A DNA stretch of 64,000 bases from Nitrosospira sp. Nl5. Its GTDB lineage: Bacteria; Pseudomonadota; Gammaproteobacteria; Burkholderiales; Nitrosomonadaceae. Both the position numbers and the translations under genes were made by a program. Every line of letters begins with the position of its first letter. Position 1 is the stretch's first letter. Under the pieces are notes generated by a model, which saw only the letters and a list, made by a program, of their open reading frames with translations, had not been told where the DNA came from and did no database searches. Positions 1 to 64,000 of the stretch are shown in pieces. Where the stretch lies: positions 62,001 through 126,000 of the forward strand of contig NZ_FMVQ01000008.1 of assembly GCF_900102495.1 (NCBI RefSeq), in the 5' to 3' direction.

Positions 1-339
1 GGGCAGTGTAATTCCGCAATGAATGCCGGCGCCGATGGCAATATCTGGCATGCAGGCGGGCAATACAAGTGGGGCAGTACCACGCTTGTGGCGCAAGGGG
101 GTATGACTAACGCGCATGCGGGTGGTATTAATGCCGCCGGCGCACGCAACGTCGATAGCTTCACGGTGGGTGCTATTCACAACCTGAGCAAGCGTACCAG
201 CCTTTTTGGTGGCTACCAGCATGTCTATGTTGATAACCCAAATGCCGGAGCTGCGAATAACGTAGGTGCCATTGTTGCACCCACTTATGCAACGGGTAAT
301 CGTGCCACCTACACGATTGGTGTCCGTCACAACTTTTAA
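1..339 (+). CDS. Gram-negative porin, C-terminal fragment
   Basis: The frame is open from the first base, so only the last 112 residues are present; the ATG at 19 is internal. The sequence shows alternating short strands rich in Gly, Ala, Asn and Thr, a YKWG strand, an SKRTSLFGGYQ strand and a final GVRHNF. A terminal Phe preceded by alternating hydrophobic residues is the usual BAM recognition signal of outer-membrane beta-barrels. This matches the last strands of trimeric betaproteobacterial porins of the OmpC/Omp32 type, which let small solutes through the outer membrane. Substrate preference cannot be read from this fragment. A strong hairpin terminator follows 17 bases after the stop, so the gene ends its own transcript and is separate from the hopanoid genes downstream. 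Confidence 0.85.
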   Translation, partial: GQCNSAMNAGADGNIWHAGGQYKWGSTTLVAQGGMTNAHAGGINAAGARNVDSFTVGAIHNLSKRTSLFGGYQHVYVDNPNAGAANNVGAIVAPTYATGNRATYTIGVRHNF

Positions 340-355
340 TCGAGTTAATCAGTTG

Positions 356-385
356 AAATGGGGCGCTCCGGCGCCCCATTTTTTT
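356..385 (+). terminator. Intrinsic terminator of the porin gene
   Basis: GGGGCGC (360-366) pairs with GCGCCCC (371-377) around a TCCG loop. The stem is extended by AAAT/ATTT and followed by a run of T to 385. Confidence 0.9.
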
Positions 386-706
386 GCCGTCTTCCACACT
401 ATAAGCCCGATGTCTGAATTCGCCACTAGATTCTGGCATCACTTGAATTTGCCCGATAGAGCAGGCTGATAAAAAGTGGAAGTTGGGCGGCACAAGAAGC
501 GCACTGTGGATCATGGCGGCCAATTGGAAATACGTGAAAAAATGAACTGGAAAGTAGCTCCTCAAGTGTCGAATTCAATATGAATTCCTGGATTAAAGCC
601 GGTGTATTAACCCTGAAACGGCTGTGTGTTTAGTTTATAAAACATACGTGCTAATATACTGACGCAATAAAATGTCATAAGAAGAAGAAAAAAATAGGGA
701 GGTGAT
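386..706. other. Gap before hpnH, no long gene
   Basis: I see no convincing long reading frame here; the short ones on either strand have no ribosome binding site and overlap the porin end. From about 620 the sequence becomes AT-rich. TAATAT at 652-657 is a possible -10 box, but the matching -35 position (TTTAGT, 629-634) is poor, so the promoter is only a suggestion. Confidence 0.4.
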
Positions 707-742
707 ATGGAAGCCGTATTGCATCGTAAGAAGCTTTCGTGA
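707..742 (+). CDS. Possible 11-codon leader peptide upstream of hpnH
   Basis: The ATG at 707 follows GGAGGTGAT (698-706). This matches the 3' end of 16S rRNA over nine bases and is the strongest ribosome binding site in the region. The frame then closes after MEAVLHRKKLS. Eleven residues is too short to recognise as a protein. It lies 82 bases before hpnH and is followed directly by two inverted repeats, an arrangement seen in leader peptides that couple translation to expression of the next gene. It could also be a stray start or the remnant of a gene. There is no family evidence; the call rests only on the binding site and position. Confidence 0.3.
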   Translation: MEAVLHRKKLS

Positions 743-778
743 GCTTCAAAATAACAGGAAAATCAGTGCGGTTATTTT
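730..778 (+). promoter_or_regulatory. Two consecutive hairpins in the hpnH leader
   Basis: GAAGCT (730-735) pairs with AGCTTC (742-747) across the stop codon of the 11-codon frame. AAAATAAC (748-755) pairs with GTTATTTT (771-778). The second ends in four T and could act as a weak terminator or attenuator. The function is inferred; only the inverted repeats are seen. Confidence 0.4.
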
Positions 779-824
779 GTATGGCTATCAATTAGTTTAT
801 TGAGGTTTTTTGGAGGATTTGCTC

Positions 825-1934
825 ATGGGAGTTCCGTTGCGTCAACAGATTGCTGTAGGCAGCTATCTGATCAAGCAAAAGTTGAAAGGAGTAAAAAAAT
901 ATCCTTTGGTTCTGATGCTGGAGCCTCTGTTCCGTTGTAATTTGGCCTGTGCGGGCTGTGGCAAAATTGATTACCCTGATGACGTCCTTGATCAGCGTCT
1001 TTCGTTTGAACAATGCATGCAGGCTGTCGACGAGTGCGATGCACCGATGGTATCGATTCCCGGTGGCGAACCGCTGATACACAAGGAAATGCCGCAAATC
1101 ATTGCAGGCATTATTGCCCGGAAGAAGTATGTGTATTTGTGTACGAATGCGCTTCTGCTGAAAAAGAAGATAAACGACTATTCGCCATCTCCTTATCTGA
1201 CCTTCTCTATTCATCTGGATGGCATGAAGGAAAGGCATGACGCCTCGGTTTGCCAGGATGGGGTTTTTGATCGGGCAGTTGAGGCAATAAAGTTGTGCGT
1301 GGAAAGAGGGTTCAGGGTCACCGTAAATTGCACGCTATTTCAGGGCGAAACCCCGGCGGATGTTGCCGAATTCCTGGATTATGCGATGGAACTGGGCATC
1401 GAGGGCGCAACTATCGCGCCGGGGTTCAGCTATGAACGTGCTCCCAAGCAGGACATCTTTATTAAAGGACAGGATACCAAGAAGTTATTCCGCGGTATTT
1501 TTGACATCGGCAAGACGCGCAACTGGAAACTGAATCATTCCAAGCTTTATCTTGATTTTCTCGCAGGCAATCAGGACTATGAGTGCACCCCGTGGGGTAA
1601 CCCGACGCGTAACATATTTGGCTGGCAAAAACCCTGCTATTTATTACCGGATGAAGGTTACGCAACAAGCTTTCAGGAACTCCTGAATGATACGCCCTGG
1701 GAAAAATACGGTAACAGCAGCAATCCCAAGTGCGCCCAATGCATGGCCCATTGTGGTTATGAGGCAACCGCCGTTGAGGATACGTTGCAGCATCCGCTGA
1801 AAGCATTGCTAGCCTCTTTCAGGGGTCCCAGAACGACTGGCCCAATGGTCGCCGAGCCCACGCCTAAATGGGTGACAGAAGAACTGAAAGCTCGAAAAAC
1901 AATTGGTGGGATTCCTGTCAAAGCCGAGCGATAA
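825..1934 (+). CDS. hpnH: HpnH, adenosylhopane-forming radical SAM enzyme
   Basis: HpnH joins the 5'-deoxyadenosyl group of SAM to diploptene to make adenosylhopane, the first step toward C35 extended hopanoids. The protein of 369 residues begins MGVPLRQQ, the usual family start. The radical-SAM cluster motif CX3CX2C is at residues 38-45 (CNLACAGC), followed by the GGEPL segment that contacts SAM. The C-terminal part has the Cys-rich NPKCAQCMAHCGYE region typical of this family (DUF3463). A TTG at 810 is in frame, but the ATG at 825 was chosen because TGGAGGA lies 7 bases upstream. It heads the hopanoid block; hpnG, which acts on its product, lies 7 kb downstream on the same strand. Confidence 0.95.
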   Translation: MGVPLRQQIAVGSYLIKQKLKGVKKYPLVLMLEPLFRCNLACAGCGKIDYPDDVLDQRLSFEQCMQAVDECDAPMVSIPGGEPLIHKEMPQIIAGIIARKKYVYLCTNALLLKKKINDYSPSPYLTFSIHLDGMKERHDASVCQDGVFDRAVEAIKLCVERGFRVTVNCTLFQGETPADVAEFLDYAMELGIEGATIAPGFSYERAPKQDIFIKGQDTKKLFRGIFDIGKTRNWKLNHSKLYLDFLAGNQDYECTPWGNPTRNIFGWQKPCYLLPDEGYATSFQELLNDTPWEKYGNSSNPKCAQCMAHCGYEATAVEDTLQHPLKALLASFRGPRTTGPMVAEPTPKWVTEELKARKTIGGIPVKAER

Positions 1935-2187
1935 ACGGCACCTGCAATGACGCGCATTCAAAGTACGCCCGGCTAGCTGTGCACGGGTCTTGATGGCAAG
2001 TGCGATCGCCATCGAATTTCGTGATCATTTTGAATTTGCAATCTCGGCAAAGGACTTTCCCTGGCGGAAGTGATTGCTTGAGCGTAAAGTAGGCGGCATC
2101 ATTAGTAGAACATCATGCTGGCGATGACATGGACCTTGAACGCTACATATAAGCGCGGTTAGCGCATTTGCTGTAAAGGTTGTGAAT

Positions 2188-2817
2188 ATGAAAGTCCTGC
2201 ATGCAATCAAAGCTGTATTACGCCTCCAGATAATAGTAATGATGATGCTGGTCGCGCCCGGTTCCTGGGCGGAGACTGCGGAGCCAGGCAGTCCGAAAGA
2301 GGTCGTAAATCGCCTGCACGAAGCACTTCTCAAGGCAATGCGCGAAGGTGAAAAACTAGGTTATCAGGGCCGCTTTGAATTACTGGCTCCCGTCGTTGAC
2401 CAAACCCATGACCTCGATTTTATCGCGCGTACTACCTTGGGGGCCAACTGGACTCAGCTGGATGCGACGCAACAGCGTACTTTTACGGATATCTTCCGGA
2501 AGCTCAGCATTGGTACTTACGCGGGATGGTTTAAAAGTCACGATGGTGAGCGTTTTGAATTCGTGGAGCAGCAGTCCATGCCGCGGAATCAGGTAATGAT
2601 ACGCAGCAAGCTGGTTCCATTGAAAGGCGAGCCTGTACGTTTCGACTACATCCTGCGCCAAGGGAAAGAGGGTTGGCGCATTGTCAATATCCTGGCTGAC
2701 GGCGTCAGCGACCTTGCGCTCAAGCGGGTAGAATATCGCGCCATCCTTCAGCGTGATGGCTTCCCCAAACTCATCGACATGCTCAAGAAAAAGATCGCCC
2801 TGACCGAAGAAGACTAA
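2188..2817 (+). CDS. hpnM: HpnM, MlaC-like periplasmic lipid carrier
   Basis: This is a 209-residue member of the MlaC/Ttg2D family, periplasmic proteins that carry lipids between membranes. In hopanoid clusters it is called HpnM. Residues 1-29 form a signal peptide ending near SWA. The mature part has the family pattern PKEVVNRLHEALLKAM, then LLAPVVDQTHDLDFIARTTLG, and a C-terminal VNILADGVSDLALKRVEYRAIL. A GTG two codons earlier is possible, but the ATG at 2188 has AAGG 8 bases upstream. The 253 bases before it hold no gene. The hpnN start follows 50 bases after the stop. Transport of hopanoids by this copy is inferred from context; MlaC proper carries phospholipids. Confidence 0.9.
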   Translation: MKVLHAIKAVLRLQIIVMMMLVAPGSWAETAEPGSPKEVVNRLHEALLKAMREGEKLGYQGRFELLAPVVDQTHDLDFIARTTLGANWTQLDATQQRTFTDIFRKLSIGTYAGWFKSHDGERFEFVEQQSMPRNQVMIRSKLVPLKGEPVRFDYILRQGKEGWRIVNILADGVSDLALKRVEYRAILQRDGFPKLIDMLKKKIALTEED

Positions 2818-2867
2818 GTCAAGCCACGGAGTACCAGCGGTTGATCGTTCCAAATTCTTCCTGAAGG

Positions 2868-5525
2868 ATGGCCATACCAACCAAAGCTTCCCACAGCCGC
2901 GTCTACGGCTTTTTTTCGCGCTGGGCCGCTGCTTGTTATCGTCACGCCGCCTGGATTCTGCTCGCGGCGGGGGTGCTTGCCGTGGTCTGTGCGCTGTATA
3001 CCGCACGCAACCTCGGCATGGACACCGATACGACGGACATGCTCTCCGAGGACCTGCCATTTCGCGCCAATGACGAGCGCTATAGAAAAGCGTTCCCCCA
3101 GGATGCTGATATCATGTTGCTGGTGCTGGAGGCACCGACACCCGAGCAGGTCCATATCGCGGCACAGCGCCTCTCGGCGCGCCTGAAAAAAGATACCGGC
3201 AACTTTCAGGATGTTTACGCTCCCAACGTCGACGATTTTCTGATCCGCAACGGGCTGCTCTACGAAGACATTGCGGAACTGGAGCAAATAACCGACCGCC
3301 TGGCGGCGGCACAACCGCTGATCGCGCAAATCGCCCAGGATCCATCTCTCGAGACCTTCGCTTCCGTGCTGACCAGAGCGGTGGAGGAGTTGCGTAAAGG
3401 CCGCAGTTTCGAACTGCGACCTGTACTGCAAGGCGTTAACGCAACCTTGGAGGCGCAGCTTGCGGGGCATCCCCGGGCATTGTCATGGCAGTCCCTGTTC
3501 AGCGGCGAGCCACAGAAAAGCAGATACCAGCAGCTGATTATGGTAAAACCGGTACTGGACTATACCCAGCTGTTCCCGGCGGAACTCGCCATTACCGCAT
3601 TGCGCAATACAGCGCAGGAGCTCGGCATAACGGATGACGGCCCGGTCCGTCTGCACGTTACTGGCGAGGTAGCGTTATCGCACGAAGAGCTTAACAGCTC
3701 ATTAAGCGGCATGGAGTATGCCGGAGCGCTCTCACTGCTGCTGGTGGCGGCCGTGCTTTACGCCGGGATGCGGGCGGCCAGACCGGTACTGGTAATATTG
3801 CTCAGCCTGGTATTAGGTTTGATTTTCACCGCGGCCTTCGCCACGGTTGCCGTCGGGCACCTGAATGTGATTTCAATTGCATTTGCGGTTCTCTATATAG
3901 GACTCGGGGTGGATTATGCCATTCACTTCCTGATGCGGTATCGCGAAATATTGGAAAACGGTCGCCCCGCGGACGAGGTCATGCATGAGGCTGGCGGGGA
4001 GGTCGGCGATGCGCTCGCCGCGTGCGCTCTGACGACATCCATTGGCTTCTATGCATTCATGCCCACCGCTTACCGCGGCGTTGCGGAATTGGGGCTGATC
4101 TCGGGGACAGGGATGCTGATCAGCCTGTTCGTTACCCTGACCCTGCTGCCTGCGCTGCAACGTTATCTGCCGATGCGGCCGGCGGCGGTCTCCGGCATGG
4201 AAGAATCGCTGGGAAAATTGCTCGAGTTCACGCTGAGGTGGCGCAAATGGGTATATGCTGCCACCCTGGTTGGATTAGCCGCCGCTGTGGCCGTATTGCC
4301 CCAAGTCCGGTTCGATTACAACCTGCTGAATATGCAGAACCCAGAAGGCCGAGCGGTGCAAACTTTCCGCAAGCTTCTCGCCGACCCCGACAATTCGCCC
4401 TGGCAGGCCATCGCCCTGGCAGGGAGCCGTGATGAGGCGGAAGACTTGGCGCGGCGGCTGGCGAAGTTGCCGGAAGTAAGCAAAGCGGTCACGATTCTCG
4501 ATTTTGTGCCGGCCGAGCAGGAGGAGAAACTTCCGCTCATCGAGGAGATGGCGCTGACGATGGGGCCGATCGCGCTGGCAACGCGGCCCCAGGCGGGGGG
4601 CGAGCAACAGCCCATGCGGCAACGTGCGGAACTTGAGCTGCTTGCCTCCGCTTTGGACGGATTCATTGCCGAGCATCCCGAGCATTCCGCGTCTACAGTC
4701 GTGCGTCATCTAAGGTCGTCCCTCGCAAAGCTGTTCACCCAACTCGATGCGGCCAATGCGGAGGAAAGACGCAGACTGCTCCAGTCGGTGGAAGAGGATC
4801 TGCTTTTGACATTACCTGCTGCTTTGCAGAGTTTGCGCGCTGCCACTGAAGCCGCTCCGTTTGTGCAACAAGATCTGCCCGCGTCATTGCGCGACCGTTG
4901 GCACAGCCAATCAGGGGAATACCGGGTGGCGATTTATCCCGCCGAGGACATCGACGAGAACCAGGCGCTGCGGCGTTTTGTACGGGCGGTGCAGAAAGTG
5001 GCGCCGGAGGCCACAGGAGCGCCGATGGTAAGCCTTGAAGCAGGGGAGGCTGTCGTGGAAGCGTTCGTTCAGGCTTTCACATTGGCGCTGGCAGGAGCTA
5101 TGGTAGTGCTCCTGGTTTTGCTGCGCAGCATCGCATACTCGCTGCTGGTTCTCGCTCCTCTTCTGTTGGCCGCCACATTTACTGGTGCTTTAACCGTTCT
5201 GCTGAACGTCCCGTTCAATTTTGCCAATATTATCGCTCTGCCATTACTGCTGGGCGTCGGCATCGACAGCGCCCTGCATATGGTTCATCGAAGCCGTAAG
5301 GGCGAATCCATCAGCGAAGACCTGATTCACACGAGCACCACGCGCGCAATCTTCTACAGCGCATTGACTACGTTGGCTGGTTTCGGAAGCTTGATGTTTT
5401 CATCCCATCAAGGCACTGCCAGCATGGGGGTGCTGCTTACCGTGGGATTGAGTTTTACTCTCATCTGCACCCTTATCATACTTCCAGCACTGATGCGCGC
5501 TACAACTCACGATATAAAAGGGTAA
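2868..5525 (+). CDS. hpnN: HpnN, RND-type hopanoid transporter
   Basis: This is an 885-residue inner-membrane protein of the RND/MMPL superfamily. HpnN of other bacteria moves hopanoids from the inner to the outer membrane. The layout shows the internal duplication of the family. A first membrane helix lies at about residues 25-45 and is followed by a large periplasmic domain. A block of about five helices spans about 280-440, with the IGLGVDYAIHFLMRYRE signature. A second first-helix at about 465 precedes another periplasmic domain, and the final helices lie at about 740-880 with the parallel LLGVGIDSALHMVHRSRK signature. It sits between MlaC-like hpnM and the MlaA-like gene, which suggests the three work as one export route. 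Confidence 0.93.
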   Translation: MAIPTKASHSRVYGFFSRWAAACYRHAAWILLAAGVLAVVCALYTARNLGMDTDTTDMLSEDLPFRANDERYRKAFPQDADIMLLVLEAPTPEQVHIAAQRLSARLKKDTGNFQDVYAPNVDDFLIRNGLLYEDIAELEQITDRLAAAQPLIAQIAQDPSLETFASVLTRAVEELRKGRSFELRPVLQGVNATLEAQLAGHPRALSWQSLFSGEPQKSRYQQLIMVKPVLDYTQLFPAELAITALRNTAQELGITDDGPVRLHVTGEVALSHEELNSSLSGMEYAGALSLLLVAAVLYAGMRAARPVLVILLSLVLGLIFTAAFATVAVGHLNVISIAFAVLYIGLGVDYAIHFLMRYREILENGRPADEVMHEAGGEVGDALAACALTTSIGFYAFMPTAYRGVAELGLISGTGMLISLFVTLTLLPALQRYLPMRPAAVSGMEESLGKLLEFTLRWRKWVYAATLVGLAAAVAVLPQVRFDYNLLNMQNPEGRAVQTFRKLLADPDNSPWQAIALAGSRDEAEDLARRLAKLPEVSKAVTILDFVPAEQEEKLPLIEEMALTMGPIALATRPQAGGEQQPMRQRAELELLASALDGFIAEHPEHSASTVVRHLRSSLAKLFTQLDAANAEERRRLLQSVEEDLLLTLPAALQSLRAATEAAPFVQQDLPASLRDRWHSQSGEYRVAIYPAEDIDENQALRRFVRAVQKVAPEATGAPMVSLEAGEAVVEAFVQAFTLALAGAMVVLLVLLRSIAYSLLVLAPLLLAATFTGALTVLLNVPFNFANIIALPLLLGVGIDSALHMVHRSRKGESISEDLIHTSTTRAIFYSALTTLAGFGSLMFSSHQGTASMGVLLTVGLSFTLICTLIILPALMRATTHDIKG

Positions 5526-5722
5526 CCCTGTAATTTGCGCCGGACAAGTTTCGGCGCAGATGTTGGCACAATCTATTGAATCTGAATAAGACCGCTAGGA
5601 GGCAAACGGAGCATATTCGGGAGTCGATTGATTCCCCGCAATCCGATGTGGAACAATGGGTGCCAAAGTCGGCAATTATTGTTTATACTTCGCACCTTGT
5701 GACCACTCTGACGTAGTGAAAG

Positions 5723-6553
5723 ATGCCGCGAATTCAGAAAACTGAAACATCAACCAAGCTTGATGTCCTTGCCGGCACGAGGCATAAGCAGTTGCACGTT
5801 TTACTATTATTATGCGCGGTACTGTTTGCGGGATGCGCGACGACGCGCCCGAACAGCGCGGGCGTTGATTCGGTTGACCCGAATGAGGAAACCAATCGCA
5901 AGTTCTATAACTTCACGGATACGATCGATCGCAATATTCTGGCGCCGGTTGCCGATGTTTACATTAAGTATGTGCCGGACCCCATGCAGCGTTCCATCGG
6001 AAACTTCTACGATAATCTTGCTTACCCAAACGTGATTCTTAACGCTTTTTTGCAAGGCAAGGTGCGCCAGGGATTTCAGGACAGTTTGCGATTCGTCGTT
6101 AATTCGACTATAGGGGGAGGCGGGCTTTTTGACATGGCCGCACCCATGGGGTTGCCGCAGCACGACGAAGATTTTGGGCAAACCCTCGGTGTATGGGGCG
6201 TCAAAACAGGGTCGTATTTGTTTGTCCCCTTGATTGGACCCAGTAGCTATCGTGACGCACCGGGTATTCCTGTCAGCCTGTTCAGTAACGTTCTTTTTTA
6301 TGCGGGTTCCGTGGCAAGTCTCGCTATTACCGGACCCGTCGCCGTTTTGGGTATTGTTGACAAACGGGCGAGGCTATCCGGTCCCATGCGCATTCGTGAC
6401 CAGGCCGCGCTGGATCCTTACCTGTTCGTGCGCGAGGGATTCTTGCAACAGCGTAAACACCTGATTTATGATGGGGATCCTCCGCCCGAAAGCTACGACG
6501 ACCCGTTGGACGATGTCGTACAGAATGCGCCCGCAGCCACGCCGTTGCGCTGA
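5723..6553 (+). CDS. mlaA: MlaA/VacJ family outer-membrane lipoprotein
   Basis: The gene encodes a 276-residue lipoprotein. A hydrophobic stretch ends in the lipobox FAGC with the lipidated Cys at residue 38. The body carries the MlaA/VacJ signatures: DPNEETNRKFYNFTDTID, then NFYDNLAYPNVILNAFLQGK, RFVVNSTIGGGGLFD, and DFGQTLGVWG followed by LIGPSSYRDAPG. MlaA forms a channel in the outer membrane that removes misplaced phospholipids with porin and MlaC. Here it follows hpnM and hpnN by under 200 bases and is followed by squalene-hopene cyclase, so it probably serves the hopanoid route, an inference from context. The segment before the lipobox is longer than average, so a later start cannot be excluded. 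Confidence 0.9.
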   Translation: MPRIQKTETSTKLDVLAGTRHKQLHVLLLLCAVLFAGCATTRPNSAGVDSVDPNEETNRKFYNFTDTIDRNILAPVADVYIKYVPDPMQRSIGNFYDNLAYPNVILNAFLQGKVRQGFQDSLRFVVNSTIGGGGLFDMAAPMGLPQHDEDFGQTLGVWGVKTGSYLFVPLIGPSSYRDAPGIPVSLFSNVLFYAGSVASLAITGPVAVLGIVDKRARLSGPMRIRDQAALDPYLFVREGFLQQRKHLIYDGDPPPESYDDPLDDVVQNAPAATPLR

Positions 6554-6804
6554 GCCCGGTTTCGGGCGGAATGTGAGACAGACTCATACGCTTGGAGAAG
6601 CGGGCATCTCATCATTTCCGCCATGGAAAATGCTACTTCCCGAGCCAAAACCCCGATAATGGCAAGAAAGGCTTTGCGAGGTTGGTATGCGCATAGGAAC
6701 TCCCAATGAATCCGGTCCTCATAAACGTCGGCGGTGCTATCACAATCATGGGATGGCTTGAATTCATGTTATTCATGTTAAGTAGGTAATGCAGGTAAAA
6801 ACCA

Positions 6805-8751
6805 ATGAAAAGATTTGAAGGTATTGCCAGATCAGCGCCTCAGGATCAATACCTGAGCGCCAACAATACAAAAGCGCTGGATGATGGATTGGCTGCGGCG
6901 CGCAAGGCTCTGCTGTCTCTGCAGAAAGAGGATGGCCACTGGTGCTTCCCATTGGAGGCCGACTGCACGATCCCGGCCGAATACATACTGATGATGCACT
7001 TCATGGATGATGTGGACGTGGACCTGGAGGTCAGGCTTGCCCGATTTATCCGTGACAAGCAGGATCCCGGGCATGGCGGCTGGTCATTGTACTACGGTGG
7101 TCATTTCGATCAAAGCTGCACGGTCAAGGCGTACTATGCCCTGAAACTGGTAGGCGACTCGCCCGATGCGCCGCATATGAAGCGCGCCCGTACGGCTGTT
7201 GTGGAACATGGAGGCGCGGCGCGGGCGAACGTTTTTACGCGCATATTACTTGCCATGTATGAGCAGATCCCTTGGCGCGGTGTTCCATTTACGCCGGTAG
7301 AGATCATATTGCTGCCGCGCTGGTTTCCGTTTCACTTGAGCAAAATTGCCTACTGGTCACGAACCGTAACGGTGCCGCTGTCCATTCTCTGCAGTTTGAA
7401 AGCGCGCGCCGCGAATCCGCGCAAAATTCATATCCGCGAGCTGTTTACGAGTCCTCCGGAGGAAGAGCGAAACTATTTTCCGGTGCGCACTCACCTTAAT
7501 CGGGTATTCCTGCTCATCGAGCGCGTCGCTTCACTTTTCGAGCCGTTCATCCCCCAGGCCCTGCGCCGTATCGCGCTACGCCGGGCGGAACAGTGGATAG
7601 TGGAGCGGCTTAATGGTGATTGCGGTCTGGGAGGAATTTTTCCCGCCATGGTAAATGCCAGCGAGGCGCTGGCATTGCTGGGCTACCCCTACGAACATCC
7701 TTATCGGGAGCAGTGCCGCCAAGCACTTCGGGGGCTGTTGGTGGACGAAGGCGAGCGCGTCTGGTGCCAGCCTTGCACGTCACCCGTATGGGATACGGTC
7801 CTGGCTTCCCTCGCCTTGCAGGAAGACGCCGGTACGGATCAGCGGCCCATCCGGAAAGCCCTCGACTGGCTGGTTCCTAATCAAATACTCGATGCACCCG
7901 CCGATTGGCAGGAAGACCATCCGGGTTTGGCAGGTGGCGGCTGGGCCTTTCAGTATGCCAACCCCCATTACCCGGATCTGGACGATACCGCTGCGGTGGC
8001 ATGGGCAATGCATGAGGCGGATCCACAAGCCTATCAGGAGAATATCGTACGCGCAGCAGACTGGCTTGCCGGCATGCAGTCGCACAACGGCGGCTTCGCG
8101 GCTTTCGATAGCGACAATACGTATTACTATCTTAATGAAATCCCATTTGCTGATCACGGCGCCTTGCTTGATCCGCCTAGCAGCGACGTCACCGCCCGCT
8201 GCACTGGCTTTCTGGCGCTACATGGTGACTCCAGGCACAAGGATAACGTGGAGCGAGGTCTGGCCTATCTATTTCGCGAGCAGGAGCCTAGTGGAGCCTG
8301 GTTCGGACGCTGGGGGAGCAATTATATTTACGGTACCTGGTCGGTGCTGGAGGCGCTTCGATTGGTGGGCCTGGATACCAGCCACCTCGCTATTCGACGT
8401 GCGACACAATGGCTGAAGTCCGTACAACGCGACGACGGAGGTTGGGGCGAAAGCAACGATAGTTACGCCGAACCGCAACGCGCCGGGCAATTTGAGACGA
8501 GCACATCTTTTCAGACGGCCTGGGCGCTGCTCGCTCTCATGGCGGCAGGGGAAGGACATAGTCAGGAAGTGCGGGGTGGCATCGACTACCTGTTGCGCCA
8601 CCAGGGGAGTGACGGCCTATGGCATGACCCCTGGTTCACCGCACCCGGCTTTCCGCGGGTTTTCTACCTGAGGTATCACGGGTATGTAAAGTATTTCCCG
8701 TTCTGGGCTCTCGCCAGGTTTCATACGCTGAACCGGAAAACTTCTGTGTGA
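6805..8751 (+). CDS. shc: Squalene-hopene cyclase
   Basis: This is a 648-residue cyclase that converts squalene to hopene and hopanol in one step at the inner membrane. The catalytic DXDD motif is D391-L-D-D394-T, in the context PHYPDLDDTAAVAW. Several QW repeats of the squalene-hopene cyclase type are visible, for example GHGGWSLYYGG near residue 90, AGGGWAFQYAN near 375, NGGFAAFDSDNTYYYLNEIPFADHG-like sequence near 430-450, and SGAWFGRWGSNYIYGTWS near 495. Length is normal. The 251 bases upstream hold a tandem TTCATGTTA repeat (about 6764-6781) but no gene. The stop overlaps the hpnG start, so the two are translationally coupled and supply consecutive parts of one pathway. Confidence 0.97.
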   Translation: MKRFEGIARSAPQDQYLSANNTKALDDGLAAARKALLSLQKEDGHWCFPLEADCTIPAEYILMMHFMDDVDVDLEVRLARFIRDKQDPGHGGWSLYYGGHFDQSCTVKAYYALKLVGDSPDAPHMKRARTAVVEHGGAARANVFTRILLAMYEQIPWRGVPFTPVEIILLPRWFPFHLSKIAYWSRTVTVPLSILCSLKARAANPRKIHIRELFTSPPEEERNYFPVRTHLNRVFLLIERVASLFEPFIPQALRRIALRRAEQWIVERLNGDCGLGGIFPAMVNASEALALLGYPYEHPYREQCRQALRGLLVDEGERVWCQPCTSPVWDTVLASLALQEDAGTDQRPIRKALDWLVPNQILDAPADWQEDHPGLAGGGWAFQYANPHYPDLDDTAAVAWAMHEADPQAYQENIVRAADWLAGMQSHNGGFAAFDSDNTYYYLNEIPFADHGALLDPPSSDVTARCTGFLALHGDSRHKDNVERGLAYLFREQEPSGAWFGRWGSNYIYGTWSVLEALRLVGLDTSHLAIRRATQWLKSVQRDDGGWGESNDSYAEPQRAGQFETSTSFQTAWALLALMAAGEGHSQEVRGGIDYLLRHQGSDGLWHDPWFTAPGFPRVFYLRYHGYVKYFPFWALARFHTLNRKTSV

Positions 8752-9482
8752 TAGGGATCGTAACGGCCATGCGAATGGAGGCTCGCTGCGTTACCCCGCT
8801 CCGCTTACCTTTTAACCGGATGATCAGTCTGGGGGGAAGTGCGGCGATATGGCTGTGCGGAATGGGGGAAGAGCCGGCGCGCGAGGCAGCGGAAGGATTG
8901 AGGACAGGCGGTGCGACCGCGCTGATGAGCTTCGGGCTCGCCGGCGCGTTGATTCCTAGCTTGCGCCCGGGAGACCTGGTGCTGCCTGAATCGATTTATG
9001 CAGGGCGCTCACTGCAAGTGGATTTAAGCTGGCGCGCCCGTCTGCAACAGCAGCTTCCCCCTCATCTGAGTGTCGTTGGGGGCATATTGGTGACAAGCAG
9101 GCAGGTGGTGACTTCCGCAACCGAAAAACGTGCGCTGGCGCAAGTTACCGGGGCCTGCGCAGTGGATATGGAAAGCGGCGCGGTGGCGGAGACTGCTGCC
9201 CAGGCCGGTATGCCGTTCCTCGCGGTACGCGCTATCTCGGATCCAGCCGGATTTTCACCCCCTTCGGTTCTGCTCGGTGCGATACGCCGTGACGGGAGTG
9301 CCGATCTGACGCGCCTGCTGCCGCTGTTGCTGCGGGGATCCGTCACTCCCGGCACGTTGCTGCGTCTTGCGGTGGGCTCTCGTGCGGCGTGCTCCACGTT
9401 ATCCGCGGTGGTGCGATATGCGGATAGGGAAATGGGAACCTCGACTCATGCTGCGGGTACACGGCGAATGAGCGAGGGATAA
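8748..9482 (+). CDS. hpnG: HpnG, adenosylhopane nucleosidase
   Basis: HpnG removes adenine from adenosylhopane to give ribosylhopane, after HpnH has made the substrate. The 244-residue protein belongs to the purine/uridine phosphorylase and MTA/SAH nucleosidase fold. It starts MIGIVTAMRMEA, has the glycine-rich FGLAGAL loop, and near residue 145 the CAVDMESGAVAE signature whose Glu binds the ribose, followed by RAISDPAG. The GTG start overlaps the cyclase stop in GTGA, so translation is coupled to shc. About 300 bases without a gene follow, ending in the rpsO promoter. Confidence 0.92.
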   Translation: MIGIVTAMRMEARCVTPLRLPFNRMISLGGSAAIWLCGMGEEPAREAAEGLRTGGATALMSFGLAGALIPSLRPGDLVLPESIYAGRSLQVDLSWRARLQQQLPPHLSVVGGILVTSRQVVTSATEKRALAQVTGACAVDMESGAVAETAAQAGMPFLAVRAISDPAGFSPPSVLLGAIRRDGSADLTRLLPLLLRGSVTPGTLLRLAVGSRAACSTLSAVVRYADREMGTSTHAAGTRRMSEG

Positions 9483-9713
9483 ATATATATTTTGGAGCGG
9501 CAAGCGTTGTGATTGAGCAAAAAGAACGAAAACGGGTTGCCGGCGTAATTTCCTCCCCCAGCTTGTAAATTTCTCTGATAGGACAAATACAACAGAACTT
9601 TTTTGCTGCCCAGGCGGGGTGAATGGAAATTGAGGGACGATTTTATTCAAAAATAATCAACGCTTATTCGTTGTCCGGATGTTGAAATCGGGAAAATAAA
9701 ATCATCATATTAC

Positions 9714-9743
9714 TTGAGAATACGCCCTGTTAAAGAGTAAAAT
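9714..9743 (+). promoter_or_regulatory. Sigma-70 type promoter of rpsO-pnp
   Basis: TTGAGA (9714-9719) and TAAAAT (9738-9743) are separated by 18 bases, each matching consensus at five of six positions. They lie 39 bases before the rpsO ATG. The rest of the 9483-9713 gap shows only AT-rich sequence and no gene. Confidence 0.7.
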
Positions 9744-9781
9744 ACCGGCCTTTCGTATCAGGCATTTAATGGAGAGTATGC

Positions 9782-10051
9782 ATGCCAATCACAACCGATC
9801 AAAAAGCGCAGGTGGTGCGCGACTATCAGCGCGCTGCGGGGGATACGGGTTCTCCCGAAGTGCAAGTGGCGTTATTGACCACTCGTATCAATGATCTGGC
9901 TAATCATTTCAAAGCACACGTCAAGGATCACCATTCCCGCCGCGGTTTATTGCGCATGGTAAGCCGTCGCCGCAAGCTGCTTGATTATCTTAAGCGCAAC
10001 AGCGCTGATAATTATCGTATATTAATCGGGCGTCTCGGCTTACGCAAATAG
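9782..10051 (+). CDS. rpsO: 30S ribosomal protein S15
   Basis: This 89-residue protein has exactly the family length. It binds the central domain of 16S rRNA and helps assemble the 30S platform. Conserved segments are [17 protein letters not shown], then [30 protein letters not shown], and [12 protein letters not shown] at the end. An out-of-frame ATG at 9778 lies just before the true start at 9782; GGAG at 9771-9774 serves the true start. It is followed after 133 bases by pnp, the conserved rpsO-pnp order in Proteobacteria. Confidence 0.98.
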
Positions 10052-10184
10052 AATATCTCTGCTTACGAGACCTGCGGGATACATGAAAACTGCTTGTCTC
10101 TTCCGTATCGGCGATATTATCAATCTCGCGTTGAAACCGGCTGATCGCAAGTAGACGGATGATTTTTGAAAAAAGGGTAGTTAA

Positions 10185-12293
10185 TTGAAATCAATCAAAA
10201 AAAGTATTGCCTACGGGCGTCACCAACTCACGCTGGAAACCGGGGAGATAGCAAGACAAGCGCACGGGGCGGTGATGGTTACCATGGACGACACCGTAGT
10301 TCTGGTTACCGTGGTGGGTGCCAAAAATGCCAAGCAGGGCCAGGATTTTTTCCCTTTGACAGTGGATTATCAGGAACGGAGCTACGCGGCCGGCAGAATA
10401 CCCGGCAGTTTCTTTAAGCGTGAAGGCCGTCCCTCAGAAAAAGAAATTCTTACTTCCCGCCTCATCGACCGTCCCATCCGCCCCTTATTTCCTGAAAGTT
10501 TTTACAATGAAGTGCAGATCGTGGCTACCGTTCTGTCGTCCGATAACGAAGTGGACGCGGACATCCCCGCGCTTGTCGGGGCTTCGGCTGCGCTGGTGCT
10601 TTCTGGAATCCCCTTCGATGGTCCTGTCGCTGCCGCCCGGGTCGGCTACATCAATGGTGAGTATGTCTTGAATCCCACCACTACCGAACTGAAGCAAACT
10701 CAGTTGAATCTGGTGGTGGCAGGCACGCAGCAAGCGGTACTGATGGTGGAATCCGAAGCATTGGAACTATCAGAAGACATCATGCTGGGGGCTGTCATGT
10801 ACGGCCATCAGCAAATGCAGACGGTAATCAACGCCATCAACGAACTGGCCGAGGAAGCGGGCGCCACGGCGTGGGACTGGACACCGGCGACAAGGGATGC
10901 CGCTCTAGCGACAAAAATCGCTGATTTGGCGGAAGCGGATTTGCGTGCCGCATTCCAATTAAGGCAAAAACAGGCGCGGTCCGAGGCCATCGATAATATC
11001 TGGACAAAAGTTTTCGCCGGAGTCGGGGTTGATACAGAAGATGGGCCGGATGGCCAGGCTGTAAAAGAGGCATGCTTTGCGCTTGAGTCAAAAATCGTAC
11101 GCTCCCAGATTCTCGATGGCGAGCCTCGCATCGATGGACGTGACACGCGCAGCGTTCGTCCGATTACGATTCGCAATGGCTTGTTGCCGCGCACCCATGG
11201 TTCCGCCCTGTTTACGCGCGGGGAAACGCAAGCACTGGTTATCGCAACACTGGGTACGGGACGGGACGAACAAAAAATTGATGCGCTGCAAGGAGATTAC
11301 TCCGAGCGCTTCATGCTTCATTACAACATGCCTCCCTACGCTACGGGTGAAACCGGCCGTGTAGGAACCCCCAAGCGCCGCGAAATCGGCCACGGACGTC
11401 TTGCCAAGCGTGCTTTGATCGCGGTGCTGCCTTCTCCCGAAGAGTTTGGTTATTCGTTACGGGTTGTGTCCGAGATTACCGAATCCAACGGCTCCAGTTC
11501 CATGGCATCTGTGTGCGGCGGCTGTCTGGCGTTAATGGATGCAGGCGTGCCATTGAAAGCGCACGTGGCGGGTATCGCCATGGGATTAATCAAAGAGGGA
11601 AACCGATTTGCCGTGCTGACCGATATTCTCGGCGATGAAGATCACTTGGGCGATATGGATTTCAAAGTGGCTGGTACCGAGCAGGGCATCACGGCGCTGC
11701 AAATGGATATCAAGATTCAAGGCATCACCAAAGATATTCTGCATGCCGCACTGATACAGGCCAGAGAAGGGCGCCTGCATATTCTTGATATTATGAAGCA
11801 GGCGCTGCCTTCAACGCGCGAGGATATTTCCGAACATGCTCCGCGCATTATTAAAATAAAAATAAATCCTGAGAAAATTCGTGACGTAATCGGTAAGGGC
11901 GGTGCGGTAATTCGTGCGTTGACCGAAGAAACCGGCACGACCATTGATATCGCCGACGACGGTACCGTTATGATAGCCTGTATTAACGCCGAGGGTGGCG
12001 AGGTAGCCAAAAAACGTATCGAAGCCATTACCGCCGAGGTAGAGGTGGGAAGAATATACGATGGGACGGTATTGAAGCTTCTGGATTTCGGTGCGATCGT
12101 TAGCGTTCTACCGGGCAAGGACGGCTTATTGCATATCTCCCAAATTGCCAACGAGCGTGTCAACAGCGTTGCCGATCATCTCAAGGAAGGTCAGGCAGTG
12201 CGTGTCAAGGTCCTGGAAGCCGATGATAAGGGACGGCTGCGTCTCAGCATGAAGGCCGTCGCCGTGGAGAGCACCGACAACGCCGTTTCATAA
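10185..12293 (+). CDS. pnp: Polynucleotide phosphorylase
   Basis: This 702-residue 3'-5' exoribonuclease uses phosphate to release nucleoside diphosphates and is a core part of the RNA degradosome. Two RNase PH domains lie at about residues 10-215 and 310-545; the second holds [15 protein letters not shown] and the [23 protein letters not shown] active-site region. A KH domain at about 555-615 has the IGKGG loop. An S1 domain at about 622-690 has the GLLHISQI strand. The start is TTG at 10185, in the usual position before [10 protein letters not shown], with AAGGG upstream; TTG may keep initiation weak, and pnp is commonly self-regulated through its leader. A clear terminator follows. Confidence 0.97.
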
Positions 12294-12337
12294 TGGCCGC
12301 TGACGATGTTTTAGGATACTAAAAGATGCTTATGAGG

Positions 12338-12371
12338 AAGCCCCGGTCGCAAGATACGGGGCTTTTTATTT
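12338..12371 (+). terminator. Intrinsic terminator of rpsO-pnp
   Basis: AAGCCCCG (12338-12345) pairs with CGGGGCTT (12357-12364), followed by TTTATTT. On the other strand no T-run follows, so it does not obviously serve dksA. Confidence 0.88.
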
Positions 12372-12423
12372 GTACAACGGCAAATTCCTTGATCCATTGA
12401 AAACGGAAAACAAATAGCGGATT

Positions 12424-12846
12424 TTATTTCGCTACCTGCTTTTCCCTTATCTCGTCCAGGGTCTTGCAGTCTATGCAAAGGGTGGCGGTGGGACGGGCTT
12501 CAAGGCGTTTCAGGCCAATCTCAATGCCGCAGCTGTCACAATAACCGTAGTCGCCGGAATCTATCTTGGCGATGGTCTCGTCGATTTTCTTGATCAGCTT
12601 GCGCTCACGGTCACGATTGCGCAGCTCCAGCGCCATATCCGATTCCTGGCTGGCGCGATCATTGGGATCGGCGAAGATCGTCGCTTCGTCCTGCATGGTA
12701 TGTACAGTGCGATCTATATCCTGCCCCAATTCGGCTTTAATGCCTTCCAGTATGTTGCGGAAATGCATAAGCTGCTTGGAACTCATATAGCTTTCCCCTT
12801 TCTTCAGTTTATAAGGAGTAGCTTGTTTACGCAGTTCTTGCGGCAT
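12424..12846 (-). CDS. dksA: DksA, RNA polymerase-binding transcription factor
   Basis: DksA enters the secondary channel of RNA polymerase and, with ppGpp, shifts transcription between ribosomal and biosynthetic promoters. The 140-residue protein has the coiled-coil tip aspartates D60 and D63 in DPNDRAS, the long [15 protein letters not shown] helix, and a zinc finger formed by C103, C106, C124 and C127 with RLEARPT between the pairs. Length and motifs are those of full-length, zinc-bearing DksA rather than a short variant. It converges on pnp. Confidence 0.96.
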
Positions 12847-12904
12847 TTTTAGTATTCCTTTTATATCTCTGGATACGTGTGAGGATGCTTTTACAAAAAA
12901 ATAT

Positions 12905-12932
12905 ATTATACAGCAAGTAGGTCAGCTGTTCG
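12905..12932 (-). promoter_or_regulatory. Likely dksA promoter
   Basis: On the minus strand a perfect TATAAT (plus-strand 12905-12910) lies about 60 bases before the dksA ATG. CGAACA (12927-12932) sits 16 bases further upstream as a half-matching -35 box. Confidence 0.55.
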
Positions 12933-13310
12933 TGTGGAGTGCCGCACGGCAAACGCCAATTCTACCTTAGATAACAACCTGAATGAAAAACAAAAAACAA
13001 GTCCGGACGATATAATAAAGGGGGCTGGTGACACATTGAAAAGCGTCTGCCATATTTGAAAATCACCCTCACCCTCTTACGCTCATTTTCTTCCCCCAAA
13101 GGCAGCACGAAAGCAGCACGAATTCTTGCAGAATTTCTGTCGCTTGGACAGCCCTGGAAGGAAATAATTATGCCGTTGTTGCAGCATGAGCCTCTGGCAT
13201 TTTGTTCAGGCTTGAGCCCGATTGCCGGGGCATGGAACGGGATTCAGCGCATGGGAATTCGGGTCTGCCCGCTTCCGCCGAATTGTGACATAATATTTTG
13301 TCCAAAATTT
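12933..13310. other. Intergenic region upstream of the HvfA-like gene
   Basis: No gene is supported. A frame running through 13056-13412 has no ribosome binding site and overlaps the next gene out of phase. A short direct repeat, GCAGCACGAA twice, lies near 13101-13122. TAATAT at 13291-13296 could be a -10 box for the next operon, but no matching -35 is seen, so control by an alternative sigma factor is possible but unproven. Confidence 0.45.
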
Positions 13311-13323
13311 AGGAGGAAATACT

Positions 13324-13734
13324 ATGCGCAACAAGAAATCAATCATTTCCATGGCTGTGGGTTCTGCGTTTGCCGCGACTCTCGGTACTGTACCGGTTGC
13401 CTCCGCGGCTGACAGTCCCTTTACCGTGCAGTCCTTGGACAAGGGCTACATGCTGGCCTATGCGGACAGGGTTGACCCAAATAAATATGGCGGCGGAGCA
13501 AAATCTGGCGAAGGTAAATCTGGCGAAGGTAGATGCGGCATGTCCATGGTAGATGCCAACAAGGATGGCAAGGTCAGCAAGGAAGAATTCCTCAAACATC
13601 ACGAAGCCATATTCGACAGGATAGATACCAACAAGGATGGCGCTGTCGATCAACCTGAAGCTGACAAGTATGGCGGCGGTGGGGCGAAGCCTGGCCCCGC
13701 TCCGCAAGCTCCGCATGGCGGAATGAAGAAGTAA
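13324..13734 (+). CDS. Secreted EF-hand protein, likely HvfA-like RiPP metallophore precursor
   Basis: This 136-residue exported protein has a strong AGGAGGAAA site 5 bases before the ATG. Residues 1-28 are a signal peptide ending VASA. The mature start SPFTVQSLDKGYML resembles the NPF...L..GYM start of HvfA-type precursors. Next comes a Gly/Glu/Lys repeat ending GEGRCGM (residues 60-73) that resembles the EGKCGEGKCG motif modified in HvfA, but only C71 remains; two positions are Ser. Two canonical EF-hand loops follow: residues 77-88 (D, N, D, K, S, E ligands) and 101-112. The tail is Pro/Gly rich. The gene directly precedes an MNIO oxidase and its partner, so it is probably their substrate. 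A plain calcium-binding protein is the alternative. Confidence 0.7.
   Translation: MRNKKSIISMAVGSAFAATLGTVPVASAADSPFTVQSLDKGYMLAYADRVDPNKYGGGAKSGEGKSGEGRCGMSMVDANKDGKVSKEEFLKHHEAIFDRIDTNKDGAVDQPEADKYGGGGAKPGPAPQAPHGGMKK
13501..13530 (+). repeat. Tandem 15-base repeat in the core of the precursor gene
   Basis: AAATCTGGCGAAGGT occurs twice in a row (13501-13515 and 13516-13530) and is followed by a diverged third start, AGATGCGGC. Each unit encodes KSGEG. The Ser codon TCT is one base from the Cys codon TGT. Confidence 0.9.
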
Positions 13735-13746
13735 TTTCCGCTCCCC

Positions 13747-14598
13747 ATGGATCCCCTGCGTCTTGCCAGCGCGGGGCTGGGTTTTCGGCGGGAATTAATT
13801 CCCGCGCTGAAAACCCATGTTCCCGTAGCCATCGATTTTTTTGAAATCGCCCCAGAAAACTGGATTGATCTCGGCGGCACGGCAGGGCGTGATTTGCGGA
13901 GCTTCACCGAGCGCTACCCCTTTGTGTGCCATGGTTTGTCTCTCTCGATCGGTAGTCCGGCCCCGCTGGATGAAGTATTGCTGCACAAGATTCGACGGTT
14001 CCTGGACCAGCATCGAATTCTTTTTTATACCGAGCATCTCGCGTACTGCTCCGACGACGGCCATTTATACGATCTGCTTCCAATACCTTTTACCGAGGAA
14101 GCCGTGAAATACGTTGCCGCGCGTGTTCGCCGCGCTCAGAATATCCTGGAGCGGCGCATCGCGCTTGAAAATGCTTCGTTTTACCTGCGAGCCCCTATTA
14201 CTGAAATGAGTGAAGCGGAATTTATCCGCGCCGTGCTAAGCGAGGCGGATTGCGATTTGCATCTCGACGTCAATAACGTATACGTCAACAGCATTAATCA
14301 TGCTTACGATCCCATTGAATTCATCCGTTCCATGCCTACCGAACGCATTGTCTACATGCATATCGCGGGGCACCACAATGAGGCAAAGAATTTGATTATC
14401 GACACCCACGGCGCAGAGGTCATCGATCCGGTGTGGGAGCTGCTCGATCAGACCTACCGTATTCATGGGGTCGCCCCCACGCTGCTGGAGCGCGACTTCA
14501 ATATCCCCCCCCTTGATGAACTGATGCGCGAAGTCGAACATATTCACCTGATTCAGACTCGGCATGTCGATGCCAGCCATGTCCGCGCCGCTTCCTGA
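13747..14598 (+). CDS. Multinuclear non-heme iron oxidase (MNIO, DUF692; HvfB/BufB/MbnB type)
   Basis: This 283-residue TIM-barrel enzyme belongs to the family that modifies Cys residues of ribosomal peptides into oxazolone/thioamide or related copper-binding groups. Visible family signatures are GLGFRRELI at the start, FFEIAPENW, FVCHGLSLSIG, YTEHLAYC, RIALENAS, LHLDVNNVYVN, YMHIAGHH followed by IDTHG, and LLERDFNIP. The His, Glu, Asp and Asn residues in these blocks correspond to the iron ligands of MbnB-type proteins. It begins 12 bases after the EF-hand precursor and its last 20 bases overlap the next gene, so the three form an operon. The exact chemistry on this precursor is unknown. Confidence 0.92.
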   Translation: MDPLRLASAGLGFRRELIPALKTHVPVAIDFFEIAPENWIDLGGTAGRDLRSFTERYPFVCHGLSLSIGSPAPLDEVLLHKIRRFLDQHRILFYTEHLAYCSDDGHLYDLLPIPFTEEAVKYVAARVRRAQNILERRIALENASFYLRAPITEMSEAEFIRAVLSEADCDLHLDVNNVYVNSINHAYDPIEFIRSMPTERIVYMHIAGHHNEAKNLIIDTHGAEVIDPVWELLDQTYRIHGVAPTLLERDFNIPPLDELMREVEHIHLIQTRHVDASHVRAAS

Positions 14599-15373
14599 AT
14601 TTCAGCACTTCCAGTATGCCTTCACGGCGCATATCCGCGACCCCAAGGCGAATCCCTGTCCGCATGGCATTGAAGCGCGGCGTATGGGAATATACAAGAG
14701 GCTGGTTTATAACAACATTGAGAGTTTTCTCTTGACCTGCTTTCCCGTACTCAGGAAGGTGCTGGGAGCACGCCGGTGGGAACGGCTCCTGCGTCTTTTC
14801 CTCGCCACGCATCACAGTCGCTCACCTCTTTTTCGCGAGATACCCGGTGAGTTTATTCAGTTCCTGCAAAGCAATGGGCCGCTATCTTCCGACTATCCGG
14901 AATTCACGCTGGAACTTGCACATTATGAATGGGTGGAGTTGGTACTTTCCATTTCAACCCACGCACCGGATCGGAATGAGATCGATCCCGAAGGGAGCCT
15001 GCTGGAACAGCGCCCGGTTTTGAATCCGGTACTTGCGAATCTGTGTTACCGCTGGCCCGTGCATCGTGTTGGTCCCCACGTCCGAATTGCGCCAACAGAA
15101 ACATGTTTACTGGTATTCCGCGATGCCGGTGACCACGTCCGATTTACTGAAATCAATGCATTTACTTCGCGCCTGATTAACCTTCTAGAGTCAACGGAAC
15201 TCACCGGCCAAGCAGCGCTTGAAACCGTCGCTGTGGAAAGCCGTCATCCCTCGCCCGAGGTCGTCATCCAGGGAGGACTCGCGATTATGCGCGACTTACA
15301 GGTACGCGGTGCACTGCTTGGTACCCTGCGTAATGATGCCGGCGATACTCGAATTCCACCTACCGATAATTGA
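14579..15373 (+). CDS. MNIO partner protein (DUF2063; HvfC/BufC type)
   Basis: This 264-residue protein has the N-terminal DUF2063 pattern FQYAFTAHIRDP, RMGIYKRLVYNNIESFLLTCFPVLRKVLG, then HHSRSPLFREIPGEFIQFL. In HvfBC, BufBC and MbnBC pairs this protein binds the precursor leader and hands it to the oxidase. ATGs at 14564 and 14570 are also in frame; 14579 was chosen because it leaves the usual short lead before the first helix, but none has a good ribosome binding site and coupling to the upstream gene is likely. The C-terminal third is less conserved. Confidence 0.88.
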   Translation: MSAPLPEFQHFQYAFTAHIRDPKANPCPHGIEARRMGIYKRLVYNNIESFLLTCFPVLRKVLGARRWERLLRLFLATHHSRSPLFREIPGEFIQFLQSNGPLSSDYPEFTLELAHYEWVELVLSISTHAPDRNEIDPEGSLLEQRPVLNPVLANLCYRWPVHRVGPHVRIAPTETCLLVFRDAGDHVRFTEINAFTSRLINLLESTELTGQAALETVAVESRHPSPEVVIQGGLAIMRDLQVRGALLGTLRNDAGDTRIPPTDN

Positions 15374-16050
15374 AATTGAATTCGAAGTTCCCTCCCGAAG
15401 CTCATGCAGGCGAGCATGTGAATCCTGATCGACAGGACCTCACGACAATTTCCTCTCTTACGCTCGCGCACTACAACGAGCGTGCCGATGATTTCTGGAA
15501 GGGCACGCGCGAACATGACGTCGGACAGAATATCGCAGCGTTGCTGAAACATATCAAGGGTGAATCTCCTTACACCATCCTGGATTTCGGCTGCGGGCCG
15601 GGCCGCGATCTCAAGACTTTTGCTAAACTTGGCCATATCCCGGTTGGGTTGGACGGCGCCGCGCGATTCGTCGAAATGGCTCGCGCCTACAGCGGCTGCG
15701 AAGTGTGGCATCAGGATTTTCTTAGGCTCGATCTGCCGGACGGGCACTTTGATGGAATATTCGCTAATGCTTCGCTGTTTCATATTCCCGGGCGTGCGCT
15801 ACCGCGTGTACTGAAAGAGTTGCATGCGACGCTGAAACCGGACGGTGTACTGTTCAGTTCCAATCCACGCGGAGACAACGAAGAAGGCTGGAGCCGCGGG
15901 CGCTATGGCGCATATCATACTATTGAAGCGTGGCGAGGCTATATGATCGCTGCGGAGTTTATTGAAGTTACCCACTATTACCGGCCGGCTGGTTTGCCGC
16001 GCGAACAGCAGCCATGGCTCGCAAGCGTGTGGCGCAAGCCAGGTAGGTAA
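15370..16050 (+). CDS. Class I SAM-dependent methyltransferase, coupled to the MNIO operon
   Basis: This 226-residue Rossmann-fold methyltransferase has motif I ILDFGCGPGRDL at about residues 70-81, an acidic loop at VGLDGA, and FDGIFANASLFHIPG as post-motif II. The TTG start overlaps the stop of the DUF2063 gene in TTGA, so the two are probably translated together; a GTG at 15418 is an alternative. The substrate cannot be told from the sequence. Its position raises the chance that it tailors the same peptide, but it could be an unrelated small-molecule methyltransferase such as those acting on quinones or tellurite. No DoxX-type fourth gene, common in related operons, is present. Confidence 0.8.
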   Translation: MKLNSKFPPEAHAGEHVNPDRQDLTTISSLTLAHYNERADDFWKGTREHDVGQNIAALLKHIKGESPYTILDFGCGPGRDLKTFAKLGHIPVGLDGAARFVEMARAYSGCEVWHQDFLRLDLPDGHFDGIFANASLFHIPGRALPRVLKELHATLKPDGVLFSSNPRGDNEEGWSRGRYGAYHTIEAWRGYMIAAEFIEVTHYYRPAGLPREQQPWLASVWRKPGR

Positions 16051-16178
16051 TCCTGAATCCGGCCAGGCGACCGCTCATTTTTCGGCAGCGTCTACAACAT
16101 CCATTGTCTCCTTGATCGTCATCTTTATGGTGAATCGCTGCAGTCAGATTTAAGATATGCCGGTGGCGCGATGCCCAG

Positions 16179-17381
16179 ATGAAACTAAAAAAAGATGTGA
16201 TAGTGATAGGCGCCGGCGCAGCGGGGATGATGTGCGCGATCGAAGCAGGCAAGCGCGGACGCTCGGTAGTGCTGCTGGATCATGCGAGGAAGCTTGCGGA
16301 AAAGATTCGTATTTCCGGCGGGGGGCGGTGCAACTTCACCAATCGCTACACCGCGCCGGAAAATTTCCTGTCACACAATCCGCATTTCTGCCGGTCCGCG
16401 CTGGCACGCTTCACCCCGCAACACTTTATTGCGCTGGTGGAGAGGCATGGCATCCATTATCATGAAAAGAAGCTGGGTCAATTATTTTGCGATGACAGTT
16501 CCCAGCAAATCATCGACCTGCTGCGGCATGAGTGCGATGCGGCAGGTGTCGAATGGCAAATGCCTAATCGCGTGAACAATACAAGCCGTACTCATGCCGC
16601 TGCGGCTCCCGGTGGGAGGTTCATGCTGGAAACCGAAAGGGGCATTTTGACTGCCGATTCATTAGTCATCGCTACCGGTGGCCTTTCCATTCCACAAATC
16701 GGCGCAAGTTCTTTCGGCTATCGTATTGCTGAGCAATTCGGCATCACAGTTACCCCGCGGCGGCCGGGGCTCGTTCCTCTGACTTTCATGCCGGAGCAAT
16801 TTGCCGGTCTCTCTACGCTTTCAGGAGTTGCGGTTGATGCGGCGGTTAGCTGCAACGGCGCGAGCTTTCGTGAGAACCTGTTGCTTACGCACCGTGGTTT
16901 GAGCGGCCCCGCAATACTTCAGGTTTCTTCCTACTGGCAGCCAGGCGCTCCAATTCATATCAATTTGTTACCGGACATCGATGCGGCTGCGTGGCTGCTT
17001 GACTACAGACACAGCACTGTGCTGCTATCCAATCTGCTGACGCAATACCTGCCCAGACGTTTTGCACACGCCTGGTGCGAAGCGATTATGCCGGGGCAGC
17101 CAGCCCGGCCGGTAAAGCAGTACGGTGAAATCAGGTTGAAGCAAATTGCCACACAATTGCATAACTGGCAAATCACGCCAAACGGTACCGCGGGCTACAA
17201 AAAAGCGGAAGTGACGCTGGGCGGGATTGATACCCGTGAACTGTCATCCAGAACCATGGAGGCCAGGAAAGTGCCAGGGCTTTACTTTATCGGTGAAGTG
17301 GTGGACGTAACGGGACATCTGGGCGGTTTCAATTTCCAGTGGGCCTGGGCGTCCGGTTATGCGGCCGGGCAATGCGTATAG
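16179..17381 (+). CDS. HI0933/YhiN family flavoprotein
   Basis: This 400-residue FAD protein has an N-terminal dinucleotide-binding motif, VIVIGAGAAGMM (residues 7-18). It is followed by the family signature KIRISGGGRCNFTNR near residue 45, the second FAD motif VIATGGLSIPQIG, and the C-terminal ELSSRTMEARKVPGLYFIGEVVDVTGHLGGFNFQWAWASG. Members are called aminoacetone oxidase or simply NAD(P)/FAD-dependent oxidoreductase; the physiological substrate is not established. It lies 128 bases after the methyltransferase on the same strand and converges on rhlE. The gap shows no terminator, so it may share the upstream transcript, but nothing ties its function to that operon. Confidence 0.88.
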   Translation: MKLKKDVIVIGAGAAGMMCAIEAGKRGRSVVLLDHARKLAEKIRISGGGRCNFTNRYTAPENFLSHNPHFCRSALARFTPQHFIALVERHGIHYHEKKLGQLFCDDSSQQIIDLLRHECDAAGVEWQMPNRVNNTSRTHAAAAPGGRFMLETERGILTADSLVIATGGLSIPQIGASSFGYRIAEQFGITVTPRRPGLVPLTFMPEQFAGLSTLSGVAVDAAVSCNGASFRENLLLTHRGLSGPAILQVSSYWQPGAPIHINLLPDIDAAAWLLDYRHSTVLLSNLLTQYLPRRFAHAWCEAIMPGQPARPVKQYGEIRLKQIATQLHNWQITPNGTAGYKKAEVTLGGIDTRELSSRTMEARKVPGLYFIGEVVDVTGHLGGFNFQWAWASGYAAGQCV

Positions 17382-17420
17382 CCGTGTTCCCCGTTCATCA
17401 TCCGGCTGGGAAGGCGCCGG

Positions 17421-18752
17421 TCAGCGCCCACGTCCACCTGAACGATGCAGCGCCGGTATGCGGCTAGCGGCCTGTCCCCCAAGGTTCCTCGTCGCACGAG
17501 GTTTGGCCGCTGGCTGGCCTCTTCGTTGACCACGTCCCGGTAGTCCGGGCAGCATGCGCCGCGGTCCTCCCCCGCTCCCATTCACAATCGGCTCAGCGCG
17601 GATGCGGGGATCCGGCTCGAAACCAGCGATAATTTTGTTGGACAAGTCTCGTTTGATCAGCCTTTCGATATCGGTCAACAGCTTGCGCTCATCCACGCAC
17701 ACCAGTGACACCGCGTCTCCTTCTGCCCCGGCACGGCCAGTGCGCCCGATGCGATGGACATAGTCCTCCGGCACGTTGGGCAATTCAAAGTTGACCACAT
17801 GGGGTAGTTCGCTGATATCGATTCCGCGTGCGGCAATGTCCGTGGCGACCAGTACCTGCAGGCTGCCGGCCTTGAATTCCGCCAATGCCCGGGTGCGCGC
17901 AGACTGGCTTTTGTTACCGTGTATGGCGAGCGATGGAATGCCGCTTGCGACCAGGTGCTCGGCCAGTTTATTGGCGCCGTGCTTGGTCCGGGTGAACACC
18001 AGCACCTGTGACCAGTGGTGCTGCTTGATGAGATGGGCAAGCAGGTCGCGTTTTCGTTCACGGTCTACCGGATGCACCACATGCGTCACGTTGTCGGCGG
18101 TTGCGTTGGGGCGGGCAACCTCAATCATCGCCGGCTGGTTGAGCAAGCTTCCCGCCAATGCCCGAATCTCGTCGGAAAAAGTGGCGGAGAACAGCAGATT
18201 CTGCCGCTGCTTGGGCAACAGCACGAGTATTTTCTTAATGTCGCGAATGAAGCCCATGTCGAGCATGCGGTCAGCCTCGTCGAGCACCAGGATTTCGACG
18301 TGCGACAGATCAAGCGTTTTTTGCTGCACATGATCCAGCAGGCGCCCTGGGGTCGCGACCAGGATATCCACGCGGCTTTTCAGGCGGGTGATTTGCGGTC
18401 TGATGCTGACTCCCCCGATCATTATCATCGAACTCAGTTTCAGGTATTTACCGTAGTTACGAATGCTTTCTTCAACCTGCGCGGCAAGCTCGCGCGTGGG
18501 GACGAGGATCAATGCACGGATTGGCGGACGGCCCGTGGATGGTCCCTTGATGCTCTTGTCGGACAAGCGATTCAGAATGGGCAAGGTAAACCCGGCGGTC
18601 TTGCCAGTGCCGGTTTGCGCGCCGGCCATTAAATCCCCGCCGGCCAGCACGGCAGGGATCGCTTGCAGCTGAATGGGGGTCGGATTGGTATAGCCGCGCT
18701 CAGCTACGGCACGAATGATTTCATCGGACAGGCCGAAGATAGAGAAAGACAT
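17421..18752 (-). CDS. rhlE: DEAD-box RNA helicase RhlE
   Basis: This 443-residue ATP-dependent RNA helicase of the RhlE group is involved in ribosome maturation and RNA turnover. The Q motif is [10 protein letters not shown]. Motif I is AQTGTGKT (residues 45-52), motif II DEAD in [13 protein letters not shown], motif III SAT, and motif [12 protein letters not shown]. The tail is rich in Arg, Gly and Pro, as usual for RhlE. The open frame extends 40 codons further upstream, but ATG 18752 ([11 protein letters not shown]) is the family start and has GGAG 4 bases before it. Confidence 0.94.
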
Positions 18753-18948
18753 AAAACTCCAGGGGTAACATCGGCCTGCCGCCCCGTTATGGGACGCCAG
18801 TCTTAGGCAGACGGGTAAAGTTTGAAAAACAGAATGGACGGCGTGGAGACGTGGAGCGAACACCGCAGGCACGAATTATAACAGATCATGTGCCGAGGTG
18901 CCGTTTTCGTTCGCAATGCATTTTTCTATTGCAGAAGCCGAACCGAGG

Positions 18949-20280
18949 TTAAAGTACGTAGCGGGCTAAATCCTCGCTTTGGGACAAGCTTTCGAGCCGT
19001 TCATCCACGTACGCGGCATCAATGACAACGGTATCGCCACTATGTTTTGCGGCATCGAAGGAAATCTCTTCCAGAAGTTTCTCCATCACCGTGTAAAGGC
19101 GCCTGGCACCAATATTCTCGGTTCTTTCGTTGACTGCGAAAGCAATTTCCGCGAGACGTTTAACCGAATCCGGCGTAAATTCCAGCTTGATTCCTTCAGT
19201 TCCCAGCAGTGCCTCGTACTGGCGTGTCAGGCATGCGTCGGTGTTGGTAAGGATTTGTACAAAATCGCTCGCGCTAAGACTTGCCAATTCCACGCGAATT
19301 GGAAAGCGCCCCTGTAATTCGGGGATGAGATCAGAAGGCTTGGCGAGATGAAATGCGCCGCTGGCAATGAACAGAATATGATCGGTTTTGATCATGCCGT
19401 ATTTGGTGGAAACGGTGGTGCCTTCCACCAGCGGCAGCAAGTCCCGCTGTACCCCTTGTCGAGACACATCCGCGCCGGAAGTTTCGGAGCGGCTCGTAAT
19501 TTTATCGATTTCGTCCAGGAACACGATGCCGTTCTGCTCAACGTTTTGCACTGAACGAAGCTTCAGCTCCTCATCATTGACGAGCTTGGAGGCCTCCTCG
19601 TCGATGATTAGCTTCATGGCTTCACGGATTCTCAGCTTACGTGTTTTTTTTCTTTCTCCGCCCAGATTCTGGAACATGCCCTGAATTTGCGTGGTCAACT
19701 CTTCCATTCCCGGGGGGGCGAAGATCTCCATGTGAGTCTGTTGCGCGGCGACTTCAATTTCGATTTCTTTATCGTTGAGTTCACCTTCGCGCAGCTTCTT
19801 GCGAAATTTCTGCCGGGTCGCATTGTCGCCTTCAGCAACGTCCGATTGGGAACCCATCTCCCTCGCGGGTGGTAGCAATACATTGAGGATTCTCTCTTCG
19901 GCATGGTCCTCCGCGCGGGCCCGCATTTTTTGCGTTTCCTGTTCGCGGGATTGCTTGATGGCTGATTCCACCAGATCGCGAATGATAGAGTCCACATCGC
20001 GCCCGACATACCCCACCTCGGTGAATTTGGTTGCTTCCACCTTGATGAATGGCGCGTCAGCGAGTTTTGCCAGACGGCGCGCGATTTCGGTCTTGCCGAC
20101 CCCGGTAGGACCAATCATCAAAATATTTTTTGGTGTGATTTCCTGCCGCAAGGGGTCCATTACCTGTTGTCTGCGCCAGCGATTTCTAAGCGCGATGGCC
20201 ACGGAACGCTTGGCGGCATCCTGCCCGATGATGTGTTTGTCCAGCTCGTGGACGATTTCCTGCGGAGTCAGTTGGGACAT
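18949..20280 (-). CDS. hslU: HslU, ATPase subunit of the HslUV protease
   Basis: This 443-residue AAA+ unfoldase assembles as a hexamer on HslV and feeds it substrates in the cytoplasm. Walker A is GPTGVGKT at residues 57-64, and Walker B is [11 protein letters not shown]. The intermediate I domain lies between about residues 110 and 240. The C-terminal end DLARYVL is the peptide that docks into HslV. The N-terminus [34 protein letters not shown] is diagnostic of HslU rather than ClpX. It follows hslV after 185 bases. Confidence 0.97.
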
Positions 20281-20465
20281 GGTTTCACGGCATCAGTGGT
20301 AAATGGCAGGATGTAAAAAAATAACATGACAAAGGCAATTGAAGCAATGTGGGTGTGAGGGACAAGAGCAAGGTGTGCTTCGCTTGATCGCGTTTGGGGA
20401 AAAAGCATATTTCCCCCTTGTTTAACTTCACCTTCCACGTTCACTAACCGTTCACTTTTTTCACG

Positions 20466-21002
20466 TCACTCCAGAACCTCGATGATATGGTTCTGATTGG
20501 TATAGATACACAAGTCGCCCGCGACGGTCAGTGACTTCTTCACGATTTCCAGCGCTGGCAGGTCGGTATTCTCCAGAAGTGCCCGCGCGGCGGAATGCGC
20601 GTAAGAACCGCCGCTGCCGATTGCGGCAAGCCCAAGCTCAGGTTCAATTACATCGCCCGAGCCCGTGATGATGAGAGTAGTCGCCGGATCGGCCACGACC
20701 AGCATCGCTTCCAGCCGGCGCAAAATTCGATCGGTGCGCCAATCCTTCGCCAGCTCGACAGCGGAACGCATAAGATGCCCTTGATGCTTTTCAAGCTTGC
20801 CTTCAAAACGCTCGAACAAGGTAAAAGCGTCGGCTGTGCCGCCTGCAAATCCCGCGAGAATTTTGTCGTGGTAGAGCCTGCGCACCTTGCGGGCGCTGGC
20901 CTTGGCTACGATAGCACCCAAGGTTACCTGGCCGTCGCCCCCAAGCGCGACCTGCGTGCCGCGCCGTGCCGAAAGTATGGTGGTACCGTGATATTCTGGC
21001 AT
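20466..21002 (-). CDS. hslV: HslV, proteolytic subunit of the HslUV protease
   Basis: This 178-residue threonine protease is related to proteasome beta subunits. The start [10 protein letters not shown] contains the Thr that becomes N-terminal and catalytic after processing (TTILSARR). The core [26 protein letters not shown] and [13 protein letters not shown] match the family. It belongs to a minus-strand run dapF, DUF484, xerC, hslV, hslU found together in many Proteobacteria; here a gap of 222 bases separates it from xerC, so it may have its own promoter. Confidence 0.96.
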
Positions 21003-21224
21003 GAGTTAGCGCAAGATGGTTGAGAGCGAAGATTATACCTAAATCCGGCAGTAGGCCGCTCATTTTTCAGTCCAGGCTCTAATCGGGGAAGATGTTTTGC
21101 GCCGCCTGATTTTACCTTTTGGTGGACTGGCACATGGCTGCGTTGTGCACGCCGCTCAGGACAAGACGCAACGAATTCGCGGAGAAAATGTGGACTATGC
21201 AGCCAGTGTTTTCCGGGATTCAGG

Positions 21225-22127
21225 TCAGCCCTTCTTTTTCGCTCGCGGATGCGCCGCATCGTAGACCTTCGCCAAATGCTGAAAATCAAGGTGGGTATAA
21301 ATTTGCGTAGTGCTGATACTGGCGTGTCCCAGCATATCCTGTACCGCGCGCAAGTCGCCACTGGATTGCAGCAGATGGGAGGCAAACGAATGCCGCAGCA
21401 CGTGTGGGTGGATATTGGCGCTGATTCCTTGCCGCGTCGCCTGAATTTTCAGCCGGTGGCTGATGGAGCGCGAACTGATATTCTTGCCGTACCGGGACAG
21501 GAACAATGCGGTTTCTCCGGGTTTAACCAGGGTCTCGCGCTGCTTCATCCATTCCCGCAGGATTTGCAGGGCCTGGCTGCCGATGGGGACGATGCGTGTC
21601 TTTCCGCCTTTGCCGGTGACACGCACCATGCCGTCGGAAAAACTCAAATCCCCGGGTTTCAAGCCGGTAAGTTCCGCCAGCCGCAATCCGGAGGAGTAAC
21701 ATAGCTCGAACATGGCTTTATCCCGTAATGCCATCAAATCATCGACCGGAAATTCCAGCAGCATCGCGGCCTCATCGGGTGAAAGCGTGTGAGGCAATGA
21801 CCGCGGCGATTTTGGCGCATGTACGCCGGCGCAGGGATTGCACATGTAGTTGTGGTCACGCGTCAGGTAGCGGTAGAAGCCGCGCCATGCCGACAGCATT
21901 CTTGCCAGGCTTCTGCCGGAAAATCCGGTCCCGTGAAGCTGAGCAACAAAACGGCGAATATGATGAACTTGCAGTTTCTCAAGCGATGTTTCTTTCGCAA
22001 GATTCACCAGGACAGCAATATCACGCGCATAACTTTCACAGGTGAGGGGAGATAAACGCCGTTCATTGGCAAGATGAAAAAGATAGGCGGAGGCAAGCGG
22101 TGTGGCTGTGTTATCAACGGATGTCAT
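21225..22127 (-). CDS. xerC: Tyrosine recombinase XerC
   Basis: This 300-residue site-specific recombinase works with XerD at dif to resolve chromosome dimers. An N-terminal core-binding SAM-like domain covers residues 10-100. The catalytic set is R149 (GLRL), K173, H242, R245 (HVLRH), H268 (LGHAS) and the nucleophile Y277. The family position next to dapF and DUF484 supports xerC over xerD or an integron or phage integrase. All catalytic residues are present. Confidence 0.95.
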   Translation of the reverse strand: MTSVDNTATPLASAYLFHLANERRLSPLTCESYARDIAVLVNLAKETSLEKLQVHHIRRFVAQLHGTGFSGRSLARMLSAWRGFYRYLTRDHNYMCNPCAGVHAPKSPRSLPHTLSPDEAAMLLEFPVDDLMALRDKAMFELCYSSGLRLAELTGLKPGDLSFSDGMVRVTGKGGKTRIVPIGSQALQILREWMKQRETLVKPGETALFLSRYGKNISSRSISHRLKIQATRQGISANIHPHVLRHSFASHLLQSSGDLRAVQDMLGHASISTTQIYTHLDFQHLAKVYDAAHPRAKKKG

Positions 22128-22163
22128 GTCACCTTTATTTCCTGTGATGAGGCCGGCTATACA

Positions 22164-22841
22164 CTATCCGGCTTTTTCGGATTCTTCAGCCGGCTTGTAC
22201 CGTCTTAATGCAGCGCTGACAAGCTCACCCAGTTGCGTCAGGTAGACGGTTCCCATTTCCGGATAAAACCGGCGCGGATCTTCGCTTCCCATTACCAATA
22301 GACCGATGGTTTGCTCCGTTCGCAGAGGCACCATTGCAAATGAGCACAGAGGAGCAGCATCCTCCCCGAACCAACTCCTGATTTCATTCAATACATGCGA
22401 ACCGCAATAAGGATGTAGCAGACTTTCGGCTACGACGTGAATATCGGGGGTGGTTTGCGTAAGTTCGGGCAGCGCCGCATCCCCGGTTATATTCCATAAC
22501 CGGAGCGCCATATGGGGGATGGAAAAAACTTCTCGCAGGCTTACATTCAGTCCATGCAGCAAATCATTCAGTCGCGTAAAAGTCAGTAGCGCAACGGCAA
22601 GGCGGTGCATCTTTTCGCTGATTAGCCCATTTTCCTCGCCACATATGACCAACTCCCTCAATTTCTCCTGCAAGATATGATTCTTATCCCGCAGCGCGAT
22701 GATTTGCCGTTCGCTAATGGGTATTGCATTGCCGCCGTGAGGATGAGGAACTTGAATGTCCGCCAGCATGATGGCGTATTCCTCGAAAAACTGAGGGTGC
22801 TTCAGCAGGTATTGGGCGACTTCTTCTGAACTGAGTTTCAT
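22164..22841 (-). CDS. DUF484 family GAF-like protein
   Basis: This 225-residue cytoplasmic protein contains the DUF484 family start SSEEVAQYLLKHPQFFEEYAIMLADIQVPHPHGGNAISLSERQ-like block (here ISERQ), a predicted coiled coil over residues 45-75, and a GAF-like C-terminal half with LCSFAMVPLRTEQTIGLLVMGSEDP. The gene nearly always lies between dapF and xerC. No biochemical function is established. It is 36 bases from xerC and 85 from dapF, consistent with one operon. Confidence 0.88.
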   Translation of the reverse strand: MKLSSEEVAQYLLKHPQFFEEYAIMLADIQVPHPHGGNAIPISERQIIALRDKNHILQEKLRELVICGEENGLISEKMHRLAVALLTFTRLNDLLHGLNVSLREVFSIPHMALRLWNITGDAALPELTQTTPDIHVVAESLLHPYCGSHVLNEIRSWFGEDAAPLCSFAMVPLRTEQTIGLLVMGSEDPRRFYPEMGTVYLTQLGELVSAALRRYKPAEESEKAG

Positions 22842-22926
22842 GTTTATCCCTGATTGAATTCGTAAGGATGCCTCGATAAATTTGAAAACCCAAGGAAGCC
22901 ATTCTCGGGTTTATCGGGACGCGGGA

Positions 22927-23754
22927 TCATAAGTCGATCTCTCCATCGAACACGGCAACGGCAGGACCGGTCATCCAGACCGGCTCAGTCCCGCCTTCCC
23001 AGCGCACGGTCAAGTCGCCCCCGCGGAAACTGACTGTGACCATTGACTTCAGCAACCCGAGGTTGATTCCCGTCACCACGGCGGCACAAGCACCGGTGCC
23101 ACAGGCAAGCGTTTCCCCCGCGCCGCGCTCATATACCCGCAACCGGATATGGTCGCGATCCACCACCTGCATGTATCCGGCATTTACGCGCTGCGGAAAG
23201 CGTGGATGATGCTCGATCAACATCCCCTCGGTCAGTACCGGGGCATGGTCTACATCCGTCACCAGTTGCACCGCGTGGGGGTTTCCCATGGAAACGGCGC
23301 TGATTTCCACCTGCCTGTGGTCGATATCGAGCGGGTAAGTCAGCGCACGCTTATCGGCGATAAAAGGAATCTCGGGCGGCTCAAATTTCGGCGCGCCCAT
23401 TTGGACAGTAACCTCACCATTGGCCTCCAGTCTGGGGATGATCAGCCCTCCGAGCGTTTCCACGCGAATTTCATTTTTTGTTGTCATTCCCCGATCATGC
23501 ACGTAGCGGACGAAGCAGCGCGCACCATTGCCGCATTGCTCCACTTCGCCGCCATCGGCGTTGAAAATGCGGTAGCGAAAATCAGCGTCACCTTCCGCGG
23601 TTTCGATCAGTAGAATCTGATCGCAGCCGACACCAAAATGACGGTCGGCAAGCCGTCGCAATTGTTCAGGGCCCAGAAACGGCGACTGATTCATGCCGTC
23701 GATGACAACGAAATCATTGCCCAGCCCCTGCATTTTTGTAAACTTGAGTTTCAT
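22927..23754 (-). CDS. dapF: Diaminopimelate epimerase
   Basis: DapF converts LL- to meso-diaminopimelate for lysine and peptidoglycan, using two Cys as acid and base without a cofactor. The 275-residue protein has the first catalytic Cys in EQCGNGARC (C74) and the second in LACGTGACA. It also has [16 protein letters not shown] at the start and SMGNPHAVQ in the middle. It heads the minus-strand run toward xerC and is divergent from metK. Confidence 0.97.
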
Positions 23755-23781
23755 TCATGAATTACCGTTCATTCAGGCTAT

Positions 23782-23957
23782 GTTCATTGATGCGGAACGC
23801 ATATCGTTGGCGCAACATCAGTATATATTCTTTCCGCGCTGACGAGTAATTCCCTGCGGCATGAACAGATGTCTATCTGACCTTCATATGAATAACGGTA
23901 TGCAGCGCGAGGGATCGCCGGAGAACAGTGTTTCACCGGATACCCGCAGCCATTAAC
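23782..23957 (+). ncRNA. Candidate structured RNA between dapF and metK
   Basis: No protein is supported here. A long stem is seen: TCCCT (23851-23855), GCG (23856-23858) and GCAT (23859-23862) pair with ATGC (23900-23903), CGC (23906-23908) and AGGGA (23910-23914), with small bulges. It is capped by CAGAT/ATCTG (23866-23870, 23875-23879). TGCGG (23791-23795) can pair with CCGCA (23944-23948), and GTT (23782-23784) with AAC (23955-23957), closing a rod of about 176 bases. CCGG/CCGG flanks a small hairpin at 23918-23939. A plus-strand terminator follows at 24004. A 6S-like regulatory RNA or a metK leader are both possible, as is a leader of dapF on the other strand. No good promoter is seen. 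Confidence 0.35.
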
Positions 23958-24003
23958 CTCGTGGGAAAGCTCTTTCGGCCAAAAGAACAACCAGGAGCGT
24001 CAC

Positions 24004-24035
24004 AATACCCAAAACCAGCCCTCGCGGGGTATTTT
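24004..24035 (+). terminator. Terminator-like hairpin upstream of metK
   Basis: AATACCC (24004-24010) pairs with GGGTATT (24027-24033) and is followed by T-rich sequence on the plus strand only. No plus-strand protein gene precedes it, so it either ends a small RNA or attenuates a long metK leader. Confidence 0.65.
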
Positions 24036-24198
24036 TGTTTTGATTCTTCAAATCCAGGAGCTGCCGCATGGCGCGGCACTATTTACGATACAGAAGGACT
24101 TCATTGAGCGGGTTCCGGTTTAACTATTTTCATCTTCTTAATACGCGCGTTATTTGGTATCCTACAAGCCCTTTCAAGACTATAAGCGGCTGGATAAC

Positions 24199-25380
24199 AT
24201 GAGCGAATATCTTTTTACGTCCGAATCCGTGTCCGAAGGTCATCCCGACAAGGTGGCCGATCAGATTTCCGATTCTATCCTGGATGCCATTCTGGCCCAG
24301 GATCCCAATGCCCGGGTAGCGTGCGAGACCCTGTGCAGTACCGGTTTGATCGTAATGTCGGGTGAAATCACGACGGAGGCGAACGTTGACTATATGCAGG
24401 TCGCGCGTGCGGCCGTCAAACGTATTGGTTACAACAGCTCCGATATCGGTTTTGATTACCATACCTGCGCGGTGCTGACCGCTTTCAACAAACAGTCCAC
24501 TGATATTGCTCAGGGCGTCAACCGCACCAAGGAAGAGGAAATGGATCAGGGAGCGGGCGACCAGGGGCTCATGTTTGGCTATGCCTGTGACGAGACGCCC
24601 CAACTGATGCCGATGCCGATTTACTACGCCCATCGCCTGATGGAGCGGCAAGCGGAACTGAGAAAAGACGGACGCCTGCCATGGCTGCGCCCGGATGCCA
24701 AATCGCAAGTGTCAGTGCGTTACTTGAATGGGAAGCCATTGCGCATTGAAACCGTCGTGATCTCCACCCAGCATCATCCGGACATTCCTCACGCGGAACT
24801 GAGCGAAGCGGTAATCGAGGAGATCATTAAACCGGTGCTCCCGAAAAATATGCTGAACGGTGACACACGCTACATGATCAACCCTACCGGACGATTCGTA
24901 GTGGGTGGACCAATGGGTGATTGTGGATTGACCGGCCGCAAGATTATCGTGGACAGCTATGGTGGTACAGCGCATCACGGGGGCGGTGCATTCTCCGGCA
25001 AGGACCCTTCCAAAGTGGATCGCTCGGCGGCGTATGCCGGACGTTATGTGGCCAAGAATATCGTTGCTGCCGGTATCGCCAGCAGGTGCGAGGTGCAGAT
25101 AGCCTATGCTATAGGCGTGGCGCGGCCGGTTTCGCTGATGGTCGACACATTCGGAACAGGAAAAATTTCCGACGATAAAATCGTCAGACTGATCGAGCGG
25201 CATTTCGATTTGCGCCCGCGTGCTATTATTCATACCCTTAATCTGTTACGTCCAATTTACGAAAAAACCGCCGCCTATGGCCATTTTGGCCGGGATGAAC
25301 CGGAGTTCACCTGGGAGACCGCTGATAAAGCCGCGCGATTGCGTGCCGACGCGGGAATCGAGGTTGCGGTAGAGGCATAG
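24199..25380 (+). CDS. metK: S-adenosylmethionine synthetase
   Basis: MetK makes SAM from methionine and ATP in the cytoplasm. The 393-residue protein starts [18 protein letters not shown], has [12 protein letters not shown] in the ATP site, and [15 protein letters not shown] and the C-terminal [11 protein letters not shown] as in other bacteria. A TTG 15 codons upstream is open but not used by the family. It supplies SAM to the methyl cycle completed by ahcY and metF downstream, and to hpnH. The 160 bases between the upstream hairpin and the ATG hold no clear promoter. Confidence 0.97.
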
Positions 25381-25426
25381 GCCGGGCGAAACCCTTTTCC
25401 CGGTATCACATAAGCTTTATCCCTCC

Positions 25427-25500
25427 CCAGCTGAGGAGCGCTGCAGCGGGCACAGTCCCCGCGAGGCTCGGCAGGAGAGGATCGTAACAACGGCGCTCGT
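25427..25500 (+). promoter_or_regulatory. S-adenosylhomocysteine (SAH) riboswitch
   Basis: The sequence matches the conserved core of the SAH riboswitch: CTGAGGAGCGCTGC at 25431-25444, GAGGCTCGGC around 25463-25472 and CAACGGCGCTC at 25488-25498. P1 forms between GAGCGC (25436-25441) and GCGCTC (25493-25498). The known class turns on ahcY when SAH accumulates. Directly after P1 comes a TTCATTTTTT run, then the ahcY ribosome binding site (AGGAG, about 25509-25513). Control could therefore be by terminator or by access to that site. Confidence 0.93.
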
Positions 25501-25523
25501 TCATTTTTTAGGAGATTTGTTCC

Positions 25524-26990
25524 ATGAACGCTGTGCTCAGTCCTACGTCTACATCTGTCTCGACGCTTACCAGTAGCGAATTTATCGATTATAAAGTTGC
25601 CGATATGTCCCTGGCGGAATGGGGGCGCAAGGAAATCGCCATCGCCGAAACCGAAATGCCTGGTCTGATGGCCCTACGTGAAGAATACGCGGCGACGAAG
25701 CCTTTAGCGGGAGCGCGTATTGCCGGTTCACTTCACATGACTATCCAGACAGCCGTACTAATCGAAACCCTGATCGAATTGGGAGCGGAGGTACGTTGGG
25801 CTTCCTGCAATATTTTTTCCACTCAGGATCATGCCGCGGCGGCTATCGCAGCCGAGCGCATCCCCGTATTTGCCTACAAGGGTGAGTCGCTGAATGATTA
25901 CTGGGAGTATACGCACCGTATTTTCGAATGGTCCGGTGACGGGAAGTCGGATGCGAACGGCGGGCCCAATATGATTCTGGACGATGGCGGCGACGCAACG
26001 CTGCTGCTCATCCTCGGCAGCAGGGCTGAAAAAGATCCATCGGTCATCGCCAATCCCGCCAATGAGGAAGAACACGCTTTATTCGCGGCAATCAAAAAAA
26101 GGCTGGACACTCAACCAGGCTGGTATTCCGGCAAGCTTGCCAATATCCGTGGCGTAACGGAAGAAACGACGACCGGTGTTCACCGTTTGTACGAAATGGA
26201 AAAAAAGGGTGAGCTGCCGTTTCCGGCCTTCAACGTCAACGATTCGGTGACCAAGTCCAAGTTTGACAATCTTTATGGTTGCCGCGAGTCGCTGGTAGAT
26301 GGTATCAAGCGTGCTACCGACGTCATGATTGCCGGCAAGATTGCCCTGGTGTGTGGTTATGGGGATGTGGGTAAAGGATGTGCCCAATCCCTGCGTGGTC
26401 TGGGGGCGACAGTATGGATCACCGAGATAGATCCGATTTGTGCGCTGCAAGCGGCGATGGAAGGCTATCGTGTCGTCGCGATGGATGAAGTCTGCGATCA
26501 GGCCGACATTTTCGTCACCGCTACCGGCAATCTGCGCGTTATTACGCACGACCACATGCTGAGAATGAAAGATCAGGCTATTATTTGCAATATTGGCCAT
26601 TTCGATTCGGAAATCGACATCGCCTCGGTCCAGAAATACCAGTGGGAAAATATCAAGCCGCAGGTGGACCATGTCATCTTTCCAACAGGCCGCCGCATCA
26701 TCGTGCTTGCACAGGGGCGCCTGGTGAACCTGGGCTGCGCGACCGGCCACCCCTCGTTCGTCATGTCCAGCTCATTCACTAATCAGGTGCTGGCACAAAT
26801 GGAGCTTTGGCAGAATGGCCCGAGCTACGGAAAGAATGTCTACGTGTTGCCCAAGCATCTGGACGAAAAAGTGGCGCGACTGCATATCAAGAAGTTGGGC
26901 GTCAAACTCACTGAATTGACCGACGAGCAGGCGGCATATCTGAACATGGATAAAAACGGCCCCTACAAGCCGACGATGTACCGGTACTGA
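25524..26990 (+). CDS. ahcY: Adenosylhomocysteinase
   Basis: This 488-residue cytoplasmic enzyme splits SAH into adenosine and homocysteine, removing the inhibitory product of methylation. Seen are [58 protein letters not shown], the NAD-binding [18 protein letters not shown] and the C-terminal [10 protein letters not shown] with the Lys and Tyr that reach the neighbouring subunit's NAD. An insert of about 40 residues near position 150-190 is the long bacterial form. It is controlled by the SAH riboswitch just upstream. Confidence 0.98.
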
Positions 26991-27076
26991 TATCCAGGTT
27001 CTGGAGAGGTGAGAGAAGCGTAAAAGATGGCTAAACAGTCCTTTTCGCTTCTCTGAACCTCTGCGGTTAGTACAAG

Positions 27077-27922
27077 ATGGAATCCCAAAAAAAGTTTGCC
27101 CCCACTTTCAGCTTCGAGTTTTTTCCACCGCAAACACAGGAAGGGACGGAGAAGTTGCGCGCCACGCGCAGGCAGTTGGCGCAACTCAACCCAAAATTCT
27201 TTTCGGTGACATTTGGCGCCGGCGGCTCGACCCGTGATCGCACGCTTGAAACGGTTCTGGAAATCCAGGCAGAGGGCTATGCGGCGGCGCCCCATCTTTC
27301 CTGCATCGGCTCGACCAGCGAAAACATTCGCACCATGCTGCAGAAATATCGTGATGGGGGCATCCGTCACATAGTCGCCTTGCGGGGCGACCTGCCATCA
27401 GGCATGGCGCAGGGGGGGGAATTTCGCTACGCCGATGAGCTGGTAAAGTTTATCCGCAAGGAATTCGACGATGCCTTCCATATCGAGGTCGCATCCTATC
27501 CGGAATATCATCCTCAGGCGAACTCCGCGCAGGACGATTTGCGGAACTTCAAGCGCAAGGTGGAGGCCGGGGCGGATTCTGTCATCACCCAGTATTTCTA
27601 CAATGCCGACGCTTACTTCAGATTCATTGAAGAGTGTGAGGCGATGGGCATTGGAATTCCCATCGTGCCCGGTATCATGCCGATCAATAAATTCTCCCAG
27701 CTGGCGAGATTTTCAGACGCCTGCGGCGCGGAAATCCCACGCTGGATCAGGAAGAAACTGGAAGGCTATGGCGATGACAGCGCATCAGTGCGGGCATTCG
27801 GACTGGATGTCGTGACCGATTTATGCGACCGGCTACTCCAAGCCGGCGCGCCCGGGTTGCATTTCTATACGCTGAACTCGGCAGGACTGACTACTACCAT
27901 CTGGCAAAGACTGGGACTGTAG
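27077..27922 (+). CDS. metF: 5,10-methylenetetrahydrofolate reductase
   Basis: MetF reduces methylene-THF to methyl-THF, the methyl donor for methionine synthesis. It is a 281-residue FAD TIM barrel of bacterial length. Conserved parts are SFEFFPPQT with the catalytic Glu, FFSVTFGAGGS, HLSCIGST, IVALRGDLP, VASYPEYHPQ and VITQYFYNADAYFRF. It lies 86 bases after ahcY on the same strand, so metK, ahcY and metF form a methyl-cycle cluster. It converges on the aminotransferase gene; a small hairpin (TCCTCT/AGAGGA near 27949-27966) lies between but lacks a T-run. Confidence 0.97.
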   Translation: MESQKKFAPTFSFEFFPPQTQEGTEKLRATRRQLAQLNPKFFSVTFGAGGSTRDRTLETVLEIQAEGYAAAPHLSCIGSTSENIRTMLQKYRDGGIRHIVALRGDLPSGMAQGGEFRYADELVKFIRKEFDDAFHIEVASYPEYHPQANSAQDDLRNFKRKVEAGADSVITQYFYNADAYFRFIEECEAMGIGIPIVPGIMPINKFSQLARFSDACGAEIPRWIRKKLEGYGDDSASVRAFGLDVVTDLCDRLLQAGAPGLHFYTLNSAGLTTTIWQRLGL

Positions 27923-27994
27923 CGTCAAATGAAGCACGCCATTCATTTCTCCTCTTTTTTGAGAGGAAAATGACGGGATCTGCGCTGGGTTTAA

Positions 27995-29242
27995 TCAGGC
28001 CGCAGCTTTTGCCGGTGTCGCAACGCGTTGCGATATCGGGTTCGCCGCATACGCATAATGAGCTGCTGATTCGGCGGCGCCATATTCAATTTTTTTGCCC
28101 ATATCCGAGAATACGGTTTGCAGCGCGTTCAGGCATAGCATTACGTTTTCCATTTTGCTCGAATAACCCATCAGGCCGAAGCGCCAGATCTTCCCGGCGA
28201 GGTCGCCCAGTCCAGCACCGATCTCGAGGTTATAGTCGGCCAGTAGCCTGCGGCGCACTTCCTTTTCGTCTATGCCTTCCGGCACATACACTGAATTAAG
28301 CTGGGGTAACCGGGATTTCTCTTCCACCAGATACTCGATACCGAGCGTTTCCAGGCCTGCTTTAAGCGCTGTGTGATTGCGCTGATGGCGCGCCCACGAA
28401 TGTTCCAACCCTTCCTCATACAGCATGAACAGGGCCTCATGCAGCGCATAAAGCGCGTTGGTGGGGGCGGTGTGGTGATAGGTTCGGGTAGTGCCCCAGT
28501 AGCCTAGCAGCAGGTTCAAATCCATAAACCAGCTTTGTACTTTTCCCTTACGATTCTTGACCAATTCCACTACACGCTCGGAGAAGCTTACAGGCGACAG
28601 CCCTGGCGGGCATGACAGGCACTTCTGGCTGCCGGAGTAAATCGCGTCGATCTTCCAGTCGTCAACCTTGAGGGGAGAGCCGCCAAGCGAGGTGACCGTA
28701 TCGACGATGGTAAGGCAGTTATGGCGATGGGCAATTTCACACAGTAATTTTGCGTCCGACAGCGCGCCGGTGGATGTCTCGGCATGGACGAAAGCAATGA
28801 TTCTGGTATCGGGATTCTGTTTTAACGCGTCTTCCACTTTCTGCGGATCAACCGGTGCTCCCCATTTGTCGTCCACCACTACCGCGGTACCACCGCAGCG
28901 TTGCACGTTCTCGATCATGCGCGCGCCAAATACGCCATTACGGCATACAATTACCTTATCGCCGGGATTGACCATATTGACGAAACACATCTCCATCCCG
29001 ACCGAGCCAGGGCCGGAAACGGGAAAAGTCAGCAGATTTGCCGTCTGGAAGGCATAACGCAGCAGGCTTTTCAATTCTTCCATCATATCCGTGAATACCG
29101 GATCAAGGTGACCAAGCGTCGGCCGGGCCATCGCGGATAATACGCGCGGATGGGTATCCGACGGCCCCGGGCCCATCAAAACACGTTGGGGGGGATAAAA
29201 CGTACCGATTTTTTTGGCGGGGTAGAAGTTGTTGTTGGTCAT
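27995..29242 (-). CDS. Alanine/serine-glyoxylate aminotransferase (class V PLP enzyme)
   Basis: This 415-residue pyridoxal-phosphate enzyme has LMGPGPSDTHPRVL at the start, SGPGSVGME in the cofactor pocket, VDTVTSLGG, and the PLP lysine in YSGSQKCLSCPPGLSP. These match the alanine-glyoxylate/serine-glyoxylate group, which turns glyoxylate into glycine. In an autotroph with Rubisco this would recycle phosphoglycolate. A GlcF-like glycolate oxidase subunit lies 16 kb away. Whether alanine, serine or both donate the amino group cannot be read. The Ala-rich tail after residue 385 is not part of the fold. It is transcribed toward metF. Confidence 0.9.
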   Translation of the reverse strand: MTNNNFYPAKKIGTFYPPQRVLMGPGPSDTHPRVLSAMARPTLGHLDPVFTDMMEELKSLLRYAFQTANLLTFPVSGPGSVGMEMCFVNMVNPGDKVIVCRNGVFGARMIENVQRCGGTAVVVDDKWGAPVDPQKVEDALKQNPDTRIIAFVHAETSTGALSDAKLLCEIAHRHNCLTIVDTVTSLGGSPLKVDDWKIDAIYSGSQKCLSCPPGLSPVSFSERVVELVKNRKGKVQSWFMDLNLLLGYWGTTRTYHHTAPTNALYALHEALFMLYEEGLEHSWARHQRNHTALKAGLETLGIEYLVEEKSRLPQLNSVYVPEGIDEKEVRRRLLADYNLEIGAGLGDLAGKIWRFGLMGYSSKMENVMLCLNALQTVFSDMGKKIEYGAAESAAHYAYAANPISQRVATPAKAAA

Positions 29243-29456
29243 GAATTGATCCGTGTAGTGATGGACTGAATGAATTGAAGGAAAGAGCTGATTCTATCAA
29301 GTGAGCGGATATTTTGCTATCGGGTAGCCAGCCAAGCCGATATTTACTTTGCCGCCAGGTCTCCTGCACATTCCCGATATTCGGGATCCCTCCCCCCGTC
29401 ACATTAAGCTACTGCAAATTTTTCGGTCCCGCCATCCTATATTGCAATGCAACGTC

Positions 29457-30521
29457 TCATCGTACCAGCAACATTGGTTTGACGGAAAGGGCCTGTGCGA
29501 TTTTATCGGCTGCCTGTCTCGCCAGCAGTTGATCGGGATAGGGACCGGCATGGACCTTGAACAGGCCGTCTGTTGCAATGATGCCAAGAGTGCTGCCTAA
29601 CGAAGGAAGTTCGGTGCGCATGCGCGCGAGGAAGTTATCCGCGTTATCGTAGGCGCTAAAGGCGCCCAATTGCAGATATATGCCCCGAGCATCGCCTGCG
29701 GTAGTGGAGCCGGAAACAGATGGATCTTCATACGCGGATGCGGAACTGACGATTAACAGGTCCGGTTTCGCTTCGCCGTTTTGCTCTTCTGCAGCACTTG
29801 ACAGCGCTGGACTTATTTTCTCCCGAACAGCGGCCGGCGCGTTGACAGGTGCTGCCGCAACCTGCGCAATGGATTCCACCCCGGGAAGGATGCTTTCCAC
29901 TTCCACCCAGGCACTGCCGCCGTCCAGCACACCTAGCTTATAAGCGGCGGTATAGGAAAGATCGATCAGACGATCGGAATGGAACGGGCCGCGGTCATTG
30001 ACGCGTACGACCACTGATTTTCCGTTCCTGATGTTGGTGACGCGGGCGTAGCTCGGTAACGGCAATGTGGTGTGCGCGGCAGTCATGGTGTACATATCGT
30101 AGATTTCGCCGGATGCCGTTTTCTGTCCATGGTAACGACGGCCATACCACGACGCTATTCCACGCCCCTTGTATGGTTTCAGGGCGGTCATGGGTGTGTA
30201 GGATTTCCCTAGTGCGACATAGGGCCGCATATTGGCCTGGCGCAATGGTTCACCGCGTGGAACGGCGTCCGGAATTGAAGCAAGGTCGGCTGGCGGATTA
30301 TCGCCGGGGCCGTCGTCCAGATAATAGCCGCCCTTTTTTGGCGCGATGCCGGATTTTACCGGTGTGGCGGAAGGCGTTTTTCCCAACGTATCACGTTTCA
30401 GGATACTGCCGCAGCCCCCGGCAAAAATTAAAATGGTTGCCGCAATGATGATCCGGGCAGTCGTTACCGTAATAGACGGAACGCTCTGCACGTTGCCTGA
30501 CCCGGAATTGATGTTCTTCAC
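29457..30521 (-). CDS. rlpA: RlpA, septal lytic transglycosylase lipoprotein
   Basis: This 354-residue outer-membrane lipoprotein cleaves peptidoglycan lacking peptide stems. A membrane segment ends in the lipobox FAGGC near residue 36. The double-psi beta-barrel catalytic domain lies at about 120-210, with GIASWYGRRYHGQKTASGE, TAAHTTLPLPSYARVTN and VRVNDRGPFHSDRLIDLS containing the catalytic Asp. A SPOR domain that binds denuded glycan occupies the last 75 residues. The start is GTG and overlaps the rodA stop in GTGA, so it is the last gene of the mre-mrd operon. Confidence 0.94.
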   Translation of the reverse strand: MKNINSGSGNVQSVPSITVTTARIIIAATILIFAGGCGSILKRDTLGKTPSATPVKSGIAPKKGGYYLDDGPGDNPPADLASIPDAVPRGEPLRQANMRPYVALGKSYTPMTALKPYKGRGIASWYGRRYHGQKTASGEIYDMYTMTAAHTTLPLPSYARVTNIRNGKSVVVRVNDRGPFHSDRLIDLSYTAAYKLGVLDGGSAWVEVESILPGVESIAQVAAAPVNAPAAVREKISPALSSAAEEQNGEAKPDLLIVSSASAYEDPSVSGSTTAGDARGIYLQLGAFSAYDNADNFLARMRTELPSLGSTLGIIATDGLFKVHAGPYPDQLLARQAADKIAQALSVKPMLLVR

Positions 30522-31618
30522 GTCTTCACCAGTTTAGGATGCGTCTGTATGCTCATCAAAATACCAAATCCCAGCAGCATTGTCACCATTGATGTGCCGC
30601 CGTAGCTGATCAGGGGGAGAGGCACCCCCACCACAGGCAGGATACCAATTACCATGCCGATGTTGACGAAAATATAGGTAAAGAAAGTGAGCGTAATGGA
30701 GCCTGCGATCAGGCGGGTAAACTGGGTCGAAGCATTGGCGGCAATAATCAGGCCGCGGCCGATCACCATCAGATACAACAACAGCAGCAATGAATTGCCA
30801 ACCAGGCCAAATTCCTCGGAAAATACCGCAAAGATAAAATCGGTACTCCTTTCAGGGAGGAAATCGAGATGGGTCTGGGTCCCGTTCTGCCAGCCTTTAC
30901 CGAGAACCCCACCGGATCCTATGGCGATGGTTGACTGGATAGTGTGATAACCCGCTCCCAACGCATCCTGCGTCGGATCAAGCAACGTCATAACACGCCG
31001 CCGCTGGTAATCGTGCATCATTGACCAGAGGATTGGCAGGCTGCCGGCTCCGGCGACCAGTAATGTTCCCATAACGCGCCACGACAACCCCGTGAGAAAC
31101 AGAACATAGAAGCCGCTGGACGCAATCAGCAATGCCGTTCCCAAATCGGGCTGACGCATAATCATGACTACCGGCAGCAACAGCAGCAATGTTGCCACCG
31201 CGTAATCCCTCAGCCGCAGGGTCGCTTCATGTTTGTCAAAATACCACGCCATCATCAGCGGCACCGCGATCTTCATCAGCTCCGAGGGCTGGATACGCGT
31301 GACCCCGATATTCAGCCATCGCCGTGCTCCATTATTGATTTCTCCGAACAGCATCACGCCGATCAGCAGGAAAAGACCTGCTACATATATCGGCAGGGCG
31401 ATGCGCATGATATGCTCCAACGGGATGTTGGCAATCAGCCACATGATGGCAAGCGCCACCAGCATGTTGAGCGCCTGGTTGGTGACGCGGTTCAGGTTCG
31501 CATCCGTGGCGCTATATAGCGTAAAAAGGCCGGTCAGCATCAGCAGCAATATACCGCCCAGCAAAAAACCGTCCACGTAACGCGTTAGGTAGTGCCATAA
31601 GCGCAATGGCTTAGTCAT
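30518..31618 (-). CDS. rodA: RodA, peptidoglycan glycosyltransferase of the elongasome
   Basis: This 366-residue SEDS-family membrane protein polymerises lipid II during side-wall growth with PBP2. About ten membrane helices are visible. Signature parts are the QPDLGTALLI loop, WLNIGVTRIQPSELMKI, and the C-terminal GVPLPLISYGGTSMV. The start at 31618 (MTKPLRL) overlaps the PBP2 stop by 8 bases; an in-frame ATG at 31636 is possible, but the site before it is too close. Confidence 0.96.
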   Translation of the reverse strand: MTKPLRLWHYLTRYVDGFLLGGILLLMLTGLFTLYSATDANLNRVTNQALNMLVALAIMWLIANIPLEHIMRIALPIYVAGLFLLIGVMLFGEINNGARRWLNIGVTRIQPSELMKIAVPLMMAWYFDKHEATLRLRDYAVATLLLLLPVVMIMRQPDLGTALLIASSGFYVLFLTGLSWRVMGTLLVAGAGSLPILWSMMHDYQRRRVMTLLDPTQDALGAGYHTIQSTIAIGSGGVLGKGWQNGTQTHLDFLPERSTDFIFAVFSEEFGLVGNSLLLLLYLMVIGRGLIIAANASTQFTRLIAGSITLTFFTYIFVNIGMVIGILPVVGVPLPLISYGGTSMVTMLLGFGILMSIQTHPKLVKT

Positions 31619-33524
31619 GCGCGTGCTCGTCTCCATCTCCCTGACTGACCGGCTTTGCCGCTGCTTCTTCCGGCAATTTTCCGAGCAGGAAGTAGTCCAT
31701 CACCAGCCTGGCTATCGGGGCAGCGGTAGCGCCTCCGTGCCCGCCATTTTCCACTAAAACCGACAGCGCAATTTTCGGGTTTTCGGCCGGCGCGTAGGCA
31801 ACAAATAATGCATGATCACGATGGCGTTCCTGGATCTTGCTTTCAACATATTTCTCCCCTTGCTTCATCCCGATCACCTGCGATGTACCGGTTTTGCCTG
31901 CGAAACTATAAGCGGCACCCGCACCGGCTAGCGCGGCCGTGCCACCGGGCCGCGTAACGTCTATGAGCGCGTTTCGCACGTGCGTCAAGTTGTCGGGATT
32001 GAGATCGAGCGTATATAGCGGTTGCGTTACGATTTCACGCACCGTGCCATTCCTGTTATTGTGAACCTGCTTCACCAGATGCGGCCGGAAGGCGGCACCC
32101 TTGCTGGCAAGTATCGCAGTGGCGAAAGCCAGTTGCAGAGGTGTGGTCAGATTGTAGCCTTGGCCGATACCCACGGAAATTGTATCGCCCGCGTACCATT
32201 TCTGCTTGTACCGCCGCATTTTCCATTCCTGCGAAGGCAACAGACCAGAGACTTCGCCTTCAATATCGATTCCGGTTTTCTTCCCCAGTCCGAATTGGCT
32301 GATGAAATTGAAAATGTTGTCGATACCGAGGTCGTTAGCCAGCCCGTAGTAATAGGTATCACACGATATGACGAGGGATTTGTGTAAATCCACGTACCCG
32401 TGGCCACCCGCTTTCCAGTCACGGAAGCGATGCGTGCTGCCGGGCAGGCTGAAGTATCCGGGATCATTAATTCCGTTTTGGGCTGAACGTTTTTTTAGCT
32501 CGAGACCGGCTAGCGCCATGAATGGCTTGAAAGTGGAGCCGGGTGGATACAGTCCGCGTAGCGCCCGGTTATTGAGCGGTCTATCGATGGAATTATTCAG
32601 CAAGTCCCAATTCTCGGAGTCAATGCCGTCGACAAATAAATTGGGGTCGAAGCCCGGCTTGCTCACGAACGCCAACACATCACCGGTGGCCGGATCAATC
32701 GCCACCAGCGAGCCGCGTCGCTCGCCGAACGCTTTTTCCGCCACCTCCTGCAATTTGATATCAAGCGATAGCGTCAGATTATTGCCCGAGGTCGGCGGAG
32801 TACGGGATATTACCCTTATCACTCGGCCGGCTGCATCGGTTTCCATTTCCTCGAAGCCGGTGAGACCGTGCAATTCCTTTTCGTAGCTTTGTTCGATCCC
32901 GATTTTACCCATGTACTGGGAACCGCGATAATTGGCCAAGTCCTCATTGGCCTCCAACTGCTCCAGATCCTTGTCGTTAATGCGGCCAATATAACCGACA
33001 ACATGAGATGCAATATCGCCTTTTGGATATTGACGGAATAAACGTGCCTTGATTTCCACCCCCGGAAAACGATAGCGGTTGGCGGCGAAGCGCGCAACTT
33101 CCACGTCCGATAAACGTGTGCGGATGGGCAGGCTTTCAAATCTCTTGCTCTCATCCATCAATTTCTTGAAACGCTTGCGGTCTCTCGCCGCTATCTCGAC
33201 GACAGAGGACAATTCGTTAATGAGCGCGTCGAGATCGGCAACCTTGTTGGGCACAATTTCGAGCGTATAAGCCGAATAGTTATGCGCTAATATTTCGCCA
33301 TTGCGGTCGAAAATCAGGCCGCGGTTGGGCACAATGGGGGAAATGGATATCCGGTTGGCTTCCGCCAGGGTGTGATAGTGCTCCTGCTGCGATACCTGCA
33401 GGTAAAAGAAACGGGTGAACAGCAGTAGGAACAGCAGCAGCACGAACCCGGCGCCGATAGCAAGCCGCAACCGGAAATGATGCAGCTCACGCGGGTGATT
33501 ACGAAGCTCTACTGCGCGACTCAT
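31611..33524 (-). CDS. mrdA: Penicillin-binding protein 2
   Basis: This 637-residue class B transpeptidase crosslinks new side-wall peptidoglycan. One membrane helix lies at about residues 20-42. The pedestal domain carries VPNRGLIFDRNG. The transpeptidase domain has all three motifs: S330-T-F-K333, S387-C-D389 and K544-T-G-T547. It overlaps rodA and follows mreD after 119 bases, the standard rod-shape operon order. Confidence 0.97.
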   Translation of the reverse strand: MSRAVELRNHPRELHHFRLRLAIGAGFVLLLFLLLFTRFFYLQVSQQEHYHTLAEANRISISPIVPNRGLIFDRNGEILAHNYSAYTLEIVPNKVADLDALINELSSVVEIAARDRKRFKKLMDESKRFESLPIRTRLSDVEVARFAANRYRFPGVEIKARLFRQYPKGDIASHVVGYIGRINDKDLEQLEANEDLANYRGSQYMGKIGIEQSYEKELHGLTGFEEMETDAAGRVIRVISRTPPTSGNNLTLSLDIKLQEVAEKAFGERRGSLVAIDPATGDVLAFVSKPGFDPNLFVDGIDSENWDLLNNSIDRPLNNRALRGLYPPGSTFKPFMALAGLELKKRSAQNGINDPGYFSLPGSTHRFRDWKAGGHGYVDLHKSLVISCDTYYYGLANDLGIDNIFNFISQFGLGKKTGIDIEGEVSGLLPSQEWKMRRYKQKWYAGDTISVGIGQGYNLTTPLQLAFATAILASKGAAFRPHLVKQVHNNRNGTVREIVTQPLYTLDLNPDNLTHVRNALIDVTRPGGTAALAGAGAAYSFAGKTGTSQVIGMKQGEKYVESKIQERHRDHALFVAYAPAENPKIALSVLVENGGHGGATAAPIARLVMDYFLLGKLPEEAAAKPVSQGDGDEHAHD

Positions 33525-33643
33525 AATCCTAAACCCGGCAATTGGAATGGAGGGTAGTGTGCGATTTCGAGCGCAAAAAGTTTTTGCGGATCATGGCCCC
33601 GAGCTGAAAAATGAGAGAGAAATTGAGGGGCCAGGTGCCAGAT

Positions 33644-34168
33644 TCAGGATAACGCATCGGAATCAGACCTGGGCCTCTGGGGTATTCTCAATAGTGAGGA
33701 GAGTAGCGGCCACAGCAATGTACCGGTGGCGCTGGCAAAAAAGAAATTCCAGCCGGGAAAATGAGACCCATCCAATAGTCCCGTCAGAAGTAAGACGGAT
33801 TGTCCGATAAGCAGCATCAATCCTATCTGGGGGGCCTGCTTCAGAAAGCCAAAAACAAGCAAGCGTCGATGGAATACCAGCGCGGCAAACGCCATGATAA
33901 CGTATGCCAGAGCATGTTGGCCGAAGGTGCTGGCGTTGCCGATATCCATTAATAGACCCATAGCGAAAGCCGTGCTCATACCGACCCGCTGCGGCTGATT
34001 GATACACCAGTAAAGCACGACCAAAGCGACGAAGTCCGGCCACAATGACAGTACTACACCTTTTAGTGGTAACAGATTCAGAAATAACGCCATGATCAGG
34101 CTGAGAACGATAAAGGAGCCTTTGACCGGCAGCAGGATTTCCTGCTTAGGATAATTAGCGAACGCCAA
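33644..34168 (-). CDS. mreD: Rod shape-determining protein MreD
   Basis: This 174-residue inner-membrane protein has about five or six helices and the family pattern LPLKGVVLSLWPDFVALVVLYWCINQPQRVGMSTAFAMGLLMDI. It is part of the MreBCD complex that places the elongasome. The start overlaps the end of mreC by 14 bases. Confidence 0.93.
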   Translation of the reverse strand: MAFANYPKQEILLPVKGSFIVLSLIMALFLNLLPLKGVVLSLWPDFVALVVLYWCINQPQRVGMSTAFAMGLLMDIGNASTFGQHALAYVIMAFAALVFHRRLLVFGFLKQAPQIGLMLLIGQSVLLLTGLLDGSHFPGWNFFFASATGTLLWPLLSSLLRIPQRPRSDSDALS

Positions 34169-35057
34169 TCTTTTCTCCTTTCCTGCTCTTCGGTCGCTCT
34201 TCGATGGCTTCCGGCGGATTTTCCATCGCCGGCGCTAGCAAAGATAATATCAATAACTGCCGATGGTGACCTACTCCGGCGGCAGGCGTGCAGGTAACCT
34301 GGGCAAAGACATACGTGGGATTGCGCTCGATTTTCGACACCACTGCCACGGGAAGGCCGGGTGGATAAACGCCATCTATTCCGGAAGTCACCAGCATATC
34401 GCCCTCCCGGATATCCATGTTCATCGCGAGATAGCGCAATTCCAGCGTTCCATCCCTGCCGGTGCCGGATACCACCGAGCGCAAGCCGTTACGTACCACC
34501 TGTACCGGCACTGAGTGGTCCTTGTCAGTGATAAGAGTGACTTCGGACAGCCATGGATAGTTGCGAGTAATCTGTCCCACCACGCCTACGTCGTCCACCA
34601 CGACCTGGCCTGGCTGAATACCGCTTTGACTACCTTTATCAAGTATGACCTTGCGGCTGAAGGGATCGCGCGGAACGCGCAGGATCTCGGCCATGACAGC
34701 TTTGCTTTCCAGTCGCTGAGCGGCTTCCAGCAGTTTGCGCAACTGCGCATTTTCCGCCTCCAATCCCCGCAACTGCTGGAGTTGCCCCCGGTCGGCAAGA
34801 TATTGATGCTTAAGATGCACGTTTTCATCCGCCAACTGCCGGCTGACGAAAAACTCGCTGATCGTGTCGTAGATTGTTGCGGGTACATTGGCCAGTTGCT
34901 GTAGTGGATGGATCACGACAGCGAAAGCCTGGCGAATTTCGAAGAGATATTTGAATCGGGTATCAACTGCCATCAGCAGTAACGACAGCAATACAAAAAA
35001 AACCAGCCGCGCCAGCAGACTGGGGCCTTGTCTGAAAAACTGCGGGGCCATCTCCAT
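34155..35057 (-). CDS. mreC: Rod shape-determining protein MreC
   Basis: This 300-residue bitopic protein has a membrane helix at about residues 17-36, a periplasmic coiled coil at about 70-110 rich in Leu and Gln, and the beta-domain pair with DPFSRKVILDKGSQSGIQPGQVVVDDVGVVGQI and GDMLVTSGIDGVYPPGLPV. MreC links MreB filaments inside the cell to PBP2 outside. ATG at 35051 is a second possible start two codons in. It lies 57 bases after mreB. Confidence 0.95.
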   Translation of the reverse strand: MEMAPQFFRQGPSLLARLVFFVLLSLLLMAVDTRFKYLFEIRQAFAVVIHPLQQLANVPATIYDTISEFFVSRQLADENVHLKHQYLADRGQLQQLRGLEAENAQLRKLLEAAQRLESKAVMAEILRVPRDPFSRKVILDKGSQSGIQPGQVVVDDVGVVGQITRNYPWLSEVTLITDKDHSVPVQVVRNGLRSVVSGTGRDGTLELRYLAMNMDIREGDMLVTSGIDGVYPPGLPVAVVSKIERNPTYVFAQVTCTPAAGVGHHRQLLILSLLAPAMENPPEAIEERPKSRKGEKIGVR

Positions 35058-35114
35058 CAGGTCTCAGCTTCGGATTCCCGATTCGGCGCGCGTCCGGCCA
35101 ACGCTTGAAGCCAC

Positions 35115-36254
<1,140 letters not shown>

Positions 36255-36292
36255 CTATTTGAATATAAGGGTTATAAGGAGTTTGGCAGCGA

Positions 36293-36580
36293 ATGTTACT
36301 GTCCCTGGATGATGTAAAGCGCGTTGCAAATCTTGCCCGCATTGAAGTTAGCGAGGATGAGGCACATACCACGCTGGCGCAATTATCCGGCATCTTCGGT
36401 CTGATCGAGCAGATGCAGGCAGTGAATACATCGGCGGTAAAACCGATGTCGCACGCCCAGGATGTTATGCAGCGGTTACGTGAGGATGTTGTAACAGAGA
36501 TCGATCAACGAGAAATGTTCCAGTCGATAGCACCTCAGGTAGAGATGGGGCTTTACCTGGTGCCCAAAGTTATCGAATGA
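36293..36580 (+). CDS. gatC: Asp-tRNA(Asn)/Glu-tRNA(Gln) amidotransferase subunit C
   Basis: This 95-residue subunit wraps between GatA and GatB and stabilises them. It has [21 protein letters not shown] at the start and [19 protein letters not shown] in the second half, as in other GatC. An AT-rich segment with AAGGAG lies just before the ATG. A hairpin overlaps its stop codon. Confidence 0.95.
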
Positions 36581-36610
36581 GCCCAGGCGCAAGCCTGGGG
36601 CTCTTCTTTC
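36579..36610 (+). terminator. Hairpin at the gatC stop, terminator-like
   Basis: GAGCCCAGGC (36579-36588) pairs with GCCTGGGGCTC (36593-36603), leaving one bulged base and a GCAA loop, and is followed by the pyrimidine run TTCTTTC. The T-run is interrupted, so it may attenuate or process the mRNA between gatC and gatA rather than stop it. Confidence 0.55.
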
Positions 36611-36646
36611 ACACCTTTCCATGATTTGCTCCATCCCGCGAACCCC

Positions 36647-38095
36647 ATGTTGAACTTGAGCCTCAAGCAACTTTCTGCGCTGCTCGCGGCGAGAAAGATC
36701 TCCAGCGCTGAATTGACCGGTGAGTTTCTCAAGCGGACACGCACGCTGAATCCGGACTACAACGCTTTCATTACCATCGATGAAGAAACAAGTCTGGCTC
36801 AGGCGCGCGCCGCAGATATGCTATTGGCATCAGGACGGGCACGCCCGTTGACTGGTATTCCTGTCGCCCAGAAGGATATTTTTTGTACCAAGGGATGGCA
36901 TACCACTTGCGGGTCGAAGATGCTGTCGAACTTCATTTCGCCTTACGATGCCGATGTGGTTGAGCGTTTCAATGCTGCTGGGGCGGTCAATATCGGCAAG
37001 ACCAACATGGACGAGTTTGCCATGGGGTCAAGCAACGAAACCTCTTTTTACGGGCCGGTAAAAAATCCGTGGGATACCGCGGCCGTACCCGGCGGCAGTT
37101 CAGGTGGCTCCGCTTGTGCGGTCGCCGCACGCATGGCTCCTGCCGCAACCGGCACCGATACCGGCGGTTCAATTCGCCAACCGGCGGCGCTGTGCGGCAT
37201 TTCAGGAATCAAGCCCACGTACGGGCTGGTATCGCGCTACGGCATGATCGCATTTGCGTCCAGTCTCGACCAGGGAGGGGCAATGGCGAAATCAGCGGAA
37301 GATCTCGCATTGATGCTGAATGTCATGGCAGGCTTCGATGAGCGCGATTCCACCAGCCTGCAACGTGAGCCTGAAGACTATACTCGCAACCTCGAAAAGC
37401 CGCTGGAGGGGCTGCGTATCGGGCTGCCCAAGGAATATTTTGTCAAGGAAATAAGCGGTGACGTGGCACGTGCGGTGGAAGGGGCCATCGCGGAATACCG
37501 CAAGCTTGGTGCAAAAACAGTGGAGGTGTCGCTACCTACTACGAAACTTTCCGTTCCTGTTTATTACGTACTGGCTCCAGCGGAAGCATCGAGCAATCTC
37601 TCCCGTTTCGATGGCGTGCGTTACGGCTACCGCGCGTCTGAATATATCGACCTCAACGACATGTACCGGAAAAGCCGTGCCCTCGGATTTGGCCCGGAGG
37701 TGAAGCGCCGCATTCTGATTGGCACTTACGTGCTGTCGCACGGGTATTACGACGCGTACTACATTCAGGCGCAGAAACTGCGCCGGCTGATAGCGGAGGA
37801 TTTTGCCGAGGTATTCAAGCAATGCGACATCATCATGGGACCGACTTCGCCCACCGTTGCATTCGATCTTGGAGAGAGAAGCAGCGATCCGGTGCAGATG
37901 TATCTATCCGACGCTTACACCATCGCGGTCAACCTGGCCGGGCTGCCAGGGATGTCCATTCCGGCCGGCTTTGGCGACAAGAACAGGCCCGTGGGATTGC
38001 ACATTGTCGGCAATTATTTTGCGGAAGCGCAAATGCTGAATGTGGCGCATCAATACCAGCACGTAACAGACTGGCATGTCCGGATGCCCAATTAA
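36647..38095 (+). CDS. gatA: Asp-tRNA(Asn)/Glu-tRNA(Gln) amidotransferase subunit A
   Basis: This 482-residue amidase subunit releases ammonia from glutamine and passes it to GatB. The Ser-cisSer-Lys triad is K76 (VAQKD), S151 (GGSSGG) and S175 ([10 protein letters not shown]). The open frame reaches back to a TTG at 36626, but ATG 36647 is the family start. It lies 66 bases after gatC, across a hairpin, and 106 bases before gatB. Confidence 0.97.
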
Positions 38096-38201
38096 ACGGC
38101 AGGCCTGTGCTGCCCAACATTCGGGACATGGATATCCAATGATTATTTTTATTTTCTCAGCGCGTCCGGGATAAAGCTCGGGACAACAAAAGGTTCGCGA
38201 A

Positions 38202-39704
38202 ATGCAATGGGAAATTGTTATCGGTCTTGAGGTGCATACGCAGCTCTCGACCCAGTCAAAAATATTTTCCGGCGCCTCGATCGCGTTTGGCGCCGCGCCC
38301 AATTCTGAGGCTTGCGCCGTCGATCTCGCGTTGCCCGGGGTATTGCCGGTATTGAATCGCGGCGCGGTGGAGCGGGCAATCAAGCTTGGTCTGGCGGTGG
38401 GCGGCAAAATTAATCCGCTTTCAATTTTTGCGCGTAAGAATTATTTCTATCCCGATCTGCCAAAAGGTTATCAGATCAGCCAGTACGAATTGCCGGTGAT
38501 CGAGGGTGGCAGTGTCAAGATTCAGGTCGGCCGGGATGGAAACGAGCAGGAGAAAACCATACGCCTTACCCGAGCTCACCTCGAGGAAGATGCGGGCAAG
38601 TCACTGCATGAGGATTTTCATGGCATGACCGGCATCGATCTGAACCGCGCCGGTACGCCTCTGCTCGAGATCGTTTCCGAGCCGGACTTGCGCAGTAGCG
38701 CGGAAGCGGTAGCCTATGCCAAAACGTTGCATTCTCTGGTGCGCTGGATTGGTATCTGCGATGGCAACATGCAGGAAGGCTCCTTTCGCTGCGACGCCAA
38801 CATCTCGGTACGCCCCCACGGATCAGACAGGCTTGGCACCCGTTGTGAAATAAAGAATCTCAATTCGTTCCGCTTTCTTGAGAAGGCGATTGATTATGAG
38901 GCCAGACGGCAGATCGAAATCCTTGAAGATGGCGGAACCATACATCAGCAAACCAGGCTCTACGATTCGGACAGGGATGAAACCCGTGCCATGCGCAGCA
39001 AGGAAGATGCGCAGGATTATCGCTACTTTCCCGATCCGGATTTGCTGCCGCTTGAAATCACGGAGAGCTGGATCGCGGAGATTCAGGGATCGCTCCCAGA
39101 GTTGCCGCAGCGAATGCGCGAGCGTCTTGAGCGTGACTATGGGCTTTCCGGCTACGACGCAACCACTCTGACAGCCGACCGGGAAATTGCGGAATACTAT
39201 GAAGCGGTGGTTGATAAACTTCCATCCGACCCGAAGCTTTGCGCAAACTGGGTGATGGGCGAGATCTTCAGTTATCTCAATAACGAAGGAAAATTTTTCG
39301 ATAGCTGTCCGTTGTCCCCGCTACAGCTTGCGCAACTTCTCATGCGCATCAAAGATGGAACGATTTCCGGAAAGATTGCCAAGGAGGTGCTCAGGCAGAT
39401 GTGGTTGCAGGCCAGCTCGGCCAAGGTGGATGTGTCGACATGGAAGAGCCGGGACTCACGGTTCGATGAGAACCTCGCTGACCGGATTATCGAGTCACAG
39501 GGATTGAAGCAGATCTCCGATTCAGGCGAACTGGAAAAATTGATTGACGAGGTGGTTGCCGCCAACTCGAAATCCGTTGAAGAATTCAAGGCTGGCAAGG
39601 AGAAAGCCTTTAATTCCCTCGTCGGTCAAGTAATGAAGGCCGCCAAAGGCAAGGCCAATCCGGCGCAGGTGAATGACATATTGAGGAAAAAGCTGCTGGA
39701 ATGA
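38202..39704 (+). CDS. gatB: Asp-tRNA(Asn)/Glu-tRNA(Gln) amidotransferase subunit B
   Basis: This 500-residue subunit activates the tRNA-bound Glu or Asp with ATP and adds ammonia. The start [22 protein letters not shown] and the block [20 protein letters not shown] are diagnostic. [14 protein letters not shown] and [17 protein letters not shown] follow, and the C-terminal YqeY-like tail domain that contacts tRNA ends in [18 protein letters not shown]. Its presence with gatC and gatA means Gln-tRNA, Asn-tRNA or both are made by the indirect route in this organism. Confidence 0.97.
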
Positions 39705-39720
39705 GATGGAATTCAGAACT

Positions 39721-39749
39721 ATCCTACTCAGAAATAGGATGCTCTTTTT
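39721..39749 (+). terminator. Probable terminator of gatCAB
   Basis: ATCCTA (39721-39726) pairs with TAGGAT (39735-39740) and is followed by GCTCTTTTT. The stem is short but is placed between convergent gatB and tkt. Confidence 0.55.
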
Positions 39750-39762
39750 ACCCATGGCGCAG

Positions 39763-41919
39763 TCAGGAATGTCCTTCGGTCGGAGCCGTGGCTGCCACAG
39801 AGGTATCCCCTTGCTCATGCTGGCCCGCCTCTTCCCGGGCGGCATCTTCCTGACGCCCCAGAAGCCGCAGCGCAGCAGCGGTGACTCGCTCGGCGGTAAA
39901 GCCGAATCGTTTCATGGTTTCTTCTCCCGGAGCAGAGGCCCCGAACCGGTCGATGCCAATGATGGTTCCTTCTTCTCCCGCAAATCGTTCCCATCCGAGC
40001 GTTGCACCGGCTTCCACTGTGACGCGCTTACGCACGGCCGCAGGCAGCACCTGCTCGCGATAGGCGCTTTCCTGCTCGGCAAACAACTTCCAGCTCGGCA
40101 GGCTGACCACGCGAACGCGGATACCCAGATCTCTCAACCGGGCTTGCGCTTTGACGCATAATTCGACCTCGGAGCCGGTTCCAATCAGCAGTACCTGAGG
40201 GTTGCCACCCTCGCCCTCCGAAAGAATATATCCCCCTCTCGCCACTCCCGCATCTTGTGCGCGAGAGCGGTCCAGGATGGAAATGTTCTGGCGCGTTAAC
40301 GCTAATAGCGTAGCCGAATTCCTCTTTACCGCAACTGCCCATGCCTCTGCGGCTTCGTTCGCGTCGGCTGGCCGAATAACAGTCAGACCGGGAATCGCCC
40401 GCAGGCCGGCCAACTGCCCAATCGGCTGGTGCGTCGGCCCATCCTCGCCCAAAGCAATGCTATCGTGCGTGAAGACGTAAATTACCCGCAGGCCCATCAG
40501 TGCTCCCAAGCGTATCGCTGGCTTCATGTAATCGGAGAACACGAGGAACGTCGCACTGAAGGGAAGTACGCCACCATGCGCAGCCATGCCATTGACGGCA
40601 GCGCCCATTGCATGCTCCCGAACGCCGAAAGCAATATTGCGGCCCGCGTAACTCCACATACCGCCGACCGCTCCGGCGGTGGCTGGCGTTCCATCCGACG
40701 GCTGAAAATCCCCCCGCTCTTTCAAAGCCGTATTGGTAGAGGGGTTCAAATCGGCCGAACCACCAATAATATTTGGAATGTGCTGCGCGAGCGCGTTCAA
40801 AGCTTGCCCCGCCGCCACGCGTGTCGAGACTGGCTTGTCGCTGGGTTTCCATTGTGGCAGCTGCGCCGCATCTGGAGACACCTGGCCGCCCATCACCTGG
40901 TCCCATTCGGCAGCTTCCGCGGGAAAGACTGTCCGGTAAGCGTCGAGGCGCTGCTGCCATTCCTGCTGTGCCTTTGCTCCGCGCTCGACCGCTTGCCGAA
41001 AGTGCGTCACCGCCTCGGGCGGAAGGAAGAAAGAGTTGGTCGTCGACCACCCCAGTGCCTTTTTGGCGGCTGCTACTTCTTCTTCGCCGAGGGGAGACCC
41101 GTGGGCATGGAACGTGTCCTGTTTATGAGGACTGCCATAACCGATATGCGTCCGTACCAGCAGCAATGATGGGCGGTTCTTCTCGGCCTGTGCCTCCCGC
41201 AGAGCGGCATCCACGTCGTCCGTGTTGTTTCCGTCCGGTACGATACGGGTATGCCACCCGTATGCCTCAAATCGCTGGGCGATGTCTTCGGTAAATGTAA
41301 GCTCGGTTGCGCCGGCGAGCGAGATATGATTTTGATCATAAAGATAGATCAGCTTGCCCAGGCGAAGATGTCCGGCGAGGGACGCGGCTTCCGCAGCAAC
41401 CCCTTCCATCAGATCGCCATCCGAAACAAGCGCATAAGTGTAATGATCCATCAGGTTATGATCAGGACGGTTATATCGAGCGGCCAGCCATGCTTCGGCG
41501 ATGGCCATGCCTACACCGTTGCCAAAGCCTTGCCCGAGGGGACCGGTTGTAACCTCGACTCCAGGCGTATGCCCTCGCTCGGGATGGCCCGGGGTACGGC
41601 TGCCCCATTGGCGAAAATGTTTAATCTCGTCCAGCGGCAGATCGTAGCCGGTAAGATGCAGCAGGCTGTATAGGAGCATGGAGCCGTGTCCGGCGGATAG
41701 CACGAAGCGGTCGCGATCCGGCCATAATGGATCCCGGGGGTTGTAACGGAGGAAGCGCGTCCAGAGAACATAGGCCATCGACGCCGCACCCATGGGTAAA
41801 CCAGGGTGTCCCGAGTTGGCCTTCTGGACCGCATCCATCGACAGCACGCGTATAGTGTTGATGCACAAATCGTCCAGGTCCTTGCCTGCTTTTGCTAGAC
41901 TGCTGCTTTTGTTCGCCAT
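39763..41919 (-). CDS. tkt: Transketolase
   Basis: This 718-residue thiamine diphosphate enzyme moves two-carbon units in the pentose phosphate and Calvin cycles. It begins with [22 protein letters not shown]. The thiamine diphosphate motif is [20 protein letters not shown] followed by YDQN, and the pyrimidine domain holds [18 protein letters not shown]. The last 40 residues (after RLLGRQED) form a Glu/Gln/Ala-rich tail beyond the usual end. It stands alone, not in a cbb operon. The sequence upstream to 42127 holds no gene or clear promoter. Confidence 0.97.
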
Positions 41920-42249
41920 ATTGCTATCTTCATCTGCGGCTGGAGTATCAGTATCTCCTGTTCCAGCTCGATGAGCCGCTTTTCTTCAAGCTAAAACAAA
42001 TAAGGTCAAGAAGGGTAAGGCCCGTACCTTTATCGAATCGCTATTTATTTTTATGATTTTGGCTGCTGCCTTGAGATGCCGCTTCTCACCGCGGATGTTT
42101 AGAAAGCCTGAATGACCTACCCAGGAAATTCCGCCATTAAATTTAATGCGGAATGAGAATATAGTTTAAGAGGGTATATGGTTTTGATCTGTACGGTGGC
42201 ACACCATCGTTTGCGCATCGCGATTTGGCTCTTAACCTTCGCGGCATGG
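41920..42249. other. Gap between transketolase and pteridine reductase genes
   Basis: No gene is supported on either strand. The notable content is the palindrome at 42128-42154. Confidence 0.5.
42128..42154. promoter_or_regulatory. 27-base near-perfect palindrome
   Basis: ATTCCG (42128-42133) and CGGAAT (42149-42154) flank the perfect palindrome CATTAAATTTAATG, with one extra C. No T-run follows on either strand, so it looks more like an operator for a dimeric regulator than a terminator. It lies 209 bases upstream of tkt and 96 bases past the stop of the preceding minus-strand gene. Confidence 0.5.
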
Positions 42250-42990
42250 TCATAAATTTATGCTGCGTCCGCCATCCACCGCAATAATCTGACCGGTGAT
42301 ATATGGCGCATGCGCGATCAAAAAAAGCACTGTTCTGGCAATGTCATCCGGGTCGCCCGCGCGTTTCAAGGGAGTTTTGTCGATAATGCGCCGTTGCAAC
42401 GTTTCATCCGTCCACTCACCTTGCTCAGGCCATAAAATGGGCCCCGGAGAGATGCCGTTAACCCGGACTTCCGGTGCGAGATCCAGCGCCAGCGAGCGGG
42501 TAAGCGAAGCCAAGCCGCCTTTTGCCGAGTTGTATACCACGTATTTTTTCAGCGGCCACTCGGCGTGGATGTCGACGATATTCACGATGCAGCCATGCCG
42601 TTTCCTGAGCTGTGGTGCTGCCGCCTGGGACAGGAACAGCGGGGCTTTCAGATTGCTGCCGATAAGATTATCCCAAGTCTTCTCTGTAATCTCTCCCAGC
42701 GGAGTGGGAAAAAAGCTGGAAGCATTATTGACGAGGGCATCGAGTTGTCCGAAATGCTTCATGGTTTCGTCAATCAGGTCTGGTAGTAGCCCGGTATCGA
42801 ACAAGTCGGCTTGAACCAACGCCACTGATCCGGGACGAATTTGATTAAGTTCAGCCTGTAATGTGCGTGCATTCTCCACCGACGTTCGATAATGCACGAC
42901 CAGGTTTGCGCCCCGGGCATGCAGCCGGCGGCAAGTAGCTGCACCCAGACGTTTGGCCCCACCGGTGACAAGTACTACTTTCCCTTGCAT
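42250..42990 (-). CDS. Pteridine reductase, short-chain dehydrogenase family
   Basis: This 246-residue NADPH-dependent reductase has the nucleotide motif TGGAKRLGAATCRRLHARGANLVVHYR. The Arg after the second Gly and the HYR sequence are typical of FolM/PTR1-like pteridine reductases. It has NNASSFFPTPLGE, the catalytic Tyr-Lys in YNSAKGG, and PGPILWPEQGEW in the substrate loop. These reduce dihydropterins or dihydrofolate. Another member of the wider SDR family is possible. The gene is divergent from the MidA-type gene. Confidence 0.85.
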   Translation of the reverse strand: MQGKVVLVTGGAKRLGAATCRRLHARGANLVVHYRTSVENARTLQAELNQIRPGSVALVQADLFDTGLLPDLIDETMKHFGQLDALVNNASSFFPTPLGEITEKTWDNLIGSNLKAPLFLSQAAAPQLRKRHGCIVNIVDIHAEWPLKKYVVYNSAKGGLASLTRSLALDLAPEVRVNGISPGPILWPEQGEWTDETLQRRIIDKTPLKRAGDPDDIARTVLFLIAHAPYITGQIIAVDGGRSINL

Positions 42991-43046
42991 GGCTATCTCC
43001 CCTACACTTGCGCTTTCGTCAGTTTCTACAATTTACCATAGAGCCG

Positions 43047-44231
43047 ATGCCGTCACTACCCACACCAAGCGAAGCGGCTTTCCAGCATAGCCGCGCCGTG
43101 CTGGAGCTGATTCGCGCCGAGATTGCCGCGGCGGGCGGCTGGATTTCGTTTGCGCGGTACATGGAACTGGCACTTTACACCCCGGGCATGGGTTATTACA
43201 GTGGCGGCGCGGCCAAATTTGGCGGTGCCGGAGATTTTGTCACCGCGCCTGAAATTTCTTCACTATTCGGCATGGCTGTGGCACGGCAGGCGGCCCAGGT
43301 GCTGCAATTGATGGACGGAGGCGGTGGGGATATTCTGGAATTTGGTGCGGGCACCGGGAAACTTGCGCTCGATTTGCTGCTTGAACTGGAAAAACTCGGC
43401 AGCTTGCCAGAACAGTATTTTATCCTTGAAGTCAGTGCAGAGCTGCAACAGCGGCAACGGCAGTTATTTGAAAGGTTTGCGCCGCATCTCTCGGCGCAGG
43501 TAATCTGGCTTGAACATTTTCCCGCCAAATTCAAGGGGCTGATGCTTGCCAACGAGGTACTCGACGCGATGCCGGTGCATCTGGTGATGTGGCGTGATGC
43601 CGGTTTGTTCGAGCGCGGTGTAGCGTGGGGGGGCGATAACTTCAGCTGGAGCGAGCGAGCGCTCACGGAAGGAGAGCTTTACGAGGCTGCATGCCAGTTA
43701 ACGCCTCCGATTGATCCTGACAGCGGCGCTGCTGGCGCCTACGTCAGCGAAATCAGTCTTGTTGCAAGGGGCTTCATGCGCAGTCTCGCGCGCATTTTGC
43801 AACAGGGCGCGGTAGTGCTGATCGATTATGGTTTCGGGCGGAGCGAGTATTATCATTCCCAGCGCAATCGTGGGACATTGATGTGCCATTATCGTCACCA
43901 TGCCCACGCCGACCCGTTTTATCTGCCGGGCTTGCAGGATATTACCAGTCATGTGGATTTCACTGCCGTTGCGAACGCCGCGACCGCTGCGGGATTGGAG
44001 TTGTTGGGTTATACCACTCAGGCGAATTTCCTCATCAACTGCAGAATAACCGAAACCTTGGCGCGAACGTCAGTAGACAGCACAAAGGAGTATTTGCCGC
44101 TGGCGAACCAGTTGCAAAAGCTGACGAGCCCCGCTGAAATGGGTGAGTTGTTCAAAGTGATTGCTGTCGGCAGGAACATTTTCCAACCTCTTACCGGGTT
44201 CATCCGTGGAGATAAAAGCCGAATGTTGTAA
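43047..44231 (+). CDS. MidA/NDUFAF7-type SAM-dependent methyltransferase
   Basis: This 394-residue protein of the family (DUF185) that includes mitochondrial NDUFAF7, an arginine methyltransferase for complex I assembly. Seen are WISFARYMELALYTPGMGYYSGG, KFGGAGDFVTAPEISSLFG, motif I ILEFGAGTGKLALDLL, and LANEVLDAMPVHLV, all typical. The bacterial target is not known. A TTG 13 codons upstream is open, but ATG 43047 is the normal start. Confidence 0.88.
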   Translation: MPSLPTPSEAAFQHSRAVLELIRAEIAAAGGWISFARYMELALYTPGMGYYSGGAAKFGGAGDFVTAPEISSLFGMAVARQAAQVLQLMDGGGGDILEFGAGTGKLALDLLLELEKLGSLPEQYFILEVSAELQQRQRQLFERFAPHLSAQVIWLEHFPAKFKGLMLANEVLDAMPVHLVMWRDAGLFERGVAWGGDNFSWSERALTEGELYEAACQLTPPIDPDSGAAGAYVSEISLVARGFMRSLARILQQGAVVLIDYGFGRSEYYHSQRNRGTLMCHYRHHAHADPFYLPGLQDITSHVDFTAVANAATAAGLELLGYTTQANFLINCRITETLARTSVDSTKEYLPLANQLQKLTSPAEMGELFKVIAVGRNIFQPLTGFIRGDKSRML

Positions 44232-44405
44232 AACCCCACCATTCAATACTGTCATGGATCGGGTGGCAGCGGGATACGAAATAGCGGTGATCTTGCCGCT
44301 TCGCAAACTGGACAAACCGCCCAGATCGCAACGCTGACGTGCTATGATTGGATGGCTCGCTAAACAGGGCGAGCGTTCCAAATCGAGGTGCGGGAGAGTG
44401 ATGTC

Positions 44406-44840
44406 ATGGCGACTGTAAAGCAATTACTGGAAGGCAAAGGATTTGAAGTTGCAAGCATCGAGCCGGATAAGTCCGTATACGACGCCATGCAATTGATGGC
44501 CGCAAAGAACATTGGCGCATTGCTGGTGCTGCAAGATGGAAAACTGGCCGGTATCTTTACGGAAAGAGATTATTCGCGCAAGGCATACCTGCTGGATAAG
44601 TCCGCGAAAGATATTCGCGTAAGAGAAATCATGACTCCGCAAGTGGCATATGTCAGTCCCGATTATACGGCTGAAGATTGCATGGCATTGGTTACCGAGA
44701 TGCGGGTACGCCATTTGCCTGTGCTGGAAAACAATGAGGTGGTCGGCATTGTTTCCATTGGCGACCTGGTTAAAGATGCCATTTCCGGGCAGCAATTCAT
44801 CATTCATCAGCTCGAACGTTACATACACGGGATCCGCTAA
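44406..44840 (+). CDS. CBS-domain pair protein
   Basis: This 144-residue protein consists almost entirely of two CBS domains (about residues 8-60 and 75-130), with LMAAKNIGALLVLQDGKLAGIFTERDY and MTEMRVRHLPVLENNEVVGIVSIGDLV-like sequence (here MVTEMRVRHLPV without the first T). CBS pairs bind adenine nucleotides and sense energy state. No fused domain shows a target. GGGAGAG lies upstream of ATG 44406; an in-frame GTG at 44388 is less likely. Confidence 0.88.
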   Translation: MATVKQLLEGKGFEVASIEPDKSVYDAMQLMAAKNIGALLVLQDGKLAGIFTERDYSRKAYLLDKSAKDIRVREIMTPQVAYVSPDYTAEDCMALVTEMRVRHLPVLENNEVVGIVSIGDLVKDAISGQQFIIHQLERYIHGIR

Positions 44841-44883
44841 TCGACATGACGTCGGGATTGCCCTTTACGACATAGCTGGGTAA

Positions 44884-45507
44884 TTATTCACCCGCAGCAA
44901 GTGACCAAAGCCCCATCAGGACGAACGAAGCGGCCGCGAACCACCGCATCCACCTCATGTTGATACGGTCGGCGAGTGCCTTGCCGATCCAGACCGCCGG
45001 TATGTTCGCGAGCACCATCCCGAACGTGGTTCCTAACACAACCAGCACCAGCGCATCGTAGCGCGCCGCCAGCGCCACAGTGGCAAACTGTGTCTTGTCT
45101 CCCATTTCCGCCACGAAGAAAGCGACCAGCGTGGTGACAAACACGCCAGCACTAAAAATGCGCGGATTTCCGTCGAGTGTATCGGGCTTCAGCGCCCACA
45201 AGCCGAAACCGATGAATGACAGTCCGACGATCCAGGTGAGAGCTTGCGGCGAAATCAGGCTTGCCAGCCAGGCACCGATGGAGGCCGCCAGCGCGTGATT
45301 AAGTATCGTGGCGGCAAAAATACCTGCCATGATGGGATAGGGCCGCCGTAGTTTGGCCGCCAGCACAAATGAAAGAAGCTGAGTCTTGTCGCCGATTTCA
45401 GCGAGAGCGACCAGCAGGGTGGATGTGAAAAAGGCTTCCAAGGTGGGGGCGATGCAAAAGAGCGGAGAATTGTAACGTGATTTCTCTGTCCAATACTCTT
45501 CTTCCAT
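44884..45507 (-). CDS. GDT1/TMEM165 (UPF0016) family cation transporter
   Basis: This 207-residue membrane protein has two copies of the family motif, EIGDKTQ and EMGDKTQFATVALAAR, in the first and fourth of about six helices. Members export Mn2+ or exchange Ca2+ for H+. No Mn-sensing yybP-ykoY riboswitch is seen upstream. The start is uncertain: the ATG at 45507 adds 22 residues before the usual beginning (LEAFFTSTLLVALAEIGDK), which could start at the TTG at 45441. Neither has a good ribosome binding site. Confidence 0.88.
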   Translation of the reverse strand: MEEEYWTEKSRYNSPLFCIAPTLEAFFTSTLLVALAEIGDKTQLLSFVLAAKLRRPYPIMAGIFAATILNHALAASIGAWLASLISPQALTWIVGLSFIGFGLWALKPDTLDGNPRIFSAGVFVTTLVAFFVAEMGDKTQFATVALAARYDALVLVVLGTTFGMVLANIPAVWIGKALADRINMRWMRWFAAASFVLMGLWSLAAGE

Positions 45508-45651
45508 TCAGATGATTTCAATGATCAAAGCCCAAACTGCCTGTAAGCAATTCGAGGGGACGCTGGAGCGGATTGTGATTAATCCTGAATTTTCAGGGAA
45601 GTTTTCATCGGCACCCCTACCCATGGCCTTTTTCTTTCGGCGGAGACGATC

Positions 45652-47061
45652 ATAAAACCTTCTGATCTTCCGCCTGATGTTTCCTCCGATTGGCTAGCCG
45701 CCGAAGCTAACCGCTGCGTTGCGTGTGGCCTTTGCCTGCCGCATTGCCCTACATATCGCATCACGTTATCAGAGGCCGATTCACCTCGCGGGCGCATCGC
45801 CCTGATGAGCGGGGTTGCGGGAGGACGTATCCCCATGAATGCACGTTTTGCATTGCATATGGACCGGTGTCTCACTTGCCGCGCCTGTGAGGCGGCCTGT
45901 CCGAGCCACGTAAATTTCGGGCAATTGATAGACGGGACTCGCGCCAGGATGCTGGCATCCGCTCCTCCTCTCCTGGAGGGGAAAATAATGCGGGAATCCT
46001 GGTTTCGTCGCGTGCTGGAGCGTGAGTTAATCGCCAAACCAGCACGTCTGGATGCGTTTCGTCCGTTCTTGCGTTTTTACCAGAGAAGCGGAATGCAGGA
46101 ATTGGTGCGTAAATCCGGCTTACTGGGTAAAACAAAGCTCGCCTTGCTGGAGGCGCAGTTGCCACGCGTCGATATGCCCTGCTCTTTTTCCGCTGAAACA
46201 GGAACAGGTGTGGCCAAATCATGGCAAGCAATTTATCCTTCAATTGGCAAACCGCGCGGCGAGGTCGGTCTGTTTCTTGGGTGTGTGGCGCGGCTGACGG
46301 ATGCCGCTACGCTTAATGCCGGAATATTCGTGCTCAACCGCCTGGGTTATACGGTACATGTGCCACCGATGCAAACTTGTTGCGGCGCCCTGCACCAACA
46401 TGGTGGAGATAGCCACATGGCGGCACAGCTGGCACATCAGAATATGAATGCGTTTGACGGGTTGAATTTGTCCGCGGTGATAAGCATGGCATCGGGTTGT
46501 GGCGCGCAATTGGCTGAATACCCTTCTCCCCCCCTATCACAATCGTTAAGACAGTCTCCGGGAAGATCTGTCCCGGGGCAGCCGGAAGCGGGTGCCGATC
46601 TTTCCGGCGAGTGGCTGAAGGGTGCTCAAGCTCGCAATTTTTCCACCAAGGTGATGGATATCAGCGCATTTCTCGCGGCGGCTGATGGATGGGATGACGT
46701 ACAGCTTGCACCGTTGCCTCGCAAAATAGCGATACATGAACCATGCAGTCTGCGGAACGCGTTACGCGGTACCGCCCATCCTTATACATTGCTATCGCGC
46801 ATTCCCGGCTCACAGGTTGTGCCTCTTGCCGGGAATGATCAATGCTGTGGAGCGGCCGGAACATATTTTCTCGACCAGCCGGAGATGGCAAAGGCACTGC
46901 TGCATGACAAGACGGCTGCATGCGATGCGAGTGGCGCGCACTACCTCGCCACATCCAATATCGGTTGCGCCATGCATATTGCCAGTGCTTTACGCACAGC
47001 AGCGTCGGAGACCGAAGTGCTGCATCCGGTAACGCTATTGGCGCGGCAGATGGGTATATAA
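45652..47061 (+). CDS. glcF: GlcF-like glycolate oxidase iron-sulfur subunit, non-standard start
   Basis: This 2x4Fe-4S electron-transfer protein has two CCG domains, like glycolate oxidase subunit GlcF. The first cluster motif is [12 protein letters not shown] (45715-45750) and the second [12 protein letters not shown] (45871-45906). [24 protein letters not shown] and [11 protein letters not shown] follow. The first ATG in frame is 45805, which would cut off the first cluster. The frame is open back to 45589 with no ATG, GTG or TTG. An ATA at 45652 lies 6 bases after GGAG, so 469 residues is the best estimate. A mutated or mis-sequenced start, or a frameshift, are alternatives. No glcD or glcE is adjacent. 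Its role would be oxidation of glycolate from photorespiration. Confidence 0.75.
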
Positions 47062-47092
47062 TGCAAGTATCTCGTTTTGCCAGAGAACTCTT

Positions 47093-47719
47093 ATGCCAAA
47101 TATCGATAAATTCATCATCGGCTTCGATCACGCGCTGCGTACGTTGTTGACGCCGGCACAAACCTTGCGTCCTGTTCCCGGAACCGAACTGCCGGAAATC
47201 GAATTGAATGATTCGGAAAAAAGCGAATCTACCGCCCTGATGCGCGTCAATCATGTCGGCGAAATTTGTGCACAAGCGCTATACCAGGGGCAGGCGCTTA
47301 CCGCGCGTAATACGGAGGTGCAGCATACCCTCACCCAAGCCGCACGTGAGGAAACCGAACATCTTGCCTGGACCGAGCGGCGTATCGCGGAATTAAGCGG
47401 GCGTAAAAGCCTGCTGAATCCCCTTTGGTATGGCGGCTCCTTTGCTATTGGCGCATTGGCCGGCATGCTCGGCGATAAATGGAACCTCGGATTTCTGGCG
47501 GAAACCGAACGCCAGGTGGAAGTCCATCTGGCTGGACACTTGAAGCGGTTACCGCGTCAAGACCGGAAAAGCCGTGCCATCGTCGCACAGATGCAGGTGG
47601 ATGAAGCGGGCCATGCGACAGCGGCCATGTCCCACGGCGGCGCGGAATTGCCGGTGCCCGTGAAGCTGGCAATGAAATTGGGATCAAAAGTCATGACAAA
47701 AACCGCGTATTGGGTTTGA
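47093..47719 (+). CDS. coq7: Coq7, demethoxyubiquinone hydroxylase
   Basis: This 208-residue di-iron protein adds the C6 hydroxyl in ubiquinone synthesis. Iron ligands are visible: E57 (NHVGEICA), E87 and H90 in REETEH, the Glu of [10 protein letters not shown], and the Glu and His of [31 protein letters not shown] forms the membrane-associated part. It is the oxygen-dependent route, fitting an aerobe. It lies 31 bases after the GlcF-like gene and converges on the OsmC gene. Confidence 0.95.
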
Positions 47720-47741
47720 CCAGGGGGATTTGACGAAAAGC

Positions 47742-48158
47742 TCATCCTTCCAGGATTTCAAAGTCGTGGGTTAGTTCCGCCGTTTTTTCCAGCATTATCG
47801 AGGCGGAGCAGTATTTTTCCGCGGAAAGGCTGATGGCCCGCTCCACTTGCCCCGGCTTCAGTTTTTTCCCGGTCAGGATGAAATGGAAATGGATACGGGT
47901 GAACACCTTAGGTTCTTCCTGTGCCCGCTCCGCTTCGATTTCCACCACACAATCGCTGATGTCCTGACGGCTTTTTTTAAGAATCAGCACCACGTCGAAA
48001 GCGGTGCAGCCTCCGGTCCCCATTAACACCATTTCCATCGGGCGCGGTCCCAGATTTCTGCCGCCCGCTTCCGGCGGTCCGTCCATCAGCACCGTATGGC
48101 CACTGCCGGATTCGCCTAGAAAGCTCATTCCATCCTTCCACTCAATACGTGTTTTCAT
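47742..48158 (-). CDS. OsmC family protein, YhfA-like
   Basis: This 138-residue protein of the OsmC/Ohr fold has the first reactive Cys in GTGGCTAFDVVLILKKSRQDI and the second in AEKYCSASIMLEKTAEL. It has the family start of MKTRIEWKDGMSFLGES. The YhfA subgroup has no proven substrate; OsmC and Ohr reduce organic peroxides. The frame extends 20 codons upstream, but ATG 48158 gives the family length and has GGAA 8 bases before it. Confidence 0.87.
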   Translation of the reverse strand: MKTRIEWKDGMSFLGESGSGHTVLMDGPPEAGGRNLGPRPMEMVLMGTGGCTAFDVVLILKKSRQDISDCVVEIEAERAQEEPKVFTRIHFHFILTGKKLKPGQVERAISLSAEKYCSASIMLEKTAELTHDFEILEG

Positions 48159-48278
48159 GCTGTTTTTTCCGAAAACATTTTCAGGCATTATTTTAATCCC
48201 GTTCTGCAGGTAAAGCATCCGGCATAAAGCGTGGCGAGAGCGGCCGCGGTCACGGGTGATGAGATTAAATGCAAGGTT

Positions 48279-49040
48279 TTAAGGTGGATCAGGCGCCGGG
48301 GTCAGTCGATACCATAACATGCCAATGGCTTCGTGCAGGAAGAGTCTGCTTTTTTGCAGGGCTTCAGCAGTGGGAATGAATGCGAACAAGTTCGTTTTAT
48401 ATCTCGTAGTGAATGCGGTAGCCGCTGGTGTAACCTTGAAGCCGGCCTGTTCAAACTCCCGTGATGCTCTTGGCATATGCCAGGCGTGAGTAACTAGCGC
48501 GATATGCGTAATTCCGTCTTTTTTCAGCATGGCGAAGCTTTTGTAGGCGTTTTCGCGGGTATTTCCGGAAGCTCCTTCTATCCATTTAACCGGAACCAGA
48601 AACTCCTTTTCCAACGCCGCCTTCATTTGTGCCGCTTCAGAGATGCCGCTGCCCAGGGGGCCTCCACCCGTCGCCAATATCGGTTTACCAGTGAGCCGAT
48701 GTAGCCGCGCGGCGTATCGAACGCGCTCCAGGCCAAGGCGGCTTACAGTATGGCCATGATATTCCGGGGCGTTGAAATATGTACTGCTACCCAGCACTAC
48801 GATGGCTTGTATACCGTTATTGGCGAAGCTGGGAGGAGGTAGCGTTTCCAGCTTACGCAGTGCGGTTTCAGCGACAAATGGGGTAGACAGCAGATAAAGG
48901 AGAGTCAGCGTGACTGCCACCAAAACCTTGCCGGCCACTGGGCGGCGCTTGAGAAGCAGAACTCCCATGACACCCAACAGAATGAGATTTAATGGAGGAA
49001 GCAAGAATGCGCTTACCAAGGTCGTCGTAAACCAGCCCAT
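48279..49040 (-). CDS. ElyC/YdcF family (DUF218) membrane protein
   Basis: This 253-residue protein has two N-terminal membrane helices (about residues 8-28 and 35-55) and a DUF218 domain with QAIVVLGSST, RVRYAARLHRLTGKPILATGGG, GASGNTRENAYKSF and HIALVTHAWHMPRAS. ElyC affects envelope integrity and use of undecaprenyl phosphate in Escherichia coli. The function of this copy is inferred. An 8-bp inverted repeat lies 22 bases before its ATG. Confidence 0.88.
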   Translation of the reverse strand: MGWFTTTLVSAFLLPPLNLILLGVMGVLLLKRRPVAGKVLVAVTLTLLYLLSTPFVAETALRKLETLPPPSFANNGIQAIVVLGSSTYFNAPEYHGHTVSRLGLERVRYAARLHRLTGKPILATGGGPLGSGISEAAQMKAALEKEFLVPVKWIEGASGNTRENAYKSFAMLKKDGITHIALVTHAWHMPRASREFEQAGFKVTPAATAFTTRYKTNLFAFIPTAEALQKSRLFLHEAIGMLWYRLTPAPDPP

Positions 49041-49061
49041 GACTCAATTGGTGGGTTCATG

Positions 49062-49086
49062 AATAGGAAAGCAAGTTATTCCTATT
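49062..49086 (-). promoter_or_regulatory. 8-bp inverted repeat upstream of the ElyC/YdcF gene
   Basis: AATAGGAA (49062-49069) and TTCCTATT (49079-49086) are exact complements 9 bases apart. On the minus strand this lies in the leader near the ribosome binding site. It could be an operator or an mRNA hairpin. Confidence 0.4.
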
Positions 49087-49159
49087 GATATAACATACGT
49101 GTGCGGCATAAAATCGGTAACGTCATTATCTGCCGATATCATTGTTCCAATCGAGAAAT

Positions 49160-49189
49160 AAAAAAGCCGACGGATCCGTCGGCTTTTTT
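49160..49189. terminator. Strong bidirectional terminator after cytochrome c-552
   Basis: The 18-base perfect palindrome GCCGACGGATCCGTCGGC (49166-49183) is flanked by six A and six T, so it terminates either strand. It ends the minus-strand transcript of the cytochrome gene. Confidence 0.93.
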
Positions 49190-49216
49190 ATTAACTAACG
49201 TCGGCGTACGTAAGCT

Positions 49217-49528
49217 TTACTTAAGTGTCAGGATCCACGTCGTCAGGGCCTTGGCATTGTCGTCACTGACGTTTGCATTCGGCGGCATCGGAACCGGACC
49301 CCAAACTCCCTGGCTTCCTTTCTTCACTTTCTCCGCCAGTTTGGTTGGGGCGTCCGCATCATCCTTGTATTTGGCTGCAATGTCCTTGAATGCTGGTCCA
49401 ACCAATTTCTTGTCAACCGTGTGACAATTCATGCAACCGCTACTTTTTGCCAAGTCCGCGTTCGCTTGCGCGGTACCGACGATCAACAGGGCTGATGCTG
49501 CAACCATTCCCATCCAGACAGCTTTCAT
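49217..49528 (-). CDS. Cytochrome c-552/c-551, periplasmic electron carrier
   Basis: This 103-residue exported class I cytochrome c has a signal peptide ending near TAQANA, so the mature part is about 80 residues, as in the c-552 of ammonia oxidisers. Heme is bound by C32-M-N-C35-H36, with M81 in PMPPNANVSD as the sixth ligand. GVWGPVPMPPN is the typical loop of the c8 group. It carries electrons between bc1-level complexes and oxidases in the periplasm. AGGAGC precedes the ATG by 6 bases. It lies 27 bases after the YyaL gene. Confidence 0.95.
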   Translation of the reverse strand: MKAVWMGMVAASALLIVGTAQANADLAKSSGCMNCHTVDKKLVGPAFKDIAAKYKDDADAPTKLAEKVKKGSQGVWGPVPMPPNANVSDDNAKALTTWILTLK

Positions 49529-49555
49529 GCTTGCTCCTTTTATCCGTTAATTTAG

Positions 49556-51685
49556 TTAGAAAGGGGATTCTATCTTACCTTGAATTTCGCAGACGCGCAG
49601 CAATTCCCGCAAGTCAGAGATTTCCGGTAAGCATTTAACGCCGTGGCAGACCCACGCGTTGACAGCTTTATCCGTTGCCATCGGTTTATTCAGACTCAAC
49701 GGCAGCCCGGCAAGTTCCGCGTGCAAGGCAAATATAAGCGTATAAGGGGAACCGCACACCAATGCTTGTCTCCATTCCGCCAGAGCATGCATCTGACCGC
49801 GGAGAATGACAACCTGCGGCGGCGCGAGTGATTGCTCCAGCGCTACCAGGAAACTGCAGCAGGAACTGGCCTGGCGGGATATGGTGGAATAGAATAATTC
49901 CAGCGCGCGCTCCGCCGTTTGCAAATAGCGGAACTCGCCGAGCAGATGCCCCAGTCGCTGCAGAGCATACGCCGCCACGCCGTTGCCTGAAGGTGTGACA
50001 TTGTCATGACCAGGCTTGGGGCGAAAAATCAGCTTCTCGTGATCGTGGCTGGTGAAGAAAAATCCTCCGGCCTGCCTGTCTTCAAATTGCTCCAGCAGCA
50101 CGTCGGCCAGTGCAATGGCAAAATCCAGATCAGCCTGACGATACTCGGCTTGCATCAGTTCCAGTAAACCATCCAGCAGGAACGCGTAATCGTCAAGATA
50201 AGCGTTGAGATGCGCATTCCCATCCTTATACGTCGCCAGCAGGCGGTTATCTTTCCATAGCGTGGAACGAATGAAATCCACTGCCAGCGCAGCCGATTGC
50301 ACCCACTCGGCGCGCCCGAATACACGGCCCGCACGCGCCATTCCTTTGATCATCAAGCCGTTCCAGCTGGTTAGAATTTTCTCGTCACGCCCCGGATGCA
50401 CGCGTAATTCGCGCTCGGTGAAAAGTTTTCTGCGCGCCGACGCAAGCCATTGTTGCGCTTCTTCGTCACTGATGTCGGCAGCCAGCGCAACTTCCGCAAG
50501 CGGCTGGGCGATCTCCAGGTTCCAGTGCTTCTGTTCGAAGTTTGGACTACGCGAGAGGCCGTAGTAGGAGGCAATCACGGCATATTCTTCCGGCAGCAGA
50601 ATTTGGGCGATCTGGTTGCGATCCCACACGTAGAACTTGCCTTCCTCGTTTTCAGAATCGGCATCCAAGGTGGAGTAATAACCGCCCTGCGTCACCTCCG
50701 TATTCTCTGTACTCGTCGCGCTCTCTTTGTTCCCGGTCTCTGTCCCGCCTTCTCTTCGCGGCTGCATTTCGCGCAGCACCCATTCGGCCGTTTCCTCCAC
50801 AATCCGCTTGAACAGGGCGTTGCCGGTGGCTAGCCAGGCGTCGGCGTAGAGCCGCAACAACGGGGCGTTGTCATAAAGCATTTTTTCGAAATGCGGGATA
50901 TGCCAGTACCGATCCGTGCTGTAACGGCAGAAACCGCCGCCGAGCTGGTCATAGATGCCGCCTTCCGCCATCTTCTGCAGGGTATTGGTTGCCATCCCCA
51001 ATGCTTCCTCATTCCCGGTGGTAAAGTAACGGCGCAAGCAGAACTCGAGTTCGGTGGGATGAAGGAACTTTGGTGCATCACCAAAACCGCCATTCACCGG
51101 ATCGAACCGGTCTCTCAACTCCGCCAGCGCCTGATCAAGCGGCTGTGTCGAGAATGCTGGCGTCATCGTGGTTTTTGCCGGGAGCAGGTTAGCGAACGAT
51201 TTTAGCAGCGAGACGCTCTGTTTTTCGATTTCCGTACCGCGTGCATAATAAGCCTCGGCGACACGTGGCAACAGATCCAGGAAGCCCGGGAGGCCGTGAC
51301 GGGGGGCTTTAGGAAAATATGTGCCGCCGAAAAATGGTTTTTGGTCAGGCGTCAGAAACAGGGTCAGCGGCCAGCCGCCATGACGCTGGGTTAGCATGTA
51401 AAGGGCGGTCTGATAAATCTGGTCGAGATCAGGACGCTCCTCGCGATCCACCTTGATGTTTACGAAGTGCTGATTCATCATCGCTGCCACTTCCGCATCT
51501 TCAAAAGATTCATGCGCCATGACATGGCACCAGTGGCAAGCCGAGTAACCGACGGAAAGCAGTATCGGCTTGTTCTGCATACCCGCCAGCGTCAGCGCTT
51601 CCTCTCCCCATGGATACCAGTCCACAGGATTGTCCGCGTGCTGAAGAAGATAAGGGCTGGTTTCGTTGACGAGATGGTTGAGCAT
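49556..51685 (-). CDS. YyaL/DUF255 thioredoxin-domain protein
   Basis: This 709-residue protein has an N-terminal thioredoxin-like domain with C50-H-W-C53 in [16 protein letters not shown]. It is followed by a long six-hairpin glycosidase-like alpha-barrel region with [23 protein letters not shown] and [15 protein letters not shown]. The family (relative of spermatogenesis-associated protein 20) has no settled function. The open frame starts 39 codons earlier, overlapping ilvD; ATG 51685 ([26 protein letters not shown]-like start) is the family start. A low-complexity stretch rich in Glu, Thr and Gly near residue 330 is a local insert. Confidence 0.9.
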
Positions 51686-51708
51686 GGTTTTACGTGTTGG
51701 GCCAGCGA

Positions 51709-53382
51709 TTAATCTGTTATTGCTCCCTGGCTGGCAGTGGAAACCGATTTGGCATATTTTGCCAGTACTCCGCGTGTATAGCGCGGCTGCGGTGCTCGCC
51801 ATTCAGCACGCCGCCGCGCAAGCTCATCCTCCGAGACATTGAGTTGCAGCAGACGCTGCTCGGCATCTATGGTGATGGCATCTCCTTCATGCACCAGCGC
51901 GATCGTTCCGCCCACAAATGCTTCCGGAGCGACGTGGCCGACCACCATGCCGTAGGTGCCGCCCGAGAAGCGGCCGTCTGTAATGAGTCCCACTGAATCC
52001 CCCAATCCTTCCCCGATGAGGGCGGAGGTGGGCGAGAGCATCTCACGCATGCCCGGACCTCCCTTGGGGCCTTCATACCGTATGACAACTACATCGCCTG
52101 GCCGGATTTGACGCGCGAGTATTGCTGCCATGCAAGCTTCTTCCGACTCGAATACCCGCGCCGGACCAGTGATCTTTGGTGTTTTCACTCCGGTGATTTT
52201 GGCGACGCAACCCTCGATGGAGAGATTGCCTTTGAGTATCGCGAGATGTCCCTGCGCATACATGGGATTTTCCCATTGCCGGATGACATCCTGATCCTTG
52301 CGTGGCGTTGCAGGAATGCCCTCTAATACTTCAGTGATGGTCTGGCCGCTTATAGTCAGGCAATCGCCATGCAGCAGGCCATGTTCAAGCAGCATCTTCA
52401 TTACTTGAGGAATGCCTCCCGCCTTGTGCAGATCGGTCGCAACATACCGCCCGGAAGGTTTCAGATCGCACAGTACCGGCACTTTGCCGCGCATGCGTTC
52501 GAAATCGTCGATAGTGAGCTCCACTTCCGCCGCATGGGCAATGGCGAGGAAATGCAGCACCGCATTGGTCGAACCGCCGATCGCCATGATCACGGCAATC
52601 GCATTTTCGATGGATTTTTTGGTAATGATGTCACGCGGACGGATTTGTGACCTGATTGCGTCAACGAGCGTTTCGGCCGAGCGGGCGGCGCTCACGCATT
52701 TCTCGTCATCCTCCGCCGCCATTGTCGAAGAGTACGGCAGGCTCATTCCCATCGCTTCAAATGCTGATGACATGGTGTTGGCGGTAAACATGCCTCCACA
52801 GGAACCGGCGCCGGGGCACGCGCGGCGCTCTACTTCAAGCAGTTCCCTTTCGTCTATCTTGTGTGATGTATATTGGCCGACTGCTTCGAAGGCACTGACA
52901 ATCGTCAAATCTCTTCCCTTATAATGGCCGGGTTTGATGGTGCCGCCGTAAACGAAGATGGCCGGAACATTCATTCGCGCCATCGCAATCATTGCGCCGG
53001 GCATGTTTTTGTCGCAGCCGCCAATCGCAATGACTCCGTCCATGCTTTCCGCCTGCACCGCGGTTTCAATCGAGTCCGCGATCACTTCACGGGAGACCAG
53101 CGAATATTTCATGCCCTCCGTGCCCATGGAGATCCCGTCCGACACGGTGATCGTGCCGAACATCTGAGGCATTGCACCCGCTTCTTTCAAAGCATTTTCG
53201 GCATTGATCGCCAACACGTTCAATCCCTTATTGCACGGTGTGATGGTGGAGAAGCCGTTGGCTATGCCGACGATGGGCTTGTCGAAATCCTTGTCACTGA
53301 AACCCACCGCTCGCAGCATGGCACGGTTGGGAGTGCGCTGCGCACCTTGGGTGATTGCCCGGCTGCGGGGATTATCTGGCAT
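51709..53382 (-). CDS. ilvD: Dihydroxy-acid dehydratase
   Basis: This 557-residue Fe-S enzyme dehydrates dihydroxy-acids to the 2-keto acids that precede valine, isoleucine and pantothenate. Cluster-binding and active-site blocks are [39 protein letters not shown] and the C-terminal [24 protein letters not shown] with the catalytic Ser. The length is the shorter bacterial form, often a 2Fe-2S type. It is divergent from lgt. Confidence 0.97.
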
Positions 53383-53557
53383 GAATACTCCTGGAGAGTG
53401 TTGAAAACCTGGAAAGTCCTTGAATCATGGAGGTCGCGGGAGGAAGTGCTTTAACGTTGAATCATGATACAGAAAGAAAACAGTCGAACCAGCGCCCCCT
53501 GCGGCAAGCGGCTGTTGCCGTATAATTCATTATTTTACCGCAAAAAAAGCAAACCTT

Positions 53558-54445
53558 ATGCTCGTTCATCCGCAGTTCGACCCTGTCGCCATTTCTCTTG
53601 GGCCCCTTGCAATCCGATGGTACGGCCTCATGTATCTCCTGGGATTTGCGCTGTTCATACTGCTGGGCCGCTATCGTATCAAGCGTCATCCTGAAAGAGC
53701 GTTCACGACCAGTATGCTCGACGACATGCTGTTTTACGGCGTCCTGGGGGTTATACTTGGCGGCCGCCTGGGACATGTATTATTTTATCAGCCCGGCTAT
53801 TATCTACAGCACCCGCTGGAAGTCTTTGCGGTGTGGCAGGGCGGAATGTCGTTTCATGGCGGTTTTCTTGGCGTGATATCCGCAATGGCGCTGCTGGCCC
53901 GAAAATATAAATTGCAGTGGCTGGCTGTCACGGATTTTATCGCGCCGCTGGTACCCTTGGGGCTGGGTGCGGGCCGCATTGGTAATTTCATCAATGCGGA
54001 GTTGTGGGGACGCCCAACCGACGTGGCGTGGGGGATGATTTTCCCCCATGTGGACGACTTGCCGCGTCATCCTTCCCAGCTCTATGAATTTGCGCTGGAG
54101 GGGTTGGCATTCTTTGCATTGATGTGGATTTACTCAGCCAAGGCGCGACCGGTAGGAGCGGTCTCGGGCATGTTCCTGATCGGCTATGGCGTATTCCGTT
54201 CGTTTGCCGAGTTTTACCGCGAACCGGAGGATGGTTTCATAGGTGTGATGACTCTGGGCATCAGCATGGGACAATGGTTATCGCTACCGATGATTGCAGC
54301 GGGCGCGGGCATGCTGATTTGGGCGTATCGGGCGAAGGGAAGTCCGCCGTCGCCCGGGTTGGAGTCGCACGAGCCAGATAGGCCAGACAGGCCAAGCAAG
54401 CCGGACAGGCCGGGAAGAAAGAAGAGTAGACGAGATCTGAAGTAG
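53558..54445 (+). CDS. lgt: Prolipoprotein diacylglyceryl transferase
   Basis: This 295-residue inner-membrane enzyme attaches diacylglycerol to the lipobox Cys of prolipoproteins. It has seven helices, the essential Tyr/His block MSFHGGFLG, the [23 protein letters not shown] signature and [13 protein letters not shown]. The last 35 residues after WAYRAKG are a hydrophilic tail with repeated Arg-Pro-Asp/Lys-Pro-Asp units, not seen in the core family. The MlaA-like, RlpA and other lipoproteins of this window would be its substrates. Confidence 0.95.
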
Positions 54446-54454
54446 GATTTCTGC

Positions 54455-55051
54455 ATGTCCTTACGCCATTCCTACACTGTTATTGCTCCGCTTTATGACG
54501 CCTTGCTTGCCACGGCGGGCACCGGTGTGCGTGCGGCGAGCCTCGGGCAATTGCCGCAGCAAGGCGATCTCGATATCCTCATCAGCGGCATCGGTTCCGG
54601 CCTGGATCTGCCTTATCTTCCCTTATGCCATCATTATGTAGGCCTGGATCTTACCGCCGCCATGTTAACGCGTGCAAAATCCCGCATCGGAGGTCATCGC
54701 CTGAATCTCATTCGGGGCAACAGTATGTCACTGCCGTTCGCGGATGAATCCTTTGATCATGTGGTGCTGCATTTGATTCTCGCGATAGTGCCTGACGCGG
54801 CTGCCTGTTTGCGGGAAACCGCGCGTGTACTAAAACCCGGCGGAAATGTGCTGATACTCGACAAATTTCTTAAGCCGGGGGAAACTGCGTGGATCAGGCG
54901 AACGTTGAACCTGCTGTCGCGGCATATCGTTACGCGGCTGGATGTCATATTTGAGGAGGCATTGGCGGGTGTTCCGCAATTGAAACTAAAAGTGGATGTG
55001 CCAGTGCTCGCGGGTGGCTGGTTTCGTAGTATCTGCCTGGCGAAAGAATAA
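54455..55051 (+). CDS. Class I SAM-dependent methyltransferase
   Basis: This 198-residue methyltransferase has the start SYTVIAPLYDALLATAG, a variant motif I ILISGIGSGLDLPYLP, YVGLDLTAAMLTRAKSRI, and FDHVVLHLILAIVPDAAACLRETARVLKPGG. The pattern is that of UbiE/phospholipid N-methyltransferase-like enzymes. The substrate is unknown. It begins 9 bases after lgt and ends 5 bases before the next gene, so all three are probably co-transcribed. Confidence 0.82.
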   Translation: MSLRHSYTVIAPLYDALLATAGTGVRAASLGQLPQQGDLDILISGIGSGLDLPYLPLCHHYVGLDLTAAMLTRAKSRIGGHRLNLIRGNSMSLPFADESFDHVVLHLILAIVPDAAACLRETARVLKPGGNVLILDKFLKPGETAWIRRTLNLLSRHIVTRLDVIFEEALAGVPQLKLKVDVPVLAGGWFRSICLAKE

Positions 55052-55056
55052 CCATA

Positions 55057-55827
55057 ATGCGGAATGAATGCGGCGACCACGGGCCTGCTTCAGGTTTAAG
55101 GATTTTGGGGCGTATGCGAGCAGAATTTACTGTCTCTGCGCTGAACCATCGATACGGTTTATTGGGAAATCTCCTGCCCTGTCTTGTCATCTTCGCGCTC
55201 GCCGTTGCACTCTCTTTCTCATTTGCCATCCTGCCTGCCTGGGCACTCGATGTCAAAAGCCCTGGTGCGGGCTGGACCGAGGCATACCGTACCGGCGAGC
55301 TTGTCATTTTTACGAAAGATGTGGAAGCGGGCCGCAGCATTGTGGCAACCGCCGAAGTCGAGGCTTCACCAGAGACCGTTTTCAACGTGGTTAACGACTT
55401 CGATCACTACCCGGATTTCATGCCATATGTAAAGGAATCGCGCGTGCTCAGCCGCAAGAGCGACAGTGAAGTTGTGACGTACACCCGTATTACGCCGCCG
55501 TTTGTGAGCGAGCGCGATTATCCGCTCAAGTTCAGAATGACTCGTGGCACGCCCGCAAACAACGGCGTATTCAAGACCGAATGGACCGCGCGTCCCGACG
55601 CTCAACCTGAGGTCGAGGGCGTCGTGCGAATCAGGCTCAGCGAAGGCTCATGGCTCGCGGAACCGTTGGATGGCGGCACCCGCACTCGGCTCACCTACAC
55701 ATTGCTGACGAATCCGGGCGGCCTGATCCCCGACTTTGTCGCAAATATGTCGAACACCATCGCAATCCCCAAACTCTTCAAGGCTGTGATGAAACGCTCG
55801 GCCGAAAAAGCGGCGGCGGAGAAGTAA
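55057..55827 (+). CDS. Exported or membrane-anchored START/SRPBCC-domain protein
   Basis: This 256-residue protein has a hydrophobic segment at about residues 37-62 ending PAWA, consistent with a signal peptide preceded by a long lead. The rest is a START-like SRPBCC fold with VEASPETVFNVVNDFDHYPDFMPYVKESRVLSR and SEGSWLAEPLDGGTRTRLTYTLLTNPGG. Such domains bind lipids or other hydrophobic ligands. ATG 55114 (MRAEFTV) is a plausible later start that would give a more usual signal peptide. The ligand is unknown. Confidence 0.8.
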   Translation: MRNECGDHGPASGLRILGRMRAEFTVSALNHRYGLLGNLLPCLVIFALAVALSFSFAILPAWALDVKSPGAGWTEAYRTGELVIFTKDVEAGRSIVATAEVEASPETVFNVVNDFDHYPDFMPYVKESRVLSRKSDSEVVTYTRITPPFVSERDYPLKFRMTRGTPANNGVFKTEWTARPDAQPEVEGVVRIRLSEGSWLAEPLDGGTRTRLTYTLLTNPGGLIPDFVANMSNTIAIPKLFKAVMKRSAEKAAAEK

Positions 55828-56019
55828 ACAGCTGCGCTAATCAACCCCTTATCATAATATGCAATCGCCGCTTATCGGTTCGTTAACCAAAGTCCGGCGC
55901 CTGTAGCGAATTCACGTAAAGGTGAATATAGTGAGTGACAGCTAAACCAAAAAATGAAGCGCAAGCCGAATTAGGTTCAGTACGTTTACAAATTGAATAA
56001 TTAGCAAGGCGTAATTATT

Positions 56020-57165
56020 ATGACTATGGCAAATGACCAAAATCTCGATACTGATAAACTTTCTCCAACTGCCAGAAAAATGCTCGGGCTTCGAGACGAA
56101 GTACTCCTGGAATGGGGAAAAAGGCTTCGACAGACTGTCAAGGAAGCCGAAAAACTGCCCCAGCCAATCCTGATCAATACCTTACCCGCCCTATACTGCA
56201 ACCTTGCAGAAGCTATTACGCCTGGCTACCCAAGAGCCACAGCAGATGAAGGTAACACTGTTGCCACTGAACACGGCGGCGAACGGGCGCGGCTAACGAA
56301 CTACAATGCCCATTCTGTTATTTCAGAATATCAGATACTGAGATGGACGATCTTTGATGTTCTAAAGCTAAATGGCATTCAGCTTAACGACGATGAATTT
56401 TTTTTGATCAATGTTTCTATTGATGGATCGATACGTGAGGCAGTGAATGCCTTCGCTCTAGCGCAAGCGGCCCTGCACGAAGGATTCATCGCAGCCCTTA
56501 CGCACGACTTGAGAAATCCACTATCAAATGCGCTTGTTTATGCTGAGCTGATCAAATGCTCTTCAGATTTAGCCAAGATAAAGGAGTTTGCGCAAGGAAT
56601 CACTGACAATCTAAGCCGCATGGATGAAATGATTCGGGATTTGCTCGATTCCGTAAAATTCCACGCTGGAGAACGCCTCCACCTTCGTCTTGAGGAATTC
56701 GACATACAAAAGGTCGTGAAGGAAGTGTGCGACCAATTTACTGTCGCGCATGGTCCACGCTTTCGATTTGTTGGCAATACGTGCAAAGGCTGGTGGGACC
56801 GTGAGGCAATAAAAAGGGCAATTGAAAATATTGTTGGCAATGCGGTGAAATACGGCGCTCCCGACACTCCTGTTCGAATTAATATCGATTCGCAAAATGG
56901 ACGCATGCTGCTGAGTGTGCATAATGAAGGAGAACCTATCCCCCCCGAACAAATCGAGTGTATATTTCAGGTGTTCCGTAGAGCAGTTGCTGCAAAAGAA
57001 GGAAACAAAGAAGGTTGGGGTATAGGCTTGCCGTATGTTCGCAATGTCGCGGAAAGTCATGGTGGAAGTGTTGCAGTCGATAGCGCAATAAACCGAGGAA
57101 CAACCTTCACCATAGACATTCCGCTGGACTCAAGGGCCTACCAGGATGCTCCTACGCTCGGCTGA
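56020..57165 (+). CDS. Orphan sensor histidine kinase with RsbRD-like N-terminal domain
   Basis: This 381-residue cytoplasmic kinase has no membrane helix. Residues 25-155 resemble the RsbT co-antagonist RsbRD N-terminal domain (LRDEVLLEWGKRLR, then NYNAHSVISEYQILRWTIFDVL). The HisKA box is FIAALTHDLRNPLSNA with H162. The ATPase domain has the N box IENIVGNAVKYG, VHNEGEPIPPEQ and GWGIGLPYVRNVAESHGGS. No response regulator is adjacent, so its partner is elsewhere. An inverted repeat, ATTCAC/GTGAAT (55910-55927), lies in the 192-base gap upstream. Confidence 0.88.
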   Translation: MTMANDQNLDTDKLSPTARKMLGLRDEVLLEWGKRLRQTVKEAEKLPQPILINTLPALYCNLAEAITPGYPRATADEGNTVATEHGGERARLTNYNAHSVISEYQILRWTIFDVLKLNGIQLNDDEFFLINVSIDGSIREAVNAFALAQAALHEGFIAALTHDLRNPLSNALVYAELIKCSSDLAKIKEFAQGITDNLSRMDEMIRDLLDSVKFHAGERLHLRLEEFDIQKVVKEVCDQFTVAHGPRFRFVGNTCKGWWDREAIKRAIENIVGNAVKYGAPDTPVRINIDSQNGRMLLSVHNEGEPIPPEQIECIFQVFRRAVAAKEGNKEGWGIGLPYVRNVAESHGGSVAVDSAINRGTTFTIDIPLDSRAYQDAPTLG

Positions 57166-57501
57166 AATTGGATTAATCCAGGAATAGCGGCCGGCGGGCA
57201 ATGAGACTGAACGAATGCCTGAAGGCGAAATGAAGATGCCGCGTTCGCATAATTTGTAGTAGTTTCGATTTTAGTCTAATGGAATTATCGTCCTTTCCCA
57301 AACGGATCAGAGTGAAGGGGGAACGGGAATTTCCATATACGAGGAGAGGCGACCGAAATCAATATTATGACAGCGGTATCTATCGCCGGCATAGAATGTT
57401 ATGCGAGTGCATGACATGGATGAGCGCGGGGCAGAGGTCCTGCCTCAAAGAAAGCCCGGGATCTATGGCTGCAATCTTTACCTTCCTAGACTCATTGCTG
57501 C
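57166..57501. other. Gap between the kinase and ynfA, no gene seen
   Basis: Frames through this stretch overlap ynfA out of phase and have no family features. CTAATGGAATTATC at 57276-57289 differs by one inserted base from the arm of the inverted-repeat element near recQ, but without flanking similarity. Confidence 0.45.
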
Positions 57502-57834
57502 ATGTTTGCGCTAAAAACCTTCTTTCTTTTCGCGGCCACAGCGATTGCGGAAATCGTCGGTTGCTATTTGCCCTACCTCTGGCTCAAGCAGGGCCAGAGC
57601 GCGTGGCTTCTTTTGCCTGCCGCCGCAAGCCTCGCGTTGTTTGCATGGTTGCTCACGCTCCACCCCACAGCCGCCGGCCGCACCTATGCCGCGTATGGAG
57701 GCGTCTACATTTTTGTGGCGGTGCTCTGGCTCTGGTCCGTCGAGGGTATCAGGCCAACGGCCTGGGATGTGGCAGGTTCCATGGTGGCGCTCGCGGGTAT
57801 GGCTATTATCATGTTTGGACCAAGACATGGATAA
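57502..57834 (+). CDS. ynfA: YnfA family (UPF0060) small membrane protein
   Basis: This 110-residue protein has four membrane helices and the family start [25 protein letters not shown]. It has [16 protein letters not shown] and ends [15 protein letters not shown]. Length and topology are those of YnfA, sometimes compared with small multidrug efflux proteins. Its physiological role is not established. Confidence 0.92.
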
Positions 57835-57996
57835 CCGAACAGGAGGCATTATTTCCACTCCGGGAATTTTTCGTGCTTCCATGACGTTTGGTTGACTTCT
57901 CTACTCGAAACCTTACAATCGCACTGAATATCCGGATTTTTTGGTCTGGCGAACAACGATCAGATAAAAATGCATAAGCTTTCAAGGAGAAAATAG

Positions 57997-58347
57997 ATGG
58001 CCGCGAAAATAAAGGGTGCTTTGCCAGTCCTTCTCTCAGTATTTCTTGTTGGTTGCTCAGCAACTTCAACGACACCCGAAGGAAAGTCCGTTGAGCTTGT
58101 GACTGAAAAGCCGCCCGGTAATTGCAAGCCGCTAGGTGACGTCGTCGGTTCCCAAGGCAATTGGTTCACGGGAGACTACACATCAAATAAGAACCTGCTC
58201 ATCGGCGCCAGAAACGATCTGCGCAACAAGGCGGCTGAAATGGGTGGAAACTATGTTTGGGTGCAAGACTCAAATAATACCAATGCATGGGGAAGCCTGG
58301 GGACGACAAACACGACGGTCTTGGGTGTTGTCTACCGCTGCGAGTAA
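57997..58347 (+). CDS. Small outer-membrane lipoprotein, DUF4156-like
   Basis: This 116-residue lipoprotein has a lipobox FLVGC with the lipidated Cys at residue 20. The mature part reads GNCKPLGDVVGSQGNWFTGDY and LLIGARNDLRNKAAEMGGNYVWVQ, which resembles DUF4156/RcsF-like small lipoproteins with two further Cys (in GNCKPLG and at the end VVYRCE) that could form a disulfide. AAGGAG lies 8 bases before the ATG. Function unknown. Confidence 0.78.
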   Translation: MAAKIKGALPVLLSVFLVGCSATSTTPEGKSVELVTEKPPGNCKPLGDVVGSQGNWFTGDYTSNKNLLIGARNDLRNKAAEMGGNYVWVQDSNNTNAWGSLGTTNTTVLGVVYRCE

Positions 58348-58490
58348 GTCAACGAGGGCTTCCAGGTGCTTTTAAGGGGCAAGGAAATGCTGTGTCCCTA
58401 CGCAGAATTTCTCCGGTTCAACCGAACCGCTAAATAAAGCTGCGCCAGTTGCTTAATTTGCATGCTGGCGATCACGAGTACCATTGGAGC

Positions 58491-58859
58491 ATGCCCAGCA
58501 AGGTCTACTACAACAGCGCCTGCCCGGTTTGTAATGCGGGAATCAAGGATCAACGCCAGCGCATGGAGGCATGCGGCATCAAGGATATTGAATGGGTCGA
58601 TGTGCATACACATCCGGAGGCCGTGTCGGAGGTGGGAGTCCCGCTAGAGCAGGTGCGGGAGCGATTGTATGTCAAAGACCCGGATGGCCAGCTCAATGTG
58701 GGAGCAGACGCATTCACGACACTATGGTCCCGGACGCCTGGCCAGCGTTGGCTCGCAAGGCTGTTGCGGTTACCTGTACTCAAGCAACTGACGCACCTGG
58801 CATACAACGTCTTTGCCCGCCTGCTTTACCAATGGAATCGCGCCAAGAAGCACTGGTAA
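58491..58859 (+). CDS. DCC family (DUF393) thiol-disulfide oxidoreductase
   Basis: This 122-residue protein starts MPSKVYYNSACPVC. The CPVC pair (C11, C14) replaces the DCPLC of typical members, so the Asp that names the family (DCC) is Ala here. It continues VDVHTHPE, LYVKDPDGQLNVGADAFTTLWSRTP and a hydrophobic C-terminal part, as in the family. A TTG 14 codons upstream is open; ATG 58491 has GGAG close before it. A redox role is inferred from the CXXC only. Confidence 0.82.
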   Translation: MPSKVYYNSACPVCNAGIKDQRQRMEACGIKDIEWVDVHTHPEAVSEVGVPLEQVRERLYVKDPDGQLNVGADAFTTLWSRTPGQRWLARLLRLPVLKQLTHLAYNVFARLLYQWNRAKKHW

Positions 58860-59120
58860 CGTGCGCCGCTAACCAGTTGCTGCACGAAGCACATGGAGCA
58901 TACGCGGGAACGCCCGCTATTGTTCCCAAGCAATGCCGTGATGATCGGTATGCGGAATTTGCCACTAGTGGTATTTCTGGTCGCTTCGCCGGAGTCTGTC
59001 CTCACCCGGTCACTTTTTTCCTTCGATTCTTCAAGTCCGGCAGTTGCTAGCTGTCGTCGAGCGGCATGAATTTATCAGATGAGTAACGAGAGGGCCTGCG
59101 TTTCCTGTCCTCCTTTGCTA

Positions 59121-60929
59121 TCAAGCGCGAAGAATCTCCAGCAGGTCGTTGCCGTAACGCTCCAGTTTACGCGCACCAATACCAGGCACTTCGCGCAATT
59201 CGCTTTCCGTTTGCGGACGCAGGCGCACCAATTCCGACAGCGTTGCATCGTGAAACACGACATAAGCGGGAACGCCATGCTTTTTCGCAGTTTCGGTGCG
59301 CCATGCCCGTAAGTGCTCCCACAGTATACGAGCCGCCGGATCAAGCGTGGCAAACTTGTTTTCATGCGCAGCCGCGGCCTTAGCCGCGGTCTTCTTGCGT
59401 TCAGGCTGCAAGCGCAGAAAGACGGTTTGACTCCCATTCAATACCGCGCGGCTGGTTGTGGTGAGACGCAGCGAGCCATGTCCATCGTTGTCCGCCGCGA
59501 GCAAGCCGAGTGCCGCCAGTTGGCGAAACACCGCTCGCCATGTTTTTTCTTCCAGTTCCTTGCCGATACCGAAGGTGCTGACCTTATCATGACCCCATTG
59601 CCTCATGCGCGCGGTATCATTGCCGCGCAGCACGTCGATCAGATGCCCGGCGCCAAAGCGCTGGCCAGTGCGGAAGGCGCAAGACAGCGCCTTTTGTGCC
59701 GCCACCGTGCCGTCCCATACTTGCGGCGGATTGAGGCAAACATCGCAATTGCCACAAGTGGCGCTGGTTGCAGTCTCGCCAAAATAATCAAGCAGGCGCA
59801 CGCGGCGGCAGGTGGTGGCCTCGCACAGCGCCAGCAGCGCATCGAGCTTGGTCGAAGCTATCCGTTTAAACTGCGCCTGTGCCTCGGAACCCTCGATCAT
59901 GCGCCGCTGCTGCACCACATCGCCCAAACCGTAAGCCATCCATGCATTGGCCGCCTGACCATCGCGCCCCGCCCGGCCAGTTTCCTGATAATAGCCTTCG
60001 ACACTTTTGGGCAGGTCGAGATGCGCAACGAAGCGCACGTCCGGCTTGTCGATGCCCATGCCGAATGCAATTGTGGCAACCATCACAACGCCATCTTCGC
60101 GCAGAAATTTTTCCTGATTGCGGCTGCGCTCGGGCGCGGACATGCCAGCGTGGTACGCAAGCGCGGGAATGCCCTTTTCGGCCAGCCATACCGCGGTTTC
60201 CTCGACTTTCTTGCGCGATAGGCAATAAACGATGCCAGCATCGCCATCATGCTCAGCTTGGATAAAAGCAAGCAATTGCGCCTTCGCGTTCACCTTATCC
60301 ACGATCTGGTAGCGGATATTGGGACGGTCGAAACTGGAAACGAAAATCCGCCCGCCATCGAGGCCAAGGCGCTCGACGATTTCCTTGCGCGTCACGCTAT
60401 CCGCCGTCGCCGTCAGGGCAATGCGCGGTACGTCTGGAAATCGCTCATGCAGAATCGAAAGCTGGATGTATTCCGGCCGGAAGTCGTGCCCCCACTGCGA
60501 TACACAGTGCGCCTCATCAATGGCGAACAGCGAAAGCGGGCTGCGCGCCAGAAAATCGAGAAAGCGTGGCGTCAGCAACCGTTCCGGCGCTACATACACT
60601 AGGTCGTATGCCCCTTTGAGCATGGCGCCCTCGACTGCCGCGGCTTCCATTTGTGATAGAGAAGAATTGAGAAACGCTGCGCGCACCCCGGCTTCATGCA
60701 ACGCCGCTACCTGATTCTGCATCAGCGCAATCAGCGGCGAGACCACTACCGCAACGCCGTCGCGCAATAACGCCGGAATCTGGTAACACAACGATTTGCC
60801 ACCGCCGGTCGGCATTAGCACCAGGCAATCCCCGCCGTCGGCAACATGCGCGATCACTTCGGCCTGCCGACCGCGAAAAGCGGGATAGCCGAAGACGTCT
60901 TTGAGAAAGGCGAGCGCGCGAGACATCAT
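59121..60929 (-). CDS. recQ: ATP-dependent DNA helicase RecQ
   Basis: This 602-residue 3'-5' DNA helicase acts in recombination and repair. Motif I is [17 protein letters not shown], motif [21 protein letters not shown], and motif [13 protein letters not shown] zinc site lies in [12 protein letters not shown]...CGNCDVC of the RQC region. A C-terminal HRDC domain follows ([25 protein letters not shown]). The frame stays open 11 codons upstream (ATG 60962), but those codons lie inside an inverted-repeat element and are not part of RecQ; ATG 60929 or 60926 fits better. No clear ribosome binding site precedes either. Confidence 0.94.
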
Positions 60930-60930
60930 G

Positions 60931-61077
60931 TTCAACCGAGATAATCCATTAGGCGGCTCCATTTTCGCCGCTTGTCCCAGCGTCCAGAGACCAGGCTATG
61001 GACTTCTCCCAATCGGCAAAACTGTCTCCCGACCTGCCTCACCATCATCTCGGTCCTAATGGATTATCCGGGTTCAA
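60931..61077. repeat. Inverted-repeat (MITE-like) element abutting recQ
   Basis: GATAATCCATTAGG (60940-60953) is exactly complementary to CCTAATGGATTATC (61055-61068). The arms extend imperfectly outward: TTCAACC at 60931-60937 versus GGTTCAA at 61071-61077. The 147-base span has no gene and lies directly upstream of the likely recQ start. Size and terminal repeats suggest a miniature transposable element or an IS remnant; target duplications are not clear. Confidence 0.6.
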
Positions 61078-61154
61078 AAACGGGTCGCGCTACCGAAAAC
61101 GAATTGACAGAGAATCTGGATTTGTCTGCGCGGATGTTATGCGTTATGCATGCG

Positions 61155-62264
61155 TCAGCTAATCAATTTCCAGGCCAGATATTCTCCCGCCCGCAACGGA
61201 ATTAGTGTTTCTCCCGCAAATTCCAGTTGTTCAGGCATGATCCAGCTCTCCTTTTTCAGCGTTATGCTAACCGTATTGCGCGGCAGCTTATAGAAATCCG
61301 CCCCGTGAAAGCTGGCAAATGCTTCCAGTTTGTCTAGGGCGCCCGCATGTTCAAAAACTTCCGCATAGAGTTCAATCGCTGCGCGAGCGGTGTAAATGCC
61401 TGCGCAGCCACAGGCATTTTCCTTAGCGGATCTGGAATGCGGCGCGCTGTCAGTACCGAGAAAAAATTTAGGGTTACCGGTGGTCGCGGCTCCAACCAGT
61501 TCGCGCCGGTGGACTTCGCGTTTCAATATCGGAAGACAATAATGGTGCGGCCGGATGCCTCCTTGAAACAGCGCATTTCGACTGAGCAGCAGATGATGGG
61601 CGGTAATGGTGGCGGCAATATTGCCTGACGCCCCCTTGACGAATTCCACCGCCTCCCGAGTCGTAATATGCTCGAACACAATCCGTAATTGCGGGAAGCG
61701 CTGCGTAATGGGGATCAGCACCCGTTCCAGGAAAACTTTTTCCTTGTCGAACACGTCCACTTCGGGATCGGTCACTTCGCCATGCACCAACAGGGGGATG
61801 TCGGTCCGCTCCATGGTTTCGAGCGTGGCATAGCACTTGGCGATATCGCTAACACCCGCGTCCGAGTTTGTGGTGGCGCCTGCGGGGTAGTATTTCACGC
61901 CGTGTATGGCGCCATTTTTTCTAGCCGCGATAATTTCCGAAGGTGCGGTGTTATCGGTAAGGTAGAGCGTCATCAGCGGCTCGAAGCGCATTCCTGGCGG
62001 CAGGGCAGCAAGAATGCGCTTGCGGTACGCCAGCGCCATTCCGGTTGTCACCACCGGTGGTCTGAGGTTCGGCATGACGATAGCGCGGCCGAAGCGGCGC
62101 GCGGTGTCCGGCAGTACCGCGCGCATTTGCTCGCCGTCGCGCAGGTGGAGGTGCCAGTCGTCTGGCCGGGTGAGGGTTAGCGTTGTCAAGAAGGTGATGC
62201 GTGGTAGCGCGCTCGCAATGATTCCATAAATGCGTAAATTGAGATCCTGGCCCGTAGCGGTCAA
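61155..62264 (-). CDS. pyrC: Dihydroorotase (PyrC type)
   Basis: PyrC closes carbamoyl-aspartate to dihydroorotate in pyrimidine synthesis. The class II enzyme has the zinc ligands in [10 protein letters not shown], the carboxylated Lys in [15 protein letters not shown], His in LLVHGEVTD and VFEHITT, and Asp in FLGTDSAPH. The 369-residue frame starts at TTG 62264, chosen because AGGA lies 6 bases before it. This adds 25 residues before the usual beginning ([11 protein letters not shown]), so TTG 62189 is a real alternative giving 344 residues, nearer the family length. Confidence 0.94.
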
Positions 62265-62322
62265 CTATCGTCCTGGATGAAGTCGGATGCAACCGTTTCT
62301 ACTGCTTATACGACATATGTCG

Positions 62323-63501
62323 CTAGTCTGTTATTCGGCCCTCCAGCGTCGCTTGGGAGTGCATGGCTTTTTCTGCGATCAACTGGGTAGCAGCGGCAAC
62401 CTGTCCCCATGTGTTCCAGAGCAGGACACCGCGTACGCGCCCGTCGCGTAGATAATAAATGACACCTTTGCGGAAAGGTTCTTTCCAATCTTCGACAATA
62501 TCAAGGCTGGCATCCAGTTCTCCCACTGCTTCATAACCCAGTTCAAACAGATCGGAATAAAAGAATGGCTGGTGGCGATAGACATCCGATTGACCGGCCA
62601 TGTTTCGGCCCGCCATTTCTCCCATGACATTAGCATTATCCTCATGTTCCACGCGCATACGTTTTTCCAATATCGCGCTATGGAAATTTGCCACATCACC
62701 CGCCGCATAGATGTCGGCGTTGCTGGTGCGCAACTGCTCGTCCACGACAATGCCGTTGTCCACCGCGAGTCCGGATTGCGTGGCCAGCTCTGTATTGGGG
62801 AGAATGCCCAGTCCGGCCACAACTCCATCAGCCGGGATTTCCGTACCGCTTCCGGTGGTCACAATCGTTTTGGCGCCCGCCGTACGGACAGATTTAACGC
62901 TTTCGGACGTAAGCACGGTGACGCCCTTTTCGCGATAATAAGAATTTATGAACTCAACCAGGGGTTGCGGATAAACACGCGCACCGATGCCATTTTCCGG
63001 AAAAATCATGGTGACCCGCTTGTTGTTCATTGCAAGTGCGGCGGCGATTTCGGAACCAATGAAGCCCCCGCCGATCACAACAAAATCCGAGCCGTGTTCG
63101 CTCAGCTCGCGCAACTTCCGATAGTCGTCCGCGGTTCTGAAATAGATGATGCTTTTGCTGGAATCGGGAAAACGCCGTACCACACCACCTGTGGCAAGCA
63201 AAAGCTTTTCATAGGTATAGACGTTTCCGGCATCGTCAGTCGCAGTCTTTTTTGACGGGTCAAGCGCCACCACTTTTTTGCCGAGATGCATAGCGACGTT
63301 GAGACCGTGGGGGTTGCGCCAAATGGATTCGTATGGCGTGTCCTTCCATAGCGATTTGGTAAGGGGGGGGCGGTCATAGGGCAGATGGATCTCCTCGCAT
63401 ATCATCGCGATGGCACCGTTCTGATCGATTTTGCGGATACCGTGAACAGCAGAATCGGCGGTCATTCCACCGCCAACGATAAGGTATTTATGATGTTTCA
63501 T
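62323..63501 (-). CDS. AIF-like NAD(P)H/FAD oxidoreductase (ferredoxin reductase family)
   Basis: This 392-residue two-dinucleotide-domain flavoprotein has the FAD motif YLIVGGGMTADSAVHGIR, PYDRPPLTKSLWK, and LLLATGG. The NAD(P) motif is VVIGGGFIGSEIAAALA. The second FAD block is ADIYAAGDVANF. A C-terminal domain similar to that of apoptosis-inducing factor and rhodocoxin reductase follows. It would pass electrons from NAD(P)H to a ferredoxin or quinone. No ferredoxin or dioxygenase gene is next to it, so the partner is unknown. Confidence 0.88.
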   Translation of the reverse strand: MKHHKYLIVGGGMTADSAVHGIRKIDQNGAIAMICEEIHLPYDRPPLTKSLWKDTPYESIWRNPHGLNVAMHLGKKVVALDPSKKTATDDAGNVYTYEKLLLATGGVVRRFPDSSKSIIYFRTADDYRKLRELSEHGSDFVVIGGGFIGSEIAAALAMNNKRVTMIFPENGIGARVYPQPLVEFINSYYREKGVTVLTSESVKSVRTAGAKTIVTTGSGTEIPADGVVAGLGILPNTELATQSGLAVDNGIVVDEQLRTSNADIYAAGDVANFHSAILEKRMRVEHEDNANVMGEMAGRNMAGQSDVYRHQPFFYSDLFELGYEAVGELDASLDIVEDWKEPFRKGVIYYLRDGRVRGVLLWNTWGQVAAATQLIAEKAMHSQATLEGRITD

Positions 63502-63751
63502 GACAGTTCCTTGTAGACGTGCACCACCCGGCGCTTATTAAAAATTGACCACGTTATTCCAAAAGTTTGCCGTCCTATATCCAATGAAAGAAGATTGCTT
63601 AGGCATATTGCCGAATACATTATAGAGGGGACCCTTCCGGTAGCTTGGAAAATCCATGAATTCCCGCCATAGCGAGAATGACGCGTAATGCTTTTTGAAG
63701 GACGGACGGTCATCAGTGCGAGCGCTATCGCGGGGCAACATAATTCATCCT
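63502..63751. other. Gap with a REP-like palindrome
   Basis: No gene is supported. TTCCCGC (63661-63667) can pair with GCGAGAA (63671-63677) with one mismatch. The whole, read on the minus strand as CGTCATTCTCGCTATGGCGG plus GAATTC, resembles the dispersed GTCATTCCCGC palindromes of many Betaproteobacteria. Frames through it give the spurious HSRYGGNS-type translation such repeats produce. Confidence 0.5.
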
Positions 63752-63780
63752 TCTTCAACAAACTTATGCCAGTATATAAT
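63752..63780 (+). promoter_or_regulatory. Likely promoter of the last gene
   Basis: A perfect TATAAT (63775-63780) lies 17 bases after TCTTCA (63752-63757), a half-matching -35 box, about 54 bases before the next ATG. Confidence 0.5.
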
Positions 63781-63833
63781 GGGTTCCTCTACAAATTCAA
63801 AGTTATGGCCGAACATGGCCGCTGACGACCACG

Positions 63834-64000
63834 ATGACCACAATGGATGATACGAAAACCGATTCGGGAACGAACGCGATTGATATTTGCGTGCAGCATG
63901 CGCGAAAAACCCTGGAATCCCAGCTCCCGCGAATTAAAGACAAGGGATATGATTTCGCACCTCAGTTCAGGCAAATGACAATTCAGCTCTATCTGGTAGG
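63834..64000 (+). CDS. Unrecognised protein, N-terminal fragment
   Basis: A frame open to the end of the window begins MTTMDDTKTDSG at 63834, or at the ATG 63843. It reads a polar N-terminus followed by IDICVQHARKTLESQLPRIK and KGYDFAPQFRQMTIQLYLVG. About 55 residues are visible. I do not recognise the family; the pattern looks like a cytoplasmic helical protein. The promoter-like sequence upstream supports it as a real gene. Confidence 0.55.
   Translation, partial: MTTMDDTKTDSGTNAIDICVQHARKTLESQLPRIKDKGYDFAPQFRQMTIQLYLV

Follow-up and report, generated by a model that had tools for sequence, protein, structure and literature searches.

The operon at positions 13324 to 16050 of the window (the whole stretch of 64,000 nucleotides analysed, from Nitrosospira sp. 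Nl5) raises the question of whether a secreted EF-hand protein encoded next to a multinuclear iron oxidase (MNIO) is a substrate of that enzyme, and whether the methyltransferase gene that follows takes part in its maturation.

The operon and its upstream element

The features of the locus are the following.

13284..13297, + strand: TGTGACATAATATT, conserved promoter-like 14-mer resembling an extended -10 element, 26 bases upstream of A2
13324..13734, + strand: A2, secreted two-EF-hand protein with a single core Cys (ORF, Pfam, homologues; signal peptide by eye); Cys71 codon 13534-13536, leader motif at residues 31-43, EF loops at residues 77-88 and 101-112
13747..14598, + strand: hvfB-type MNIO, PF05114 (NF003818; 3bww match)
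14564..15373, + strand: hvfC-type partner, DUF2063 / NGO1945_C (NF050145; 3dee match)
15370..16050, real start probably GTG 15418, + strand: class I SAM methyltransferase, MT (domain matches, homologues, predicted model)
16179..17381, + strand: TIGR00275 FAD-binding flavoprotein (411 bits, cut-off 183.8)

ORFs, Pfam and NCBIfam confirm the four genes originally predicted, an EF-hand protein, an MNIO, its DUF2063 partner and a methyltransferase, all on the + strand. The MNIO matches Pfam MbnB_TglH_ChrH at 351.8 bits and belongs to the HvfB family (NF003818, 432 bits vs. a curated cut-off of 360); its closest solved chain is 3bww (E 1.6e-81), and it is the sole PF05114 match in its own genome. 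The partner, matched by Pfam DUF2063 and NGO1945_C and by the structure 3dee (E 4.8e-19), belongs to the HvfC family (NF050145, 277 bits vs. a curated cut-off of 142). With both enzymes above their curated cut-offs, there is support for an operon that joins an MNIO and its partner to an EF-hand precursor. A PHROGs search returned no matches for A2 or HvfB. The same genome encodes an AMO-family protein; proteins of this family are copper-dependent.

The tight spacing first described holds for the 12-base gap between A2 and hvfB and for the 35-base overlap of hvfB and hvfC, but the second overlap, 4 bases between hvfC and MT, presupposes a TTG start, which is unlikely to be the real one, because high-scoring MT homologues in the genus align from residues 10-22 onward (mostly 17 or 22), residues 1-16 of the predicted model have pLDDT below 50, and an in-frame GTG is found at 15418, which leaves a gap of about 44 bases. 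Measured on first-start ORFs, the corresponding gap in relatives can be as low as -232, where the ORF is over-long, and as high as 276 bases. The unit probably continues into the flavoprotein gene: 20 genus genomes yielded both MT and this gene, and in all 20 the latter comes directly after MT, at distances of 31-131 bases. A2, hvfB, hvfC and MT are under purifying selection within the genus, median dN/dS being 0.113, 0.084, 0.147 and 0.144, respectively, over the pairs with dS of 0.1-1.5 (67/210, 70/210, 91/210 and 70/190) from a set without G105 and G112 and including the apparently frame-shifted MT of G110.

The 14-mer occurs exactly once per genome in 22/23 genus genomes, always 23-27 bases before the A2 start; G112 has zero copies, and also lacks the single-Cys type of A2 precursor. 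In group g4, 2 of the 5 loci viewed carry it with one mismatch. Its shape is promoter-like and makes it a putative extended -10 promoter. The dksA control in this comparison comprised 16 sequences, one of them from G112; the set also contains two pairs whose members come from one genome or from near-identical ones. A palindrome around the 14-mer was rejected, the downstream half, judged by eye, not being conserved.

Cysteine 71 and the presence of MNIO

Two EF-hand_5 stretches were found in A2 by Pfam, as claimed for the putative substrate. The HvfA-like core ascribed to the protein is not a normal one: it has one Cys, SGEGKSGEGRCG, in place of the repeated EGKCG of HvfA precursors, and scores below cut-off with both HvfA models (NF050137, KCGExKCG_twice, 14.9 vs. 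19.5 bits; NF050188, 10.5 vs. 95 bits). The EF-hand fusion, first taken as a novelty, is already published: EGKCG|EF-hand chimaeras associated with MNIO genes are one of the two described types of oxazolin precursor, listed second as Buf_EGKCG|EF-hand_5 (PMC12452194). By its architecture A2 is of this type, having a signal, a short core and two EF-hand_5 C-terminal of it, with no 17-residue repeats, and lying 12 bases before hvfB with its DUF2063 partner. It differs in its one EGRCG motif with Cys fixed at -6, the Cys number of the published chimaeras being outside the comparison, and in that MT and flavoprotein genes, not DoxX, adjoin the operon; the word methyltransferase is absent from the main text of that paper, as far as available.

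Two other systems come close. The oxazolin cluster HvfABC(X) of Haemophilus (PMC13419390) likewise combines HvfB- and HvfC-family enzymes with a secreted, leader-bearing precursor, but includes the DoxX-like HvfX, and its HvfA carries AEGKCGEGKCG repeats in which six Cys are modified; the available text makes no mention of EF-hands. Fontiphorin/captophorins (FonABC, PMC13097082) share the MNIO, the PME1 partner and a small residue after Cys, and Arg before Cys is tolerated in a double-repeat substrate; FonA has seven sites, unlike A2, and a one-repeat FonA peptide is not modified by FonBC. The mass loss published for FonBC is 8 Da, on a two-repeat peptide, and absorbance near 305 nm is a further mark of FonBC and oxazolin chemistry.

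From the leader motif onward, a single Cys is present in 22/22 genus orthologues of A2, all located before hvfBC. This Cys71 is always at -6 from the first EF-hand Asp, whereas neighbouring residues vary. The same -6 spacing between Cys and EF loop recurs in 56 of the 74 distinct homologues above 70 bits, those below 70 bits being left out of the count. The 22 genus and 7 g2 proteins make up one side of a 100/100 split in a midpoint-rooted tree, by which A2 is a distinct paralogue group. The AlphaFold2 model of A2 alone failed (pLDDT 41), so that the geometry of Cys and EF-hands is known from sequence only. Likeness to lanmodulin or to type III effectors was rejected, scores being far below cut-offs and confined to the EF-loop region. 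A proteomics paper on ammonia oxidisers (PMC5960693) has no EF-hand term in its available text, and among the papers available for search none combines Nitrosospira with 'EF hand' or 'EF-hand'.

The sister genus g2 carries Tyr in place of the -6 Cys in 7/7 orthologues, the only seven Tyr among the 74 homologues. No MNIO was found with HvfB as query in six of these seven genomes, two of the six (G006 and G007) being incomplete, at 79% and 72%; in G003, the remaining genome, the only MNIO is distant (about 32% identity). In G004 an HvfC remnant lies directly behind the Cys-less A2 (47 aa, E 1e-9, with a second piece of 26 aa, E 0.006). Mean leader identity to a consensus built without g2 and G021 is 0.47 in g2 vs. 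0.67-0.84 in other EF-hand groups, and EF-loop identity 0.73 vs. 0.72-0.83. A caution is that all seven g2 proteins may reflect just one loss of the Cys. For the core Cys as target of MNIO the signs are evolutionary, namely its invariance in 22/22 orthologues and the Tyr of MNIO-less g2, and it is as a candidate site that this part of the original prediction stands.

Substrate and route of modification

The reading moderately favoured is that HvfBC converts Cys71 of a periplasmic EF-hand protein, which also has an MNIO-independent role. A2 would be an operon-encoded, specialised single-Cys substrate, synthesised with a signal peptide; HvfC would recognise the NPFxxQSLxKGYM-like leader, HvfB would oxidise Cys71, and modified A2 would reach the periplasm. 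By analogy with characterised MNIO/PME1 systems the product is most likely a 5-thiooxazole, as in PME1-type systems (PMC13097082). The single heterocycle would lie on the side where the chain enters EF-hand 1, and would coordinate copper together with further ligands or a second chain, at a site shaped by Ca2+. Since the EF-hands survive without the enzymes, the EF-hand part would have a second role independent of MNIO.

Several observations count against this reading. FonBC fails on one-repeat FonA, and A2 has one site; a single thiooxazole per chain chelates poorly alone; A2 is below the HvfA cut-off, and orphan EF-hand paralogues are common. Moreover, in G021 (99% complete), which has no MNIO match, an EF-hand paralogue retains SGEGKCG, a Cys is likewise retained in G017 (80% complete), with shifted spacing, and the leader of the orphan paralogue L084, from the MNIO-bearing G112, is as poor (0.23) as the worst in g2.

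The original prediction was to be doubted if EF-hand genes occurred without a DUF692 gene as often as with one. Orphan paralogues, which are common and of which the Nl5 genome has one, go part of the way; many of them, however, still have this Cys and might be served in trans. At L085 the Cys and the EF pair have been duplicated together, as one module. Additional precursors have more sites: a second one lies upstream in 10/23 genomes, always with at least three core Cys, and related EF-hand precursors in g4, as well as the tandem copies, have at least three of EGKCG type. A tandem-precursor remnant was sought upstream in the window, and none was found (best E 0.2).

Such precursors could be the true substrates, HvfBC serving tandem EGKCG peptides or orphan paralogues and A2 being no longer modified, a periplasmic calcium-binding protein that stayed in the operon. 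The HvfA score, the persistence of EF-hands in MNIO-less genomes, the upstream precursors of 10/23 genomes and the two repeats needed by FonBC (PMC13097082) are in line with it. It is nonetheless unlikely: no tandem precursor was found upstream in the Nl5 genome, where the pattern GEG[KR]CG, searched with AAR/AGR codons, retrieved A2 only, though the orphan paralogue on contig C30 has YGEGRCG, and Cys71 is kept amid varying neighbours in all 22 genus orthologues, and is Tyr in MNIO-less g2.

The methyltransferase and the meaning of the locus

MT, which carries Pfam methyltransferase domains, is found behind hvfC and in the same orientation in 21/23 genus genomes and is missing in 2/23. G104 keeps A2, hvfB and hvfC without it, G112 lacks both MT and the single-Cys A2, and in G110 MT appears frame-shifted. 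The genus sequences form one clade (SH-aLRT 94). Outside the genus, no MNIO, HvfC or precursor was found in the flanks examined at 73/73 named-genome loci (13 of them shorter than 9 kb, and L191 a weak partial MT match only) and at 17/17 order-level loci, these being the ones examined with wide flanks among 51 matches outside the Nl5 genome. MT is therefore a weak distinguishing feature of the operon.

The predicted model is good (pLDDT 91.6), and the PDB matches listed (3e23, 5ufm, NTMT1, others) spread over different class I methyltransferases, a generic fold from which assignment of a function was rejected. Assignment from neighbours was also abandoned: at 94 loci (L191 left out), recurrent neighbours are found mainly in Oxalobacteraceae and none is indicative. 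RiPP methyltransferase models (daptide, ApyS) scored below cut-off (NF041820, 21.5 vs. 175 bits; NF050150, 10.9 vs. 400 bits).

It had been proposed that MT replaces DoxX in a distinct system. This is not supported, given the wide spread of MT, found outside the genus without MNIO neighbours, its absence or apparent frame-shift in some genus genomes, and the 125 family genomes, in which no DoxX lies beside an HvfB-type gene among the matches listed (positions compared by eye). DoxX at about 1 kb from an MNIO was seen, among the matches listed, in G002 and G003 only, both MNIOs being distant, and the one DoxX match of the Nl5 genome is on another contig (C24), away from the operon, in contrast to a DoxX-bearing oxazolin-type cluster.

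That MT is a dedicated maturation enzyme, methylating the MNIO product (e.g. the exocyclic sulfur of thiooxazole) to give a distinct peptide metallophore, is quite improbable. Its place behind hvfC, the purifying selection on it, the single clade and its joint absence with single-Cys A2 from G112 would agree with such a role, but not the loci without MNIO, the state of G104 and G110, the generic fold or the RiPP scores; and the flavoprotein, following MT in 20/20 genomes, points to a tighter link that is not to MNIO. MT, like the flavoprotein, is probably a co-located metabolic gene, a bystander. Copper buffering by a metallothionein-like peptide with multiple thiooxazoles, comparable to bufferins and oxazolin, is very improbable for the window precursor, whose one Cys gives no multi-site chelate by itself, although the enzymes are the same and the g4 precursors have the Cys for it.

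Conversion of Cys71 by HvfBC remains the preferred reading. An extension of it, speculative and rather doubtful, is that MNIO chemistry has shifted from a multi-site peptide chelator to one heterocycle, a genetically encoded thiooxazole, on the segment leading into an EF-hand of a folded periplasmic calcium protein, with Ca2+ occupancy gating copper or redox binding; the Cys+EF module would spread by duplication and be served in trans by one HvfBC, and upon loss of HvfBC the Cys would become Tyr and the calcium protein persist.

As to meaning, the case of MT illustrates that adjacency alone can mislead cluster annotation. In the available text on the EF-hand chimaeras, gene context is the ground for regarding them as putative substrates of MNIO (PMC12452194). 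The genus g2 is a natural knock-out, in which the HvfB-type enzyme is absent, the Cys is replaced, the leader is weaker on average, and the EF-hands are retained. This comparison singles out one residue, and predicts that HvfBC of the genus would need no more than one site, in contrast to FonBC, which left the one-repeat peptide unmodified.

Operon and precursors

The window lies on contig C18 of a 3.03 Mb genome, which encodes an AMO-family protein, holds a single MNIO match, and belongs to genus group g1 (23 genomes), which we take to be a Nitrosospira-like genus. The four genes of the original prediction, coding for the secreted two-EF-hand precursor A2, the MNIO (hvfB), its DUF2063 partner (hvfC) and a methyltransferase, are all present and intact, each in the expected family by ORF and profile checks. 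Two overlaps had been claimed; that between hvfC and the methyltransferase gene is doubtful, because the true start of the latter is likely GTG 15418.

The operon is real, and a variant of a published type. According to PMC12452194, Buf_EGKCG/oxazolin precursors come in two types, the second having a short core fused to two EF-hand_5 domains; the EF-hand/MNIO/DUF2063 arrangement is thus already known. PMC13097082 reports that 5-thiooxazole was demonstrated in MNIO-PME1 systems, and that with FonBC a two-repeat peptide is modified, a one-repeat peptide not.

In 22 of the 23 g1 genomes hvfB is preceded by an A2-type protein that, counted from the leader motif onward, contains a single Cys; four A2 ORFs have a second one, located within the signal peptide or in an ORF start that is too long. 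G112 is the exception: its precursor at this place combines EF-hands with multiple EGKCG motifs. In g4, precursors ahead of hvfB carry EF-hands and three core Cys (8/8 loci examined). In genus g3, classic HvfA-like precursors lacking EF-hands are found at 12 of the 16 loci examined, and EF-hand precursors with three core Cys at two, one of them behind hvfC; no precursor was seen at two in the short stretch first examined.

Among the 74 distinct homologues not under 70 bits, the EF-nearest Cys stands six residues ahead of the first EF-hand Asp in 56, including the irregular L200 (CCKM), from an MNIO-less genome. The remaining 18 comprise the seven proteins of the sister genus g2, which have Tyr, three short peptides lacking EF-hands, and a group of eight that are either orphan EF-hand proteins rich in His or irregular. 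The same spacing recurs, beside its own MNIO, in G287 (f43, another family of the same order), and the Cys plus EF-pair module is found twice in an orphan of the g1 genome G104:

L085 (G104, contig C12), 1865-2671, minus strand: orphan paralogue, duplicated module with four EF-hands and two EG[RK]CG cores

Secreted-looking, His-rich EF-hand proteins with Cys in an HQC motif and no adjoining MNIO occur in g3 (L090, L091, L202-L205, L211), and are possibly another metal-binding family.

A second precursor resides directly upstream in 10/23 g1 genomes, three being short EGKCG peptides without EF-hands; the window has none. The EF-hand gene had been expected to occur with the DUF692 gene more often than without it. 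This is partly contradicted by orphan GEGRCG paralogues residing apart from the operon (on C30 in the window's genome), which may be modified in trans.

Natural loss of the core Cys

A2 homologues were found in seven of the eight g2 genomes, and form with 22 g1 A2 proteins one side of a 100/100 split (midpoint-rooted tree). The HvfB query found no MNIO in six of the seven, two being incomplete (G006, 79%; G007, 72%), and only a distant one in G003. Tyr replaces the core Cys in all seven. Measured against a consensus built without g2, mean leader identity is 0.47 in g2 vs. 0.67-0.84 in other EF-hand groups, EF-loop identity 0.73 vs. 0.72-0.83. This pattern of Cys loss, weaker leader and kept EF-hands links the Cys to the enzymes and the EF-hands to some other role. 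The leader of G004 is still good (0.77); HvfC fragments lie immediately behind its EF-hand gene, hvfB is undetectable there, and the locus is a half-decayed MNIO operon:

L086 (G004, contig C3), 1896-2624, minus strand: Cys-less EF-hand gene, then HvfC fragments

The g2 loss may be one event, which weakens the tie between Cys and enzymes. Two counter-cases were found: G021 (99% complete, no MNIO match) retains SGEGKCG, and the orphan L084, in the MNIO-bearing G112, also has a poor leader (0.23).

Distant MNIO-like genes were noted elsewhere. L065 and L066 (G002, G003; about 32% identity) have a DoxX gene about 1 kb off, possibly a bufferin-like cluster; L067 (G095, contig C10, 3001-4485, plus strand) is a second, distant match within a 494-aa frame.

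Upstream 14-mer and downstream genes

Two features flank the operon genes in g1:

13284-13297: 14-mer TGTGACATAATATT, promoter-like, invariant in 22 genomes
16179-17381, plus strand: TIGR00275 flavoprotein, fixed downstream of the methyltransferase gene

The 14-mer is found once per genome in 22 of the 23 g1 genomes (none in G112), always 23-27 bases ahead of the A2 start (22/22), a conservation unusually strong for an upstream element; the dksA upstream region, aligned likewise (16 sequences, G112 included), has no comparable invariant block. Its sequence is similar to that of extended -10 promoters, whose consensus is TRTGnTATAAT, and it is a candidate promoter. Further exact copies are missing in the g1 genomes, and the element therefore does not look like a regulon signal.

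The methyltransferase gene follows hvfC in 21/23 g1 genomes, being absent from G104 and G112 and apparently frame-shifted in G110. The flavoprotein gene lies directly 3' of it, at 31-131 bases, in all 20 g1 genomes where both were found; in G104 it sits on another contig. In G112, where hvfC lies right next to hslU, neither gene is present; the methyltransferase and flavoprotein genes may therefore have been inserted or deleted as a unit.

The methyltransferase family is widespread, matching at E 1e-25 in 52 of 349 order-level genomes, the window's included. No MNIO, HvfC or precursor lies within ~4 kb of the homologue at the 17 loci fetched with wide flanks out of the 51 other matches, nor in the examined flank of any of 73 loci from a named-genome scan (full frame in 72; 13 under 9 kb), which may omit records near the window's genome. 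None is annotated by four close plasmid homologues, whose annotation tables are incomplete. The g1 methyltransferases form one clade inside the wider family (SH-aLRT 94, quick tree). The unusual feature of the operon is the single EF-apposed Cys with its matching natural loss, not the methyltransferase.
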